A program made the translations under genes and the position numbers. Shown in pieces: positions 1-64,000 of a DNA stretch of 64,000 nucleotides. Origin of the DNA: Pseudomonas leptonychotis (GTDB taxonomy: Bacteria; Pseudomonadota; Gammaproteobacteria; Pseudomonadales; Pseudomonadaceae); the NCBI RefSeq assembly GCF_004920405.1, contig NZ_RFLV01000001.1:868001-932000 (forward strand), given 5' to 3'. A model generated the notes under the pieces. The model saw nothing but the letters and a program-made list of their open reading frames with translations, was not told where the DNA came from and did not search any database. Each line of letters begins with the position of its first letter. Position 1 is the stretch's first letter.

Positions 1-4
1 ATGC

Positions 5-952
5 TTATGAAACAGGTAGCATCCGCAACTCCTTGGGCATCGAAAACGTCACGTTCTCCGGCCGCCCCAGCAGTTCTTGCGCGCCTGTTGCGCCCCACTC
101 GCTGAGCTGCTGAATAACGCCTTGTACCAACACTTCCGGCGCAGATGCGCCGGCGGTGATGCCGATACCGGTCATGCCTGCAAACCACTCCCGCTTGAGA
201 TCCTCTGCCCCATCAATCAGGTAGGACGGGGTACCCATGCGTTCAGCCAGCTCACGCAGGCGGTTGGAGTTGGAGCTGTTGGGGCTACCGACGACAAGCA
301 GCACATCGCACTCAGCAGCAAGTTGTTTGACCGCGTCCTGACGATTCTGGGTGGCGTAGCAAATGTCGTCTTTGCGCGGCCCGCCAATAGCAGGGAACTT
401 ATTGCGCAAGGCGTCGATGACCTTGCTGGTGTCATCCATCGATAGGGTAGTTTGGGTGACAAAAGCCAGCGCTTCGGGGTTGCGCACCTGCAACTCAGCA
501 ACGTCCGCCTCGTCCTCAACCAAGTAGATACTGCCACCGTTACTGGCGTCGTATTGGCCCATGGTGCCTTCGACTTCTGGGTGGCCCTCGTGGCCGATCA
601 GGATGCATTCGCGCCCTTCCCGGCTATAACGCACTACTTCCATGTGCACCTTGGTCACCAAAGGGCAGGTGGCGTCGAATATTTTCAAGCCGCGTCGCTC
701 TGCTTCGTTACGCACAGCCTGGGATACGCCGTGAGCGCTGAAGATGACGATAACGTCGTCCGGAATCTGATCCAGCTCTTCAACGAAGACCGCACCACGG
801 GAGCGCAAGTCTTCGACCACGAATTTGTTATGGACGACTTCGTGGCGCACATAGATCGGCGGACCGAAGACTTCCAACGCGCGATTGACGATTTCAATGG
901 CGCGATCTACGCCGGCGCAGAAGCCGCGAGGGTTGGCGAGTTTGATATGCAT
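5..952 (-). CDS. ispH: 4-hydroxy-3-methylbut-2-enyl diphosphate reductase IspH (LytB)
   Basis: Last enzyme of the MEP isoprenoid pathway: reduces HMBPP to IPP and DMAPP using a [4Fe-4S] cluster in the cytosol. The protein is 315 aa, the usual length. Cluster cysteines appear in [11 protein letters not shown] (C12), [11 protein letters not shown] and [10 protein letters not shown], and the TQTTLS motif is present. The frame is open 43 codons further upstream, but [12 protein letters not shown] is the conserved N-terminus. It is the last gene of a minus-strand run ribF-ileS-lspA-fkpB-ispH; the 145 bp to fkpB leaves room for a separate signal, though I see none. Confidence 0.97.
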
Positions 953-1097
953 GGCGGAAACCTCGGCGGTGAATCGTTCTGGCCAGCGTACGGCGCGGCC
1001 ATATTCACGGGTGAGCAATATGTTAGCGGCTCCGGCCGTCAGGCCTAAACGGTAAAACCTCGCGGCCAAAGCCGCACCCACCGAAGCGAACTACAGA

Positions 1098-1550
1098 TCA
1101 GAGCGCTTTAACCTCAATAATTTCCACATCGAAGCTCAGCGCCTTGCCGGCTAGCGGGTGATTGAAGTCAATGGTCACCTGGCTGTCGTCAAAGGCTTTG
1201 ACCACACCGGGTAGCTCAGCATTGGCAGCATCATTGAAAATCACCAGCAGGCCTTCAGACAGCTCCATCTCCTGAAACTGGCTGCGCGGCATGACCTGGA
1301 TATTCTGCGGGTTGCCCTGGCCAAACCCCTGCTCCGGACTGATCGACAGGCTGCGTTTGTCACCCGCCTTTAATCCGTAAATGGCCTGTTCAAAACCTGG
1401 CAGCAAGTTGCCATCACCCACCTTAAAAGTGGCCGGCTTTTTATCGAAGGTGCTGTCGACCACATCGCCGTTATCCAGCTTAAGGGCGAAATGCAGGGTC
1501 ACTTGCTTGTCCGGGCCAATTCGCAGTTCTTGAATGAGAGGTTCACTCAT
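1098..1550 (-). CDS. fkpB: FKBP-type peptidyl-prolyl isomerase FkpB/SlpA
   Basis: Cytosolic prolyl cis-trans isomerase of the SlyD/SlpA class (150 aa), with an FKBP core split by an insert-in-flap chaperone domain. The FKBP start VTLHFALKLDNGDVVDST, the central ISPEQGFGQGNPQNI segment and the closing NHPLAGKALSFDVEI are recognisable. The start ATG at 1550 lies inside the end of lspA (8-nt overlap), which implies translational coupling. The lspA-fkpB-ispH order is common in proteobacteria. SlyD's histidine-rich metal-binding tail is absent, which favours FkpB over SlyD. Confidence 0.93.
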   Translation of the reverse strand: MSEPLIQELRIGPDKQVTLHFALKLDNGDVVDSTFDKKPATFKVGDGNLLPGFEQAIYGLKAGDKRSLSISPEQGFGQGNPQNIQVMPRSQFQEMELSEGLLVIFNDAANAELPGVVKAFDDSQVTIDFNHPLAGKALSFDVEIIEVKAL

Positions 1551-2067
1551 GGCCTTTATCTCCGGATTTATCGCCTTTAAACATATCCAGCGCCAGCAGG
1601 ATCGCACCGCCAGTAATCGCCATGTCCGCCACGTTGAAGGCGGGGAAATACCACTGCTGATGCCAATGCAGCAGGATGAAGTCAACCACATGACCAAATA
1701 CTACGCGGTCTACCAAATTGCCCAGTGCCCCGCCCAGCACTAACGCCAAGGCGACTGCTAGCCAAGTCTCGCTGGGTTTAAGACGCTTGAGCCAAACCAC
1801 CAACACCGCGCTGACGGCGATGGCAATCGCGGCGAAGAACCAGCGCTGCCAGCCGGCGGCATCGGCTAAGAAGCTGAATGCAGCTCCGGTGTTATAGGCC
1901 AGGGTCCAGCTGAAGTAATCGGGGATGATCACGATCTGCTGGTACATGCTCAGGCTATTGTCGAAGTAAAACTTGCTGGCTTGATCAAGCACAAACACCA
2001 TCAAACTCAGCCACAACCAAGCCAGGCGACCGAAACGGCTGGCGTTAGGCGTGCCGTTATTAAGCAT
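1543..2067 (-). CDS. lspA: Lipoprotein signal peptidase (signal peptidase II)
   Basis: Inner-membrane aspartyl protease that removes the signal peptide from diacylglyceryl-modified prolipoproteins. 174 aa with four hydrophobic segments. The family signatures are NTGAAFSFL, then [11 protein letters not shown] and VVDFILLHW, which carry the two catalytic aspartates. The gene overlaps ileS upstream by 8 nt and fkpB downstream by 8 nt, so the three are probably translated from one mRNA. Confidence 0.96.
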
Positions 2068-4891
2068 AGTGACGAACCTCGCCCGCGCCTTCGATGTTGT
2101 CTACACAGCGGCCGCAAATTTCCGGGTGCGCCGGCTTCACGCCGACATCCTCACGGTGATGCCAGCAGCGCGCACACTTGGCGTGAGCGGATTTGAGCAC
2201 CTTCAACTTGAGCCCCGACACCTCTGTTTCTACAGCATCACTCGGCGCACTGCTCAGCGGCGCTAGGCTCGCCGTGGAGGTGATCAGCACAAAGCGCAAC
2301 TCGTTACCGAGCTTGTTCAGATCATTGACCAGGCTGTCTTCCGCGTAGAGCGTCACTTCGGCTTGCAAGTTGCCGCCGATAGCTTTGGCCGCACGCAGAT
2401 TCTCCATTTCCTTGTTCACCGCGACCTTGACCGCCATGACCCGCTCCCAGAACTCGCGGCTCAGTTCGAAGTCCTGTGGTAGCTCGCTCAGGCCCTGATA
2501 CCAGCCATTGAGCATCACCGATTCATTGCGCTCGCCCGGCAAGTACTGCCATAGCTCGTCGGCGGTAAACGACAGCACCGGCGCAATCCAGCGCACCAGC
2601 GCTTCGGCGATATGGAACAGCGCCGTTTGGCAGGAGCGACGCGCCACGCTGTCCGCCGCAGTGGTGTACTGACGATCTTTGATGATGTCGAGGTAGAAAC
2701 CGCCCAGCTCTTGCACGCAGAAGTTGTGCACTTTCTGGTAAACGTTCCAGAAGCGGTAGCTGCCGTAGGCCTCTTCTACTTCGCGCTGTAGCAACAGCGC
2801 GCGGTCGACGGCCCAACGGTCCAACGCCAACATGTCTTCAACCGGCAGCAGGTGCTGCGCCGGGTCGAAACCGCTGAGATTGGAGAGCAAGAAGCGTGCG
2901 GTATTGCGGATACGCCGGTAAGAGTCAGCGCTGCGCTGCAGGATGACTTTGGACACAGCCATCTCGCCGGAGTAATCGGTAGACGATACCCATAGACGTA
3001 AAATGTCGGCGCCCAGGCTGTCATTTACTTCCTGCGGCGCAACCACGTTGCCCATCGACTTGGACATCTTGCGGCCGTTCTCATCGACCACAAAACCGTG
3101 GGTCAGCAGCTCTTTGTAGGGCGCATGACCGTCGATCGCCGCTCCCGTAAGCAGCGAGGAGTGGAACCAACCGCGATGCTGGTCAGAACCTTCCAGGTAC
3201 AAATCTGCACGTGGACCGTTGTCGTGCCCCATCGGATGCGAACCGCGCATGACGTGCCAGTGGGTGGTGCCTGAATCAAACCAAACATCCAAGGTGTCGC
3301 TGATCTTGTCGTACTGCACCGCCTCGTCACCCAGCAACTCGGCGGCGTCCAGCTTGAACCAGGCTTCGATGCCTTGCTGCTCAACGCGCAGAGCGACTTC
3401 TTCCATCAGTTCGGTGGTACGCGGGTGCAGTTCACCGCTCTCCTTGTGCAGGAAGAACGGAATCGGCACACCCCAGTTACGCTGACGCGAGATGCACCAA
3501 TCGGGGCGTCCGGCGATCATGCTGTGCAGGCGCGCCTGGCCCCACGCGGGAACAAACTCGGTCTGCTCGATGGCAGCCAGCGCACGCTCGCGCAGGGTGC
3601 TGCCTTCGTTGGGCTGCTTATCCATGCCAACGAACCACTGCGCGGTGGCGCGGTAGATCAGCGGCGTTTTGTGCCGCCAGCAGTGCATATAGCTGTGCTG
3701 GATGGTTTCGTGTTTGAGCAGCGCGCCGACTTCTTCGAGCTTGGCAACGATGGCCGGGTTGGCCTTCCAGATAAACTGGCCGCCAAAAAACGGCAGATCG
3801 CTGACATACACACCATTGCTCTGCACCGGGCTGAGAATGTCGTCATTGCTCATGCCGTAGCCTTTGCAGGAACGGAAGTCGTCCTCACCGTACGCAGGCG
3901 CCGAATGCACGACGCCGGTACCAGCGCCCAATTCGACGTACTCGGCCAGGTATACCGGTGCGAAACGTTCGTAAAACGGATGGCGGAAGCGGATCAGCTC
4001 AAGTGCTGCGCCTTGAGCCGTCGCGATAACTTCGCCCTGCAGGCCGTAACGGGCCAGGCAACCTTCCACTAATTCTTCAGCCAGCAGCAGCAAACGATCG
4101 CCGATATCGACAAGGGCGTACGTGAACTCAGGATGAACGTTAAGCGCCTGGTTGGCCGGAATGGTCCAGGGCGTGGTGGTCCAGATCACGATAGAGGCCG
4201 CTTTAGGCAAACTAGCCAGACCAAATGCGGCGGCTAGCTTGTCAGCATCTTCAACCACAAAAGCCACGTCGATGGCTTCGGACTTCTTGTCTTGATATTC
4301 GACCTCAGCCTCTGCCAGGGCTGAGCCGCAATCGAAACACCAGTTGACCGGCTTCAGCCCCTTGAACACAAAACCTTGCTTGACCATCTCGGCCAGCGCA
4401 CGGATTTCGCCCGCCTCGTTGGCAAACGCCATGGTCTTGTAGGGATTGTCCCAATCGCCCAACACGCCAAGGCGCACGAAGTCAGCCTTCTGCCCTTCGA
4501 TCTGCTCGCCGGCATAGGTGCGGCAGCGCTCACGAGTCAGGTCAGACGGCTGGTTTTTGCCAAAGGTGGTTTCGACCTTGTGCTCAATCGGGAGACCATG
4601 GCAGTCCCAGCCCGGCACATAGGGCGCGTCAAAACCGGACAGGGTCTTGGAGCGGGTGATGATGTCTTTGAGGATCTTGTTGACCGCATGACCGATGTGA
4701 ATGCTGCCGTTGGCGTAAGGCGGGCCGTCGTGCAGGACGAACTTCGGCCGGCCTTCGCCCTGCGCACGCAGCTTCTGATACAGGCCAATTTCGTTCCAAC
4801 GCTGCAAAATTTGCGGCTCGCGCTGCGGCAGCCCCGCCTTCATCGGAAATTGGGTATCAGGCAGGTTCAACGTGGCTTTGTAATCGGTCAT
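2060..4891 (-). CDS. ileS: Isoleucyl-tRNA synthetase
   Basis: Class I aminoacyl-tRNA synthetase charging tRNA-Ile, with a CP1 editing domain. 943 aa, standard for Pseudomonas. The ATP-site motif HIGH is at residues 65-68, the KMSKS loop appears as [10 protein letters not shown], and the C-terminal zinc site is [12 protein letters not shown] with a second pair in CGRCVDN, typical of the bacterial type 1 enzyme. The start [10 protein letters not shown] was chosen because AAGAG lies just upstream and it matches the family; the frame runs 26 codons further 5'. It lies 34 bp after ribF and overlaps lspA. Confidence 0.98.
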
Positions 4892-4925
4892 ATCAGGCTC
4901 TTCGTATGCGGTGGCGCTAATTGAT

Positions 4926-5852
4926 TTAAGTGCGCCAATGGGCACGGGCGGCGGCAATATCGGCAGCAATGGCCGTCTTCAGTGCCTCAAGCGAGGCGAA
5001 ACGCTGCTCATCGCGCAGCTTGTGGTGGAAAGCCACCGTCAAACGCCGGCCATATAAATCACCGGCAAAATCCAACACATGCACTTCCAGGTGGGCACTG
5101 CCATCACCTGCAACACTGGGACGCACACCAATGTTGGCGACCCCTGGCCAGGTCTGACCATCGATCTCAGTACTGACCAGATAAACCCCGCGCAGCGGCA
5201 CTCGCTTGCGCTTGAGCTGCACGTTGGCGGTCGGCGCATTCAGCTGACGGCCCAGTTTCTGCCCATGCAACACCCGCCCGGCGATCTGGAAGGGGCGGCC
5301 TAGCAGGTGTTGCGCCAGGGCGAAATCAGCCGCATCCAAGGCTTGACGCACACGCGTACTGCTGACGCGAATACCGTCCAGCTCAACCGTACTGGCCGCC
5401 TCAACGCTGAAGCCTTCACGCTCACCTGCATCAGCAAGGAAAGCGAAATCGCCAGCGCGATCACAGCCAAAACGAAAGTCATCACCCACTTCTAAATGCT
5501 GTACACCCAAGCCTTCCACCAGCACACGATGCACAAACTCAGCGGCGCTCAGCTCGCGCAGGCGGCGGTTGAAACTCAGACACAGCACTCGATCAACACC
5601 TTCGGCTGCCAGCAGCGCCAGCTTGTCACGCAATCGTGTTAGTCGCGCAGGGGCCGTATCGGGAGCAAAGAACTCGCGCGGCTGCGGCTCGAAAATCAAT
5701 ACGCAGCTGGGCACCCCAAGCTCGGCGGAGCGCTCACGTAAACGCGCCAGAATGGCCTGATGACCACGATGGACGCCGTCGAAATTACCGATGGTGGCGA
5801 CACAGCCCCGATGCTGGGGCCGCAAGTTGTGTAGGCCTCGAACCAGCTGCAT
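4926..5852 (-). CDS. ribF: Bifunctional riboflavin kinase/FMN adenylyltransferase
   Basis: Converts riboflavin to FMN and then FAD. 308 aa. The N-terminal nucleotidyltransferase half carries [15 protein letters not shown] (GxFDGxHxGH motif), and the C-terminal flavokinase half carries the [20 protein letters not shown] segment. The start [12 protein letters not shown] (ATG at 5852) is the conserved Pseudomonas N-terminus; an in-frame ATG 18 nt upstream is possible. It is first in the ribF-ileS-lspA-fkpB-ispH run, behind a -10 box in the 76-bp gap after murJ. Confidence 0.95.
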
Positions 5853-5880
5853 AACGCGCTTCTTGCTCATAAAGTGGGCG

Positions 5881-5909
5881 ATTATACGCACACCGGACAG
5901 CAGACAACA
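5881..5909 (-). promoter_or_regulatory. Probable sigma-70 promoter for ribF operon
   Basis: On the minus strand a perfect TATAAT (5881-5886) lies 28 bp before the ribF ATG. Candidate -35 elements are TGTTGT with 17-bp spacing or TTGTCT with 15-bp spacing. The -10 is strong and the -35 weak. It is placed to drive ribF-ileS-lspA-fkpB-ispH. Confidence 0.5.
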
Positions 5910-5928
5910 GGCGTCAAATCAGCCGCAG

Positions 5929-7473
5929 TCAGAGCGCGCTGCGCCGGGCAAAATCACGCACTCGAAAACCCAGCAGTGCCAGTACGGCGAAATAAGCCAG
6001 CAACCCCGCCCCGACCAAGCCGCCCAAACGCAACAAGCGCCAGAGCATGCTGCCGTCCGCCCAGGTAGGCAGCTGCTGCATGGTCAGCAGCAACGCCGCC
6101 GCCATCGCCAGCAAGGCCAGCAGCAACTTACCGCTAAACAACGCCCAGCCTGGCTGCGGCGTAAACATGCCGCGCTTGCGCAACTGCCAATACAGCAACG
6201 CCGCATTCAGGCAGGCAGCCAGGCCAATCGCCAAAGCCAAACCGGCATGCGCCAGCGGAATCACGAAGACAAACAACAGATTCATGAGCTGCGTTGCCAG
6301 CAACGTCACCAGACCAATGCGCACGGGCGTTTTGATGTTCTGCTGAGCATAAAACGCTGGAGCGAGGATTTTCACCAGGATGATGCCAACCAGGCCGAAT
6401 GAATACGCTACCAGCGCACGCTGGGTCATCAGCGTATCGCCCGCGCTGAACTTGCCGTACTGAAACAACGAGGCGATCAGTGGCTCGGAAATAATTGCTA
6501 ATGCCACCGCGCTAGGCAGCGCCAGCACCAAACATAGGCGCAAGCCCCAGTCGAGCAGCTTGGAATAATCCTCATGACTGGCTCCCGAGTGGGTTTTCGA
6601 TAAAGCCGGTAGCAAGATTGTCCCCAGCGCAACGCCGAGCACACCCGCTGGCAGCTCCATCAGGCGGTCGGCGTAATACATCCAGGACACTGAGCCTGCG
6701 ACCAGAAAAGACGCGAAAACAGTATTGATGATCAGCGAGATCTGGCTGACCGACACCCCGAAAATCGCCGGCCCCATCTGCTTGACCACCCGCCACACGC
6801 CTGTGTCTTTCAGGTTCAGGCGCGGCAACACCAACATGCCGATCTTATGTAGATGAGGCAGCTGAAATAGCAGCTGCAGCAGCCCGCCCACCAATACTGC
6901 CCATCCCAGCGCCATGATCGGCGGGTCAAAATACGGCGTCAGAAATAAAGCGAAGACGATCATGCTGACATTCAGCAAGGTCGGCACAAACGCAGGCACC
7001 GAGAAGCGGTTCCAGGTATTGAGCACCGCCCCGGCCAATGACGATAGCGAGATCAGCAAGATGTAGGGGAACGTCACGCGCAGCAGGTCAGTGGTCAACT
7101 CAAAGCGCTCAACCTCATCAGCAAAACCTGGCGCTGAGGCCCACACAATCCAAGGCGCCGCCAAAATACCGAGGCAAGTGACCAGTGCCAGCACCAGCGT
7201 CAGCAACCCCGCTACATAAGCGAGAAAGGTTCGCGCAGCCTCCTCACCTTGCTGGGTTTTGTATTCCGCCAAAATAGGCACGAAGGCCTGTGAAAAAGCC
7301 CCCTCGGCAAAAATACGGCGCAATAGATTAGGCAGCTTGAACGCCACCACAAAGGCGTCCGAGGCCACGCCAGCACCGAAGGTGCGAGCAATAATGGTGT
7401 CGCGCACAAAGCCCAATACACGCGAAAGCATGGTCATGGAACTGACAGCGGCCAACGACTTGAGCAAATTCAT
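5929..7473 (-). CDS. murJ: Lipid II flippase MurJ (MviN)
   Basis: Integral membrane flippase of the MOP superfamily that moves lipid II across the inner membrane for peptidoglycan synthesis. 514 aa with about 14 hydrophobic helices. The N-terminal [25 protein letters not shown] region (residues 1-25) and the loop around [19 protein letters not shown] are typical; RD and FKLPNLLRR carry conserved basic residues. The start at 7473 follows the sequence CGGGAT; the frame is open 8 codons further upstream. It is divergent from rpsT, as in P. aeruginosa. Confidence 0.96.
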
Positions 7474-7570
7474 GTAATATCCCGGCTCCGCAAACAAGCA
7501 CTGGCGCGCAAAGGCGACGAGTGTAGCGGTCTGCCACTGGTCAGGCCAGTACGGGGAAAAGCCAACAGGC

Positions 7571-7599
7571 TTGACAGCACGCCCCTATATCGGCATGAT
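7571..7599 (+). promoter_or_regulatory. rpsT promoter
   Basis: A perfect -35 TTGACA (7571-7576), a 17-bp spacer and the -10 CATGAT (7594-7599, four of six matches to TATAAT) lie about 50 bp before the rpsT start. This is the only good promoter in the gap divergent from murJ. Confidence 0.65.
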
Positions 7600-7650
7600 T
7601 CGCGGCCTTATTTGTTTGTAACCCCCAGAATTTTTTCGAGGAGCTTGACG

Positions 7651-7929
7651 GTGGCCAATACACCTTCTGCCAAAAAACGCGCAAAACAGGCTGAGAAGCG
7701 TCGTAGCCATAACGCCAGCCAGCGCTCGATGGTCCGTACTTACATCAAGAACGTAGTCAAGGCTATCGAAGCCAAAGATGTCGCTCTTGCCACAACCGCT
7801 TACACCCTGGCTGTGCCGGTAATCGACCGCATGGCCGATAAAGGCATCATCCACAAGAACAAAGCAGCGCGCCATAAGAGCCGCCTGAATGGCCACATCA
7901 AGGCCCTCGGCGAAGCTGCAGCAGCCTAA
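7651..7929 (+). CDS. rpsT: 30S ribosomal protein S20
   Basis: Small basic protein that binds 16S rRNA in the 30S subunit. 92 aa, very Lys/Arg/Ala rich, beginning [20 protein letters not shown]. The start is GTG at 7651, preceded by a strong CGAGGAG (7637-7643); a non-AUG start is also known for E. coli rpsT, where it is linked to autoregulation. Single-gene transcript: a strong promoter upstream and a terminator directly after. Confidence 0.97.
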
Positions 7930-7946
7930 TACGCTGTCAGCTCTTG

Positions 7947-7974
7947 AAAAACCGGCCTGATGGCCGGTTTTTTA
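7947..7974 (+). terminator. Terminator after rpsT
   Basis: The inverted repeat AAAACCGGCC / GGCCGGTTTT with a 4-nt loop is followed by a T run, 17 bp after the rpsT stop. Confidence 0.9.
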
Positions 7975-8054
7975 TTGCCTTGAAAGTCACTATTCGCCAC
8001 TTAGCTAACCCATACAAACAGCCACACAAAGGCTAGCGCCGAATGACAAGCCAT

Positions 8055-8085
8055 AAAAAGCCCGGACTCAATGCCGGGCTTTTTT
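8055..8085 (-). terminator. Terminator after creA
   Basis: The stem AGCCCGG / CCGGGCT with an 8-nt loop has A and T runs on either side, so it can act in both directions. It abuts the creA stop on the minus strand and backs up the rpsT terminator. Confidence 0.85.
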
Positions 8086-8086
8086 C

Positions 8087-8551
8087 TTATGGCTTTTCCG
8101 GCCAAGGCAAAATGGGGATGGCTGTCACCGCATTCTGCGGACTGCCTTCTATCACCCGATCGCTGTACACCAGATAAACCAATGTGTTGCGCTTTTGATC
8201 GAAGAAACGCACCACCTGCATGGTTTTAAACACCAGCGAGGTGCGCTCACGAAAGACCTCTTCGCCCTCCTTGAGCTTTTCCAAGAAGCTGATCGGCCCG
8301 ACCTGCCGGCAAGCAATCGACGCCTCAGCGCGGTCCTCTGCCAAGCCCAAGCCACCTTTTACGCCACCGGTCTTAGCCCGCGACAGATAACAGGTCACCC
8401 CAGCCACCTTCGGGTCATCAAACGCCTCAACCACAATCTTGTCGTTCGGCCCCATGAGCTTGAAGACCGTCGACACCTCACCAATCGATTCCGCCATCGC
8501 AAAGACGGGCACCACCATCAGCGCCCCAAGCAATATTTTTACTATCCGCAT
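8087..8551 (-). CDS. creA: CreA family periplasmic protein
   Basis: Member of the CreA family, of unknown molecular function despite its name from the E. coli creABCD locus. 154 aa. It begins with a cleavable signal peptide ([20 protein letters not shown]) and continues with [17 protein letters not shown] and the family core [19 protein letters not shown], followed by [10 protein letters not shown]; the two cysteines in these segments probably form a disulfide. No cre regulatory genes are nearby. It lies 10 bp after proB on the same strand and may be cotranscribed with it. Confidence 0.88.
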
Positions 8552-8561
8552 CAGAATTCCC

Positions 8562-9680
8562 TCAGACCAGAATCAAATTATCCCGATGCACCAACTCAGG
8601 CTCATCAACATAGCCCAATAGACTCTCGATGGCGTCTGACGACCGACCGATAATCTTATGCGCCTCAAGAGCACTGTAGTTGGCCAAGCCGCGAGCCACC
8701 TCGCGACCATTCGGCGCCACACACACCACCATCTCGCCACGCCTAAAATTACCCTGCAGCGACTTAACGCCAACTGGCAAAAGACTTTTTGTACCGGTCG
8801 CCAGAGCCTTGACCGCCCCCTCATCCAGCACCAGCGTGCCGCGAGTTTGCAAGTGCCCCGCCAACCACTGCTTGCGCGCAGCCAGCATGCCCCGCTCAGG
8901 CGCAAGCAAGGTTCCGAGACGCTCGCCCGCTTTAAGCCGCGCCAAGACCTGCTCGATAGCACCGCCGACGATCACGGTATGCGCACCAGAACGCGCCGCC
9001 AAACGCGCCGCACGCAACTTGGTCTGCATACCACCGCGCCCTAGCGCGCCACCAACACCACCTGCTACAGCATCCAACGCAGGATCATCGGCGCGCGCCT
9101 CGTAAATTAACTCAGCATCGGGGTTATGCCGCGGGTCGGCGTTATACATGCCGTCACGGTCGGTGAGGATGACCAACAGATCCGCCTCTACCAGGTTCGC
9201 AACCAGAGCCGCCAAGGTGTCGTTGTCACCAAAACGAATCTCATCAGTGACCACGGTGTCGTTCTCATTGATCACCGGGACCACATCCAGATCCACCAGC
9301 GTTCGCAGCGTGCTACGCGCATTCAGGTAGCGCTTGCGGTCAGACAAATCATCATGGGTCAGGAGAATCTGCGCAGTACCCCGAGCATGCTCAGCAAAAC
9401 TCGACTCCCACGCCTGAATCAACACCATCTGACCAACGGCCGCCGCCGCCTGCAGCTCATGCATCGCACTTGGACGCGCCGTCCAGCCCAGCTTACTCAT
9501 GCCCGCCGCCACAGCCCCGGAAGACACCAGCACCAGCTCAACGCCCTGCTCACGCAGCGCGACCATTTGCTTGACCCACACCGCCATAGCCGTACGATCC
9601 AGGCCGCGACCATCAGCCGTCAGCAACGCACTGCCAATCTTTACGACCCAGCGCTGCGCGCTGGTTACCTTGTCACGCAT
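8562..9680 (-). CDS. proB: Glutamate 5-kinase
   Basis: First enzyme of proline synthesis: phosphorylates L-glutamate to glutamyl-5-phosphate; feedback-inhibited by proline in the family. 372 aa, with an amino-acid kinase domain followed by a C-terminal PUA domain. Motifs include [11 protein letters not shown] near the N-terminus, [21 protein letters not shown] and [14 protein letters not shown]. The PUA region covers about the last 90 residues. It is downstream of obgE, but a hairpin with a T run lies in the 68-bp gap, so its expression may be partly uncoupled from obgE. Confidence 0.97.
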
Positions 9681-9712
9681 GATCTTCCAACCCCAGCAGC
9701 GACCTGTAATTA

Positions 9713-9739
9713 CAAAAACGCCGCAATTAAGCGGCGTTT
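9713..9739 (-). terminator. Terminator or attenuator between obgE and proB
   Basis: The perfect 9-bp stem AAACGCCGC / GCGGCGTTT with a 6-nt loop starts 10 nt after the obgE stop and, read on the minus strand, is followed by T residues. It should reduce read-through into proB. Confidence 0.75.
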
Positions 9740-9748
9740 AGTAGTTGC

Positions 9749-11002
<1,254 letters not shown>

Positions 11003-11101
11003 CTAAAACGAGAAACACTAGGTTCTTGCAAAATTGGCCTGCATTCACATCGAACGCTAACACCCAGGACAGTTTGGCAAGAACCCCAATAATACAGAAA
11101 C

Positions 11102-11126
11102 CAAAAAAACGCCTGGAGCGTTTTCT
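11102..11126 (-). terminator. Second terminator in rpmA-obgE gap
   Basis: The stem AAACGC / GCGTTT with loop TCCAG is followed on the minus strand by a run of T. It lies about 75 bp beyond the main rpmA terminator. Confidence 0.55.
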
Positions 11127-11174
11127 CACGCCGCTTGCAACGGCCCGCAGAATGACCGCCACGGATGGCTGGCC

Positions 11175-11207
11175 AATAAAAAAGCCCCGTCGCAAGGACG
11201 GGGCTTT
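11175..11207 (-). terminator. Terminator after rpmA
   Basis: The stem AAAGCCCCGTC / GACGGGGCTTT with a 5-nt loop is followed on the minus strand by a T run, starting 17 bp after the rpmA stop. Confidence 0.9.
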
Positions 11208-11223
11208 CCCAGCAGTCGCGCAA

Positions 11224-11481
11224 TTAAGCCGCAACGACGCTCACGTAACGGCGGTTGAACGCGCCTTTTACTTCAAACTTGATCACGCCTTCGATTTTCG
11301 CGAAGAGGGTGTGATCTTTACCCATGCCTACGCCGTAACCGGCGTGGAACTGGGTACCGCGCTGACGCACGATGATGTTGCCAGGAATGATTTTCTGGCC
11401 GCCATACATCTTCACGCCAAGGCGTTTAGCTTCTGAGTCGCGACCGTTGCGGGTACTACCGCCAGCTTTTTTGTGTGCCAT
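11224..11481 (-). CDS. rpmA: 50S ribosomal protein L27
   Basis: 85-aa protein of the large subunit whose N-terminal tail reaches the peptidyl transferase centre. It begins [20 protein letters not shown] and contains [15 protein letters not shown], both diagnostic for L27. The start is direct (no Firmicute-type cleaved N-terminal extension). It is cotranscribed with rplU 39 bp upstream. Confidence 0.98.
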
Positions 11482-11520
11482 GAGTTCAATACTCCTATAA
11501 AGGGATCAGCGCTTAATGAA

Positions 11521-11832
11521 TTAAGCCTGAATACCGGTGATTTTGATCTCGGTGTACCACTGACGGTGGCCCTGACGCTTCATGTGATGCTTGCGACGAC
11601 GGAACTTAATGATGGTGACCTTGTCGTGACGGCCTTGGGCGATCACTTCAGCTACAACCTTGGCACCTTCAACAACCGGAGCGCCGATTTGAACGTCATC
11701 GCCATTGCCGATCAGCAGAACACGATCAAAAGTCACGGCTTCGCCAGTGGCCAGCTCGAGCTTTTCGATCTTGAGGAATTCGCCTTCGGTGACTTTGTAT
11801 TGCTTGCCACCAGTAACAATTACTGCGTACAT
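11521..11832 (-). CDS. rplU: 50S ribosomal protein L21
   Basis: 103-aa 23S rRNA-binding protein. It starts [20 protein letters not shown] and has the C-terminal signature [20 protein letters not shown]. First gene of rplU-rpmA, transcribed divergently from ispB across a 258-bp gap, which is the conserved arrangement in gammaproteobacteria. Confidence 0.98.
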
Positions 11833-11969
11833 GGTAAATCTCCGTTAATCCTGCTCACCCAGCGCTTTATAGGAATAAGTGTCGGCTGGCATGGCTGCTT
11901 GGGGCCGGTAGGACACCCTTGCAATTGCGTAAGGCAGGGAAATACCCAGGGGGAAGTTCAGGGTGCGCG

Positions 11970-11998
11970 ATTGTACGCAAGCACCCCGCATGACGCAA
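11970..11998 (-). promoter_or_regulatory. Possible rplU promoter
   Basis: On the minus strand the -10 TACAAT (11970-11975) has a weak -35 TTGCGT 17 bp upstream. The resulting leader of about 130 nt before rplU would be long; I recognise no riboswitch in it. Confidence 0.45.
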
Positions 11999-12090
11999 GG
12001 CCCTGACACCAACAGCCAAGCCACCTGCCTTGACAGCCCCTACCCCGCCCCCTAGCATGCCGCGCAACCCATGAGTAGCAGGTGCTAGCG

Positions 12091-13059
<969 letters not shown>

Positions 13060-13077
13060 CGCGCACAACTACAAACT

Positions 13078-13104
13078 AAGCCCGCCCCTATGGCGGGCTT
13101 TTTT
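13078..13104 (+). terminator. Terminator after ispB
   Basis: The stem AAGCCCGCC / GGCGGGCTT with a short loop is followed by a T run, 18 bp after the ispB stop. Confidence 0.9.
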
Positions 13105-13157
13105 ATGCCCGTGCGTTTTCTGTGCGACGAAAGGCCGCGATTAACACTTGCTATAAA

Positions 13158-13176
13158 TATAATAAGAATTATTCTC
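13158..13176 (+). promoter_or_regulatory. Fur-box-like operator
   Basis: The 19-mer TATAATAAGAATTATTCTC matches the Fur consensus GATAATGATAATCATTATC at 13 of 19 positions and sits in an AT-rich stretch 28 bp before the start of the small gene at 13205. This implies iron-repressed expression (inference). Confidence 0.6.
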
Positions 13177-13204
13177 ATCTAACCACTTGAAAGGGAGATG
13201 AGTC

Positions 13205-13432
13205 ATGACCTATTTGATCGATGCCTGGCTGGACCGCCCGCAGCCGTATCTACGTATTCTCAATCGCAACACCGGCGAAGTCTGCGCGCTGATTAAAGAA
13301 GAGGCACTGGATGAGCTGCGTGACCAGGGGGATTTGGATTTGCACGAACTAAACTCCAGCGAACCGCTGGTGCTCAAGGAGCTGGTGCGTAACTTATTTC
13401 TCTATTGCTACGCCCGCGCATTGCGCCCCTGA
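13205..13432 (+). CDS. Conserved small protein, probably iron-regulated
   Basis: 75-aa soluble protein beginning MTYLIDAWLDRPQPYLRIL with an acidic middle (EEALDELRDQGDLDLHEL). No signal peptide, no membrane segment and only one cysteine, near the C-terminus. GGGAG precedes the ATG by 7 nt. By position (after ispB, before fklB) and sequence it looks like P. aeruginosa PA4570, which I recall as a hypothetical protein strongly induced by iron limitation; the Fur-like site upstream agrees. Molecular function unknown. Confidence 0.85.
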   Translation: MTYLIDAWLDRPQPYLRILNRNTGEVCALIKEEALDELRDQGDLDLHELNSSEPLVLKELVRNLFLYCYARALRP

Positions 13433-13451
13433 CGCTCTGAATATAAACGCA

Positions 13452-13517
13452 TCGCGGGCATGGCCCGCTCCTACACCAGACTTGCTGGAACCTCGTAGGA
13501 GCGGGCCATGCCCGCGA
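13452..13517. repeat. REPIN: two inverted REP copies, class A
   Basis: Two perfect 23-bp arms face each other (13452-13474 and 13495-13517) across a 20-bp spacer. Each contains the palindromic core GCGGGCATGGCCCGC in one orientation and begins or ends with GTAGGAG, the typical Pseudomonas REP head. It lies between the small iron-linked gene and fklB, where it could fold as a long hairpin at both 3' ends. Confidence 0.9.
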
Positions 13518-13535
13518 AGGAAAGCACCTGAGACG

Positions 13536-14153
13536 TTAGAGAACGTCCAGCAGCTCCACATCAAACACCAGCACGCTGTGCGGCGGGATGCTGCCCACGC
13601 CTTGCTCGCCATAAGCCAGCTCGCTGGGTACGTACAAACGCCACTTGCTACCGGCATTCATCAACTGCAGAGCTTCGGTCCAGCCGGCGATTACGCCACC
13701 GACCGGAAATTCAGCAGGCTCACCACGATCATAGGAGCTGTCAAAAACGCTGCCATCAATCAGGGTGCCATGGTAGTGAGCGCGAATGGTGTCTTCACGG
13801 GTCGGCATAGCGCCAGTACCCGCGCTCAACACCTCGTACTGCAGGCCGGAAGCCAGCACGGTGATACCGTCACGCTTGCCGTTTTCGGCGAGGAAAGCCA
13901 GGCCCGCGCCAGCGGCCGCTTCAGCCTTGGCAGCAGCTTCGGCTTGCATGATCTCGCGGATTACCTTGAAGCTGGCCGACATCTCGTCTTCGCTCACACG
14001 GCTCTGCTGGCCATTGAACGCATCGGTCAAGCCGGCCAGGATGGCATCCAGGCTCACACCCGGCGGCGGGTTGTCGCGCAGCTGACCACCGAGTTGACGG
14101 CCGATGCCGTAGCTGACGCGGGTTTCGTCAGTCGAGAGATTGGTTTCGGACAT
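13536..14153 (-). CDS. fklB: FKBP-type peptidyl-prolyl isomerase FklB
   Basis: 205 aa: an N-terminal dimerisation domain (about residues 1-95, with RVSYGIGRQLGGQL and an Ala/Glu-rich helix) followed by an FKBP domain with HYHGTLIDGSVFDSSYDRG, VIAGWTEALQLM and IPPHSVLVFDVELL. No signal peptide, so cytosolic FklB rather than periplasmic FkpA. Prolyl isomerase and folding helper. Monocistronic by spacing; the REPIN lies just beyond its stop. Confidence 0.93.
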   Translation of the reverse strand: MSETNLSTDETRVSYGIGRQLGGQLRDNPPPGVSLDAILAGLTDAFNGQQSRVSEDEMSASFKVIREIMQAEAAAKAEAAAGAGLAFLAENGKRDGITVLASGLQYEVLSAGTGAMPTREDTIRAHYHGTLIDGSVFDSSYDRGEPAEFPVGGVIAGWTEALQLMNAGSKWRLYVPSELAYGEQGVGSIPPHSVLVFDVELLDVL

Positions 14154-14214
14154 AGCACGGCTCCGCTAGGGGCTAAAAAAGGTCGGCCAGCCTAGCACAA
14201 ACCGCCTGCCCGCC

Positions 14215-14361
14215 CTACCCGCCTGCCGCGCCTTGGCGATTGCGCCGGCAGCGCTCAGAGCAGTACTTCACCTCATCCCAGCAGCGCGCCCACTTCTTAC
14301 GCCAGGCGAATGGCAAACCACACACCTGGCAAGGTTTGACCGGCAGCTCGGCCTTTTTCAC
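14215..14361 (-). CDS. DUF2256 small zinc-ribbon-like protein
   Basis: 48-aa protein with a GTG start that overlaps the TGA of the photolyase-family gene by 4 nt (GTGA), so translation is probably coupled. It reads [18 protein letters not shown], then [15 protein letters not shown], then SERCRR, with CxxC and CxxxC pairs able to bind zinc. This is the DUF2256 pattern, which I recall being found next to cryptochrome/photolyase-like genes; function unknown. The length and Cys spacing fit the whole family domain, so it is not a fragment. Confidence 0.85.
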
Positions 14362-15893
14362 AGCGCCTCACCGGCGTCCAGCCGTGCCAGCAGCTGCTCA
14401 CCGCGCTGCCACAGCCCTTGCTGTTTGGCCTCTGTCATTTTATCCAGGCCGCGGTAAATCATTCCTAGCCGATGGTTGCCGGTCAGCTGCTCGCGATGAC
14501 GCATAAGAAAGTGCCAATACAGCGCGTTGAAGGGGCAGGCCTGCTCGCCAACGCTCTCGGTCACTTTATACGCACAGTCACCGCAGTAATTGGACATGCG
14601 CTTGATGTACTGACCACTGGCGCAATACGGCTTGGAACCCAGGTAGCCGCCATCGGCATGCATGACCATGCCCAAGGTGTTGGGCAGCTCAACCCAGTCA
14701 AACGCATCCATATAAACCGCCAAGTACCAGTCGCAGACTTGGCTGGGCTCAATACCCGCCAGCAGGGCAAAGTTTCCGGTGACCATCAACCGCTGGATAT
14801 GGTGCGCATAGGCATGCTCCAGGGTCTGACCGATGGCTTGGCTCATGCACTTCATACGGGTTTTGCCGGTCCAGTAGAACTCGGGCAGCGGCCGGGTATT
14901 GCCGAAGGCATTGCGCTCGGCGTACTCGGGCATGTGCATCCAGTAGATGCCCCGCACGTATTCACGCCAGCCAAGCAACTGGCGGATAAAGCCCTCGGCA
15001 GCATTCAAAGGGACATGCCCACGCCAGTAAGCCGCTTCGACGTCCGCACACAGGCGGCGCACATCGAGCAGGCCAATGTTCAGCGCCGCGCTAATCCGCG
15101 CATGAAACAGAAACGGCTCACCAACCGCCATGGCGTCCTGATAGTCGCCAAAAGCCGGTAAGGCAAAGTCGAGAAAATGCTGCCATAACGCCTCAGCCTC
15201 AGCGTGGGTTACCGGATAGTCGAATGAAGCCAGGCTGCCGTAGTGATGACTGAAGCGCTCGGCCACCAGCGCCAGCACTTCCTGGGTAATGCCATCCGCC
15301 GGGAAGCGCGCCGTCATCGGCGCCTTGATCTGCTTGGGCAGCGCCTTGCGGTTTTCTGCATCAAAGTTCCAGGCGCCCCCCACCGGCGTGCCGTCGCCAT
15401 TCATCAACAGACCGGTCTTACGGCGCATCTCGCGGTAGAAGAACTCCATGCGCAGCTGCTTGCGCCCCTCGGCCCAGCGCGCGAACTCGCCGCGAGCGCA
15501 GATAAACCGGCTATCGGCATGCCAGGTAATCGGCACGCCGCAGCGCTTCAACTCATCTTCCAGGCGCCACTCGCCGCACTCTGTGATGTGCACCTCGACG
15601 GCCTGCAATTGCGCCGCCCAACGCTGCAGCTCGCCTGGCAGCGAGCCGCTGTTCTGCGCATCATCCAGTTTGACGTAATGCACCTGCCAGCCGCGCTTGC
15701 GCAGAGCCTCAGCAAAGTGGCGCATGGCACTGAAGATCAGTGCGATCTTCTGCGGGTGGTGCGGCACGTAATCGGTTTCCGCCGCCACCTCAGCGAGCAA
15801 TACCGCATCGCACTGCGGATCGAGCGCCAGCAAACTGGGCAGGTCAAAAGACAGCTGATCACCCAATACCAGGGCTAGCCGGGGAGCACTCAT
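14358..15893 (-). CDS. Fe-S bacterial cryptochrome / (6-4) photolyase family protein
   Basis: 511-aa flavoprotein of the FeS-BCP family (Agrobacterium PhrB, Rhodobacter CryB), which repair (6-4) photoproducts or act as light sensors using FAD. It starts [17 protein letters not shown]. Four cysteines, C349, C437, C440 and C453, match the [4Fe-4S] ligands of PhrB (C350, C438, C441, C454 as I recall). The family core [20 protein letters not shown], in which I infer FAD contacts, is present. Its ATG overlaps the stop of the nuclease upstream by 4 nt and its stop overlaps the DUF2256 start. A repair role is inferred. Confidence 0.9.
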
Positions 15894-17278
15894 AAAACAA
15901 CGACCTCGGTTTGCGGAAAGCGCCGTAAATGGCTAAGCAGGATGTGATAGGCATCCAGGCTGAATGCCTGGCCCGGTTGTTGGAGAGCGGCACCAATCAG
16001 CGCCGGATCATCAACCGTGGTCACGTGCCGCCATTGATCCAGCACATGCCAGTGGCTGAGCCCCTGCACCAGATCTCGCTCGACCCAAGCAACCGGCCCC
16101 GACCACGGCCAAGTGGCCACGCGCAGCTGCTCACAGGCGGCAAGCAACCGTAGATCATGGGCCTCGCGCGATTCGAGCCCGCAGCAGGCGCCCCGGCAGA
16201 CACCGAGCTGGGTAGCAAAACAGGCGCCGTTTCCCCGTTCCAAACCAAGCACGCGCAAGCACAGCTGGCTGCGGCTTGCCTCGCTGCGCAACCAGGCTTG
16301 CGCCTGACGCCGCGAGCGGAACAAGCCAACACTATTGCCCCCTATAACCGAGCAGCCCACCGCTTGCAGCTCAGGTTGCAGACCCTCAATGCCAGGTATA
16401 AGCACCCAGGTCAACAGGTCGCGCTGACGACGCAACTGACGGTTGTACAACGGCAACAGTCGCTTCACCTCAGCGGACTCCAGCAGCAACGCACCCAACT
16501 CTCCTGCCGTCGGCTGCACGCGAATATCACGCACCTGCTGAGCCATCTGCAGGCTACGTCGGCTGTGATGATCATTTTGAAAATGCGACTGCACGCGCTG
16601 GTGCAGGTTGCGGCTTTTGCCGACATACAACAGCGCCTGATTCTCACCGTAAAAGTAATAAACCCCCGGCCGCGAAGGCACGGCCTGTAGCCGCTCGGCC
16701 GTCAAAAACCGCGGCACGGCGGCTTTGCGCAGCTGACGCTGCAAGCGTTCTGCCTGCACCTGCGTCAGCAATGTGGACAACAACTGCCAAACTGCTTCGG
16801 CGTCAGGCAATGCACGGTGCTTAAAAAACCGGCTAATGCCCTGCCCCTCGCACAAGGCATCGAGGCTGTGACACGGCAAATCCGGCCAGACCGCACGCGC
16901 GAGCTGCAAGGTGCACAACTGCCGGTAGCGCACACGCAGCCCCGCCCGTGCGAAACCGTGACGCAGAAATGCATGGGCAACACGCAGGTTATGTCCGACC
17001 ACAACACGGCCTTCCAGGCAGCGCGCGAGCTCAACTGCAACCTCGGCAAAGCATGGCTGATCCGCCAGCTCTGCCGGCAATACACCGCAAACGTGCGACA
17101 CCCTGGCCGGCAGGGCACACGCTGGTTTCAGCAACCACACATGCCGCGCCACGACTAAGCCACCCTCCACATGCAGCACCGCCACTTCCCAGATGCTGTC
17201 CTTATCCGGGTGAAGCCCGGTGACCTGCACGTCGATAATGGCAAGCGCACGGGCAAACAGTGAGACCGCAGCAGTCAC
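15890..17278 (-). CDS. Degenerate DEDDh exonuclease domain fused to Cho/UvrC-like GIY-YIG nuclease
   Basis: 462 aa from a GTG at 17278, 4 nt after the DUF6482 stop; no ATG lies nearby in frame. Residues 10-170 have the DnaQ exonuclease fold, but motif I is IDVQVTG (Q18 where Glu is catalytic) and motif II is HNLRVAHAFL (A101 where Asp is expected); only H154 and D159 of motif III remain. Residues 203-290 form a GIY-YIG domain with GVYYFY, YVGKS, R228 and E267 intact. C340, C353, C361 and C365 follow the UvrC Fe-S spacing. Probable structure-specific repair nuclease; its target is unknown. Confidence 0.85.
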   Translation of the reverse strand: MTAAVSLFARALAIIDVQVTGLHPDKDSIWEVAVLHVEGGLVVARHVWLLKPACALPARVSHVCGVLPAELADQPCFAEVAVELARCLEGRVVVGHNLRVAHAFLRHGFARAGLRVRYRQLCTLQLARAVWPDLPCHSLDALCEGQGISRFFKHRALPDAEAVWQLLSTLLTQVQAERLQRQLRKAAVPRFLTAERLQAVPSRPGVYYFYGENQALLYVGKSRNLHQRVQSHFQNDHHSRRSLQMAQQVRDIRVQPTAGELGALLLESAEVKRLLPLYNRQLRRQRDLLTWVLIPGIEGLQPELQAVGCSVIGGNSVGLFRSRRQAQAWLRSEASRSQLCLRVLGLERGNGACFATQLGVCRGACCGLESREAHDLRLLAACEQLRVATWPWSGPVAWVERDLVQGLSHWHVLDQWRHVTTVDDPALIGAALQQPGQAFSLDAYHILLSHLRRFPQTEVVVL

Positions 17279-17282
17279 ATCG

Positions 17283-17588
17283 CTACCAGGAAGAATTAAA
17301 GGAAATGGGCACCCGCAGGACGTCCTGGGCGCCGTCATGCATGCCGCACATCTCGTCATGCACCACGGCATGCACCAGGTGAAAGGGGATGGGCGGCATA
17401 TCAGTGAGCATATCGCGCGCATGTTCGACCGAGCGCAGGTGCAGGGTTTTACCCTTGCCATCGCTGAGCGGATGGGCGCGGCCATCCATGTGCGCTTCAA
17501 GCAGGTAGATCCCCCCTTCAATGGAGATCAGGTTGAGCGCGTCGATATGCCCGGCATGGGCGTACAGCGACAAGTCTTGCAGGTTCAT
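17283..17588 (-). CDS. DUF6482 family protein
   Basis: 101-aa soluble protein starting MNLQDLSLYAHAGHIDALNL, with GGIYLLEAHMDGRAHPL and FHLVHAVVHDEMCGM. Matches what I remember of the pseudomonad DUF6482 family; function unknown. GAGGA precedes the ATG at 17588. It is the first gene of a run that continues into the GIY-YIG nuclease 4 nt later. The AT-rich upstream region holds a TTGTACAA palindrome (about 17638-17645) and several TTGTA repeats that could be operators. Confidence 0.75.
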   Translation of the reverse strand: MNLQDLSLYAHAGHIDALNLISIEGGIYLLEAHMDGRAHPLSDGKGKTLHLRSVEHARDMLTDMPPIPFHLVHAVVHDEMCGMHDGAQDVLRVPISFNSSW

Positions 17589-17677
17589 GGCGATGTCCTC
17601 GGCTAGCGAAGCTATACAAAAAATCATACAAATACAATTCTTGTACAATAAATCGAGAGCGCAAGGCAGAAAGCAAA

Positions 17678-17706
17678 CCGCCCGTCCGTTATGCACGGCC
17701 GGGCGG
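17678..17706 (-). terminator. Hairpin after UPF0114 gene, possible terminator
   Basis: CCGCCCG / CGGGCGG enclosing a second stem CCGT / ACGG. On the minus strand only TTT follows, so termination may be weak. It lies 21 bp beyond the UPF0114 stop. Confidence 0.5.
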
Positions 17707-17727
17707 TGGGTCACGCTAACAGCGTGA

Positions 17728-18216
17728 TCAGTGCTTGGTCAGCTTATCCAGGTAACCCATGGCAAAAGCTGAAACCACAAACGCCATATGAATGATCACG
17801 TACCACATCAGCTTGCTGTCATCGATGTTCTGCGCATTCATAAATACTTTGAGCAGATGGATTGAGGAGATCGCCACGATGGAGGCCGCTACTTTCATTT
17901 TTAGCGAACTGGAGTCCATCTTGCCCAGCCAGCTGAGTTTTTCGGTGCCCTCGGCAATATCCAGCTGGGAGACGAAATTCTCGTAACCGGAAATCATAAC
18001 CATCACCAGCAAACCGCCGACAAGGGCCATGTCGATCAACGACAGGATCACCAAAATCAGGTCGGCCTCAGCCATGGAGAACACACTGGGAAGAATGTGG
18101 AAAACTTCCTGAAAGAACTTCAGCGCCAAGGCCAGCAGGCCAAGCGAAAGACCAAAATAGATAGGTGCCAGCAGCCAGCGCGAGGCATACATGGCATTTT
18201 CAATAAAGCGTTCCAT
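17728..18216 (-). CDS. UPF0114 (YqhA) family inner-membrane protein
   Basis: 162 aa with four hydrophobic segments, starting [20 protein letters not shown]. The family segments [20 protein letters not shown] and [20 protein letters not shown] are clear. Function unknown; the closest described relative is E. coli YqhA. Stands alone with about 200-bp gaps on both sides. Confidence 0.88.
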
Positions 18217-18418
18217 AGGGGCTCACTCAGGGTTCAAGATTGCCGGCGAGTATAACCAGCGCCCCCGCCCAGACAACCCCGTTGTGTGGCAATAGATGAC
18301 AGCCGCTGCGCGACCACTACAACTGTGGATAACCTTTTTGCGCAGGCTCTAGACCGGCAGCCCATAGCCGTCTAGCTCAGGGTGTAAGGCACGCGCGAGG
18401 CGGCTCAACAACACCCGC

Positions 18419-18760
18419 TCAGGTTTCTGGTTGAAACTGAAAATCACCCACGTGGTGGCCACGCTCGGCGTTCAAACGGCGCAGTTCGGCCTGAATATGC
18501 AGCCGCCAGATCGGTACATCCGTGGACAGCTCGTAGCCCATGCCGTGCAGGCTTTCGGCGATATCCGCAAGAATGCTTTGCGCCGCGCACGGCCCGCGGA
18601 ATGGGCCTTGCGCCTTGATCGTAGAGGGTTGCGCCCCAGACATACCCGCGGCGCAGATCAGCGTCCAGAGGCCAGCGCTGCCAGCCAACGGCAGCACCAC
18701 GCATTCAATGCGGGTATCCAGGCCCAAGCAATGACGGGTGAGATTAAGGCTGCGCGGCAT
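18419..18760 (-). CDS. Conserved hypothetical protein
   Basis: 113 aa, MPRSLNLTRHCLGLDTRIEC..., no signal peptide or membrane helix. It ends with WRLHIQAELRRLNAERGHH, a basic amphipathic helix. I do not recognise a family; a gene of this size lies at the same place in P. aeruginosa (between the UPF0114 and Lon-like genes). An overlapping frame of similar length runs on the plus strand (18431-18850), but the gene-order match favours this one. Confidence 0.6.
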   Translation of the reverse strand: MPRSLNLTRHCLGLDTRIECVVLPLAGSAGLWTLICAAGMSGAQPSTIKAQGPFRGPCAAQSILADIAESLHGMGYELSTDVPIWRLHIQAELRRLNAERGHHVGDFQFQPET

Positions 18761-18958
18761 GGCGACGACCCTCTCAGAAGCAGGCCTTCAGCCTACACCC
18801 GGGCACGCGCCAGAGGGAAGCCAACAGTTATCCCCGAATGCTGTGGATAACTGTGTGGATGAAACCAGGATAAGCCGGCCATAGCCAGGCGGCCCGGCCG
18901 GCCAGACACTTCGCTCAGTGACTGATCAACCACCGGGCGAATTGCCTGCGCACCGCGG

Positions 18959-21421
18959 TCATTCAGCCGCCGGCTTTTTCGCCCGTGGCTTCTTCTCCTT
19001 GACCGCAGCAGCCGGTTCTTCCTTCTTCGGCTCCTCCTTGTCGTCGTCCTCCATACCCATGGCGGCGATATCGCGCAGACGCTCAACCACCCGCGCATTG
19101 ACGCTGCCTGCAGGGAACTGGCCCTTTTCATTGGGCGAGCCGGCGTCCGCGCCGACCAACAGACTCAGTGCCTCGTCGACCTGGCGCACCGCATAGATAT
19201 GGAACTGCCCGGCGCGCACCGCCTGCAGCACCCGTTCATCCAACATCAGAGTGGTGACGTTGGAGTGCGGGATGATCGCGCCTTGCTCGCCGGTCAGGCC
19301 GCGCGCTTCACACAAACGGAAGAAACCTTCAATCTTCTCGTTGACCCCACCGACCGCCTGCACCTCGCCGAACTGGTTGATCGAGCCGGTAATGGCGAAA
19401 CACTGCTTGAGCGGCGTACGCGAAAGCGCCGAGATCAGCGTGCACACCTCGCCCAGCGAGGCGCTGTCACCGTCGACATAGCCGTAGGACTGCTCCAGCG
19501 CGATACTCGCCGAGATTTCCAGCGGGAACTCCTGGGCATAACGGCTACCCAGGTAACCCGTAAGGATCATCACGCCCTTGGAGTGAATCGGCTGGCCGAG
19601 GTTGACCTCACGCTCGATATCGACGATGCCGCTCCCGCCTGGATAGACCGTGGCGGAAATCCGCGCTGGCACGCCAAAGGCTGAATCACCGACCTCCAGC
19701 ACAGTCAGACCGTTGCATTTGCCCACGGCCGCGCCGGCGGTGTCGATCAGGATAATCCCGGCCAACATGTCATCGATGATCCGCGCCGACACTCGGCCGG
19801 TGCGGGTGGCCTTGGCTTTCAGGGCGCGCTCGATATGCCCGGCGTCGGTCACTTCATCCCCGGCCAGGCTGCGAATAAAGTCGGCCTCGCTGACCAGCTG
19901 GAACAGATCACCAATACGCGCAGACAAGCGGCCCTGATGTTCGGCCAGGCGCGCACTGTAAGTCGCGACCCGTGCCACCGCGGCAGCCGTCAGCGGGGCC
20001 ATGCCCTCTTCCGAGGTGCGGGTTTTTATCAATTGGGCGAATTGTTCGAGGCTGTCGTCGGCCAGCGGAATGTCTTCATCAAAGTCAGCCAGTACGCGAA
20101 ACATTTCCTGGAAGTCGGGATCGAGGTCCTGCAACGTGTAATACAGCTGGCGCGAGCCAATGATCACCACTTTCAGGTGCAACGGAATCATCTGCGGGGT
20201 CAGGGTCACCGTGGCGATACGACCAAGATCCCCTAACGGTGATTCCATCTTTAGCTGCCGCGATTGCAGGGCTCGCTTAAGCGCATCCCAAACAAATGGC
20301 TCACCGAGCATCTTCTCGGCTTCGAGAATTAGAAAGCCGCCATTAGCACGGTGCAGCGCACCAGGGCGCAGCTGGCGATAACTGGTGTAGAGCGCGCCCT
20401 GGTCAGTGTTGTATTCGATACGCCCGAACAGGTTGTCATAGGTCGGATGCGGTTCGAACACCACTGGAGCGCCGCCCTGAGCGTGATGGCCGACCACCAG
20501 GCTCGGGCAGTACTGCTCTTCGAGCAACTTACGGGTCTGGGCATCGATCTTGTCCACCTCGACCAACTGCTCGACCACCGTTTTCAACAGGTAAACCTGC
20601 ATCGCCTGTAAATAGGCGCAGACCTCGGCGTTTTCCGCATATTTGTGCGACAGCGGGGTTAGCAGTGGCTGCAAGGCGACGGTGATGGTTTCTTCATTGA
20701 GCTGACGCAGCAGGTTGCTCGACTCGCGCTTCCACTGCGGCAGGCTGGACAGTTCCTCGTTGAGGCGCTCTTCCAGCGTGGCGATATCGGCATGGAAACG
20801 CTCACGATCGGCTTCTGGCAACTGGGCAAACTCAGCCTCATCCAGCGCCTTGCCATCGAGCATCGGGGTGAAGGCGATATTGCTGCTGTCGCGATAGAGC
20901 GCGACGCTTTTTTCCAGCGACAGGCGCTCGACCACGTCCAGCGCCTGGTCGTAACGTTTATTGAAGTCGCGGTCGATGGCGTTCTTCTTCTGCTGGAACG
21001 AGGGGTGTTCAAACACCGCCGGGAAGGTCGCCAGCAGGTTATCGATCAGGCCATTGATATCGGCGAGAAATTCCGCGGCGGTGCCGGCGGGCAGCTCCAG
21101 CGCACGGGGCTCGCGCGGCTCGTCGAAATGATTGACGTACACCCGATCAGCCGGGGTTTCGAGGCGTTTAGCTTCAGCCTTGAGGTAGCGCTTAACAAAG
21201 GAAAAACGCCCAGTGCCGGGCTCGCCCATGACAAATACGTTATAGCCGGGGCGCGGCATGGCCACGCCAAACTGCAGCGCCTCGACGGCACGCTCCTGTC
21301 CCAATACGCCACGAAAGGGCTCAAGATCCTCGGTATTGGTGAAGTTGAATTGCTCAGGTGAGAAAGGACGGGTAAGTGCTTCGGGAGCCAAGCGCAAATG
21401 GGCTGCGACAGAGTCTGGCAT
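18959..21421 (-). CDS. LonB-type AAA+ protease (YcbZ/Lon-2 class)
   Basis: 820-aa cytosolic Lon-family protease without the classical Lon N-domain. The P-loop region reads GEPGTGRFS at residues 66-74, with Arg in place of the usual Walker A Lys. The C-terminal proteolytic domain has S653 (DGDSASLGE) and K696 (GGVNEKIEGF), 43 residues apart exactly as S679/K722 in E. coli Lon. A Lys/Glu/Pro-rich tail follows residue 790. Substrates unknown. Monocistronic by spacing. Confidence 0.9.
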   Translation of the reverse strand: MPDSVAAHLRLAPEALTRPFSPEQFNFTNTEDLEPFRGVLGQERAVEALQFGVAMPRPGYNVFVMGEPGTGRFSFVKRYLKAEAKRLETPADRVYVNHFDEPREPRALELPAGTAAEFLADINGLIDNLLATFPAVFEHPSFQQKKNAIDRDFNKRYDQALDVVERLSLEKSVALYRDSSNIAFTPMLDGKALDEAEFAQLPEADRERFHADIATLEERLNEELSSLPQWKRESSNLLRQLNEETITVALQPLLTPLSHKYAENAEVCAYLQAMQVYLLKTVVEQLVEVDKIDAQTRKLLEEQYCPSLVVGHHAQGGAPVVFEPHPTYDNLFGRIEYNTDQGALYTSYRQLRPGALHRANGGFLILEAEKMLGEPFVWDALKRALQSRQLKMESPLGDLGRIATVTLTPQMIPLHLKVVIIGSRQLYYTLQDLDPDFQEMFRVLADFDEDIPLADDSLEQFAQLIKTRTSEEGMAPLTAAAVARVATYSARLAEHQGRLSARIGDLFQLVSEADFIRSLAGDEVTDAGHIERALKAKATRTGRVSARIIDDMLAGIILIDTAGAAVGKCNGLTVLEVGDSAFGVPARISATVYPGGSGIVDIEREVNLGQPIHSKGVMILTGYLGSRYAQEFPLEISASIALEQSYGYVDGDSASLGEVCTLISALSRTPLKQCFAITGSINQFGEVQAVGGVNEKIEGFFRLCEARGLTGEQGAIIPHSNVTTLMLDERVLQAVRAGQFHIYAVRQVDEALSLLVGADAGSPNEKGQFPAGSVNARVVERLRDIAAMGMEDDDKEEPKKEEPAAAVKEKKPRAKKPAAE

Positions 21422-21703
21422 TGGAAATCCTTAACGGGCGGCACCTGCCGCGGAAAATATGGCCCATTCTGGCGCTGCACGTCGCGCACTGGCAAGGCAT
21501 CACGCCGGTTTTACTCGGCGCATCCCCCAAACAGCTGCGCAGTGGACACGCGGCATGTGCAGCACGAAAAACAAACGGCACGGCGTCACAAGTAGCGGTG
21601 GTTTTTCACAGCAGGCTTGACACCGCACGGACATTGCAAAATGCTCAAGGTGAGGCCAGTTTGCCGTCGGTCGAAATCCATTCTCACTTGAAGAGCACAC
21701 TTT
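21422..21703. other. Intergenic region, nothing recognised
   Basis: 282 bp between the divergent LonB and DUF3015 genes. Short open frames exist on both strands but none has a ribosome-binding site and recognisable sequence. Presumably holds both promoters. Confidence 0.4.
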
Positions 21704-22192
21704 ATGAAACGGATTCTGATCGGTTCCCTACTCGCCATAACCTCCCTGTCTGCCTTGGCAGAAGCACCAGGCGGCCCAAACTGCGGTTGGGGCAATATGT
21801 TGTTTGAGGGCGAACGCGGCCTGCCTTCGCACTTCATCGCGTCGACCACCAACGGCACATCGGGCAACGCCACATTCGGCATGACCTCCGGCACCAATGG
21901 TTGCTCGACCGATGGCGCCCTGACGTACGGCGGCAAATCACTGCTCGCGATCAACGGCATGCTCGACGAGCTGTCCGAAGACATGGCTAAAGGTGAAGGC
22001 GAAGCCTTGACTACCTATGCCGTCTTGCTGGGCGTTGCCGAGCAAGACCGTGCGCATTTCGCGGCCGTAACCCACAGCCATTTCAGTGAAATCTTTAGCT
22101 CGGCCGACATCACCGGCGAGCAGATGCACGCAGCAACTCTGGCCGTCATCAAACGTGACAGCCGCCTGGCGAAGTACGCTCAGCCGGTTTAA
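21704..22192 (+). CDS. DUF3015 family secreted protein
   Basis: 162 aa with a signal peptide (MKRILIGSLLAITSLSALAE) and a mature part rich in Gly/Ser/Thr: GGPNCGWGNMLFEGERGLPSH and TFGMTSGTNGCS, the pattern of DUF3015. Two cysteines probably form a disulfide. Periplasmic; function unknown. AAGAG lies upstream of the ATG. It is followed by the DUF4105 gene on the same strand, with a long palindrome between them. Confidence 0.85.
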   Translation: MKRILIGSLLAITSLSALAEAPGGPNCGWGNMLFEGERGLPSHFIASTTNGTSGNATFGMTSGTNGCSTDGALTYGGKSLLAINGMLDELSEDMAKGEGEALTTYAVLLGVAEQDRAHFAAVTHSHFSEIFSSADITGEQMHAATLAVIKRDSRLAKYAQPV

Positions 22193-22203
22193 TCCGCGCA
22201 CCC

Positions 22204-22225
22204 TGCCGGCTGCATGCAGCCGGCA
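22204..22225. repeat. Perfect 22-bp palindrome
   Basis: TGCCGGCTGCA followed at once by its exact reverse complement, 11 nt after the DUF3015 stop. No T run follows, so it is either a weak terminator or an mRNA-end stabiliser, or a binding site for a dimeric protein. Confidence 0.7.
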
Positions 22226-22287
22226 ACACCGTTTAACCGCCTTCCGTCACCTCGAGCGCTCTGGGCGCTTGCCCTCGCCATTAGTAG

Positions 22288-24150
22288 ATGACTATGCCCA
22301 AACGCTTGTTACTGTGTGTATTACTTGCTGCCTGCGCGCCCTTGCACGCAGCGCCTGCGCCATCACTGCAAGCCCTTGATGCACTCGCCAACGACCCTTA
22401 CTGGATTGCTCTCGGCCATTACGAAACCGGCAAGCTGGGTGGCTGGCGCAGCTACGTTGATGACAGCGGATTCTTTCTGGCCGAGCACGGTGATAGCGAT
22501 CCATCGGCCGAACTCAGCGCCACCTTACACGCGCTTTATCAGCCTGCCGAAGCAGGTGACAGCCACCCCCAATGCGTATTCCCGGCCCGCACCCGCTGGC
22601 TGCGTGAACAACTGCAACTGGATGACCTCCCTCAGCCGAGCTGCACTGAATACCAGCGCTGGTTCGATGACATTCAGCCTCATCGCGCAGTACTTATTTT
22701 TCCGGCGGCCTACCTCAATAGCCCGTCGTCAATGTTCGGCCATACCTTGCTGCGGATCGACCAGGCCGACGTCGATGCAAACGGAACCGCTCTGCTCAGC
22801 TATGCCTTGAACTTTGGTGCCTATATCGAGGGCATGGACAACAGCATGCTGTACGCCTGGAAAGGCTTGATGGGCGGCTACCCTGGACTGTTCTCCCTGG
22901 TGTCCTACCGCGCCAAGCTGGCCGAATACAGCCGCTTGGAAAATCGCGATCTGTGGGAGTACCAACTCAACCTGACACCCGCTGAAACCGCCCGCATGAT
23001 CGAGCATGTCTGGGAGCTTAAGCAGGTCCGTTTCGACTATTTTTTCTTTGACGAAAACTGCTCATTCCGCCTGCTTGAACTGCTCGAAATAGCCCGACCT
23101 GGCGTGGCGTTAACGGCGCAGTTCCCGCTAACGGCCATTCCCACCGACACCGTACGCGCCGTCAAGCAAGCGGGCATGGTCGAGCGTATCGATTATCGCC
23201 CTTCGCGGGAAAAAGAGTTGCTCGCTCGCGCCAGCCAGCTGGACGAAACGGAACAAGATTGGGTTCTGGCATTGGCAGACGACAGTAACCTGCTGCAAGA
23301 CAATGCATTCCGTGGCTTAGCGCTTGAGCGCCGCGCCCTGATCCAAGATGCCGCTTACCGTTTGGTGCGCTACCACGCCACCGGCGCTGAACGTGACAGC
23401 GTGCAGGCCCAGCGCAGCTTCGAACTGTTGCAAGCAATCAACCGTAACCCGCCTGGTGAACTGTCAGTGGCGCGCCCGGAGCTGCCTGAAAATGGCCATC
23501 AATCACGCACCTGGCAACTCGGTGCGGGCAGCCGTGGGGACCGCAGCTTTGCCGAATATGGCCTGCGCATGGCGTACCACGACCTGAATGACAACCTGGC
23601 GGGCTTTCCGCTGGGCGCGCAAATCGAAATCCTTCAATTCAAGCTACGTCAGTACGAAGGCAATCACTGGCAGTTAGAGCGCCTTGATCTGGCCACCATC
23701 CGCTCACTAACCCCGCGCAATCGGCTACTCCAACCCCTTTCCTGGCAGGTGGCCGGCGGCCTGGAGCGCGTTCCGGGCACACATGAGCAGCGTGAGCTGG
23801 TTAGCCATATAAACGGTGGTGCTGGCGGCACTTGGCAACTCGGCGACGATACGTTGGCATACGCCATGGCCACAGCCCGCCTGGAGCACAACAGTGACTT
23901 CGCCGCCTTTATCGCACCGGCCGCTGGTTTCAACAGCGGTTTGATCTGGAACAACGCGCTGGGCAACCTGAGTGTGGAGGCCAAAGGCGACTACTTTCTG
24001 CAAGGTGAAGTACGCCGTAGCTTGGCGCTGAACCAGCAATGGGAGGTCACGGACAACCTCGGTTTACGCTTGAGTGCCACACGCCAATTCAGCCAGCTGC
24101 AAACGCCGGAAAACGAGCTGCTGCTGACACTGCGCTGGTATCACTACTAG
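22288..24150 (+). CDS. DUF4105 (Lnb N-terminal-like) periplasmic/outer-membrane protein
   Basis: 620 aa with a signal peptide (to about residue 22). Residues 30-280 form the DUF4105 / Lnb N-terminal domain: the conserved His is in MFGHTLLRID (H152) and the conserved Cys in DENCSFRLLELLE (C258), the Cys-His pair of this papain-like family. The C-terminal half (from about 390) consists of alternating polar/hydrophobic strands ending LLLTLRWYHY with a terminal aromatic, as in a beta-barrel. The Bdellovibrio/Bacteroidota relative Lnb acylates lipoproteins; whether this one does is unknown. The ATG two codons on (22294) could be the start. Confidence 0.85.
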   Translation: MTMPKRLLLCVLLAACAPLHAAPAPSLQALDALANDPYWIALGHYETGKLGGWRSYVDDSGFFLAEHGDSDPSAELSATLHALYQPAEAGDSHPQCVFPARTRWLREQLQLDDLPQPSCTEYQRWFDDIQPHRAVLIFPAAYLNSPSSMFGHTLLRIDQADVDANGTALLSYALNFGAYIEGMDNSMLYAWKGLMGGYPGLFSLVSYRAKLAEYSRLENRDLWEYQLNLTPAETARMIEHVWELKQVRFDYFFFDENCSFRLLELLEIARPGVALTAQFPLTAIPTDTVRAVKQAGMVERIDYRPSREKELLARASQLDETEQDWVLALADDSNLLQDNAFRGLALERRALIQDAAYRLVRYHATGAERDSVQAQRSFELLQAINRNPPGELSVARPELPENGHQSRTWQLGAGSRGDRSFAEYGLRMAYHDLNDNLAGFPLGAQIEILQFKLRQYEGNHWQLERLDLATIRSLTPRNRLLQPLSWQVAGGLERVPGTHEQRELVSHINGGAGGTWQLGDDTLAYAMATARLEHNSDFAAFIAPAAGFNSGLIWNNALGNLSVEAKGDYFLQGEVRRSLALNQQWEVTDNLGLRLSATRQFSQLQTPENELLLTLRWYHY

Positions 24151-24180
24151 GCCCGCAATGCCGGCGCAAATGCCGAAAAA

Positions 24181-24210
24181 CAAAACGGAGCCCGAAGGCT
24201 CCGTTTTGTT
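24181..24210. terminator. Bidirectional terminator
   Basis: CAAAACGGAGCC, loop CGAA, GGCTCCGTTTTG, with A and T runs, between the convergent DUF4105 gene and ettA. Confidence 0.92.
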
Positions 24211-24222
24211 GTACAGCCTGGC

Positions 24223-25890
24223 TTACTGCGCCAGCTTCTTGTAACGCACGCGGTGCGGTTGCGCAGCCGCATCGCCCAAGCGCTTTTTACGGTCCGCTTC
24301 GTACTCGGTGTAGTTGCCTTCGAAGAACTCGATGTGCGAGTCGTCTTCGTACGCCAGGATGTGGGTTGCCACGCGATCGAGGAACCAACGATCGTGAGAG
24401 ATCACAATGGCAGCGCCTGGGAAGTCGAGCAGGGCTTCTTCCAGCGAGCGCAGGGTTTCCACGTCGAGGTCGTTAGACGGCTCATCGAGCAGCAACACGT
24501 TGGCGCCCTCTTTCAGGGTCAACGCCAGGTGCAAACGACCGCGCTCACCACCGGAGAGGTCCTTGACGAACTTCTGCTGGTCGCCGCCTTTGAAGTTGAA
24601 GCGCCCCACATAGGTACGCGACGGGACTTCATAGTTACCAATCTTGATCATGTCGGAACCGCCGGACACGGCTTCCCACACGCTCTTGCTGCCGTCGAGG
24701 TCGTCGCGGCTCTGATCGACGCAAGCCAGCTGCACGGTTTCACCGATTTCGATGCTGCCCGAATCCGGCTGCTCCTTGCCCATCAGCATGCGGAACAGGG
24801 TCGACTTACCGGCACCGTTACCACCGATCACACCGACGATGGCGCCTTTAGGCATGCTGAACGACAGGTTATCGATCAGCGCGCGGTCGCCGTAGCCTTT
24901 GCTGACGCCCACAAAGTCGATGACCTTGTCGCCCAGACGCGGGCCAACCGGGATGTAAATCTCGTTGGTTTCGCTGCGTTTCTGGAATTCCTGCGACTGC
25001 ATTTCTTCGAAGCGCTGCAAACGTGCCTTGGATTTCGACTGGCGAGCCTTGGCGCCTTTGCGCACCCACTCCAGCTCTTCCTTCATGGCCTTTTCGTGAG
25101 CCGACTGCTGCTTGGACTCCTGCGCCAGACGGTTCGATTTAGCCTCCAGCCAACCCGAGTAGTTGCCCTCGTAGGGAATACCGGCGCCGCGGTCGAGTTC
25201 GAGAATCCAGCCCGCAACGTTATCCAGGAAGTAACGGTCGTGGGTAATCGCCACCACGGTACCCTGGAAGTCATGGAGGAAGTGCTCCAGCCAGGCCACC
25301 GAATCGGCGTCTAGGTGGTTGGTCGGCTCGTCCAGCAGCAGCATGTCGGGGGCCGACAGCAGCAGGCGGCACAGCGCTACACGGCGCTTCTCACCGCCGG
25401 AGAGCACAGCAACTTTGGCGTCCCAAGCTGGCAAGCGCAGGGCATCAGCAGCGACTTCCAGTTGACGCTCCAGGTTGTGACCGTCGCTGGTTTGCAGGAT
25501 GGCTTCGAGCTTGGCCTGCTCGGCGGCCAGCTTATCGAAGTCGGCATCCGGCTCGGCGTAGGCGGCGTAGACCTGATCCAGGCGCGCCTGGGCATCTTTA
25601 ATATGGCTAACCGCCTCTTCCACCACTTCGCGCACGGTCTTGCTCGGATCCAGCTGCGGCTCCTGCGGCAGGTAGCCGATGTTCAGCTCCGGCATGGGCC
25701 GCGCTTCACCGTTAAACTCGGTGTCGACACCGGCCATGATTTTCAGCAGGGTGGATTTACCCGAACCGTTAAGGCCAAGCACGCCGATTTTGGCGCCAGG
25801 GAAGAACGACAGGGAGATGTTCTTGAGGATTTCCCGCTTCGGCGGCACTACTTTGCCGAGCCGATGCATGGTGTATACGTATTGAGCCAT
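24223..25890 (-). CDS. ettA: Energy-dependent translational throttle protein EttA (ABC-F)
   Basis: 555-aa ABC-F ATPase that binds the ribosomal E site and gates entry into elongation according to ATP/ADP ratio. Two ABC cassettes: Walker A GLNGSGKST and GGNGAGKST, signatures LSGGEKRRVAL and LSGGERGRLHL, Walker B LLLDEPTNHLD and LLLDEPSNDLD, joined by the basic P-site linker. The start MAQYVYTMHRLGKVVPPKR matches the family; 23 upstream codons are open but non-conserved. Confidence 0.96.
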   Translation of the reverse strand: MAQYVYTMHRLGKVVPPKREILKNISLSFFPGAKIGVLGLNGSGKSTLLKIMAGVDTEFNGEARPMPELNIGYLPQEPQLDPSKTVREVVEEAVSHIKDAQARLDQVYAAYAEPDADFDKLAAEQAKLEAILQTSDGHNLERQLEVAADALRLPAWDAKVAVLSGGEKRRVALCRLLLSAPDMLLLDEPTNHLDADSVAWLEHFLHDFQGTVVAITHDRYFLDNVAGWILELDRGAGIPYEGNYSGWLEAKSNRLAQESKQQSAHEKAMKEELEWVRKGAKARQSKSKARLQRFEEMQSQEFQKRSETNEIYIPVGPRLGDKVIDFVGVSKGYGDRALIDNLSFSMPKGAIVGVIGGNGAGKSTLFRMLMGKEQPDSGSIEIGETVQLACVDQSRDDLDGSKSVWEAVSGGSDMIKIGNYEVPSRTYVGRFNFKGGDQQKFVKDLSGGERGRLHLALTLKEGANVLLLDEPSNDLDVETLRSLEEALLDFPGAAIVISHDRWFLDRVATHILAYEDDSHIEFFEGNYTEYEADRKKRLGDAAAQPHRVRYKKLAQ

Positions 25891-26181
25891 GGATAACCTT
25901 GGTTCTGGATTGGAACGAAAAAGAAGCCGCCAACTGATACGTGCAGCCCAAGGCCACACGGCGGGGACGGAGCCGCCAGGCGCTGCCAGCGCACTGAACG
26001 TAAACAGGCACGCGCGCGTGCGGCAAAGCTACCGGAATGCGCGGTACAGGGCAAACGACGCTCGTCGGCCGCGCTGGCACTTTGCCACGGTTATGGCATG
26101 CTAGCGGCCCTTTGCCAGCCAGCCACATCGCGCACCTAGCGGGCACCCGCCCATAGCTGCCCAGTCTCAGGATGCACGTCT

Positions 26182-29100
26182 TTGCCAAGAGTTACGCCCC
26201 CCACCACAGCGCACACCCCGGGCACAGCTCCGGCAAAGGTGATGCGCGGGCCGACCCGTGGCGCGCTGGTGGTCTTGGTGCTGAGCATGCTGGTGTTGCT
26301 GATCTGGCAACTGCGCCAAGAATCCCAGCAACTGCTGGATAACCAACGTCAATTGGGCCTGGCCTACAGCTCGCAGCTGGCCAACCACTTGAGCCTGAAC
26401 ATGGACCTCAAGGCCAGCGCCGGCCAAGCCCTGCTGCAACCCCATGTTCTACCCCCACGCAGCGCAGACGAGCGCGATGAGCTGCTAAACACCTTGCGCA
26501 GCGTCTTTCCAACCTTGCGCAGCGTGGCCTGGCTGAATGCCCAGGGTGACATCATTGCCGACAGCCAGACGCCGACTAACGATGTGCTGTACCTGGCTGA
26601 ACTGCTGCAACGAGGTGGCCGCGAAAGTTTCTTCTATACCTTCAGCGCTAACGATAAAGGGCGCATCTACCTGTTGTTGCGACAGAACCCTGACAGCGCC
26701 GCCAGCGGCTTCTGGGCCCTGCGCTTGACCAATCAGGCGCTAAGCAGCTGGCTGCATGAACATCATCAAAGCCCGCACCAGTGGTTGCTGGAAGATCGCA
26801 ATGTGCAGCGGGTGATTGCCAGCAATCTATCCGCCGCCACCAACACCTCAATTGCACCCCCGGTCACGGCGGAAAACCTCGACCAGAGCATGTTACAAAC
26901 CCCACTCAAGGGCAGTGACTGGCAGCTACGCGCATTGTTCAACGAGCGCAAGGTGCGCGCCCAGCAACTGCCCCAACAAGCCAGCAAGCTGCTGCTGTTT
27001 ATCCTCTGTGCCACGCTGACACTGCTCGCCCTGTTTCGCCTGCTGCACGAACAACGCAGCCTGCATGCACTCAATACCGCCTCACGGCGCTCGCTGGAGC
27101 AAGCCGCCAGCGTATTGGGCGCCATCGAAGAGCGCGTGCTGGTCACCGACAGCAATGGCCAGCTGCAATACCTCAACCCGCAAGCTGAGGCGATGTTTGG
27201 CCTGAGCAATAGCGAGGCGCGTAACTGGCACCTGCTCAAGCTGCTGCCGCGCCTCGACCCGCTGCTGCTGCATGACACCGCCCTGCATAATGACCTCGGC
27301 CCCGACCTGGTGGAAATCCAGCAGAACGGCGTCACTCACCTGTATGACATCAGCCGCAGCGACCTCAGTGAAGATAACAAGCGCGCCGGTTTTGTCTGGG
27401 TGCTGCGCGACGTCACCGAAGAACAGCAGGCCTCGCAGGTACTGCAGGAAACCCGGCGGCGTTACCAGGACATCTTTGACGGCACCGGCACCGCCCTGTG
27501 CGTGCTCGACCTGAGTGAACTGCAGCGCTATTTGCAACAGCAACAGCTGAGCACGATGCACAGCTTGCAGCGTTGGCTGGACGCCGACCCGCAACACCAT
27601 GCCGAGATTTGCCAGCGCTTGCGCCTGACGGAAACCAACCAGGTGGCCCTGCAACTGCTCGGGGTCGACTCAAACGCACAAGCCTGGCAGTACCTGCTCA
27701 ATAACGGTCCGCTAAGCCCTCAAGGCTTTCGCATGCAGTTGCTGAACGCCCTGCTCACCGGCAGTCGGCAATTGGAAATGGAGCGGCAGATCAGCACGCC
27801 GCAAGGCCATGAACGGCATTTGTGGCTGTTGCTGCGCATGCCGGACAGCATCGACGACTTGCAAGCGGTCACGCTAAGCATCAGCGATATAACCAATCGC
27901 AAACGTATCGAAACCTCGCTGATCGAACGCGAGCGGTTCTGGTCCGATGTGGTCAAGGCCGTGCCCGACACCATCTATGTGCACGACATCGCGGCCAAGC
28001 GGGTGATGTACAGCAACAACCACCTGGGCCCGCAGCTCGGTTATAGCAAAGCGGAACTGCTCCAGATCGGTGACCGCCTGTGGGAAAAGCTGCTGCATCC
28101 CGATGATGTCGAGCTGTATCAGCGCATGCGTAATATTCAGCAGGTGGTCGGCAATGGCTTGCTGATGCAGTTCGAGCTGCGCTGGCGGCACCGCGACGGC
28201 AGCTGGCATTGGTTCGACATTCGCGAGCAAGCCTTGGCGCGTGATGACAAGGGCCGGGTCAGCCGCTTGATCGGCGTGGCCAAAGACATCACCGAGCAAA
28301 TCACCCACAGCGAATCCCTGCGCACCAGCGAGCAGCGCTATCGCCTGCTGGCAGAAAGCATCAGCGACGTGATCTTCTCGACTGGCAGCGACCTGCAACT
28401 CAACTACGTCAGCCCCTCGGTGGTGCAGGTACTCGGCTATGACAGTGAGTGGGCACTGCGCAACGGCTTCCATAGCCTCGCCACGAACCCACGGCAGCTG
28501 ATTGGCTTCTACGCCCTGCTCGACCGCGTGCGCAATGCCCTCGGCGACCCACAGCGCCTGGCAGAGTTGCGCACGCAGTTCCTGCCGCAGCTGTTCGTGT
28601 TCGACGCCCTGCGCGCCGATGGCCAGAAAATCCCGGTGGAACTGCGCCTGGTGCCCATGTGGGATGACAGCGGGCGCTTTGAAGGTCTGCTCGGCGTCGG
28701 CCGCGACATCAGCTTGCAGCGCCGCGCCGAAAAAGACCTGCGCATGGCCGCCACGGTATTCGAGCATTCCACAGCAGCGATTCTGGTCACCGACCCGGCC
28801 GGCTATATCGTTCAGGTTAACCATGCCTTCAGCCGTGTCAGCGGCTACAGCTCCAAGCAGATCCTCGACCAGCTACCCAGCATGCTCACCGCCGACACCC
28901 AACAGGCCAGCCACCTGGGCTATGTGATCAAGCAACTCAACCAGCAGGGCAGCTGGGAGGGTGAAGTGTGGCTCAAGCGCAAAAGCGGCGAAAACTTCCC
29001 CGCCTGGGTTGGCATCACCGCGGTCAAAGATGATGAAGGTGACCTGGTCAGCTACGTGTGCTTCTTCAGTGACATCAGCGAACGCAAAGCCAGTGAGCAG

Positions 29101-30426
29101 CGCATCCACCGCCTGGCCTACTACGACGCCCTGACCCAACTGCCCAACCGCACGCTGTTCCAGGACCGTTTGCACAGCGCCTTGCAGCACGGTGAAAGGC
29201 ATCAGGAGTGGGTGGTGTTGATGTTCCTCGACCTCGACCGCTTCAAACCGATTAACGACTCGCTCGGCCATGCCGCCGGCGATCGCATGCTCAAAGAAGT
29301 GGCCGTGCGCCTGAGCGCCTGTGTTGACGGCGACGACACCGTGGCGCGCATGGGCGGCGACGAGTTCACCCTGCTGCTCAACTCCCAGCCACAGCGCGAA
29401 GGGGCACTGACGCGGGCCATTCATGTCGGCGAGCAGATTCTCGCCAGTCTGGAACAACCCTTTATCCTCGAAGGCCGTGAGTTCTTTGTCACCGCCAGCA
29501 TCGGTATTGCCCTCAGCCCGCAAGACGGCAACGAGCTGAGCCAGCTGATGAAAAACGCCGATACGGCGATGTACCACGCCAAAGAGCGCGGCAAGAATAA
29601 TTTCCAGTTCTACCAGGCCGACATGAACGCCAGCGCCCTGCAGCGACTGGAACTGGAAAGTGACCTGCGCCATGCCCTTGAACAGGGCGAGTTCAAGCTC
29701 TATTACCAGCCGCAATTCTCCGGCGACGGCAAACGTCTAACCGGCGCCGAGGCGCTGTTGCGCTGGCAGCACCCGCAGCGCGGCCTGGTGCCACCGAGCG
29801 ACTTTATTCCGGTGCTCGAAGAGCTGGGCCTGGTTGTGCAGGTTGGTGATTGGGTGCTGCGTGAAGCCTGCCGGCAACTGGCCGAATGGCACGAGGCGAA
29901 GATTCGCGTGCCAAAGATTTCCGTCAATCTGTCAGCCCGCCAGTTTGCCGAAGGCGACCTGCACCAACGGATTGCACAGATTCTTCAGCACAGCGGCATT
30001 CCCGCAGGCTGCCTGGAACTGGAGCTGACCGAAAGCATCCTGATGGAAGACGTGGCCAACGCCATGCAAACCCTCGGCAGCCTGAAGAAGCTTGGCGTGT
30101 ACATCGCCATCGACGACTTCGGCACCGGTTACAGCTCGCTGAACTACCTCAAGCAGTTCCCCATCGATGTGCTGAAAATCGATCGCAGCTTTGTCGACGG
30201 CCTGCCCCACGGCGAGCAGGACGGCCAGATTGCCCGCGCCATCATCGCCATGGCCCACAGCCTGAACCTCAAGGTAATCGCCGAAGGCGTGGAAACCTTG
30301 GCCCAGCTGGACTTCCTGCGCGGCCACGATTGCGACGAAGTGCAGGGTTTCCTGCTCGGCCGGCCGATGCCGCCACAGCAATTCACCGCGCTGTTCACTG
30401 GCACCGCGTTGTTTATGCTGAGCTAA
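26182..30426 (+). CDS. morA: Motility regulator MorA: PAS-GGDEF-EAL membrane protein
   Basis: 1414-aa cyclic-di-GMP enzyme. A membrane helix near residues 30-46 and another near 267-288 bracket a periplasmic sensor region; about five PAS-like modules follow (for example VVKAVPDTIYVHDI and FEHSTAAILVTDPAGYIV). Then GGDEF at 1058-1062 and EAL at 1190-1192, with DDFGTGYSSLNYLK: both catalytic motifs are intact. Length, domain order and the glyA neighbour match P. aeruginosa MorA (PA4601). The start is TTG at 26182, 10 nt after AGGA; an in-frame ATG at 26242 is the alternative. Confidence 0.93.
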   Translation: MPRVTPPTTAHTPGTAPAKVMRGPTRGALVVLVLSMLVLLIWQLRQESQQLLDNQRQLGLAYSSQLANHLSLNMDLKASAGQALLQPHVLPPRSADERDELLNTLRSVFPTLRSVAWLNAQGDIIADSQTPTNDVLYLAELLQRGGRESFFYTFSANDKGRIYLLLRQNPDSAASGFWALRLTNQALSSWLHEHHQSPHQWLLEDRNVQRVIASNLSAATNTSIAPPVTAENLDQSMLQTPLKGSDWQLRALFNERKVRAQQLPQQASKLLLFILCATLTLLALFRLLHEQRSLHALNTASRRSLEQAASVLGAIEERVLVTDSNGQLQYLNPQAEAMFGLSNSEARNWHLLKLLPRLDPLLLHDTALHNDLGPDLVEIQQNGVTHLYDISRSDLSEDNKRAGFVWVLRDVTEEQQASQVLQETRRRYQDIFDGTGTALCVLDLSELQRYLQQQQLSTMHSLQRWLDADPQHHAEICQRLRLTETNQVALQLLGVDSNAQAWQYLLNNGPLSPQGFRMQLLNALLTGSRQLEMERQISTPQGHERHLWLLLRMPDSIDDLQAVTLSISDITNRKRIETSLIERERFWSDVVKAVPDTIYVHDIAAKRVMYSNNHLGPQLGYSKAELLQIGDRLWEKLLHPDDVELYQRMRNIQQVVGNGLLMQFELRWRHRDGSWHWFDIREQALARDDKGRVSRLIGVAKDITEQITHSESLRTSEQRYRLLAESISDVIFSTGSDLQLNYVSPSVVQVLGYDSEWALRNGFHSLATNPRQLIGFYALLDRVRNALGDPQRLAELRTQFLPQLFVFDALRADGQKIPVELRLVPMWDDSGRFEGLLGVGRDISLQRRAEKDLRMAATVFEHSTAAILVTDPAGYIVQVNHAFSRVSGYSSKQILDQLPSMLTADTQQASHLGYVIKQLNQQGSWEGEVWLKRKSGENFPAWVGITAVKDDEGDLVSYVCFFSDISERKASEQRIHRLAYYDALTQLPNRTLFQDRLHSALQHGERHQEWVVLMFLDLDRFKPINDSLGHAAGDRMLKEVAVRLSACVDGDDTVARMGGDEFTLLLNSQPQREGALTRAIHVGEQILASLEQPFILEGREFFVTASIGIALSPQDGNELSQLMKNADTAMYHAKERGKNNFQFYQADMNASALQRLELESDLRHALEQGEFKLYYQPQFSGDGKRLTGAEALLRWQHPQRGLVPPSDFIPVLEELGLVVQVGDWVLREACRQLAEWHEAKIRVPKISVNLSARQFAEGDLHQRIAQILQHSGIPAGCLELELTESILMEDVANAMQTLGSLKKLGVYIAIDDFGTGYSSLNYLKQFPIDVLKIDRSFVDGLPHGEQDGQIARAIIAMAHSLNLKVIAEGVETLAQLDFLRGHDCDEVQGFLLGRPMPPQQFTALFTGTALFMLS

Positions 30427-30551
30427 GCCGCCTGCGCACATGAGCCCCACTTGTCCGCCAGATGACCACGCTTCATATGCCTGTTTATTACGGATGAGGT
30501 AGAATTCGCCCCCTCTTTCTACCGCCCAGCTGATTTTCTCAGGGGAATGCT

Positions 30552-31808
30552 ATGTTCAGCCGTGATTTGACTATCGCCCGTTATGACGCCGAATTGTTTG
30601 CCGCGATGGAGCAAGAAGCCCAGCGCCAGGAACATCACATCGAGCTGATCGCCTCGGAGAACTACACCAGCCCAGCGGTGATGGAAGCCCAAGGCTCGGT
30701 ACTGACCAACAAGTACGCTGAAGGCTACCCAGGCAAGCGTTACTACGGCGGTTGCGAATACGTCGACATCGTTGAACAGCTGGCCATCGACCGCGCCAAA
30801 GAACTGTTCGGCGCCGACTACGCCAACGTCCAGCCGCACTCCGGCAGCCAAGCCAACAGCGCCGTGTACATGGCTCTGCTGGAAGCCGGTGACACCGTAC
30901 TGGGCATGAGCCTGGCCCACGGCGGCCACCTGACCCACGGCGCCAGCGTCAGCTTCTCCGGCAAGATGTACAACGCCGTGCAGTACGGCATCGACAACGT
31001 CACCGGCCTGATCGATTATGACGAAGTTGAGCGCCTGGCCGTTGAGCACAAGCCGAAGATGATCATCGCCGGTTTCAGCGCCTACTCGCAGATCCTCGAC
31101 TTCCCGCGTTTCCGCGCCATTGCTGACAAAGTTGGCGCCTACCTGTTCGTCGACATGGCCCACGTCGCTGGCCTGGTTGCCGCTGGCGTTTACCCGAACC
31201 CAGTGCCGTTCGCTGACGTGGTGACCACCACCACCCACAAAACCCTGCGCGGCCCGCGTGGCGGCCTGATTCTGGCCCGTGCCAACGAAGCGCTGGAGAA
31301 GAAATTCAACTCCGCGGTCTTCCCAGGCGGCCAGGGCGGCCCACTGGAGCACGTGATTGCCGGTAAAGCCGTGTGCTTCAAAGAGGCACTGCAGCCTGAG
31401 TTCAAGACCTACCAGCAGCAAGTGATCAAGAACGCCCAGGCCATGGCCAGCGTGTTTATTGAAAACGGTTACGACGTGGTCTCCGGCGGCACCGAGAACC
31501 ACCTGTTCCTGCTCAGCCTGATCAAGCAAGACATCACCGGTAAAGACGCCGACGCCGCCCTGGGTCGCGCCTTTATCACCGTGAACAAGAACAGTGTGCC
31601 GAACGATCCACGTTCGCCGTTCGTCACCTCCGGCCTGCGCATCGGCACCCCAGCGGTGACCACCCGCGGCTTCAAGGAAGACGAGTGCCGCGCACTGGCT
31701 GGCTGGATCTGCGAAATCCTCGCCAATCTGGGCGACGAAGCGGTTGAAGCGCGCATCCGCGAGCAAGTGAAAGCGGTTTGCGCCACGTTCCCGGTATACG
31801 GCAACTAA
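30552..31808 (+). CDS. glyA: Serine hydroxymethyltransferase
   Basis: PLP enzyme interconverting serine and glycine with tetrahydrofolate, the main source of one-carbon units. 418 aa. The PLP lysine is in [14 protein letters not shown]; the N-terminus carries [17 protein letters not shown] and [20 protein letters not shown] precedes the ATG by 5 nt. Gene order after morA matches glyA3 (PA4602) of P. aeruginosa. Confidence 0.97.
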
Positions 31809-31828
31809 GCGACACCCGCCTGCAACAG

Positions 31829-31856
31829 AAAAACCCGCCACTGCGCGGGTTTTTTG
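31829..31856 (+). terminator. Terminator after glyA
   Basis: AAAACCCGC / GCGGGTTTT stem with a short loop and a T run, 20 bp after the stop. Confidence 0.92.
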
Positions 31857-31948
31857 TGCCCGGCACATCGACAACCCCGTCAGATAAAAGCCCACCCTCG
31901 GCAGCAGCCTTGGCTATAGTGGATAAAACCTCGTAGGAGTTTCTTTGC

Positions 31949-32320
31949 ATGAGCGACACAGCCAATGAGCGCCGGCGCTTTCACCGCATCGCTTTCGACG
32001 CACCGACCGAGATTGTGCAAGGCGAACGGCGCTGGACGGTCGAACTGCATGACGTCTCGCTGAAAGGCCTGCTGATCAAGCGGCCTAGCGGCTGGAACGG
32101 TGACCCTAATCAACCGTTTGAAGCCAGCGTGCAGCTGGCCGATGACACTCGCGTGCTGATGGAAGTGGTGCTGACCCGCACCCAGGACGATCTGCTCGGT
32201 TTTGTTTGCCGGCATATCGATCTCGATTCAATCAGCCACCTGCGCCGCCTGGTGGAGCTCAATTTAGGTGATGAAAGCCTGCTTGAGCGCGAACTCGCGG
32301 CACTCGGCGAAGACGAGTAA
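31949..32320 (+). CDS. mapZ: PilZ-domain c-di-GMP receptor, MapZ homologue
   Basis: 123 aa, a single PilZ domain. The c-di-GMP-binding residues are RRRFHR (R9...R13) and DVSLKG (D35, S37, G40). The C-terminal helix [20 protein letters not shown] is nearly the same as P. aeruginosa PA4608 (MapZ) as I remember it, and PA4608 likewise sits next to radA. MapZ inhibits the chemotaxis methyltransferase CheR1 when bound to c-di-GMP; no chemotaxis gene is in this window. Confidence 0.9.
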
Positions 32321-32322
32321 CG

Positions 32323-32349
32323 AAAAAGGAGGCCGATGCCTCCTTTTTT
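32323..32349. terminator. Bidirectional terminator mapZ/radA
   Basis: AAAAAGGAGGC, loop CGAT, GCCTCCTTTTTT between two convergent genes. Confidence 0.93.
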
Positions 32350-32379
32350 ATCGCCCGTGTTTCATCGCGCGTGGCAGCA

Positions 32380-33744
32380 TTACTCGAACAATGCATCCAG
32401 CGCCTGCTCCAGGCGCGTCACGGCAATCACCTGCAAACCGGGCGGCGGATCTTTCGGCGCATTGCCCTTGGGCACGATGGCGCGTTTAAAGCCATGCTTG
32501 GCCGCCTCTCTCAAGCGCTCCTGACCGCTTGGTACCGGGCGAATCTCACCCGACAAACCCACTTCACCAAACACCAGCAGATCATGCGGCAGCGGCTTGT
32601 TGCGCAAGCTAGAGATAACGGCAGCCATCAGCGCCAGATCGGAAGCAGTTTCCAGCACCTTGACCCCGCCGACCACGTTGAGGAATACGTCCTGGTCGTA
32701 GGTGGGAATGCCGCCATGCCGGTGCAGCACGGCCAGCAGCATGGCGAGACGATTCTGATCCAGCCCTAGGGTCACTCGGCGCGGGTTGCCCATATGGCTG
32801 GTATCAACCAGTGCCTGCACTTCAACCAACATCGGCCGGGTGCCTTCCCAGGTGGCCATCACCACACTGCCGGGCACCTCTTCCTGGGCGCGGGTGAGGA
32901 AGATCGCCGAGGGGTTAGTGACTTCTTTCAGCCCCTTGTCGGTCATGCCGAACACGCCCAGTTCGTTGATCGCACCGAAACGGTTCTTTACCGCGCGCAG
33001 CAGACGCAGGCGACCATCAGACTCGCCCTCGAAATACAGTACGGTATCGACCATATGCTCCAGCACGCGCGGCCCAGCCAGCGCGCCTTCCTTGGTCACA
33101 TGGCCAACCAGGAAGATCGCCGTGCCGCTTTGTTTGGCAAAGCGCACCAGCAGCGCCGCACTCTCACGCACCTGGGCGACGCCGCCAGGCGCTGATTGCA
33201 GTTGTTCGGTAAAGATGGTCTGGATCGAGTCGATCACCATCACCTTGGGCTTTTCGATGCGCGCCGTGGCGATGATGCTTTCGATGCAGGTTTCGGTCAT
33301 CACCTTGAGTTTGTCTTCCGGCAAGCCCAGGCGGCGCGCGCGCATGGCCACCTGCTGCTGGGATTCTTCACCGGTGACATACAACGCGGGAAAGCGCGTG
33401 GCGATATTGCACAAGGTCTGCAGCAGGATGGTTGACTTGCCGATACCGGGGTCACCGCCAATCAGCACCACCGAGCCATCCACCAAGCCGCCGCCGAGCA
33501 CCCGATCCAGCTCACTGGATGCAGTGGAGAAACGCGGCATTTCCTCGACGCTGACCTCGGCGAGGGTCTTGATCTGCACCTGCTCACCCGCCCAACCCGC
33601 ACGCCCGCTAGGGGTCGCCGCGTTGGCTTCGAGCAGGGTTTCGACCAGGGTGTTCCAGGCCCCGCACTCGCCGCACTGGCCGGCCCATTTGGGAAAGGTA
33701 GCGCCGCACTCGGTGCAGCCATACATGCGCTTGGCCTTGGCCAT
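32380..33744 (-). CDS. radA: DNA repair protein RadA (Sms)
   Basis: 454-aa RecA-like branch-migration ATPase. An N-terminal C4 zinc finger (YGCTECG...CGECGAWN), Walker A GGDPGIGKST near residue 95, the RadA motif KNRFG, and a C-terminal Lon-like domain without the Lon Ser-Lys dyad. The start MAKAKRMYGCTECGA is unambiguous. Confidence 0.97.
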   Translation of the reverse strand: MAKAKRMYGCTECGATFPKWAGQCGECGAWNTLVETLLEANAATPSGRAGWAGEQVQIKTLAEVSVEEMPRFSTASSELDRVLGGGLVDGSVVLIGGDPGIGKSTILLQTLCNIATRFPALYVTGEESQQQVAMRARRLGLPEDKLKVMTETCIESIIATARIEKPKVMVIDSIQTIFTEQLQSAPGGVAQVRESAALLVRFAKQSGTAIFLVGHVTKEGALAGPRVLEHMVDTVLYFEGESDGRLRLLRAVKNRFGAINELGVFGMTDKGLKEVTNPSAIFLTRAQEEVPGSVVMATWEGTRPMLVEVQALVDTSHMGNPRRVTLGLDQNRLAMLLAVLHRHGGIPTYDQDVFLNVVGGVKVLETASDLALMAAVISSLRNKPLPHDLLVFGEVGLSGEIRPVPSGQERLREAAKHGFKRAIVPKGNAPKDPPPGLQVIAVTRLEQALDALFE

Positions 33745-33812
33745 GCCGGACTCCTATAAACGCTGAGCCCGGATCATACGAAATAGCTGGATATATTTAC
33801 AGTCCTGCGCAC

Positions 33813-34091
33813 CTACGATTTGCAGCCATTGCCGCAACCACAACACTGCCCAGCAGAACGTTTAAGCCGGCGCGCGAGGTCATCCTTGAGGTCAACGCGT
33901 TCCTGCTTAAGGGCAAGCAGTGCATCGTCAGCCAGCAATTCGCTGCCCGCCTCAATCCGGCAGATGCGCTTATCCAGGGTTTCGTAGGTGTCGGCCAGGC
34001 GGGCGAAGTCGGCATCGCCGAGGCGCAGCTCATGCAGCGCGCCGCGCAACTCGGGGAAGTCCTTGATCAGCGGATGGTGTTCAACATACAT
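33813..34091 (-). CDS. YdcH (DUF465) family protein with Cys-rich tail
   Basis: 92 aa. The first 80 residues are a DUF465 helical hairpin: HHPLIKDFPELRGALHEL and FARLADTYETLDKRI, then LLADDALLALKQERVDLKD. The protein ends with GQCCGCGNGCKS, four cysteines in seven residues, which most YdcH proteins lack and which could bind a metal. Function of the family is unknown. A second copy lies immediately upstream. Confidence 0.85.
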   Translation of the reverse strand: MYVEHHPLIKDFPELRGALHELRLGDADFARLADTYETLDKRICRIEAGSELLADDALLALKQERVDLKDDLARRLKRSAGQCCGCGNGCKS

Positions 34092-34175
34092 GCGGGCATT
34101 CCTCTGGGCTAGTCACTGCTTGCAGACTATCCCCTGATCCGGGGCCGATACTTGACCCGGATCAAGCCCATCGCG

Positions 34176-34418
34176 CTATGGCGTGGCGCCCAGCAAGCCT
34201 GCCAGCTCGTCCTTGAGGCTGACGCGCTGCATTTTCAGGCCCAGCAGCAACATCTCATCAATGGCCACCCGACCGCTTTCGGCTTCATAAATACGCTTAT
34301 CGAGCTCTTCGTACTCCTCGGCCAGGCGAGCGAAATGCCCGTCACGGGATAACAAGTCATGCAATTGCGTCTTGAGTTCAGGAAACTCGCGGTGCAGTGG
34401 GTGATGTTGCAATGGCAT
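34176..34418 (-). CDS. YdcH (DUF465) family protein
   Basis: 80 aa beginning MPLQHHPLHREFPELKTQL and continuing HFARLAEEYEELDKRIYEAE, a typical DUF465 helical hairpin, predicted coiled coil. GAGGA precedes the ATG at 34418. Clearly paralogous to the next gene downstream, but without the Cys tail. Function unknown. Confidence 0.85.
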   Translation of the reverse strand: MPLQHHPLHREFPELKTQLHDLLSRDGHFARLAEEYEELDKRIYEAESGRVAIDEMLLLGLKMQRVSLKDELAGLLGATP

Positions 34419-34553
34419 AACGGCATCCTCATGACAGGCCTGCACTGAGCCTAGCCCAGTCGCGCCAGCTCTGCCGCGAAGCCTTAAAACCCTACCTCAG
34501 ACAGCTTCTGCTATCTTTGCCCAAGCGTCCGGAACCACTAACGAGAACAGGTT

Positions 34554-35300
34554 ATGAGTACAGCATCAGGATGTTCGGCTTGCCGGGACGGCCAAGGGCT
34601 GGGGTTCCCCATCAGCATGGCCTTTCAGCCCATTATCAACCTGAACACCGGGACCATATTTGCCCACGAAGCGCTGGTGCGCGGTACTGCTGGTGAGTCC
34701 GCCGGCAGCCTGCTGAGCAAGCTCAACGCGGACAATCTCTACCCATTCGACCAGGCCTGCCGGATTACTGCCCTGCAGTGGGCTGCCAAACTGCAAATAC
34801 CGGCCATGGTCTCGATCAACTTTATGCCCAACGCGGTGTACAAGCCGGAAACCTGCATCCGCGCCACGCTGGAGGCGGCAACTCGCTTCAACTTCCCGCT
34901 GGAGCGGATTATCTTCGAGGTCACCGAACAAGAGCAGGTGCTGGATATCGACCATCTCACGGGCATCCTGCGCGCCTACCGCAAGCAGGGCTTTATGACG
35001 GCGATTGATGATTTCGGTGCAGGCTATGCCGGCCTCAATTTACTGGCCGACTTCCAGCCCGACTTGATCAAGCTGGATATGCAGCTGATTCGTGACATCG
35101 ACCAAGACAACGTACGCCAGATTCTGGTCGAAGCGACCTTACAGATGTGCCGTAAGCTGAATATTCGAGTGATTGCCGAAGGCATCGAAAGCCTCGGTGA
35201 ACTGCATGCGCTGCGCGATATGGGCGTGGAGCTATTTCAAGGCTACTTGCTGGCCAAACCGGGCTTTGAGTCGCTACCCGAGGTCCATTACCCAGCCTGA
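34554..35300 (+). CDS. Stand-alone EAL-domain c-di-GMP phosphodiesterase
   Basis: 248 aa, essentially one EAL domain after a short N-terminus with a CxxC pair (C7, C10). Catalytic and metal-binding residues are all present: EALVRG (E39), SINFMP, FEVTEQEQ, IDDFGAGYAGLN, LIKLDM, IAEGIE and FQGYLL. So an active c-di-GMP hydrolase is expected. No sensor domain or membrane helix. It lies divergent from the ydcH pair and upstream of mscL. Confidence 0.9.
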   Translation: MSTASGCSACRDGQGLGFPISMAFQPIINLNTGTIFAHEALVRGTAGESAGSLLSKLNADNLYPFDQACRITALQWAAKLQIPAMVSINFMPNAVYKPETCIRATLEAATRFNFPLERIIFEVTEQEQVLDIDHLTGILRAYRKQGFMTAIDDFGAGYAGLNLLADFQPDLIKLDMQLIRDIDQDNVRQILVEATLQMCRKLNIRVIAEGIESLGELHALRDMGVELFQGYLLAKPGFESLPEVHYPA

Positions 35301-35367
35301 GAAGTAGCTGGCAAGCCGCACATGCTCGATTACACTCAGCGCAACCTCACCTAACCGGGAAAGCAGC

Positions 35368-35781
35368 ATGAGCATAATCAGTGAATTCAAAGCCTTTGCA
35401 GTTAAGGGCAATGTGGTCGACATGGCCGTGGGCATCATCATCGGCGCGGCCTTCGGCAAGATCGTCTCCTCCTTCGTCGGTGACGTGGTGATGCCACCCC
35501 TGGGCATGCTGATTGGCGGCGTGGACTTCTCCGACCTGGCCATTGTGCTCAAAGCTGCCGAAGGCGATGTCGCGGCTGTAACCGTGGGCTACGGCAAATT
35601 TATCCAGACGATTATCGATTTTGTGATTGTGGCCTTCGCCATCTTTATGGGCGTTAAGGTGATCAACAGACTCAAGCGCGAAGAAGAGGCGGCCCCAGCG
35701 GCGCCCGCAGCACCGACTAAGGAGCAGGAGCTGCTCAGCGAAATTCGCGACCTGCTCAAGGCTCAGCAGGCCAAGGAGTAG
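35368..35781 (+). CDS. mscL: Large-conductance mechanosensitive channel
   Basis: 137-aa homopentameric inner-membrane channel that opens at high membrane tension. N-terminus [20 protein letters not shown], the pore helix [19 protein letters not shown]2 [20 protein letters not shown] and the C-terminal charged bundle [15 protein letters not shown]. The Ala/Pro linker (about residues 110-118) is a normal feature. Confidence 0.97.
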
Positions 35782-35788
35782 CATCGCT

Positions 35789-35828
35789 AAACACTGCAAA
35801 GGCACCCTCGGGTGCCTTTGCAGTGTTT
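35789..35828. terminator. Long bidirectional terminator mscL/fpr
   Basis: Perfect 18-bp arms (35789-35806 and 35811-35828) with a CTCG tetraloop and A/T ends, between the convergent mscL and fpr. Unusually long stem. Confidence 0.9.
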
Positions 35829-35843
35829 ACCTGAGATAAGTCC

Positions 35844-36617
35844 CTACCAGTAGTTCTCTACCGCCACCTGCCCCGGCCGACGAGTCAGACTGAGCTGTAA
35901 GCCACACTGCTTCAGCAGCGCGCGGGTGTCGTCGATCATCTGCGGATTGCCGCAGATCATCAGCCGCGAAAAGGCCGGATCCAGACTCAAACCCGCTGCC
36001 CGTTCCAGCTCGCCACTTTCCAGCAAAGTAGTGATGCGCCCATGCAGACAGCCGGGCACCTGCTCGCGGGTTACCAGGGGCAGGTAGACAAAGCGCTCGG
36101 CGTATTCCTGCAGATGCGCCTGCTGCATCAGCCCCCGAATCAACGGCTGATAGGCCAACTCACTGGCTGTACGTGCGCTGTACACCAGCACCACGCGCGC
36201 GAAGCGCTGCCACACCTCTAACCCCTGCAAGATCGACAGAAACGGTGCCAAACCGGTGCCGCTGGCCAGTAACCAGAGGTCGCGGCCATCGGCAAAGCGA
36301 TCAAGGGTAAGAAAGCCCAGCGCCTGCTTTTCCACCAGCAGGCTGTCGCCAACCTGCAACCGGCTCAGCTCGGAGGTGAACTCACCGCCTGGCACGACGA
36401 TGGAGAAGAATTCAAGAAACTCATCGTGGGCCGCCGAGGCCATCGAATAGGCGCGCCAGACCACCGAGCCATCGGCCTTCTGCACACCCAGCCGGGCGAA
36501 CTGCCCAGCCTGAAAGCGAAAGCTCGCATCTCGCGTACAGCGCAGGCTGAACAGGCTGGGCGACCAGACCCGGATAGAGGTAAGGGTTTGCTGGGTGTAC
36601 TTGTCGTCACTGGTCAT
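35844..36617 (-). CDS. fpr: Ferredoxin/flavodoxin-NADP+ reductase
   Basis: 257-aa FAD enzyme exchanging electrons between NADPH and ferredoxin or flavodoxin. FAD-site RAYSMAS, NADP site ASGTGLAPFLSIL and MICGNPQM, and the C-terminal VENYW ending. The subclass resembles the P. aeruginosa PA4615 (FprB-like) enzyme by position. The start MTSDDKYTQQTL (36617) was taken by homology; 20 upstream codons are open but look non-coding. Confidence 0.9.
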   Translation of the reverse strand: MTSDDKYTQQTLTSIRVWSPSLFSLRCTRDASFRFQAGQFARLGVQKADGSVVWRAYSMASAAHDEFLEFFSIVVPGGEFTSELSRLQVGDSLLVEKQALGFLTLDRFADGRDLWLLASGTGLAPFLSILQGLEVWQRFARVVLVYSARTASELAYQPLIRGLMQQAHLQEYAERFVYLPLVTREQVPGCLHGRITTLLESGELERAAGLSLDPAFSRLMICGNPQMIDDTRALLKQCGLQLSLTRRPGQVAVENYW

Positions 36618-36726
36618 GCGAACACCGGACCTATGCGGATTGCACAAGCCCAGTGTGGCGCAACACCGGCCGAACAAACACCGGCAAAACCTGGGGGCTC
36701 TTGGCCTTTACCCTATAACCTGTTCA

Positions 36727-36844
36727 CGATCTCGCGAGCTAGAGCCATACAAGGCGAAAACAGGCGAGGAAGCGGAGTTTACTGACTGTAAATGAGCATT
36801 CCGAGCCTGTTTTTAACGCTGTAGGGCCGACGCGCAGCAGATCG
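36727..36844. repeat. Structured intergenic repeat, copy 1
   Basis: Begins with the conserved core CTCGCGAGCTAG and ends with GACGCGCAGC, flanked by the pairing arms CGATCT and AGATCG. Inside are nested hairpins: AAAACAGGC (36757-36765) with GCCTGTTTT (36805-36813), and within it TTTAC/GTAAA. It sits between the stop of dctP and the start of fpr. No coding potential. Same family as 39608-39794 and 61936-62023. Confidence 0.8.
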
Positions 36845-36849
36845 CGGTT

Positions 36850-37851
36850 CTAACGGCGATTGACCGCCTGCGCGGCACGCAGCACATCGGCACCGATCTC
36901 CGCTTCAAAGGTCTTCCACATCGGGCTCAGCGCAGTGCGCCAGACTGCACGCTCCTCGGCCGTAAGGGTGACCACTTTGGCATTGCCGGCGGCAATGATG
37001 CGCTGACGATCATTGTTGTTCAGCGCCTCGGCGTCCTTGTTTACCGAGAAGGAGACCTCTTCGATGATCGCTTCCAAATCCGTGCGCGTTTTGTAGGGGA
37101 TGCTGGCCCAGAACGTCTTGCTGCTAATCAGCATATAGCTCAACGAACCGTGGTTGAGTTCGTTGATAAACGGCTGAACCGTGTCGACCTTTTGGCTGGC
37201 GATGTTCGACCAGGGGCCTTCGGTGCCCTGGATGGTGCCGGCTTGCAGCGCCTTGAACGCCTCAGCGAACGGCATTTTCACGGTCTTGGCGCCAAGCTGG
37301 CTGAACTGCGCTTCCAGCACCGACGAAGGCTGAATACGGAACACCAGCCCCTTGGCATCCTCGGGTTTGCGCAGTTCGCGGTTAGCGGTCAATTGCTTCA
37401 TACCGTTGTTCCAGTACGCCAAGCCGTAGATGCCGTGACTGGACATGGCGTGCAGCAGCTCACGGCTCTTGTCACGTTTCTGGAAGCGTTTGACGGCCTC
37501 CAGATCATCGAACAGGAACGGCAGGTCGAATACCTGCAGTTGCTTGGTATAGGCCTCGAACTTGGACAGCGAGGGCGCCAGCATCTGCACCTTGCCCTCG
37601 CGCAGCGCGTTGATCTCATCGCCATCGCCGAACAACGTCGAGTTGGGGTAGACCTCGACTACGACCTGACCGGCCAAGCGCTCTTCCACCAGTTTTTTAA
37701 ACAGCAACGCGCCCTTGCCCTTGGGCGTGTCCTCAGCCACCACATGGGAAAACTTGATAACGATTGGAGCCTTGCCTTCCGCCTGAACCGGGCTTGTCGC
37801 GACCAACAACGCCATGAAGGTTAAAGACAACAGGGACTTGAACATGAACAT
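36850..37851 (-). CDS. TRAP transporter DctP-type substrate-binding protein
   Basis: 333 aa with a signal peptide cleaved after about residue 24 (...SPVQAEG). The DctP fold is shown by KFSHVVAEDTPKGKGALLF, VEVYPNSTLFGDGDEINAL and FRIQPSSVLEAQFSQLGAK, where the Arg is the usual carboxylate contact. Probably binds a C4-dicarboxylate or related organic acid. No DctQ or DctM membrane subunit is in the window, so it is an orphan here. The start is at M1 or M3. Confidence 0.9.
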   Translation of the reverse strand: MFMFKSLLSLTFMALLVATSPVQAEGKAPIVIKFSHVVAEDTPKGKGALLFKKLVEERLAGQVVVEVYPNSTLFGDGDEINALREGKVQMLAPSLSKFEAYTKQLQVFDLPFLFDDLEAVKRFQKRDKSRELLHAMSSHGIYGLAYWNNGMKQLTANRELRKPEDAKGLVFRIQPSSVLEAQFSQLGAKTVKMPFAEAFKALQAGTIQGTEGPWSNIASQKVDTVQPFINELNHGSLSYMLISSKTFWASIPYKTRTDLEAIIEEVSFSVNKDAEALNNNDRQRIIAAGNAKVVTLTAEERAVWRTALSPMWKTFEAEIGADVLRAAQAVNRR

Positions 37852-38214
37852 ACCTTTTGCAAATAGAACGTCGTGAAGCCTGCATGGGCAGGCCTCATTG
37901 AGTAGGGGTGTGGGCTATGGATGGCTCGGCGGAACACGGCCAAGCAGCTGCGTGTTCCTGGCCATCATGGCTACCAGATCGCAGCCGGGCATGAAGCTCG
38001 GGGCCTGGTTATTATTTGAATGCCGACCTTGCTGACTCAGCGGTATCAGTCACGACTGAGCAGATCCGCAAGGGGGCGGCATTCTTCGGTAAAGCGGCGC
38101 GCGGCACAACCGCGATTTACTGAACCAGCTCTCAGTTCCGAGACTTTTCCGCCGCTTGCACCGACAATAGCGACCAACCGCACTTCCACCCGGCCTACCG
38201 CCCCCGAGTTATTC
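37852..38214. other. Intergenic region between dctP and rlmG
   Basis: 363 bp between divergent genes. Contains a hairpin AGCCTGC / GCAGGCC-like near 37878-37897 and a direct/inverted GACTCAG...CTGAG pair near 38034-38061. The frame leading into rlmG is open here (from 38020) but is not conserved-looking. No promoter stands out. Confidence 0.4.
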
Positions 38215-39339
38215 ATGCCTTTGCTCAGCACCCCGTTCGCCCAACTCGACCTGATTCGCCAACCCGATCAGCCGCACGAGCCGTTGCAGGCCTTTGATGC
38301 CGCCGATGAGTACCTGCTCAACCAGATGCACGAACAAGGGCTGACGCCAGACAGCCGCGTACTGATCCTCAATGACAGCTTCGGTGCATTGGCGGCCAGC
38401 CTGGCCGGGCATGCTCAGGTCAGCAGCAGCGGTGACTCGCACCTCGGCCACTTGGCGCTACAGGTCAATTTGTTACGCAATCAGTTGTCGGCAGATGCCG
38501 TGAAGTTTGTACCGGCCAGCGCAGTTGCCCAGGGGCCGTTCGATGTGGTGCTGATTCGCGTACCGAAAACTCTAGCGCTGCTGGAAGAGCAACTGATTCG
38601 CCTGCACGGCCAGCTCGCGCCTGGTGCTCAGGTAATTGCCGCTGCCATGGTCAAGCACTTGCCGCGTGCAGCCGGCGACCTGTTGGAAAAATATATCGGC
38701 CCAGTACAGGCCTCATTGGCGGTGAAAAAAGCCCGCCTGCTGATTGCCACGCCTGAAGCCAAACCCGCCCCCGTATCGCCCTACCCCACGCGCTACCGCT
38801 TGGAAAAACCAGCCATCGAGCTGCTCAACCACGCCAATGTGTTCTGCCGCGAAGACCTAGACATCGGCACCCGCGCCTTTCTCCCGCACCTGCCTAAGCA
38901 CCTCAGCCGCGTGCGCGTAGCCGACCTTGGCTGCGGCAACGGCGTGCTCGGCATCGCCTACGCCTTAGGCAGCCCACTGGCCGAACTGACCTTGGTGGAT
39001 GAGTCGTATATGGCCGTGCAATCAGCCGAGGAAAACTGGCGTGCGGCGCTGAATGAGCGCCCGGTAGAGATTCGCGCCGGAGATGGCCTGGCCGAGCAGG
39101 CAGAGGACTCGCTGGACTTGGTGCTGTGCAACCCGCCATTCCATCAGCAGCAGGTGGTCGGCGACTTCCTCGCCTGGCGCATGTTCCAGCAAGCCCGCGC
39201 AGCCTTGGTGACCGGCGGTGAGCTGTGGATAGTCGGCAACCGCCACCTGGGCTACCACGCCAAACTGAAACGACTGTTCCGCGGCGTCGAGCAAGTGGCC
39301 GCCACACCCAAGTTTGTGGTGCTCAAAGCGATCAAATAA
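38215..39339 (+). CDS. rlmG: 23S rRNA (guanine-N2)-methyltransferase RlmG
   Basis: 374-aa SAM methyltransferase for G1835 of 23S rRNA. N-terminal inactive methyltransferase-like domain, C-terminal catalytic domain with VADLGCGNGVLGIAYAL (motif I) and LVLCNPPFHQQ (motif IV). The start MPLLSTPFAQLDLIRQ was chosen to fit the family length; its ribosome-binding site is weak. Confidence 0.93.
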   Translation: MPLLSTPFAQLDLIRQPDQPHEPLQAFDAADEYLLNQMHEQGLTPDSRVLILNDSFGALAASLAGHAQVSSSGDSHLGHLALQVNLLRNQLSADAVKFVPASAVAQGPFDVVLIRVPKTLALLEEQLIRLHGQLAPGAQVIAAAMVKHLPRAAGDLLEKYIGPVQASLAVKKARLLIATPEAKPAPVSPYPTRYRLEKPAIELLNHANVFCREDLDIGTRAFLPHLPKHLSRVRVADLGCGNGVLGIAYALGSPLAELTLVDESYMAVQSAEENWRAALNERPVEIRAGDGLAEQAEDSLDLVLCNPPFHQQQVVGDFLAWRMFQQARAALVTGGELWIVGNRHLGYHAKLKRLFRGVEQVAATPKFVVLKAIK

Positions 39340-39358
39340 GCATCGCCTTAACGGCCAT

Positions 39359-39420
39359 GTGGGAGGGGCTTCAGCCGCGATTAAACGCCCTCATAGGCTC
39401 GCCGCTAAAGCGCCTCCCAC
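39359..39420. repeat. REPIN, class B
   Basis: Inverted pair: GTGGGAGGGGCTTCAGCCGC... (39359-39380) facing GCCGCTAAAGCGCCTCCCAC (39401-39420). Lies between convergent rlmG and the DUF2474 gene. Same class as 60500-60520 and 63578-63638. Confidence 0.85.
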
Positions 39421-39440
39421 AGCAGGCCGCAAAATCGCGT

Positions 39441-39584
39441 TTAAGGCGTCCCCATGCCCGCCGCCTGCATAAACAGGCGCAGCAGATAGGACACCGCGCC
39501 CAGGGCCAGCACGCTGCCGGCCCAGATCGCTACCAGCCAGCCGAGGCGCTGCCACAGCGGCTTTTTCTCTTCAACATCGTTCAT
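39441..39584 (-). CDS. DUF2474 small membrane protein, CIO-associated
   Basis: 47-aa single-helix protein MNDVEEKKPLWQRLGWLVAI..., with one hydrophobic segment (about residues 15-35). DUF2474 proteins are short and encoded after cydB-type genes in pseudomonads, analogous to CydX of the E. coli bd oxidase. The start at 39584 follows GAGGGCGA. It is separated from cioB by 222 bp holding a repeat element. A role as oxidase accessory subunit is inferred. Confidence 0.8.
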   Translation of the reverse strand: MNDVEEKKPLWQRLGWLVAIWAGSVLALGAVSYLLRLFMQAAGMGTP

Positions 39585-39607
39585 CTTCGCCCTCATAACT
39601 GACCTGA

Positions 39608-39794
39608 GGTCTCGCGAGCTAGAGTCCTGCAAGGCGCTACGCTAGTAACAGCCTCCGGCTGGTCAAAGCAGGCGAGAGCTTTGCACATGAGCATTACTCG
39701 CTTCACTCGCCCTTCGGGCCGCGCTAAAGCGCGTTAGCCGCAAGCGGCTTTCCGAGCCGGCTTTTAACGCCGCAGGGCCGACGCGCAGCTGACC
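39608..39794. repeat. Structured intergenic repeat, copy 2
   Basis: Has the left core CTCGCGAGCTAG (39611-39622) and right core GACGCGCAGC (39780-39789). The flanking arms GGTC and GACC pair, with different bases from copy 1. Inside are hairpins including CGCGCTAAAGCGCG and GCCGCAAGCGGC. It lies within the cioAB-DUF2474 transcription unit, so it is presumably transcribed. Confidence 0.75.
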
Positions 39795-39806
39795 GATAAC
39801 AGAGCC

Positions 39807-40814
39807 TCAGTGGTAGCCATCTTCTTCGGTCACCTTGCCGCGAAACACGTAATAGCTCCAGGCGGTGTACATCAGAATGAACGGAATGATGAACAGCGCC
39901 CCGACCAGGATAAAGCCCTGGCTCTGCGGCGGCGCGGCGGCTTCCCAGATGCTGATCGACGGCGGGATGATATTCGGCCACAGGCTGATGCCAAGACCGC
40001 TATAGCCGAGGAAGATCAACGTTAATGTCAGCAGGAACGGCATGTAATTGGCATTGCGCGCCACTGCCCGCAGCAGAGCCCAGGTGCACAGCAGCACCAG
40101 CACGGGCACCGGCATAAACCAGAAGATATTCGGCAGGCTAAACCAGCGCTCGGCGATGTCGGCATGCGCCAGTGGCGTCCAAATGCTGACGATGCCGGTG
40201 ACGCCGAGCAGGACGAACACCAGCGGCCGCGCCATATCGTGCATCTGCTGCTGCAAACGACCGTTGGTTTTCATAATCAGCCAGGTGCAGCCGAGCAACG
40301 CATAAGCGGCAATCAGCGCCAGGCCGCAGAACAGCGAGAACGGGGTGAGCCAGCCGAGCGAGCCGCCGACGTACACCCGATCGACCACCTCGAAACCGTC
40401 GATATAGGCTCCCAGCGCCACCCCCTGGAAGAAGGTCGCGGTCAGTGAGCCGCCGATAAACGCTTTGTCCCAGATATGCCGTTTAGCGGCCTTGGCCTTG
40501 AAACGAAACTCAAAGGCCACACCGCGAAAGATCAGCCCCAACAGCATAAAGATCAGCGGTAGGTACAGCGCACTGAGCACCACCGCGTAAGCCAGCGGAA
40601 AGGCACCGAACAGCGCGGCGCCGCCCAGCACCAGCCAGGTTTCGTTACCGTCCCAAACGGGCGCCACGGTGTTCATCATCACATTGCGTTCGCCTTCGCT
40701 TTTGACGAAGGGAAAGAGGATGCCGATGCCCAGATCGAAGCCGTCCATGACCACATACATCATCACCCCGAAGCCGATGATCACAGCCCAGATCAGCGAG
40801 AGATCAATACCCAT
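39807..40814 (-). CDS. cioB: Cyanide-insensitive terminal oxidase subunit II (CydB family)
   Basis: 335 aa with about nine membrane helices; N-terminus MGIDLSLIWAVIIGFGVMM then YVVMDGFDLGIGILFPF and VWDGNETWLVLGGAALFGAFP, typical CydB. The ATG at 40814 is 6 nt after GAGGAA, which lies in the end of cioA; the cioA stop is 2 nt upstream, so translation is coupled. Partner of the next gene upstream in a quinol oxidase of the inner membrane. Confidence 0.94.
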   Translation of the reverse strand: MGIDLSLIWAVIIGFGVMMYVVMDGFDLGIGILFPFVKSEGERNVMMNTVAPVWDGNETWLVLGGAALFGAFPLAYAVVLSALYLPLIFMLLGLIFRGVAFEFRFKAKAAKRHIWDKAFIGGSLTATFFQGVALGAYIDGFEVVDRVYVGGSLGWLTPFSLFCGLALIAAYALLGCTWLIMKTNGRLQQQMHDMARPLVFVLLGVTGIVSIWTPLAHADIAERWFSLPNIFWFMPVPVLVLLCTWALLRAVARNANYMPFLLTLTLIFLGYSGLGISLWPNIIPPSISIWEAAAPPQSQGFILVGALFIIPFILMYTAWSYYVFRGKVTEEDGYH

Positions 40815-40816
40815 GC

Positions 40817-42256
40817 TCAATTCCTCTCATCCAACGAGTCGGTGTGGCCGTCTTCCAGGCCTTCTTCGGCCGCGGACAGTGGCCGCGACGGTGTGCGCTT
40901 CTGTCCAGGACCGCCTTCGGCAACTTCCTTGCCCTCATCGGTAACCGGACCTTTGCGCACCAGGCGCAGCATGTAACCGATGCCGGCACCAAACAGGGCG
41001 AAATACACCACCACAAATAGCACCAGAGTCAGGCTCATCTGCGCAAAGCTGTGCCCGGACGAGGCATCGGCCGTACGCATCAAGCCATACACCACCCACG
41101 GCTGGCGGCCGATTTCGGTGGTGTACCAACCGGCAAGCAGCGCGATGATCCCCGATGGGCCCATCCACACCGCCAGATGCAGCAGCGGGCGGGACTGGAA
41201 AAGGGTGCCACGTGCGCGCGCCCATAGCCCCCAGAGCCCGGTGAGGATCATCAGCATGCCGAGGCCGACCATGATGCGGAAGGTCCAGAACACGATGGTC
41301 GAATTTGGCCGGTCTTCTTTGGCAAACTCCTTGAGCGCCGGCACCTGCTTATCCAGGCTATGGGTCAGGATCAAGCTACCGAGCGCGGGGATTTCAACCT
41401 TGAAGCGGGTTTCTTCGCGCTCCATATCCGGCCAACCGAACAGGATCAGCGGCGTCGGTTCGTCGCCATGATTTTCCCAATGGCCTTCGATCGCAGCGAT
41501 TTTTGCCGGCTGATACTTGAGCGTATTCAGGCCGTGGAAGTCGCCGATCACTGCCTGGATTGGCGCTACGATCAGCGCCATCCACATCGCCATCGACAGC
41601 ATTTTGCGAATCGCCGGGTTATCACGGCCGCGTAGCAAGTGCCAGGCCGCCGAGGCGCCCACGAAGAAGGCGGTGGAGAGGAACGCCGCCGTGGCCATAT
41701 GCGCCAACCGGTAAGGGAACGAGGGGTTGAACACCACGGCGAACCAGTCCACCGGGATCACCCGACCGTCGATAATTTCGAAGCCCTGCGGGGTGTGCAT
41801 CCAGCTGTTGGAGGCGAGAATCCAGAAGGTTGAGATCAGCGTACCGACCGCCACCATCACCGTGGAAAAAAAGTGCAAGCCAGGGCCGACGCGGTTCCAG
41901 CCAAACAGCATGACCCCGAGGAAGCCCGCTTCGAGGAAGAATGCGGTGAGCACTTCATAGGTCAGCAGCGGCCCGGTGACCGCCCCGGCAAAGTCGGAGA
42001 ACGCACTCCAATTGGTGCCGAATTGGTAGGCCATGACCAGCCCGGAGACCACGCCCATGCCGAAATTGACCGCAAAAATCTTCGCCCAGAAGTGGTACAG
42101 GTCGCGGTACACCTCTTGCCCCGTTTTCAGCCACATACCTTCCAATACGGCCAGGTAACTGGCCAGGCCGATGGTGATGGCCGGGAAGACAATGTGGAAC
42201 GAGATGGTGAATGCGAACTGGATTCTGGCGAGATCGAGTGCCTCCAATCCAAACAT
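40817..42256 (-). CDS. cioA: Cyanide-insensitive terminal oxidase subunit I (CydA family)
   Basis: 479-aa heme-binding subunit of a bd-type quinol oxidase. MFGLEALDLARIQFAFTISFH contains the high-spin heme His, and QFGTNW plus the GWNRVGPGLHFFST segment are family features. The quinol-binding Q-loop is short, as in the CIO subgroup and unlike E. coli CydA. The cytoplasmic tail is charged. This oxidase supports respiration at low oxygen and in cyanide in P. aeruginosa. Confidence 0.94.
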   Translation of the reverse strand: MFGLEALDLARIQFAFTISFHIVFPAITIGLASYLAVLEGMWLKTGQEVYRDLYHFWAKIFAVNFGMGVVSGLVMAYQFGTNWSAFSDFAGAVTGPLLTYEVLTAFFLEAGFLGVMLFGWNRVGPGLHFFSTVMVAVGTLISTFWILASNSWMHTPQGFEIIDGRVIPVDWFAVVFNPSFPYRLAHMATAAFLSTAFFVGASAAWHLLRGRDNPAIRKMLSMAMWMALIVAPIQAVIGDFHGLNTLKYQPAKIAAIEGHWENHGDEPTPLILFGWPDMEREETRFKVEIPALGSLILTHSLDKQVPALKEFAKEDRPNSTIVFWTFRIMVGLGMLMILTGLWGLWARARGTLFQSRPLLHLAVWMGPSGIIALLAGWYTTEIGRQPWVVYGLMRTADASSGHSFAQMSLTLVLFVVVYFALFGAGIGYMLRLVRKGPVTDEGKEVAEGGPGQKRTPSRPLSAAEEGLEDGHTDSLDERN

Positions 42257-42404
42257 GGCGTTTCCTCAGTCAGGTAATACGGGGCATGGCGCACGAGCGC
42301 GCACGCCGCTAAGGGTACGGAAAGCTTTGAGTACGATTATTGTTCTGGGGTTCAGTGCGGCCATGACAGGACCAATGCGACCCTACAAACCCGCGCGCAA
42401 CACA

Positions 42405-42418
42405 TTGACGCGGATCAA
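42405..42418. promoter_or_regulatory. ANR/FNR-like box upstream of cioAB
   Basis: TTGACGCGGATCAA matches the FNR/ANR consensus TTGAT-N4-ATCAA at nine of ten defined positions, 149 bp before cioA. In P. aeruginosa ANR affects cioAB, so oxygen-responsive control is plausible; it also lies about 80 bp from the mocA stop, so cioA is the only gene it can serve nearby. Confidence 0.6.
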
Positions 42419-42497
42419 GGCATGTTTAAAGAGTAGCGCCTCGCGGGGCAAGTTTTGCTGTGGTTGATTGTCGCGCGGCGGGCTGCCACAAGGCGTT

Positions 42498-43070
42498 TCA
42501 ACGCGCCAACAGTGCCTCAGGCCGATCAACATCGCGCAGCACACCGGCATCGTCCAGAACGATAGGGTGACAGACAGCTGCATGGGCTTGCAGCAGCTCG
42601 CGAGCGCCTTGATCGCCGGTCAGGTTCAGCAACTGCGGCCAGAAGGCGCGACCGAATAGCACTGGGTGCCCGCGCCGGCCTTCGCACAGCGGATAAACAA
42701 TGCGCTCAGGCGTCGCTTGGTCGCACAGTTGCTGCAGGCTGTGAGCGCTGACCCACGGCATATCGCCAAGCATTACCGCAATGGCCTCGGCATCCTGCCC
42801 AGCCAGCCCGCGGATGCCGGCCGCCAGGCTGTGGCCCATGCCTTGATCGGCCTCGGCGCAACGAATGACCTGGCAATCGGCTGCTAAGCCCAACGTTTGC
42901 GGGTCATCCTCAGCGCGCAACAGCACATGCACCTGGCTAAACACCTGCTGCGCCCGTTCGACGCTGGCTGCCAGCAGGCTGCGCCCATCCACCATGAGTG
43001 CGACGCGCTTGTCACTGCCAAAGCGACTGCCACGCCCAGCGGCAAGCATCAGCGCGATCACCTTGGGCAT
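42498..43070 (-). CDS. MocA-like molybdenum cofactor cytidylyltransferase
   Basis: 190-aa nucleotidyltransferase starting MPKVIALMLAAGRGSRFGSDKR, the MobA/MocA GxGxR signature, with AVMLGDMPWVS. MocA enzymes attach CMP to Moco to give the MCD form used by xanthine-oxidase family enzymes. It is the last gene after a Mo-hydroxylase and XdhC, 1 nt after the xdhC-like stop, which supports this over a MobA (GMP) role. Confidence 0.82.
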   Translation of the reverse strand: MPKVIALMLAAGRGSRFGSDKRVALMVDGRSLLAASVERAQQVFSQVHVLLRAEDDPQTLGLAADCQVIRCAEADQGMGHSLAAGIRGLAGQDAEAIAVMLGDMPWVSAHSLQQLCDQATPERIVYPLCEGRRGHPVLFGRAFWPQLLNLTGDQGARELLQAHAAVCHPIVLDDAGVLRDVDRPEALLAR

Positions 43071-43071
43071 G

Positions 43072-44043
43072 TTAGAGCGCGTCTCGCGGCAGGCCGTTAC
43101 GTACCCGCAGGATGTCAGCCAATACCGCCAGGGCGATTTCCGCAGGGGTTTTGCTACCCAGATTCAGGCCAATCGGCGCGATGATCCGCGCCAGCGCCGC
43201 ATCATCCAGCCCGCCGACCCGACGCAGGCGTTCGAAACGTTTGGCGCTGGTGACCATGGAGCCCATCACGCCGATATAGAAGGCTTCGGTGCGCACGGCC
43301 TCAATCATCGCCAGGTCGTCGATACGCGGATCATGGGTCAGCGCCACCACGGCGGTGTCGGCATGGCAGCCACCCAGACGGATGACTTCCGAGGGTAGCT
43401 CACGACGGATTTCCACCCCCGGTAACTCGACGCCTTGCAGCACCTCGTCACGCGGGTCACAGAGCACCACTTCAAAACCCAGGCTCTGGGCAAACTCGGC
43501 ACAGACATGGGCCACCGAGGAATACCCCGCCAGCAGCAGGCGCTGGGCCGCGCCGACGCGCAGGCGCAGCAGATGCGGTTGGCGTTCAACTTTTGGCCCC
43601 TGCGCGCTATCGGTCAGCAAACGGCGCTCACCAGTCGGCAGCGCGACTTCACGGATCAGCCGACGCTGACCAGCCAGCGCGCCTTCCAGCTCACGCAGAT
43701 GTGCTTGTACCTCACAGTCAGCCGGCAGATTTTCCACCAGCACTTCCAGCACGCCGCCACAGGGCAGACTGATCTGCGAGCGCGGGTCGCTACCATCGCC
43801 ATAACGCAGCAGATACAAAGGTTCGGGAAAGGTGCCGGCAACCAACTGCTCAAGCAACTCATCCTCGACGCAGCCGCCGGACAGAGAACCTATCCACTCG
43901 CCACTCGCCGTGGCCGCCAACAGCGAGCCCGGCGCGCGCGGGGCCGAGCCATAAGTGCCCAGCACCGTGCACAGCCACACGCGCTGCCCTGCCCGGGACC
44001 ACTCCAGCGCGCGGCGGATGACTTGCAGATCAAGGTGTTGCAT
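43072..44043 (-). CDS. XdhC family Mo-cofactor insertion protein
   Basis: 323 aa with the XdhC N-terminal domain (TVLGTYGSAPRAPGSLLAA, GSLSGGCVEDELLEQL) and the C-terminal Rossmann domain (HDPRIDDLAMIEAVRTEAFYIG, GVMGS). XdhC proteins bind sulfurated Moco and deliver it to the apo-hydroxylase. Start MQHLDLQVIRR at 44043. Cotranscription with mocA is near certain; the link to the cytochrome gene is broken by a repeat. Confidence 0.9.
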   Translation of the reverse strand: MQHLDLQVIRRALEWSRAGQRVWLCTVLGTYGSAPRAPGSLLAATASGEWIGSLSGGCVEDELLEQLVAGTFPEPLYLLRYGDGSDPRSQISLPCGGVLEVLVENLPADCEVQAHLRELEGALAGQRRLIREVALPTGERRLLTDSAQGPKVERQPHLLRLRVGAAQRLLLAGYSSVAHVCAEFAQSLGFEVVLCDPRDEVLQGVELPGVEIRRELPSEVIRLGGCHADTAVVALTHDPRIDDLAMIEAVRTEAFYIGVMGSMVTSAKRFERLRRVGGLDDAALARIIAPIGLNLGSKTPAEIALAVLADILRVRNGLPRDAL

Positions 44044-44055
44044 GGCTTTGCTTCT

Positions 44056-44223
44056 CGTAGGGTGGGTTAGGCGCGCAGTCACGGTAGAGTTGTCACCGCA
44101 GAATTTTGCCGCGCCGTAACCCACCGGCGGTGTTTGCCTCGGCTCCGTCGCGGTGGGTTACGCGGCGCTCGGGCATCCTGCTGAACTCAGCAGCGTGCAC
44201 ATGCGCCACTAACCCACCCTACG
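44056..44223. repeat. Nested inverted repeat, GTAGGGTGGG family
   Basis: Outer arms CGTAGGGTGGGTTAG (44056-44070) and CTAACCCACCCTACG (44209-44223) are perfect 15-bp complements. Inner arms GTAACCCACCG and CGGTGGGTTAC form a second stem near 44116-44162. It fills most of the gap between the cytochrome c gene and xdhC. A related element is at 63657-63730. Confidence 0.8.
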
Positions 44224-44227
44224 GTTC

Positions 44228-45430
44228 TTAATGGCCTTTCTCGCTGCGTAGCTGGCTGACCTGTTGCGGGCTCAGTTCGGCTGCCTGGCCACCCCAGGTC
44301 TGCCGCAGGTAATGCAGCAGGTCGCGCATCTGCCCGTCATCCAGCTTGTCGCTGAAGCCGGGCATCGGCTGCATACGCTCAAAGCCGGTGAACTGCTGCT
44401 CCTTGATGCCGTCATCAATCACCCGTAACAGGTTGCGCGCATCGTTCAGGCGCAGGGTGGTGTTGCCCTCCATGGCCACGGCCACGTGGGGAATGCCCTC
44501 TCCCGCCGCACCGTGGCAACCGGCGCAGGTATTCAGGTAGTGCTGACGGCCCTGCTGAGCACTCGCGCCGAGCTGGTCCAGCGCCACGCTGGCGACCTTG
44601 CGCGGCTCTGGCGGCTGGTCACCAAGCAGGTAGGTGGACATGGCCTGGTGATCGTCCAGCGGCAGGTACTGGGTACTGTGGTGAAACACCGGGTACATCT
44701 CGTTGAACATCGAACCCTGGGCACTGATGCCGTATTTGAGGAAAGTGGCCAGGTCCTCAGGGTTCCAGCCGCGCGCGGCCAGGTCGTCTGCCAACAGGCT
44801 GGGGGCCTCGTAACCGAGTATCACAGCGCCCTGCAGACGCTCGTCCTGCTGCAACGCGCCAAGGACATTGCGCGGGGTGTGGCACTCGCCACAGTGGCCC
44901 AGCACTTCGACCAGATACTGACCGCGCTGCCAGGGTTCACTTTTGCCTTCAGCCGGCTGCAGCTGCACGCTGTCCTTGTACAACATGTTCCAGAAGCTCA
45001 GGCCGAAGCGCAGATTGAACGGGAAACTCAGGTCAGTTTGCGGACTGGGCTTGGCGATCGGCTCCAGGCTCATCAGGTAGGCATAGATGGCGTCGGAGTC
45101 TTCACGCTTGAGCAGGTGATAGGAGGTGTAGGGCATCGCCGGATAGAGATTGCTGCCATCGCGACGCTCACCTTCGGCTACTGCGCGGTAGAAATCATCG
45201 GCGCTGTAATTGCCGATGCCATGCTCTTTGTCCGGGGTGATATTGGTGCCGTAGATGGTGCCGAACGGCGACTCCAACGGCAGGCCGCCGGCGTACTCGG
45301 CGCCGCCTTCGATGCTGTGGCACGCCACGCAATCGGCGGCGCGCGCCAGGTACTTGCCGCGTTCGATCAGTTGCTCATCCGCCGCAAAGGCCGTGAGCGG
45401 CAGCAAGGCTGCCAACACAAATGCGCGCAT
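44228..45430 (-). CDS. Triheme cytochrome c subunit of Mo-hydroxylase
   Basis: 400 aa, signal peptide MRAFVLAALLPLTAFA then three class I c-type heme sites CVACH, CGECH and CAGCH, with distal methionines such as YPAMPYTS and MQPMPGFS. Such triheme subunits pass electrons from periplasmic dehydrogenases to the respiratory chain. The start at 45430 lies 7 nt after GGAGG; the ATG at 45436 sits directly against that site and is less likely. The 2Fe-2S gene stops 2 nt upstream. Confidence 0.92.
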   Translation of the reverse strand: MRAFVLAALLPLTAFAADEQLIERGKYLARAADCVACHSIEGGAEYAGGLPLESPFGTIYGTNITPDKEHGIGNYSADDFYRAVAEGERRDGSNLYPAMPYTSYHLLKREDSDAIYAYLMSLEPIAKPSPQTDLSFPFNLRFGLSFWNMLYKDSVQLQPAEGKSEPWQRGQYLVEVLGHCGECHTPRNVLGALQQDERLQGAVILGYEAPSLLADDLAARGWNPEDLATFLKYGISAQGSMFNEMYPVFHHSTQYLPLDDHQAMSTYLLGDQPPEPRKVASVALDQLGASAQQGRQHYLNTCAGCHGAAGEGIPHVAVAMEGNTTLRLNDARNLLRVIDDGIKEQQFTGFERMQPMPGFSDKLDDGQMRDLLHYLRQTWGGQAAELSPQQVSQLRSEKGH

Positions 45431-45432
45431 GT

Positions 45433-45972
45433 TCATCCCTCCTTGACCAGGCCGAGTGACTCCACCACATCGCGCGCGGCGCTGTAGTAGCGCACGTAGC
45501 CGGTACAGCGGCAGATGTGCTTGCCCAGGGCGTCTTCGATCTCGCCCTCCAGCTCGCTGCGTTTAACCGGCTGACGTTGCAGCTTTTCCACCAATACGGT
45601 GGCGGCGTTGACATAGCCGGGGGTGCAGTAGCTGCACTGGAAGGCAAACTTGTCGACGAATTTCTGCTGGATCGGGTTGAGCTCGCTGACCTCGCCCTGG
45701 GCATCACGCTTGGCGTGGCCCTCGATGGTGCGCACACGCTTGCCGTCGAAGAAATGCACGCCGGTGATGCAGGTGCGAACCTCCTCGCTAGTGCCATCCG
45801 CTTTGTCGAGGATCGCCACGCAGGCGTGACACACGCCCTGGCCGCAACCTAAACGCGAGCCGGTGAGGTTCAGGTGTTCATGCAGGAAGTCGATCATCAT
45901 CAGATCGTCCGGCACCTCAACAGGGCCGACGGCCTGGCTGTTGATGATCATGCTCAAAATGCGCTTAGCCAT
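45433..45972 (-). CDS. 2Fe-2S subunit of xanthine-oxidase-family Mo enzyme
   Basis: 179 aa with two [2Fe-2S] centres: plant-type C43, C48, C51, C68 and helical-bundle type C113, C116, C154, C156 (CSYCTPGY, CRCTGY). IorA/PaoA-like small subunit. No signal peptide; it would be carried out with the Tat-exported large subunit. Overlaps the large-subunit gene by 8 nt. Confidence 0.93.
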   Translation of the reverse strand: MAKRILSMIINSQAVGPVEVPDDLMMIDFLHEHLNLTGSRLGCGQGVCHACVAILDKADGTSEEVRTCITGVHFFDGKRVRTIEGHAKRDAQGEVSELNPIQQKFVDKFAFQCSYCTPGYVNAATVLVEKLQRQPVKRSELEGEIEDALGKHICRCTGYVRYYSAARDVVESLGLVKEG

Positions 45973-48793
45973 GGAGGGCCTCCTTGATGCGGGCCGGAGT
46001 CAGAGGAAGGTCGCGCAAGCGCTTGCCAGTAGCGTGAGCCACGGCGTTGACGATGGCGCCGACCACCGGAATCATCACCACTTCAGCAATGCCCTTGGCC
46101 GGATCGCTGGGCGATAACGGCGGCAGAATCTCTGCGGTTTGCGTCCACACCGCGCAGTCTTTGGCACGCGGCAATTGATAGCGGTTGAAGTTCCAGGTGC
46201 CATCGCCAGGGCCGCCTTCGTACAGCGGCATGTCCTCCAGCAATGCGTGGCCAATGCCCATGGCGATGCCGCCTTCGAGCTGACCCAACACCAGTTCCTC
46301 GACAATCACCCGACCGCATTCGAGCCAGGAGTGATGGTTGATCACCCGTGCCTCGCCGCTGCCCTTGTTGACCTTGATCTCGACCAGGGTGGCCACCGGG
46401 CTGTAGTAGGTGACCATGGCGTTGTTCAGTTGGGTGACCGGGTAGTTGATGCTGACGCGGTCGAGCAGGTGGAAGCCGTTACGGCTCATCTGCGCTTTCT
46501 TCGCCGCCTCGGCACCGTCACCGTATTTCACCGCTAGGGCATCCAGCGGCACGCGCTCACGCTGACCATTGATCTCGAACTCGCCCTCGGCCCAGCTCCA
46601 GCGGTTGAAACCGTGCACGCTGACGCCGGTTACCAAGCCCAGCTCGTGGGCCTTGTGCGCCAGCAACTTGAACGGAATTGGCGGCATGCCATCGGCGGTC
46701 AATTTGCCGTCTACCCAATGGGCATTTTCCCGCCGCACCACATAAGGATTAGCCAGGCCGCCATGCTCACCACGGCTCCAGATGGCCATGGCCGCCGGCC
46801 ACAAACCATGGATAAACAGCACACGTGCCGCCTCGCGGGTGGCATGCCCCGAGTAGTAGGACGAGTTGGTTGCCGACGAGGGTGAGGCCAGCTTGCCGAC
46901 CCAGCGCGGGTTGCGTAGTGCGGCATCCTGTTCGGCCTGACTGATGATGTAAGGGTTGCCGCTGGTGGTCAGCGCCAACTCAGGCCATTCGGTTTCACCG
47001 GTCTTGATTTCATCGGCGGGCTGGCCTAGGTAATCGGCGACCAGCAAGGCTTGCGAGGTGGCCATGCCGGTGCCCATGTCGATGGCAATATGGCGCAGGC
47101 TGACGCGGCCATCGGCTGTGAATTCCAGGCTGGCCATCGGCGCTTCGGAACCGGTGCCGAAATCCTTCTGGCAGATGGCGAAACCGACGCCATACAGGTT
47201 ATCTGGGTCTTCGGCGTCGAAGCGCTGTTTACGCGCCACGCGGTTCTTCCAGATTTCGTGCTGGGCGGCCTTGTCGAGAATTTCATCGAGGCGCAACGCA
47301 CCAGCCGGGATCGCGCCCTGGGTGTTTTTCATGCCGGACTGAAACACGTTTTTCTTACGCAACTCGATGGCATCGATGCTCAGCCGCTCGGCCACTTCAT
47401 CCACCATCATCTCGGTGGCGGCCATGGTTTGCAGCGTGCCGTAGCCGCGCATTGAGCCGGCCTCGACGCCGCGCGAGTAATAGGCGGTGGCGGCCAGGTC
47501 GCTGCGCGGCAGGTAATAAATCGACTGCGCGGCCGTAGCGCCAACCGCCGCCACCGAGGAGCTGTAGTTGGCGCGCCCGCCGCCATCGACATCCATGTGC
47601 GCACGGAATATCTGGAAGCTGTGATCCTGCTTATTCACCGCCAGTTGATAGTGCATGTCGAAGGGGTGACGCTTGATGCCGCTCTGGAACTGCTCATAAC
47701 GGTCATTGGCCAAGCGCACCGGCATGCCGCCGCCATAGATCGCAGCCAGGGCGGCGTAGAACACGAAGATGTTGTTGTCTTTGGAGCCGTAACCCACGGT
47801 GTAGCCAGGGTGCATGTTCAGCTTCTGCAAGCCGAAACGCGACGGCGCGAGCATGTGCGCGGTCTGCTCGGCCACTTCAAACGGGCACTGAGTGGCGACC
47901 ACGAAATGCAGGGTGCCGGTGGCGGCGTCGAACCAGCCATTGCCGTTGTCAGCCTCCAACGCGCACGGCTCGATGGACTGGGTTTTGAAACGCTCGTCGA
48001 ACACCAGCCAGTCATCCGGCGGGCTCTGCAACTGCTGCTGCATCTGCTCGGCGTGGTACAGCCCTTGCTCGGTGAGATCGCCGCTGACTTTACCTTCACC
48101 CCAAGCTGGTTTGCGGTTGTGAATCAACGGAAACAGCATGCTGTCTTTTAGGCTGGAGAAGGTGTCGCGGTCGAACGGCGTAGTGCCGCCGACTCGCACG
48201 AAGCGAAAGCTGCCGTAAGGGTCGCTCTGGAACGCCGGCGCTGTTGCACCGTAGCGGATCACCTTGTCATTGAACTTGAGGATGTTCTTGGCCTGACGAT
48301 AACGCTCGAAATCCTTCCAGATCAGCAGCGCCACCGGGTGGCCGATAAACATCGGCACCTGCCCTTCTGGCAACAGCGGATCGAGGTGATGGCCATCCGG
48401 GAAGGCGATGCCATCCTTGACCAGATCACTGGCGGTGACCACGCGATCCGGCTGCAACTCGGCCGATAACAGCGACAGGTCGAAGCCCTGATAGAGCTGT
48501 TCGGTGCGCGTGGCCTTGAGCAACAAGGCATGGCCTTGCTGTTGCGGCCAGCCGGGCATGTCCTTGGCGCGAATGTCGCGGGCAAACACCTTGGCCCCAC
48601 AGGCTTTGGACACCCCATCGATACGCGCCACCGCCTTGCCGCTGGCGTCGTACCAGGGCTGCGGCATGGCGGTTACCTTGTCTTCGAACAGGGCGGCAAA
48701 CGCCTTGCTGCCCAGTGGCGCGAAGCTGATGCCGATACCGGCGATAACGCTGCCTTGCAGAAAGGCGCGACGGGATAACTCAGGAGTGGACAT
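45965..48793 (-). CDS. Molybdopterin-binding large subunit, xanthine oxidase family, Tat-exported
   Basis: 942 aa with a twin-arginine signal at the start (SRRAFLQGSVIAGIGISFAP). IorB-type aldehyde/N-heterocycle oxidoreductase: Moco-domain segments such as GSMRGYGTLQTMAATEMM and QLEGGIAMGIGHALLEDMPL, the latter with the glycine-rich region before the catalytic Glu. First gene of the operon with the 2Fe-2S and cytochrome subunits; corresponds by order to PA4621 of P. aeruginosa. Substrate unknown: aldehydes or N-heterocycles are likely. Confidence 0.9.
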   Translation of the reverse strand: MSTPELSRRAFLQGSVIAGIGISFAPLGSKAFAALFEDKVTAMPQPWYDASGKAVARIDGVSKACGAKVFARDIRAKDMPGWPQQQGHALLLKATRTEQLYQGFDLSLLSAELQPDRVVTASDLVKDGIAFPDGHHLDPLLPEGQVPMFIGHPVALLIWKDFERYRQAKNILKFNDKVIRYGATAPAFQSDPYGSFRFVRVGGTTPFDRDTFSSLKDSMLFPLIHNRKPAWGEGKVSGDLTEQGLYHAEQMQQQLQSPPDDWLVFDERFKTQSIEPCALEADNGNGWFDAATGTLHFVVATQCPFEVAEQTAHMLAPSRFGLQKLNMHPGYTVGYGSKDNNIFVFYAALAAIYGGGMPVRLANDRYEQFQSGIKRHPFDMHYQLAVNKQDHSFQIFRAHMDVDGGGRANYSSSVAAVGATAAQSIYYLPRSDLAATAYYSRGVEAGSMRGYGTLQTMAATEMMVDEVAERLSIDAIELRKKNVFQSGMKNTQGAIPAGALRLDEILDKAAQHEIWKNRVARKQRFDAEDPDNLYGVGFAICQKDFGTGSEAPMASLEFTADGRVSLRHIAIDMGTGMATSQALLVADYLGQPADEIKTGETEWPELALTTSGNPYIISQAEQDAALRNPRWVGKLASPSSATNSSYYSGHATREAARVLFIHGLWPAAMAIWSRGEHGGLANPYVVRRENAHWVDGKLTADGMPPIPFKLLAHKAHELGLVTGVSVHGFNRWSWAEGEFEINGQRERVPLDALAVKYGDGAEAAKKAQMSRNGFHLLDRVSINYPVTQLNNAMVTYYSPVATLVEIKVNKGSGEARVINHHSWLECGRVIVEELVLGQLEGGIAMGIGHALLEDMPLYEGGPGDGTWNFNRYQLPRAKDCAVWTQTAEILPPLSPSDPAKGIAEVVMIPVVGAIVNAVAHATGKRLRDLPLTPARIKEALHG

Positions 48794-49074
48794 GTCCGTT
48801 CCTCAAGGCCAGAGCAGCCTGGCGTCAGTGTGAACAAATTGATGAAATGCATGCGCCGTGCGCAGATCGCGCAGGCATTGGGAGTAAGCGTAGCTGAGGT
48901 ATTTTTGACCTAAAAGTCAGATTCTACCCAAGTCATTCTCACAACAGAATAAAAAACTGCCATGCAAGTCAGCTTTAAGCTCCGCACTTGCTGCGCAAGC
49001 CTTCTGCTCTCAGCGTTTACAAGCGCAGGTACGTGCTAGGCTGCGCAGCCGATAACCGCCTCAGCACACCAACC
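48794..49074. other. Divergent intergenic region, Mo-hydroxylase/MFS
   Basis: 281 bp. The AT-rich stretch near 48895-48960 holds TTTTTGACCTAAAAGTCAGA, a loose inverted repeat TGAC...GTCA that could be an operator for either gene. Nothing else recognised. Confidence 0.4.
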
Positions 49075-50313
49075 ATGTCCAGTCTTCTGCTGCGCCACCA
49101 TCGCCCTTTTCTCGCGTTCTGGTTCGCCCGGGTTTTCACTGCCAGCGGCTTTCAGATGATTACCGTGGCCATCGGCTGGCAGATGTATGCGCTGACCGGC
49201 AACGTGCTCGACCTCGGCTTGGTCGGGCTGATCGAATTTATGCCGAAGATTCTGTTTATCCTGATTACCGGCCATGTCGCCGACCGCTTTGATCGGCGCA
49301 AGGTGGCGGCGCTGTGCCAGGGCGCACAGGGGTTGATTGCACTGGGCCTGCTGCTCGGCAGCGGTGCAGGAGGTATCAGCCGGGAAATGATCTTTGTCAT
49401 CGCCTTTCTGCTCGGCACCGCCCGCGCGTTTGAGATGCCCACCACCCAAGCGCTACTGCCGAACATCGTGCCAAGCAACCTGTTCCCGGCCGCCGTCGCC
49501 GCCTCGGCATCGGCCATGCAGGCCGCCACCATCGTCGCCCCGGCGCTCGGCGGCTTGCTCTATGCGCTCGGCACTCACTGGGTCTACGGCCCTGCCGTGG
49601 TGCTCTACAGCTGCGCCCTGAGCCTGATGCTGAGCCTGCCTGCGCGCCAATTACCGCTTAAACAGAAAGTCTCACTGGAATCGTTGCTGGCGGGTTTTCG
49701 CTTTATTCGCAGCCGCCCGGCCGTGTTCGGCGCGATTTCTATGGACATGTGTGCGGTGCTGCTGAGCGGCGCCACCGCGCTGCTCCCGGTGTTTGCCAAG
49801 GACATTCTGCTCACCGGCCCCTGGGGCCTCGGCCTGTTGCGCTCGGCGCCAGCGGTGGGCGCACTGCTGATGTCACTGTGGCTGACGCGCTTCCCCATCG
49901 AGCGCCGAGTCGGCCCGGTGCTGTTCACCTCGGTGGCGATCTTCGGCGTGGCGACCATCGGCTTTGGCCTCTCCACCTCACTCTGGTTCAGCCTCGCCGC
50001 TTTGGTACTGCTGGGCGCCGCGGACATGATCAGCATGGTGATTCGCTCCGCCTTCGTGCAGCTGCAAACCCCGGATGAGATGCGCGGCCGAGTCGGCGCC
50101 GTCAACGGTCTGTTTATCGGTGCGTCCAACCAACTCGGGGATTTCCGCGCCGGCGTCAGCGCCGCGTGGTTCGGCACAGTGCCAGCGGTGATGATTGGCG
50201 GGGTGGGTGCGTTAGTGGTCACCGGTTTGTGGATTCGCCTATTCCCAGAGCTGGCCAAGCGCGACCACATGCATCCACAGCCAAATCCGCAACCGCCGAG
50301 CGCAGCCGCTTAA
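49075..50313 (+). CDS. MFS transporter, EntS-like
   Basis: 412 aa, 12 predicted helices, MFS_3/EntS group: RHHRPFLAFWFARVFTASG at the start and GHVADRFDRRKVAAL as the conserved loop 2-3 motif. Possible export of a siderophore or drug; the substrate cannot be told. The frame is open 29 codons upstream, but MSSLLLRHHRPF is the natural start. Its stop overlaps the convergent DJ-1 gene by 4 bp. Confidence 0.87.
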   Translation: MSSLLLRHHRPFLAFWFARVFTASGFQMITVAIGWQMYALTGNVLDLGLVGLIEFMPKILFILITGHVADRFDRRKVAALCQGAQGLIALGLLLGSGAGGISREMIFVIAFLLGTARAFEMPTTQALLPNIVPSNLFPAAVAASASAMQAATIVAPALGGLLYALGTHWVYGPAVVLYSCALSLMLSLPARQLPLKQKVSLESLLAGFRFIRSRPAVFGAISMDMCAVLLSGATALLPVFAKDILLTGPWGLGLLRSAPAVGALLMSLWLTRFPIERRVGPVLFTSVAIFGVATIGFGLSTSLWFSLAALVLLGAADMISMVIRSAFVQLQTPDEMRGRVGAVNGLFIGASNQLGDFRAGVSAAWFGTVPAVMIGGVGALVVTGLWIRLFPELAKRDHMHPQPNPQPPSAAA

Positions 50314-50864
50314 CCGACCAGCATGGCCTCCGCCACCTGCTTGCGCATGGAGCGGCCAGCCAACTGCTCGACCAGGGTCAGAGCAAACTCCAGAGCTGTG
50401 CCTGGGCCCTGACTGGTGATGCAATTGCCGTCCACCACCACGGGCTGATCAACAAACACACAGCCGCTCAGGCGATCACTAAAGGTCGGATAGCAGGTCA
50501 TGCGCCGCTGCTTGAGCACGCCGTACTGCTGCAAGGCCACAGCAGGCGCCGCGCAGATGGCGGCGAACAACTTGCCGGCCTTGGCCTGTTCACGCACTCG
50601 CTCGGCCAACGGTTCACTCTCCGCCAGACGCTGCGCGCCGGGCATGCCACCGGGTAGCACAATCAGGTCGAAGGGCTGGGCCAGTACATCCACCAGCATG
50701 GTGTCGGCCGTCAGGCGCGTGCCACGGGCACAGGTGATCATCCGTCGACTTTCGATACTGGCCACCACCACCTCGATCTCGGCACGGCGCAACACATCGA
50801 TCAGTGTCACGCACTCAAGGTCTTCTACGCCATCGGCGATGCTGATAAGGGCGCGTTGGGTCAT
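50310..50864 (-). CDS. DJ-1/YajL family protein
   Basis: 184 aa, one DJ-1/PfpI domain. Nucleophile C104 in FAAICAAPAVAL and the acidic E14 or E17 in ADGVEDLECV form the redox-sensitive site. YajL-type proteins act as chaperones or glyoxalases under oxidative or carbonyl stress; the precise activity is disputed. Ends tail-to-tail with the MFS gene. Confidence 0.9.
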   Translation of the reverse strand: MTQRALISIADGVEDLECVTLIDVLRRAEIEVVVASIESRRMITCARGTRLTADTMLVDVLAQPFDLIVLPGGMPGAQRLAESEPLAERVREQAKAGKLFAAICAAPAVALQQYGVLKQRRMTCYPTFSDRLSGCVFVDQPVVVDGNCITSQGPGTALEFALTLVEQLAGRSMRKQVAEAMLVG

Positions 50865-50914
50865 TCGATCACTCCTGGCAAATCGAGTCCGAAAACTGTC
50901 TGCACGGTCATAAA

Positions 50915-50943
50915 TTCACCCATTTCAGACTAGCTGATATGAT
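50915..50943 (+). promoter_or_regulatory. Probable promoter for purine permease
   Basis: TTCACC (50915-50920), a 17-bp spacer and TATGAT (50938-50943). It gives a 5' leader of about 100 nt that contains the hairpin at 50967-51000. Confidence 0.5.
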
Positions 50944-50966
50944 GCGCGGCGTTTTCCAGATCACCC

Positions 50967-51000
50967 GCAAAGCATGCACAGATGCGTGGATGTGCTTTGC
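50967..51000 (+). promoter_or_regulatory. Leader hairpin before purine permease
   Basis: GCAAAGCA (50967-50974) pairs with TGCTTTGC (50993-51000), 8 bp, in the mRNA leader. No poly-T and no match to a known purine aptamer. Confidence 0.4.
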
Positions 51001-51048
51001 TTTCGCTTTGTCTAAACACGATAAAAAACCGCTACGGGGAGCTCCGCC

Positions 51049-52341
51049 ATGCTGGAAAGACTGTTCCAACTCAACGCCCACAACACCACGGTGCGCACTG
51101 AAGTTCTGGCGGGGCTGACCACCTTCCTGACCATGGCTTACATTCTTTTCGTAAATCCCAACATGCTCGCCGAAACCGGCATGGACAAGGGCGCGGTGTT
51201 TGTTGCCACCTGCCTAGCCGCAGCCATTGGCTCGGCCATCATGGGCCTGGTTGCCAACTACCCAATCGCCCTCGCACCGGGCATGGGCCTGAACGCCTTC
51301 TTTACCTACACCGTGGTACTGACCATGGGTCATACCTGGCAGGTGGCGCTGGGCGCGGTCTTCCTCTCGGGGGTGATCTTCTTTTTGCTGTCGATCTTCA
51401 AGATTCGTGAGTGGATCATCAACAGCATCCCCATGGCGCTGCGCGCCGGCATTGCGGCGGGTATTGGCCTGTTCCTAGCGATCATCGCGCTGAAAAACGC
51501 CGGTATCGTGGTGGATAACCCAGCCACCTTGGTGGGTCTGGGCGACCTCAGCCAGGGCGGCCCACTGCTGGCCTGCCTGGGTTTCTTCGTGATTGCTGCA
51601 CTGGCCTATCGCCGTGTCACCGGCGCGGTGATGATTGGCATTCTGCTGGTCACTGGCCTGTCGATCCTGTTCGGCTTGTCGCAGCTCAGCGGTGTGGTCT
51701 CGATGCCACCATCACTGATGCCAACGCTGATGCAGCTGGACATCATGGGCGCGCTGGATATCGGCCTGCTCAGCGTGATTTTCGCCTTCCTCTTCGTCGA
51801 CCTGTTCGACACTTCGGGCACTCTGGTCGGCGTGGCGCAGAAAGCCAACCTGCTGGATAAAGACGGCAAAATGCCCAAGCTCGGCCGCGCCCTGCTGGCC
51901 GACAGCACCGCGACCATGGCCGGCGCGGCACTGGGCACCTCGACCACCACCAGCTACATCGAGTCCGCAGCAGGCATTAGCGCCGGCGGCCGTACCGGCC
52001 TGACCGCGTGCGTAGTCGCCATTTTGTTCCTGTTGGCGCTGTTCTTTGCTCCGCTGGCGGGCGCCGTACCCGCCTTCGCCACCGCGCCGGCGCTGCTGTT
52101 CGTCGCCGTACTGATGATGAGCAGCCTGGCGCAGATCGACTGGGACGACCTCACCGTCGCCGCTCCGGTCGTCATCGCTGCCCTGGCCATGCCGCTGACC
52201 TTCTCGATTGCCAACGGCATTGCCTTTGGCTTTATCGCCTGGACCGTGATCAAGCTGCTCGCCGGCCGCTGGCGCGACCTCAACCCGGCGCTAGTGGTGC
52301 TTTCCGCCTTGTTTGTAATCAAACTGGCCTACTTCGCCTGA
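51049..52341 (+). CDS. NCS2/AzgA-type purine permease
   Basis: 430 aa with about 13 membrane helices. AzgA group signatures: [52 protein letters not shown] and [20 protein letters not shown]. Probably proton-coupled uptake of adenine, guanine or hypoxanthine; which of these cannot be decided. Starts at ATG 51049 after GGGGAGC. Confidence 0.92.
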
Positions 52342-52347
52342 TGACCC

Positions 52348-52380
52348 GCTGGATCGGCGCTCCCGATCCAGCCCTTTTTT
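52348..52380 (+). terminator. Terminator between purine permease and trmA
   Basis: Perfect 10-bp stem GCTGGATCGG / CCGATCCAGC with a 5-nt loop and CCTTTTTT, 7 bp after the permease stop. Its T run ends only 14 bp before the trmA start. Confidence 0.9.
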
Positions 52381-52393
52381 GAAAGAGTCCTGC

Positions 52394-53482
52394 ATGAGTC
52401 GTTCCCAGTTCGATCCCGCCAGTTACGCCGCCCAACTTGCTGAAAAGCAACAGCGCCTGATTGAGCTGCTGGCGCCGTTCGACGCCCCTCCCCCGGAGGT
52501 ATTCGAGTCGCCGCGTGAGCACTATCGCTTGCGCGCCGAATTCCGCCTGTGGCGCGAAGACGGTGATCGTCATTACGCCATGTTCGAGGCCGGCGATAAC
52601 CTCAATCCGATTTTCTTCGAAGACTTCCCCATTGCCAGCGCGCAAATCAATACGCTCATGCCGCGCCTGAAAGCGGCGTGGCAAGCCAGCAGCGCGTTGA
52701 GTTTTAAGCTGTTTCAGGTCGAGTTCCTCACCACACTGGCCGGCGATGCGCTGATTACCCTGTGCTACCACCGCCCGCTAGACGCCGCATGGCAAGCTGC
52801 CGCCGAGCAACTTGCGAGCGAATTGCAGGTGAGCATCATTGGCCGCTCCAAAGGCAAACGCAGCGTGATCGGCAAGGACTATGTCGAGGAAAAGCTCACA
52901 GTCGCGGGCCGGACTTTCAGCTATCGCCAACCCGAAGGCGCCTTCACCCAGCCTAACGGCGATGTGAACCAGAAGATGCTCAACTGGGCTTTTGCAGCGC
53001 TTGGCGAGCGCCAGGACGACCTGCTGGAGCTGTATTGCGGTAACGGCAACTTCACCCTGCCGCTGGCCACCCGCGTGCGCAAAGTACTGGCCACCGAGAT
53101 CAGTAAAACATCAGTTAATGCAGCCTTGGCCAACCTGGCTGATAACGGCGTGGACAACATTACCCTGGTGCGCCTGTCCGCCGAAGAGCTGACCGAAGCA
53201 CTTAATGAGGTGCGCCCGTTCCGCCGCTTGGCCGGCATCGACCTGAAAAGCTATGACTTCGGCAGCGTCTTCGTCGACCCGCCGCGCGCCGGCATGGACC
53301 CGGATACCTGCGAGCTGACCCGCCGCTTCGAGCGCATCCTCTACATCTCCTGCAACCCGGAAACCTTGGCCGCCAACATCGCCCAGCTCAGCGACACCCA
53401 CAAAGTGACGCGTTGCGCGCTGTTCGACCAGTTCCCCTACACCCACCATATGGAATCAGGCGTATTGCTGGAGCGGCGCTAG
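52394..53482 (+). CDS. trmA: tRNA (uracil-54-C5)-methyltransferase TrmA
   Basis: 362-aa SAM enzyme making ribothymidine-54 in tRNA and m5U in tm[19 protein letters not shown] is the SAM site, VFVDPPRAG motif IV, and [11 protein letters not shown] carries the nucleophilic Cys; [10 protein letters not shown] at the end holds the general-base Glu. Start [15 protein letters not shown] at 52394 after AAAGAG. It immediately follows a terminator, so its promoter must lie upstream in the permease gene or expression depends on read-through. Confidence 0.95.
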
Positions 53483-53613
53483 CGTTACCGTGCCACCCCC
53501 AGCGGTTGATTGCTCAAGCAGCAGACCCATCGGCAGATTGGCGTAACAGGTTGCGCCGTTATCTAAACTGCTGACCGCGGGTGCGCCAGCACCCTTCTCC
53601 CGAGGAGTCGCCA

Positions 53614-54108
53614 ATGCACCGTTATCTGCTAGCCCTGCTGCTGCCCTTGCTGAGCGCCTGCATCAGCGCACCTGAACCCTCAGCGCACGTGCTGCAGCCG
53701 GCGCCAGATAACCCACAGCAAACCTTCAATGTCAGCGCGATAAGAACCAGCGGCCACCGCATGGATCTGGAGCAGCGTTTCAACCTTGCGGTTGAGAACG
53801 CGCTGCTCGCCAAAGGCTATCGACTCAATGCAGCGCAGCCTGATATGCAGGTCATCTACGCCTTAGGCCTGGCCCATGAACAAGGTATTGAGCTCGCGCC
53901 AGTGGCCGTGGGCGGCACGGTTTACACCCAGACCCGCGCCACCGACGATGAGCGGGCGCGCCTGGCCTTACGCATTCTCGACAGCCAAACCCAAGCGGTG
54001 CTGTTCCAGGCGCAGATCAGCCGCCAGCTGCACAACCCGGACATGAGCCAGGAAAACTTCAACCGTGGCGTGGCCGAGATTCTGCAAGGCTTCCCCGACG
54101 CGCGTTAA
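53614..54108 (+). CDS. DUF4136 lipoprotein
   Basis: 164 aa. Lipobox LLSACIS with acylated C16 in MHRYLLALLLPLLSACIS. Mature part contains YRLNAAQPDMQVIYALGL and YTQTRATDDERARLALRIL, consistent with the DUF4136 family; outer-membrane-anchored, function unknown. CGAGGAG precedes the ATG. Confidence 0.85.
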   Translation: MHRYLLALLLPLLSACISAPEPSAHVLQPAPDNPQQTFNVSAIRTSGHRMDLEQRFNLAVENALLAKGYRLNAAQPDMQVIYALGLAHEQGIELAPVAVGGTVYTQTRATDDERARLALRILDSQTQAVLFQAQISRQLHNPDMSQENFNRGVAEILQGFPDAR

Positions 54109-54109
54109 C

Positions 54110-54496
54110 TCAGAGACGTTGCACGCCGCGCAGCGCCCAGAAGCACAGGCCCACCGACACCACCTCAAGCAGCAGCGCATAGAAATTAAACGTCTGCTGC
54201 GCGCCACCATCGAGCCAAAGCCCGCCGATGCGGGCCAATGCCAGCGAGCTGTACAGCAGCACCAGCAAAGTCAAGGCTGCGCGAGTCAGGTCAAAACGGC
54301 TCAATGACAAGCCGATAAATGCCGCCAGCCCAATCTGCAAACCGCCGTAAAACGCGCGCATGTCAGTGGCTGCCGCCGGCGACATCAACAGCATGCCGCT
54401 GAGGTTGGCCATTTCATGCGGTCGAACAAAATAAGCCAAGCCCAGGCCGGCCAACGCCAGCAGTTGAATCACCAGAACTACGCGTGCAAACAGCAT
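54110..54496 (-). CDS. DUF4345 family membrane protein
   Basis: 128 aa with four hydrophobic helices: MLFARVVLVIQLLALAGLGL, a central ATDMRAFYGGLQIGLAAFIG (the RAFYGG motif is typical of DUF4345), and two more. AAGGA precedes the ATG at 54496. Convergent with the lipoprotein gene, 1 bp apart. Function unknown. Confidence 0.8.
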   Translation of the reverse strand: MLFARVVLVIQLLALAGLGLAYFVRPHEMANLSGMLLMSPAAATDMRAFYGGLQIGLAAFIGLSLSRFDLTRAALTLLVLLYSSLALARIGGLWLDGGAQQTFNFYALLLEVVSVGLCFWALRGVQRL

Positions 54497-54625
54497 GGAA
54501 AGCGTCCTTACCCCGAGAGTCGTGCGCGCAGCATAAGCCGCCCCGACCAATCCGCAAACCCGCATCACTTGGGCTCGCCCGCGCACAGCGTTATGCTCGC
54601 TTCATCACCCTTGGAGATCATGCAC

Positions 54626-55060
54626 ATGCGCCGCCTTATTCTGCTCGCCGGACTCTTCAGCAGCCTGGCCAACGCCGCCGAACTGCTGACCATCGACGTG
54701 CACCGCGACCCGCACTGCGGCTGCTGCAAAGCCTGGATCAGCCACCTGCAAGACAACGGCTTTACCGTCAACGACCATGTCGAAGACAACATGAGTGCGC
54801 TTAAACAACGTCTCGGTGTGCCGCCGCGCCTGGCCTCGTGCCATACCGGCGTGATCGACGGCAAGTTCGTCGAAGGCCATGTACCGGCGGCTGACATTCT
54901 CAAGTTGAGCCGACAGCCTGACCTGCTGGGTGCGGCAGTACCGGGCATGCCCACCGGCTCCCCCGGCATGGAACGTGGCGATATCCGCGATGCCTACCAG
55001 GTCATCGGCCTGGATAAGCAAGGCCAAGAACGCGTGCTCAGCGATTACCCAAGCAACTGA
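54626..55060 (+). CDS. DUF411 periplasmic metal-binding protein
   Basis: 144 aa with signal peptide MRRLILLAGLFSSLANA. DUF411 core: VHRDPHCGCCKAWISHL (CGCC motif) and RLASCHTGVIDGKFVEGHVP. DUF411 proteins are linked to copper handling; the exact role is unproven. GGAG sits 9 nt before this ATG; the ATG two codons earlier is only 3 nt from it. Confidence 0.87.
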   Translation: MRRLILLAGLFSSLANAAELLTIDVHRDPHCGCCKAWISHLQDNGFTVNDHVEDNMSALKQRLGVPPRLASCHTGVIDGKFVEGHVPAADILKLSRQPDLLGAAVPGMPTGSPGMERGDIRDAYQVIGLDKQGQERVLSDYPSN

Positions 55061-55136
55061 GCCGCTGACGACTGGGCTGGACAAGCGCCGCCGGCCGACG
55101 ACACTCAAAGGTGCTAAACCATAAGGAATGCAACAA

Positions 55137-56009
55137 ATGCGCTGGAAACGGGCAAGACGCAGTGACAACGTGGTGGATGCGCGCGGCAGCAGTGGACGGC
55201 GCATGGGTGGAGGCAAAGGCCTGACCCTCGGTGGTGTGGCCATCGTGGTGATCGTTGGCCTGCTCAGCGGCCAAGACCCCATGCAGATCCTCGGCCAGCT
55301 GGCCGGGCAAGCCATGCAAGGCGGCTCGCCAAGCCAGCAACAGAGTACGGCACCGCCAGTTAATGATGAGCAATCCGAGTTCGTCCGCGCCGTGCTCGGC
55401 GACACCGAAGACACCTGGCGGGAGATCTTTCAAGGCGCCAAACAGCAATACCGCGACCCAACCCTGGTGCTGTTTAGTGGCGGAGTAAATTCGGCCTGCG
55501 GTTTTGCCAACTCGGCGGTCGGGCCGTTCTACTGCCCGGGCGATCAACGGGTGTATATCGACCTGGCGTTCTTTCGCGAGCTGGAGCAGCGCTTCGGCGC
55601 AGCGGGCGATTTTGCCCAAGCCTATGTGATTGCCCATGAAGTCGGCCATCACGTGCAAACCCTGCTGGGTGTCTCAGCCAGGGTCAATGCCGCACGCCAA
55701 CGTGGCGAGCGGGTGGAAGGCGCCACCGGCTTACTGGTCCGCCAGGAACTGCAAGCCGATTGCCTGGCAGGCGTATGGGCTTACCATGGCCAGCGCCGGC
55801 ATGACTGGCTGGAGCCGGGGGATATCGAGGAGGCGCTGAACGCAGCCAACGCCATCGGCGATGACCGCTTACAGAAACAGGCCAGCGGCCAGGTGGTGCC
55901 GGATTCCTTCACCCACGGCAGTTCCGAGCAACGCGTGCGCTGGTTCAAAACCGGTTTCGACGGTGGTGATATCGGCCGTTGCGATACCTTCAAGGCCACG
56001 CGCCTGTAG
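55137..56009 (+). CDS. YpfJ-family neutral zinc metallopeptidase
   Basis: 290 aa. N-terminal MRWKRARRSDNVVDARG, a hydrophobic segment (about residues 30-45, LTLGGVAIVVIVGLL), a Gly/Ser/Gln linker and a metallopeptidase domain with VIAHEVGHHVQTLLG (HExxH zinc site) and ELQADCLAGVWA. Probably membrane-anchored facing the periplasm. AAGGA lies 9 nt before the ATG at 55137; the earlier ATG at 55128 abuts it. Confidence 0.92.
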   Translation: MRWKRARRSDNVVDARGSSGRRMGGGKGLTLGGVAIVVIVGLLSGQDPMQILGQLAGQAMQGGSPSQQQSTAPPVNDEQSEFVRAVLGDTEDTWREIFQGAKQQYRDPTLVLFSGGVNSACGFANSAVGPFYCPGDQRVYIDLAFFRELEQRFGAAGDFAQAYVIAHEVGHHVQTLLGVSARVNAARQRGERVEGATGLLVRQELQADCLAGVWAYHGQRRHDWLEPGDIEEALNAANAIGDDRLQKQASGQVVPDSFTHGSSEQRVRWFKTGFDGGDIGRCDTFKATRL

Positions 56010-56066
56010 CCGCCTCATGCCGAAGGGCTACAGGCTGAACGTTGCCAGGCATGGATAACGGACATA

Positions 56067-56104
56067 AAAAATGCCGCTCACCTGGTCAGGTGAGCGGCAT
56101 TTTT
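56067..56104. terminator. Bidirectional terminator ypfJ/RIO
   Basis: Perfect 18-bp arms (56067-56084 and 56087-56104) with AAAAA and TTTTT ends and a 2-nt centre, between convergent genes. Confidence 0.92.
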
Positions 56105-56118
56105 CTCAGCAGCACCCT

Positions 56119-57006
56119 CTACTGCGCCCAGGGCGGAGGTGGCTCCTCGCCTTTGGGCGCGTCTTCGGCATTCAGCAGCGCCTGACGGCGCTCTTCGTCA
56201 GCCAGCGCGGCTTTGATTTCGCGCATCACTGCATCGATATCGGCGTCTTCTTCCGGGTCGTCGAACTCACCCGTCAGCGGGGTTTCCGGGGTTAGATCAC
56301 CAGCCTCATACAGCGCCCACATTTCCTTGGCGTACTTGGTAAAGCGCAGTTCTGGCGCGAACTGCCCAAAGTAGGCCGACATGTTACCGACGTCACGCTC
56401 AAGCATCTTGAATGCATGGTTGTTGCCTGCAGCATCAACCGCTTGCGGCAGGTCGATAATCACCGGGCCACCGGGATCGAGCAGTACGTTGAATTCCGAC
56501 AAGTCACCATGCACCAGGCCGGCGCAGAGCATTTTCACTACTTCATGAATCATGAAGGCATGGAATTCACGGGCATCGTCGGGGTGCAGGTCAACATCGT
56601 TGAGGCGCGGCGCAGCATCGCCTTCGCCGTCATCGACCAGCTCCATCAGTAATACGCCTTCGAGGAAGTCATAGGGCTTAGGCACCCGCACACCGGCATT
56701 AGCCAAGCGGAATAAGGCGGCAACCTCAGCGTTCTGCCAGGCGTCTTCCTGCCCCTTACGACCGTACTTGGAGCCTTTGGCCATGGCCCGGGCATCACGG
56801 CTGTTGCGTACCTTGCGGCCTTCTTGATATTCGGCGGCCTGGCGAAAACTGCGCTTATTGGCCTCTTTGTAAACCTTGGCGCAACGCAATTCGTCACCAC
56901 AGCGCACTATATAAACCGCCGCTTCTTTACCGCTCATCAGCGGGCGTATCACTTCATCGACCAGCCCGGCTTCGACCAGGGGTTCAATACGTTTTGGCGT
57001 CTTCAT
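56119..57006 (-). CDS. RIO-family serine protein kinase
   Basis: 295 aa. RIO1-like kinase: MSGKEAAVYIVRCGDELRCAKVYKE (residues 24-48; ATP-binding loop and Lys), catalytic HGDLSEFNVLL and metal-binding IIDLPQAVD. Acidic C-terminal tail ending PPPPWAQ. P. aeruginosa PA4780 is a close match as I recall. Substrates unknown. Bacterial RIO kinases are widespread but poorly studied. Confidence 0.9.
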   Translation of the reverse strand: MKTPKRIEPLVEAGLVDEVIRPLMSGKEAAVYIVRCGDELRCAKVYKEANKRSFRQAAEYQEGRKVRNSRDARAMAKGSKYGRKGQEDAWQNAEVAALFRLANAGVRVPKPYDFLEGVLLMELVDDGEGDAAPRLNDVDLHPDDAREFHAFMIHEVVKMLCAGLVHGDLSEFNVLLDPGGPVIIDLPQAVDAAGNNHAFKMLERDVGNMSAYFGQFAPELRFTKYAKEMWALYEAGDLTPETPLTGEFDDPEEDADIDAVMREIKAALADEERRQALLNAEDAPKGEEPPPPWAQ

Positions 57007-57377
57007 CAGCTTTAATCAGGGGTCCTGTGTTGCCCAAGTCGACTCTGCCGCCCGTTATACGGCAATCTTTAAGCAGCGCCCACCCTCCTGTCAGCATGGA
57101 CGGCATGCTTGCCGCAGAATTTTCCAGCGCCAGCACCGCAAGGTCGTCTTTTCAGACCGTTGTCGCCATCGCGACAACGCACAAAGAATCGCTCAAGCGC
57201 AACGGTTCCAGGCCCATCCAAGACCGTCTACCAAGATACGCCATGCGCCACCAGCCAGCAGCGATGCAACCAAAGAGGATCACGCACTGTCGGAGTGGGG
57301 GTACGCATCAGCCAGTAATTAGTGCCCCAAAACGTGCGGCACTCACTGGCCTGAGCCTGTAGTCATGGGGAATAACC
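57007..57377. other. Region without recognisable gene
   Basis: 371 bp upstream of the RIO gene start. A frame on the plus strand is open from 56994 to 57362 but the protein looks like random Ser/Pro/Arg-rich sequence with no ribosome-binding site. CGGAGTGGGGGTACG near 57293 has no obvious role. May be remnants of a degraded gene. Confidence 0.4.
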
Positions 57378-57782
57378 TTGAAAAGCGCCCAATCTGGCCT
57401 AAGCACTGTTACGCAGAGGCCTACCCTCTACCGACACAGCGCGCTGAGCGATCTGGCAGCCCAGCGTCATGCCCACCCCAGCCGGTGCAAGGGCATCAGC
57501 GCGCCGTGCATCGCTTCTAGCTATGTCGTCACCGCCACACCCGCACGCTATATCAGCCTCTTGTGCGCGCAATTTGCTCACAAACTGCCCGTCAGTGTTG
57601 ATGAGCAGCACGGCTGTATCGAGTTTGCGTTTGGCCTCGCGCACCTGCATGCCGACAGCGCCGGTCTGCACCTCACGGCCCTGAGCAATAGTGCGCAAGA
57701 CCTGGAAAAGCTCAAACACTTGATCGCCACCCACTTCGAGCGCTTCGCCTGGCAAGCCGAGCTGAACCTCGACTGGCAGTAG
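57378..57782 (+). CDS. DUF2218 family protein, 5' end uncertain
   Basis: Only the last 87 codons look like a protein family: SSYVVTATPARYISLLCAQF, then DEQHGCIEFAFG and LERFAWQAE-like ending FERFAWQAELNLDWQ, as in DUF2218. No ATG or GTG lies in frame near residue 45 where the family begins; the only start of the whole frame is TTG at 57378, adding 45 unrelated residues. The gene may have lost its start or may use an unusual one. Confidence 0.55.
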   Translation: MKSAQSGLSTVTQRPTLYRHSALSDLAAQRHAHPSRCKGISAPCIASSYVVTATPARYISLLCAQFAHKLPVSVDEQHGCIEFAFGLAHLHADSAGLHLTALSNSAQDLEKLKHLIATHFERFAWQAELNLDWQ

Positions 57783-57968
57783 TCACCCCGCAGGCAGGGT
57801 CAGCTCGATACGTTCCGCCAACGCGTCGTCCAAACGCTGTAGCTCGGCATGAATCGAGGCCGCGTCGGCGACCTAGGCGCGCTCCTGCTCACTCAACGAC
57901 ACCGCCGCTGACGCTGACGCGGCGAGTGACAGCCGGCTAAGCAGCAACAGAGAGCAGAGGCGCGGCAT
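57783..57968 (-). pseudogene. Small secreted protein gene with in-frame amber codon
   Basis: From ATG 57968 the frame encodes a signal-peptide-like start MPRLCSLLLLSRLSLAASAS, then SLSEQERA, an in-frame TAG (57873-57875, codon 32), and VADAASIHAELQRLDDALAE with RIELTLPAG before the TGA. The downstream part is clearly coding-like (amphipathic helix), so the gene appears broken by a nonsense mutation, perhaps CAG to TAG. Family not recognised. A sequencing error is the alternative. Confidence 0.6.
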
Positions 57969-58035
57969 GGCGGCATCCTTGTGGGTGATCATTGGTCTTC
58001 AGCTTAGGGCCTGTCGGGATTCTGGCGAACACCAC

Positions 58036-59262
58036 TCAAGGCAGGTTGTCGCCAAACGCTGTTCCGATATTGATGCCCAGGCTGATCACGCCCAACAACG
58101 CACCGGTATCGGGGTCATAAAGCGGTGCCGACACCTTGCTTTGAAAGCTCTGCGTCGAGCCGTCATATTCAATCGCGCCAATATAAACCTCGCCGGCGGG
58201 CATTCGCTCAGCGCGCTGGAAATCCACCTCATCAGCCTGCCAGTAATCGCTAGTGGGCTCGCTCAGGGCAACCAGTTGGCCGCTGGCATCACTGATAAAA
58301 ATCTCATTAAACAGTGGTGAGTACTGCTGAGCGATACCGGCCAGCAACTGTGACGGACGCAGCTTAAGCATGCGCCGGATCAGCGGCTTCTCCTCAAGGA
58401 TGCGTTCGCGCCGCCACTGGCGATCCAGCTCCTGAATCCGCTCATGGCTGTTATCGCGCTGCGGCGCTTCACGCAACGCGCTGAGCAGGTCCGCATGCAG
58501 CCCCCAACGCGCCACATGCTGCGTGGCCAGCTGGCGCAGATAGGCCTGCTCGGCCTGACTCAGCTCAGTACTGGCTGGCGCACAACTTTCCACTTGGCGG
58601 TTGAACGCCTTGAGGAAGTCCGGATGCTCATCAATAAAGTTTTTGGAGAAATACACACCCAGCGGTGAGTAGCGCACAAAACGCTGATGCAGCTTCTGCT
58701 CCCCCTGAGCCTGCTGCAGGGTACTGTGCATGGCGTTGTTGTCGGCCAACAGCATGTTGATCCGACCATGACGGAGCATTGCCACCAGCTGCTCCAGCCG
58801 CGGCACTTTCTGTTCGATCTCGATGCCTCGTGATTCAAGCCAGATCATGCTGTTGCTGCCCAGCACACTGCCGATGCGCAGCTGCTAGTCCCAAATGGGC
58901 AAATTGAGCAAGCTGGGGTCCAGCGCATACCAGTACCATTTCTCGATCAGCAGCGGCGCCGAGAGCACCGCGTAGCCATCCACCAGGCTGTTGGGCGCCG
59001 AGCTGAAGAAGCCATCAGCAATCTGCCGGCTGACATTGCGCCGAGCTCGCTGCAAGGAGGTCAACTGAATCTGATAGGGCTGCTGCATCCTGTTGAAAAT
59101 GCATTCGAGCACCGTGACCGAAAGCCCGCCCAGCTGCCCATCGACCACCACTTGATAGGGCTCTTCGAAACTGGTGTCGAGACGCACCGGCAACGGCGGT
59201 TGCGCGGCGGCGCATACACTGGCAAGCACCAGTAAGAGCCCCAAATGACGCAGTCTGAACAT
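58036..59262 (-). pseudogene. Periplasmic binding protein with Cache-like domain, split by amber codon
   Basis: One frame of 408 codons interrupted by a single in-frame TAG (58885-58887, codon 126). Upstream part: AGGAGGGG site, signal peptide (...LVLASVCAAA), SBP_bac_3-like FEEPYQVVVDGQLGGLSVTV. Downstream part continues the same domain (IGSVLGSNSMIWLESRG) and then a Cache-like sensory domain (EIFISDASGQLVALSEPTS, VSAPLYDPDTGALLGVISL). Probably a pseudogene. A GTG at 58866 could restart the second part. Confidence 0.75.
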
Positions 59263-59422
59263 TGCCCCCTCCTGGCGTGTACGCCGTTGCGAATGCAAGG
59301 AGTCTAGGCGAGCTTCGCGAAGTCCACGCGTACCAGCGTGTAACCGGTTTGAAAGTCAGATGTGGATTGGCAGCCCGCCAGGCGCAGCCGACAATCAACC
59401 CATAACTATTGAGGATCGCGCC

Positions 59423-60469
59423 ATGCTTGATGCCGACCGCTGCTGGCAAGCCGTATGCGAGCGTGATGCCGCGCAGGACGGTCAGTTCATCTTTGCCGTG
59501 CGCAGCACCGGCATCTACTGCCGCCCCAGTTGCCCTGCTCGACGCCCCAAGCGTGACAACGTCAGCTTTCATCCCGATGCTGCCAGCGCTGCGGCAGCCG
59601 GATTTCGCCCGTGCAAACGCTGCTCACCGCACGGGCAGAGCCCGGCCGAAAACCTGGATGCTTTGGTCATAGCCGCCTGTGAGCTGCTCGATAACAGCGA
59701 GCCACCACCCACTCTTGAGCAGTTGGCTGCACGCATCGGCCTTTCTGCGTCACACCTGGCACGCGCCTTCAAGGCCCGCACCGGCCTGACGCCAAAAGGC
59801 TGGAGTGAAGCGCAACGCCGTGCGTGCCTGGAACAGCAGCTGCCCCAAGCCGGCAGCGTACTGGATGCTGCGTTGTGCGCCGGCTACTCCGGCACCCGTG
59901 GCCTGTATCAACAGCTGGCAGCACTGAGCCCGGCGCAGCGACGCAAGCAAGGGGCGGGCGAGCGGTTGCGCTACAGCATCGTGCCCTGCCCGCTCGGCCA
60001 GTTGTTGCTGGCCAGTAGCGTCAAGGGTGTCTGTGCATTGCTATTTGGGGACGACGCCGACGCGCTGCTGGCCGAGCTGCAACACCGCTTTGCTGCCGCC
60101 GAGTTGCACCTGGATGACCTTGGATTGGGTAACGAATTGCGCCAGGTCCTCGCACAGCTCAACGAGCCACAACGCGCCGCACAGCTGCCGTTGGATATTC
60201 GCGGCACGGCATTTCAGCAGCAGGTATGGCGCGCCTTGCAGCAGATTCCGGCGGGGCAGACGCGCAACTACGCCGAGCTGGCCGCGAAGATCGACAGTCA
60301 CCCGCGCGCCGTGGCACGCGCCTGCGCCAGCAATGCGCTGGACCTGCTGGTGCCTTGTCACCGGGTGATCGCCAGCAATGGCAGCCTCAGCGGTTACCGC
60401 TGGGGCATTGCGCGCAAGGCGGTGCTGCTTGAGGGCGAACATGCAGGACTTGGGCGGGAGAAGCTTTAG
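59423..60469 (+). CDS. ada: Ada: methylated-DNA methyltransferase and transcriptional activator
   Basis: 348 aa. N-terminal Zn domain with C33, C37, C64, C67 (YCRPSC, CKRC), the first being the methyl-acceptor for phosphotriesters; AraC-type helix-turn-helix (LEQLAARIGLSASHLARAF) around residues 97-160; C-terminal O6-alkylguanine transferase with C312 in PCHRVIASNG. All key residues present. Start at 59423 after GAGGA. Activates the adaptive response to alkylation in E. coli; no alkA/alkB neighbour here. Confidence 0.93.
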   Translation: MLDADRCWQAVCERDAAQDGQFIFAVRSTGIYCRPSCPARRPKRDNVSFHPDAASAAAAGFRPCKRCSPHGQSPAENLDALVIAACELLDNSEPPPTLEQLAARIGLSASHLARAFKARTGLTPKGWSEAQRRACLEQQLPQAGSVLDAALCAGYSGTRGLYQQLAALSPAQRRKQGAGERLRYSIVPCPLGQLLLASSVKGVCALLFGDDADALLAELQHRFAAAELHLDDLGLGNELRQVLAQLNEPQRAAQLPLDIRGTAFQQQVWRALQQIPAGQTRNYAELAAKIDSHPRAVARACASNALDLLVPCHRVIASNGSLSGYRWGIARKAVLLEGEHAGLGREKL

Positions 60470-60499
60470 CCGTGATGCTTTTAGCGCGGCCTATGTCCA

Positions 60500-60520
60500 T
60501 CGCGGCTAAAGCCCCTCCCA
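60500..60520. repeat. Single REP, class B
   Basis: Reverse orientation of TGGGAGGGGCTTTAGCCGCG, 30 bp after the ada stop. Same class as 39359-39420 and 63578-63638. Confidence 0.75.
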
Positions 60521-60533
60521 GAGAAAACGGCAC

Positions 60534-60567
60534 AAAAAAACAGCGGCACCACTTGCGTGGGCCGCTG
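60534..60567 (-). terminator. Terminator of thiolase gene
   Basis: CAGCGGC / GCCGCTG with an inner CCAC/GTGG stem; on the minus strand seven T residues follow. About 58 bp after the thiolase stop. Confidence 0.85.
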
Positions 60568-60624
60568 CAAATCACGGAGTTGCATACATCAGTACCCGCA
60601 CAGCGTGCGGATACCGCTGTTTGA

Positions 60625-61902
60625 TTACTTTTCCAGGATTGCCGTCACACCTTGACCGCCAGCGGCGCAGATCGAGATCAGCCCGCGCCCTTCTTGTGCC
60701 ACCGAAAGCAGCTTGGCCAGGTTGGCGACGATGCGCCCGCCCGTGGCAGCAAAGGGATGACCGGCGGCCAGCGAGCTGCCCTTGACGTTCATCTTGCTAC
60801 GGTCGATAGAACCCAACGGCGCATCCAGGCCCAGGCGGGTTTTGCAGTAGTCGGCGTCTTCCCAGGCCTTGAGGGTGCACAGCACCTGGGCGGCGAAGGC
60901 TTCGTGGATTTCGTAATAATCAAAATCCTGCAAGGTCAGGTTATTGCGCGCCAGCAGGCGCGGCACTGCATAGGCTGGGGCCATCAGCAGGCCTTCCTTG
61001 CCGCCGACAAAATCCACCGCCGCCGCTTCGCCGTCCTTCCAGTAGGCCAGAATCGGCAAACCACGGGCTTTGGCCCACTCTTCGCTGGCCAGCAGCACCA
61101 AGGATGCGCCATCGGTCAACGGTGTGGAGTTGGCGGCCGTCAAGGTGCCGCGCGCGCTACGTTCGAAACAGGGTTTAAGGGTCGCGAGCTTTTCCAGGCT
61201 GATATCGCCGCGCAGGTTCTGGTCGCGGGTCAGGCCGAGAAACGGCGTCAGCAGGTCGTCGTGCCAGCCTTCGGCATAAGCAGCGGCGAGTTTCTGGTGG
61301 CTGGCCACGGCCAGTTGATCTTGCTCATCGCGGGGAATGGCCCAGGTCTGCGCCATCAGTTCGCAATGCTCACCCATCGACAGCCCGGTGCGCGGCTCAC
61401 CATTACGCGGCAGCGACGGAGACAGATGGCGTGGGCGAATTTGCAGCAGGCTTTTGACCTTGTCGCCGGTGCTTTTGCCACGGTTGGCCTGCAGCAGAAT
61501 CTGGCGCAACCCCTCATTGACGCCGATCGGCGCATCCGAAGTGGTGTCGACACCGCCGGCGATGCCGCACTCGATCTGCCCCAACGCGATCTTGTTGGCC
61601 ACCAACAACGCCGCTTCCAGACCCGTGCCGCAAGCCTGTTGTAGGTCATAGGCTGGGGTTTCCGGGGCCAGTCGCGAGCCAAGCACGCATTCGCGGGTCA
61701 GGTTGAAATCGCGTGAGTGCTTGAGTACTGCGCCGGCCACCACTTCACCGAGGCGCTCACCGTGCAGGTTGAAGCGCTCGACCAGGCCATCCAGCGCGCT
61801 GATCAGCATCTCTTGGTTGCTCGCTGTGGCGTAAACGGTGTTGGAGCGGGCGAACGGAATACGGTTACCACCAACGATGGCGACGCGACGCGGCTGGGTC
61901 AT
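60625..61902 (-). CDS. Acetyl-CoA C-acyltransferase (FadI-type thiolase)
   Basis: 425 aa. Catalytic C91 in LQQACGTGLEAA, His in AAGHPFAATGG and the second Cys in SICAAGGQG are all present. Start MTQPRRVAIVGGNRIPF at 61902 after AGGAG. Divergent from a FabG4-type reductase, the arrangement PA4785/PA4786 of P. aeruginosa. Role: beta-oxidation or other acyl-CoA chain handling; physiological substrate unclear. Confidence 0.93.
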   Translation of the reverse strand: MTQPRRVAIVGGNRIPFARSNTVYATASNQEMLISALDGLVERFNLHGERLGEVVAGAVLKHSRDFNLTRECVLGSRLAPETPAYDLQQACGTGLEAALLVANKIALGQIECGIAGGVDTTSDAPIGVNEGLRQILLQANRGKSTGDKVKSLLQIRPRHLSPSLPRNGEPRTGLSMGEHCELMAQTWAIPRDEQDQLAVASHQKLAAAYAEGWHDDLLTPFLGLTRDQNLRGDISLEKLATLKPCFERSARGTLTAANSTPLTDGASLVLLASEEWAKARGLPILAYWKDGEAAAVDFVGGKEGLLMAPAYAVPRLLARNNLTLQDFDYYEIHEAFAAQVLCTLKAWEDADYCKTRLGLDAPLGSIDRSKMNVKGSSLAAGHPFAATGGRIVANLAKLLSVAQEGRGLISICAAGGQGVTAILEK

Positions 61903-61935
61903 GGATGACTCCTGTTCTGAGGTAGGACTGAAAAT

Positions 61936-62023
61936 CTGTTCAACGTCTCGCGAGCTAGCGTCTTGCAAGGCGCTACGTGAGTAACCGCCTCGACGGGGGC
62001 GACGCGCAGCAGACGTTGAACAG
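61936..62023. repeat. Structured intergenic repeat, copy 3
   Basis: Left core CTCGCGAGCTAG (61947-61958) and right core GACGCGCAGC (62001-62010), with a short interior. It is bounded by perfect 13-bp arms CTGTTCAACGTCT (61936-61948) and AGACGTTGAACAG (62011-62023). It lies in the divergent promoter region between the thiolase and FabG4 genes. Confidence 0.8.
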
Positions 62024-62168
62024 GTTCAATGAATGGCGCACAGGCTAACCTGTCGCCGCAGTGTCGCATTGGCCGCCTTGCCGGCGCAGCAGTCTGCACG
62101 GTCAATTGCGCATTGCTGTGGTCTGCGTAGAGTAGGCGCACTTTTGATTTATGTGCAGGAGCCGCCCC

Positions 62169-63524
62169 ATGTCCGACCGTTATCTCGCCTTTGCCAACTC
62201 CAATACCGGTCGCCGCTTGGTCGGCGCACTCGGCCTGCCCGCCCCGCTGCTGCTGGAGCGCTGGAGCGCTGGGCGCAGCCGACCGGTAGACGGCGCTTTG
62301 CTACTCGGTGGTGAAGGCAGCCTGGCCAACGCCGTACTGCCATTTGCCAACAAACTGACCGACGCCCTGTTCGCGGCCCGTGAAGCCCAGTTCGAGCTGC
62401 CACGCTGGACCGCCGAGCACGGCCCCAAACTCAAGGCGCTGGTATTTGACGCAAGCCACCTGACCCGTTTCGAGCAACTGATCGAGCTGCGCGACTTCTT
62501 CCAGCCCGCCCTCAAAGGCTTGGACACCTGCCCACGCGTGGTCATTCTCGGCCGCGCCCCGGAATCGCTGAAAGACCCGATTGCCGCCAGCGTACAGCGC
62601 TCGCTGGAAGGCTTCAGCCGCTCGCTGGGTAAGGAAATCCGTCGGGGTGGCAACGTGCAGTTGATCTACGTCGGCAAAGGCGGCGAGGCACAGCTGGAAG
62701 GCGCGCTGCGCTTCTTCCTCTCGCCCAAAAGCGCTTACATTTCAGGCCAGGTGCTACGCCTGAATGCCTGCGCCGAGCAGGTCAAGGATTGGACCCGACC
62801 ACTGGCCGGCAAGAAGGCACTGGTCACTGGTGCCTCCCGTGGTATCGGTGCCGCCATCGCCGAAACCCTGGCCCGTGATGGCGCCGAGGTGGTGCTGCTG
62901 GATGTACCGCCAGCCAAAGAAGCCCTCGATGCGTTAGCCGCCCGCCTGGGTGGTCGCAGCCTGGCGCTGGACATCTGCGCCGCCGATGCGGCCGCACAGC
63001 TTATTGAAGCGCTGGCGGATGGCATCGATATCGTCGTGCACAACGCCGGCATCACCCGTGACAAAACCCTGGCGAAGATGAGCGACGCGTTCTGGAACTC
63101 GGTGATTGACGTCAACCTGAATGCGCCGCAGGTGCTGACTCAAGCGCTGCTGGACGCCGGCAAGCTGAATGACAACGGCCGCGTGGTGTTGATCGCCTCG
63201 ATCAGCGGCATCGCCGGCAATATGGGCCAGACCAACTACGCAACCAGCAAAGCCGGCGTGATTGGCCTGGCTCAAGCCTGGGCGCCGACGCTGGGCAAAC
63301 GCGGCATCAGCATTAACGCGGTGGCTCCGGGCTTTATCGAAACCCAGATGACTGCCGCCATCCCGCTGACCATCCGCGAAGCCGGCCGCCGTATGAACTC
63401 CATGGGTCAAGGCGGCCTGCCGCAGGACGTCGCCGAGGCTGTGGCGTGGTTCGCCCAGCCAGGCTCGGGCGCCGCCACTGCACAAGTACTGCGCGTCTGC
63501 GGGCAAAGCCTGCTGGGCGCTTGA
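62169..63524 (+). CDS. FabG4-type 3-oxoacyl-thioester reductase
   Basis: 451 aa: an N-terminal flavodoxin-like region (about residues 1-210) without SDR catalytic residues, then an SDR domain with TGASRGIGAA, NAGI, catalytic S344, Y357 and K361. The two-part layout is that of M. tuberculosis FabG4 and P. aeruginosa PA4786. NAD(P)H-dependent reduction of 3-oxoacyl-CoA or -ACP. AGGAG lies 8 nt before the ATG. Divergent partner of the thiolase. Confidence 0.92.
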   Translation: MSDRYLAFANSNTGRRLVGALGLPAPLLLERWSAGRSRPVDGALLLGGEGSLANAVLPFANKLTDALFAAREAQFELPRWTAEHGPKLKALVFDASHLTRFEQLIELRDFFQPALKGLDTCPRVVILGRAPESLKDPIAASVQRSLEGFSRSLGKEIRRGGNVQLIYVGKGGEAQLEGALRFFLSPKSAYISGQVLRLNACAEQVKDWTRPLAGKKALVTGASRGIGAAIAETLARDGAEVVLLDVPPAKEALDALAARLGGRSLALDICAADAAAQLIEALADGIDIVVHNAGITRDKTLAKMSDAFWNSVIDVNLNAPQVLTQALLDAGKLNDNGRVVLIASISGIAGNMGQTNYATSKAGVIGLAQAWAPTLGKRGISINAVAPGFIETQMTAAIPLTIREAGRRMNSMGQGGLPQDVAEAVAWFAQPGSGAATAQVLRVCGQSLLGA

Positions 63525-63577
63525 TCGTTGCCCACAACAGCCAAGGTTAGCCCCCGACACCCTGTGACATAGATGCC

Positions 63578-63638
63578 GTGGGAGGGGCTTTAGCCGCGAC
63601 GACAACCACTGCAAGCGCGCCGCTGAAGCGCCTCCCAC
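63578..63638. repeat. REPIN, class B
   Basis: Arms GTGGGAGGGGCTTTAGCCGC... (63578-63599) and GCCGCTGAAGCGCCTCCCAC (63619-63638), facing each other with a 19-bp spacer. Confidence 0.85.
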
Positions 63639-63656
63639 AGAAACATCTCGACCTTC

Positions 63657-63730
63657 GTAGGGTGGATGACGCTTCACCCATCCACCCATTGCCCCCTGAA
63701 GGTGGATGAAAAGAGCGTCATCCACCCTAC
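63657..63730. repeat. Inverted repeat, GTAGGGTGGA family
   Basis: Perfect 17-bp arms GTAGGGTGGATGACGCT (63657-63673) and AGCGTCATCCACCCTAC (63714-63730), with internal GGTGGATGA copies. Related to 44056-44223 by the GTAGGGTGG head. Confidence 0.8.
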
Positions 63731-63797
63731 TGCCCTGGCGCTTAATCGCCCCCGAACTGCACCCGAGCTACGGCTCTTGATCAGTGTCAGCAGATAG

Positions 63798-63826
63798 CAA
63801 AAGGCCCCGCAGTGCGGGGCCTTTTG
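63798..63826. terminator. Bidirectional terminator
   Basis: CAAAAGGCCCCGC, loop AGT, GCGGGGCCTTTTG, 15 bp before the speA stop and downstream of the repeats that follow the FabG4 gene. Confidence 0.9.
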
Positions 63827-63840
63827 TATTCAGCGCGAGC

Positions 63841-64000
63841 TTATGAGGAGAGGTACGACGAACGAGTCAACCCCAAACGCAGCGCGTCGAGGAACTGGGT
63901 GCGCTCGCGCGGGCTGATCTTGGCGCTGGCGACCTTGTCACGGTAGTGGTTCATCAACTCCTCCGGCGACAGGTGCACGTAACGCAGCATGTCTTCGATG
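63841..64000 (-). CDS. speA: Biosynthetic arginine decarboxylase (SpeA), C-terminal end
   Basis: Only the last 52 residues are inside the window: [20 protein letters not shown], then [20 protein letters not shown] and SS before the TAA. This resembles the SpeA C-terminus of other bacteria (MLRYVH..., LDxLxxGL...YL). SpeA makes agmatine, the entry to putrescine. The identity rests on this short piece; the start lies beyond position 64000. Confidence 0.65.

What the first reader, a model, noticed from the sequence alone, without database searches (positions are those of the whole stretch)
14215..17588. Overlapping operon of two predicted Fe-S DNA-repair proteins plus DUF2256 and DUF6482
Seen: four minus-strand genes with a 4-nt gap, then ATGA and GTGA overlaps. 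The nuclease carries four Cys (340, 353, 361, 365) with spacing 13-8-4, close to the UvrC Fe-S spacing (12-8-4). The next protein is an FeS-BCP photolyase with Cys 349, 437, 440, 453. The last is a 48-aa Cys-rich DUF2256 protein. Inference: a compact light- or damage-linked repair module in which DUF2256 (zinc ribbon) assists one of the Fe-S enzymes. I know of no described system with this exact set.
Basis: partly seen in the sequence, partly recalled or inferred. Interest (0 to 1): 0.72.

Follow-up and report, generated by a model that had tools for sequence, protein, structure and literature searches.

The report
Light-type repair operon with photolyase partner
A small block of Pseudomonas genes joins a light-driven DNA-repair enzyme to a tiny zinc-finger protein that travels with this enzyme family across many bacteria, plus an optional DNA-cutting enzyme; this points to an undescribed helper of a major class of repair enzymes.

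Summary
The four genes are real and arranged as described. The order DUF6482 - Exo/Cho nuclease - prokaryotic (6-4) photolyase (FeS-BCP) - DUF2256 recurs in Pseudomonadaceae: all 10 full-length Exo/Cho genes among 248 family genomes sit directly before photolyase and DUF2256. The nuclease is optional: the two nearest relatives' loci lack it. Its exonuclease active site is lost here; GIY-YIG residues and four cysteines are intact. A conserved TGTACA/TGTATA footprint lies upstream, and the genome has a LitR-like gene with matching boxes at two other photolyase loci, so light control is likely. Main result: DUF2256 follows this photolyase family. In 240 genomes of a second class (probably Alphaproteobacteria) both are in 57, DUF2256 alone in 3, photolyase alone in 10; 30 of the 57 pairs are unlinked. 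It also accompanies photolyases without the Fe-S site (9 of 9 found). So DUF2256 looks like a partner of prokaryotic (6-4) photolyases, not of their Fe-S cluster. I found no paper saying this. The link is weak inside the genus (9 both, 5 and 6 alone, of 40). Protein contact and light phenotype were not tested.

The parts
17589..17660 (-). Upstream region with conserved footprint TTGTACAAGAATTGTATTTGTATGATTTTTTGTATAGC (four TGTA half-sites; TGTATT-N12-TGTATA): candidate LitR operator
   Evidence: best match to TRTACA-N12-TGTAYA has 2 mismatches (4 of 200 shuffles as good); near-identical in L066, L114, L115, L062, related forms in L058 and L116-L120; also in L129/L130
17283..17588 (-). DUF6482 protein, 101 aa, first gene of the operon; function unknown
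   Evidence: PF20090 1e-19; upstream of 9 of 10 full-length Exo/Cho genes of the family sample and directly before the photolyase in nuclease-free loci
15890..17278 (-). Exo/Cho nuclease, 462 aa: N-terminal DEDDh exonuclease domain with lost catalytic residues, GIY-YIG endonuclease domain, C4 region, Cho C-terminal domain; optional member of the operon
   Evidence: (PRK10545 excinuclease Cho 5.6e-59 over 195-452)
14358..15893 (-). Prokaryotic (6-4) photolyase of the FeS-BCP/CryB/PhrB group, 511 aa, Cys 349/437/440/453
   Evidence: PF04244 1.1e-85; solved relatives 4dja, 3zxs, 9hnk, 7ykn
14215..14361 (-). DUF2256, 48 aa, CxxC-x19-CSxxC zinc finger of the TRASH clan; predicted partner of the photolyase
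   Evidence: PF10013 7.6e-22; invariant residues; model pLDDT 83; co-occurrence

Best explanation
A light-induced DNA-repair operon. Its core is DUF6482 - prokaryotic (6-4) photolyase - DUF2256. In the dark a class II LitR repressor holds the promoter; blue light releases it (inferred). The photolyase repairs (6-4) photoproducts in light (from its family). DUF2256 is a small zinc finger that binds the photolyase and tunes its DNA engagement or stability, as YacG does for gyrase (inferred; only co-occurrence is shown). In some Pseudomonadaceae a Cho-type nuclease lies between the first two core genes; it would nick 3' of bulky lesions that the photolyase has not reversed, with UvrB/UvrC finishing the excision (from the Cho family). 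Its exonuclease domain no longer has a complete active site but still looks under purifying selection, so it probably serves as a scaffold or DNA-binding part. Rough likelihoods: light-controlled operon 0.75; DUF2256 a functional partner of the photolyase 0.65; direct physical partner 0.45; Cho acting on the photolyase's leftovers 0.35.
For: Gene order: 10 of 10 full-length Exo/Cho genes among 248 family genomes, plus G163 and G161 and the named P. guineae and P. peli loci. DUF2256 and photolyase: 26 both, 1 and 4 alone, 119 neither of 150 phylum genomes (Fisher 8e-24) and 57/3/10/170 of 240 genomes of the class of G087 (9e-41), 30 of 57 unlinked. Controls: DUF1722, another light-operon gene, shows no link (7 of 27 DUF2256 genomes against 48 of 150 overall); among 66 genomes with PF03441 photolyase/cryptochrome genes the link holds (25/1/4/36). 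DUF2256 and photolyase are both kept in genomes of 1.2-1.7 Mb. Operator and LitR locus: with the consensus from PMC9758184 (passages). Nuclease motifs; purifying selection.
Confidence: 0.6

Rival explanations
1. DUF2256 is a passenger of a light-response regulon: it co-occurs with the photolyase because both belong to light-exposed bacteria, and acts elsewhere, for example as a zinc-finger regulator or on RNA.
For: DUF2256 is unlinked to the photolyase in 30 of 57 genomes and near other photolyases in some; five genomes of the genus have it without the photolyase.
Against: Another light-operon gene (DUF1722) shows no such link in the same 150 genomes; the link holds within genomes that have PF03441 photolyase/cryptochrome genes (25/1/4/36); a photolyase-family gene lies within 3 kb in 17 of 27 phylum loci (my count).
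Confidence: 0.25
2. One reading: DUF2256 helps build or protect the [4Fe-4S] cluster of the photolyase or the nuclease.
For: Cys-rich small protein in an operon with one known and one likely Fe-S enzyme.
Against: Nine photolyases that lack the Fe-S site come with DUF2256 (9 of 9); eight photolyases of the same class keep the four cysteines in genomes without DUF2256; Fe-S-containing PhrB was made in E. coli (PMC3204975, passages); the Cys pattern is that of a zinc finger (PMC4047054, passage).
Confidence: 0.07
3. Ordinary operon clustering: the nuclease, DUF6482 and DUF2256 share a promoter with the photolyase but have no common task.
For: The nuclease is absent from the two nearest relatives' loci and not next to this photolyase outside the family; DUF6482 has no known function.
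Against: Order kept across four genera at 43-75% nuclease identity to the window; all 10 full-length Exo/Cho of the family sample are in this place; one locus keeps only the GIY-YIG/C4 part there (L123).
Confidence: 0.25

Closest known systems
FeS-BCP / prokaryotic (6-4) photolyases (A. fabrum PhrB, R. sphaeroides CryB, Caulobacter and Synechococcus enzymes)
   Same: Full-length homology (E down to 3e-177 to solved structures) and the four Fe-S cysteines
   Different: None seen in the enzyme; what differs is the operon and the DUF2256 partner, not mentioned in the passages seen
Cho+Exo nucleases (ExoIII - GIY-YIG - C4 - Cho C-terminal domain; Dunin-Horkawicz et al. 2006, PMC1564403, passages)
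   Same: Same domain order and C4 region
   Different: Exonuclease residues incomplete in the window lineage and in 116 of the 120 listed database relatives; placed in a photolyase operon
Class II LitR light regulons of Pseudomonas (PplR/PmlR; PMC9758184, passages)
   Same: Own genome has a run of TudS-DUF1722 (rudS), MerR + B12-binding (litR), photolyase (phrB), SDR, flavin oxidoreductase, DUF1365 and cyclopropane synthase genes with exact TGTACA-N12-TGTACA boxes upstream
   Different: The operon here has a more degenerate four-half-site footprint; its control by LitR is inferred
YacG (DUF329) and FCS zinc fingers of the TRASH clan
   Different: No significant sequence match to solved structures; partner here would be a photolyase, not gyrase

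Membership tests
Prokaryotic (6-4) photolyase, FeS-BCP subtype | PF04244 domain and full-length homology to solved members | tested here: met
Prokaryotic (6-4) photolyase, FeS-BCP subtype | Four conserved Fe-S cysteines | tested here: met
   Cys 349, 437, 440, 453
Prokaryotic (6-4) photolyase, FeS-BCP subtype | Light-driven (6-4) repair, FAD and antenna chromophore | not testable with these tools
   Needs protein
Cho+Exo nuclease | Exo - GIY-YIG - C4 - Cho C-terminal domain order | tested here: met
   (Cho profile 195-452); the score is below NCBIfam's equivalog cut-off for stand-alone Cho (199.7 against 367)
Cho+Exo nuclease | GIY-YIG catalytic residues and four cysteines | tested here: met
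   Tyr207, Tyr218, Arg228, Glu267 and CCCC; which GIY-YIG residues are catalytic is recalled
Cho+Exo nuclease | Complete DEDDh exonuclease residues | tested here: not met
   D16 Q18 A101 H154 D159 in place of D E D H D
DUF2256 (PF10013) | Profile match and CxxC...CSxxC pattern | tested here: met
YacG-like gyrase inhibitor | Recognisable relationship to YacG or gyrase binding | tested here: inconclusive
   Weak fold match only
LitR-controlled operon | TRTACA-N12-TGTAYA operator upstream | tested here: inconclusive
   2 mismatches in the window, conserved footprint in relatives, exact site upstream of the photolyase in L067
LitR-controlled operon | Induction by light through LitR | not testable with these tools
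   Needs expression data

The most novel reading that the evidence does not exclude
DUF2256 is a dedicated zinc-finger partner of prokaryotic (6-4) photolyases, kept even where the Fe-S site has been lost, and in Pseudomonadaceae the pair has been joined to a Cho-type incision nuclease so that a lesion held by the photolyase in the dark is passed to nucleotide excision repair.
Probability: 0.3. Interest if true: 0.78.

Novelty: new variant of a known kind. Interest (0 to 1): 0.62.

Why it matters
DUF2256 occurs with high frequency among bacterial proteins of up to 50 aa (PMC11796252, passages), yet I found no function for it in the papers searched. Tying it to one photolyase family, independently of the Fe-S cluster, gives a direct test in model organisms: Caulobacter vibrioides and Synechococcus elongatus match both families in the control searches. 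It would also mean that this photolyase family usually works with a protein partner absent from the in vitro work I saw. The operon further offers a natural case of light repair and excision-type incision under one promoter, and shows that many Pseudomonas proteins annotated 'DNA polymerase III epsilon' or '3'-5' exonuclease' lack a complete exonuclease active site.

Tried and rejected
Fe-S maturation role for DUF2256: rejected by photolyases without the Fe-S site that come with DUF2256. A photolyase residue that tracks DUF2256 absence: none convincing; the best position differs by 0.36 in frequency, and the differences look lineage-bound (17 without, 46 with). Fe-S cysteines as a marker of DUF2256 status in the first 38 photolyases: no variation. 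A long protein containing DUF2256: none found in the 307-978 aa range searched (the search needs three shared 5-residue words); apparent long DUF2256 frames are, as I read them, overlapping open frames in GC-rich DNA. Solved relatives of DUF2256: only ribosomal L24 at E 0.12 or worse. Literature on R. sphaeroides cryB neighbours: RSP_3075, RSP_3076 and RSP_3077 are listed in the RpoH regulon tables of PMC3441632 (passages), but whether one of them is DUF2256 was not settled; PMC3320616 (passages) gave nothing on neighbours. Consensus promoter scan: no sigma-70 match at the operon start.

Counting limits: phylum, class, family and genus genomes are even draws, not all genomes, and are unnamed; the phylum and class samples share some genomes. 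That the class of G087 is Alphaproteobacteria is inferred from photolyase similarity to named loci. Fisher tests ignore phylogeny; 'unlinked' includes pairs on different contigs of fragmented assemblies. 83 photolyases were read for cysteines (63, 20 new), the last 20 picked partly for low score and all from genomes with DUF2256; not all 67 of the class sample were read, and 2 of its 10 photolyase-only genomes (G567, G640) were not. Three of the 19 family matches (G371, G270, G382, at contig ends) were not followed. The 120 relatives are the best of 932 and rich in one species group.
Full report
What is there. Four minus-strand genes lie at 17588-14215: DUF6482 (101 aa), a nuclease (462 aa, GTG start after a 4-nt gap), a photolyase of the PF04244 family (511 aa, ATGA overlap) and DUF2256 (48 aa, GTGA overlap). 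Pfam confirms all four. An FKBP-type isomerase gene lies 61 nt downstream and a UPF0114 gene upstream. The closest named records are two Pseudomonas MAGs, P. guineae and P. peli (photolyase 93-95% identical).

The photolyase belongs to the prokaryotic (6-4) photolyase group with solved members 4dja, 3zxs, 9hnk and 7ykn and has the four Fe-S cysteines of the FeS-BCP subtype.

The nuclease is an endonuclease with an eroded exonuclease domain. Four outgroups from other families of the order and three operon-bearing relatives (L116, L117, L121) keep the residues D-E-D-H-D; the window has D16, Q18, A101, H154, D159. Of 120 database relatives (the best of 932, rich in one species group) 4 keep all five. 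On the tree the losses fall in several separate places (window lineage; oleovorans-type lineage; L118 beside intact L116/L117; L122), and one locus (L123) keeps only the GIY-YIG/C4 part in the same place. The four GIY-YIG positions and the four cysteines are kept in 133 of the 136 sequences aligned; the other 3 have His at the first Tyr position and keep the rest. dN/dS of the exonuclease part is about 0.08-0.10 between the window and its two nearest fetched relatives (other parts 0.05-0.14); dS is above 1, so this is rough. So the fold seems to be kept for something other than exonuclease catalysis.

The operon. Among 248 Pseudomonadaceae genomes 19 match the nuclease at E 1e-40; 10 are full length, from four genera, and all 10 lie directly upstream of the photolyase and DUF2256, 9 of them with DUF6482 in front. 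Two more come from the genus sample (G163, G161). Five Cho-only genes (L124-L128) have no PF04244 photolyase in the flanks fetched (about 6 kb each side; L128 about 4-6 kb). Outside the family the five best nuclease matches are not next to this photolyase: in G050, G138, G046 and G070 the two genes are 87 kb or more apart, and G106 has no PF04244 match. The two loci nearest to the window by photolyase identity (L129, L130; 95%) have UPF0114, DUF6482, photolyase, DUF2256 and FKBP in the same order with no nuclease gene between DUF6482 and photolyase; G157 (L062) is alike. Hence the core is DUF6482-photolyase-DUF2256, and the nuclease is an optional member.

Control by light (inferred). Class II LitR regulators of Pseudomonas bind T(G/A)TACA-N12-TGTA(C/T)A (PMC9758184, passages). 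Upstream of DUF6482 a footprint with four TGTA half-sites is conserved while the flanks differ. The window's best match has 2 mismatches (4 of 200 shuffles do as well). Of 20 upstream regions tested, 1 had an exact match (L067), 4 had one mismatch (L116, L117, L118, L123), 5 two and 10 three or more; of 998 background stretches of 250 nt from nine of these loci 22 have two or fewer, the operators themselves included. In the window's own genome five exact places exist. Two lie 23 and 73 nt upstream of a run of genes for TudS-DUF1722 (rudS), MerR with B12-binding domain (litR), DNA photolyase, short-chain dehydrogenase, flavin amine oxidase, DUF1365 and cyclopropane synthase; one lies at the start of a second photolyase gene; two lie upstream of chemoreceptor (MCP) genes (domains). 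With up to one mismatch there are 14 forward and 17 reverse matches, against 5 and 7 for the reversed control pattern. Gene names rudS and litR follow PMC11417400 and PMC9758184 (passages).

DUF2256 follows the photolyase. In 150 genomes of the phylum DUF2256 is in 27, the photolyase in 30, both in 26 (Fisher 8e-24). In 240 genomes of the class of G087 (probably Alphaproteobacteria by photolyase similarity) DUF2256 is in 60, the photolyase in 67, both in 57 (9e-41); 25 pairs lie within 3 kb, 2 within 20 kb, 30 are farther apart or on other contigs. The two samples share some genomes. Controls: DUF1722, found in light-responsive operons (PMC11417400, passages), is in 48 of 150 genomes but only 7 of the 27 with DUF2256. 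PF03441 photolyase/cryptochrome genes are in 66, including 26 of the 27 with DUF2256; within those 66 the DUF2256-photolyase link still stands at 25/1/4/36. Against the link: in 40 genomes of the genus it is weak (9/5/6/20, p 0.017); one genome has DUF2256 in a locus like L069's but without the photolyase (L068), one has a truncated DUF2256 behind an intact photolyase (L236). Of 80 named photolyase loci 24 have DUF2256 within about 6 kb, some loci being cut by contig ends. In the 27 phylum genomes DUF2256 lies within 3 kb of this photolyase in 12, of a CRY-DASH-like or other photolyase only in 5, of neither in 10 (my count).

Not for the Fe-S cluster. Nine genomes (G516, G576, G559, G604, G589, G522, G453, G620, G435; eight of 1.2-1.6 Mb, G522 of 2.5 Mb) have photolyases without the Fe-S site: none has a cysteine at any of the four aligned positions, and the stretch with the second and third is deleted; 7 of the 9 do have a cysteine one residue beside the fourth position, too few for a cluster site. 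All nine have DUF2256. G453's photolyase frame is broken. Members without the cluster are known ('subgroup M', PMC9178010, passages). Conversely eight photolyases of the class sample, in genomes without DUF2256, keep the four cysteines. Fe-S-containing PhrB was made by expression in E. coli (PMC3204975, passages).

Mechanism, with what is shown and what is not. Shown by sequence: operon order, lost exonuclease residues, kept endonuclease residues, co-occurrence, independence from the Fe-S site, conserved upstream footprint. From the families: (6-4) photoreversal by the photolyase; 3' incision by Cho (PMC1564403, passages). Inferred: LitR control, a functional tie of DUF2256 to the photolyase, Cho acting on lesions held by the photolyase. 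That E. coli photolyase stimulates UvrABC in the dark is recalled, not looked up.

Novelty. Searches for DUF2256 (2 papers, passages seen in both, neither on its function), COG4338 (0 papers) and photolyase with zinc finger, iron-sulfur and gene neighbourhood (2 papers, listing only) showed no report of this link. The library holds open-licence papers only, so prior mention elsewhere is possible.

Noticed in passing
L269 4872-4895 and L270 4037-4060 (own genome C2:343871, C1:1900036): Two exact LitR-type boxes lie upstream of methyl-accepting chemotaxis protein genes (MCPsignal domains), suggesting light-controlled chemoreceptors.
   Followed up: partly
L267 837-8808 (own genome C4): A rudS-litR-phrB-SDR-flavin oxidase-DUF1365-cyclopropane synthase run with two exact boxes just upstream: a LitR-type light regulon in this genome.
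   Followed up: partly
L075, L082, L092, L093, L217, L228: Of 33 DUF2256 loci without the (6-4) photolyase nearby that were scanned, 6 have a CRY-DASH-like gene and 1 (L085) another photolyase directly beside DUF2256.
   Followed up: partly
L121 5078-6610 (G209): The photolyase gene is split over two pieces near residue 324 while the nuclease and DUF2256 frames are open.
   Followed up: no
L236 1365-1514 (G154): A truncated DUF2256 reading frame follows an intact photolyase gene.
   Followed up: partly
L068-L071: The photolyase-DUF2256 pair, or DUF2256 alone (L068), lies next to a cyclopropane synthase/DUF1365/flavin oxidase/SDR cluster in these four Pseudomonadaceae loci.
   Followed up: partly
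P0156, P0179, P0202, P0231 and others: Exo/Cho proteins named DNA polymerase III epsilon, excinuclease cho or 3'-5' exonuclease in databases mostly lack a complete set of exonuclease residues (116 of 120).
   Followed up: yes
window 13205-13432 (+): A 75-aa ORF between the FKBP gene and a polyprenyl synthase-like gene has no Pfam match.
   Followed up: no
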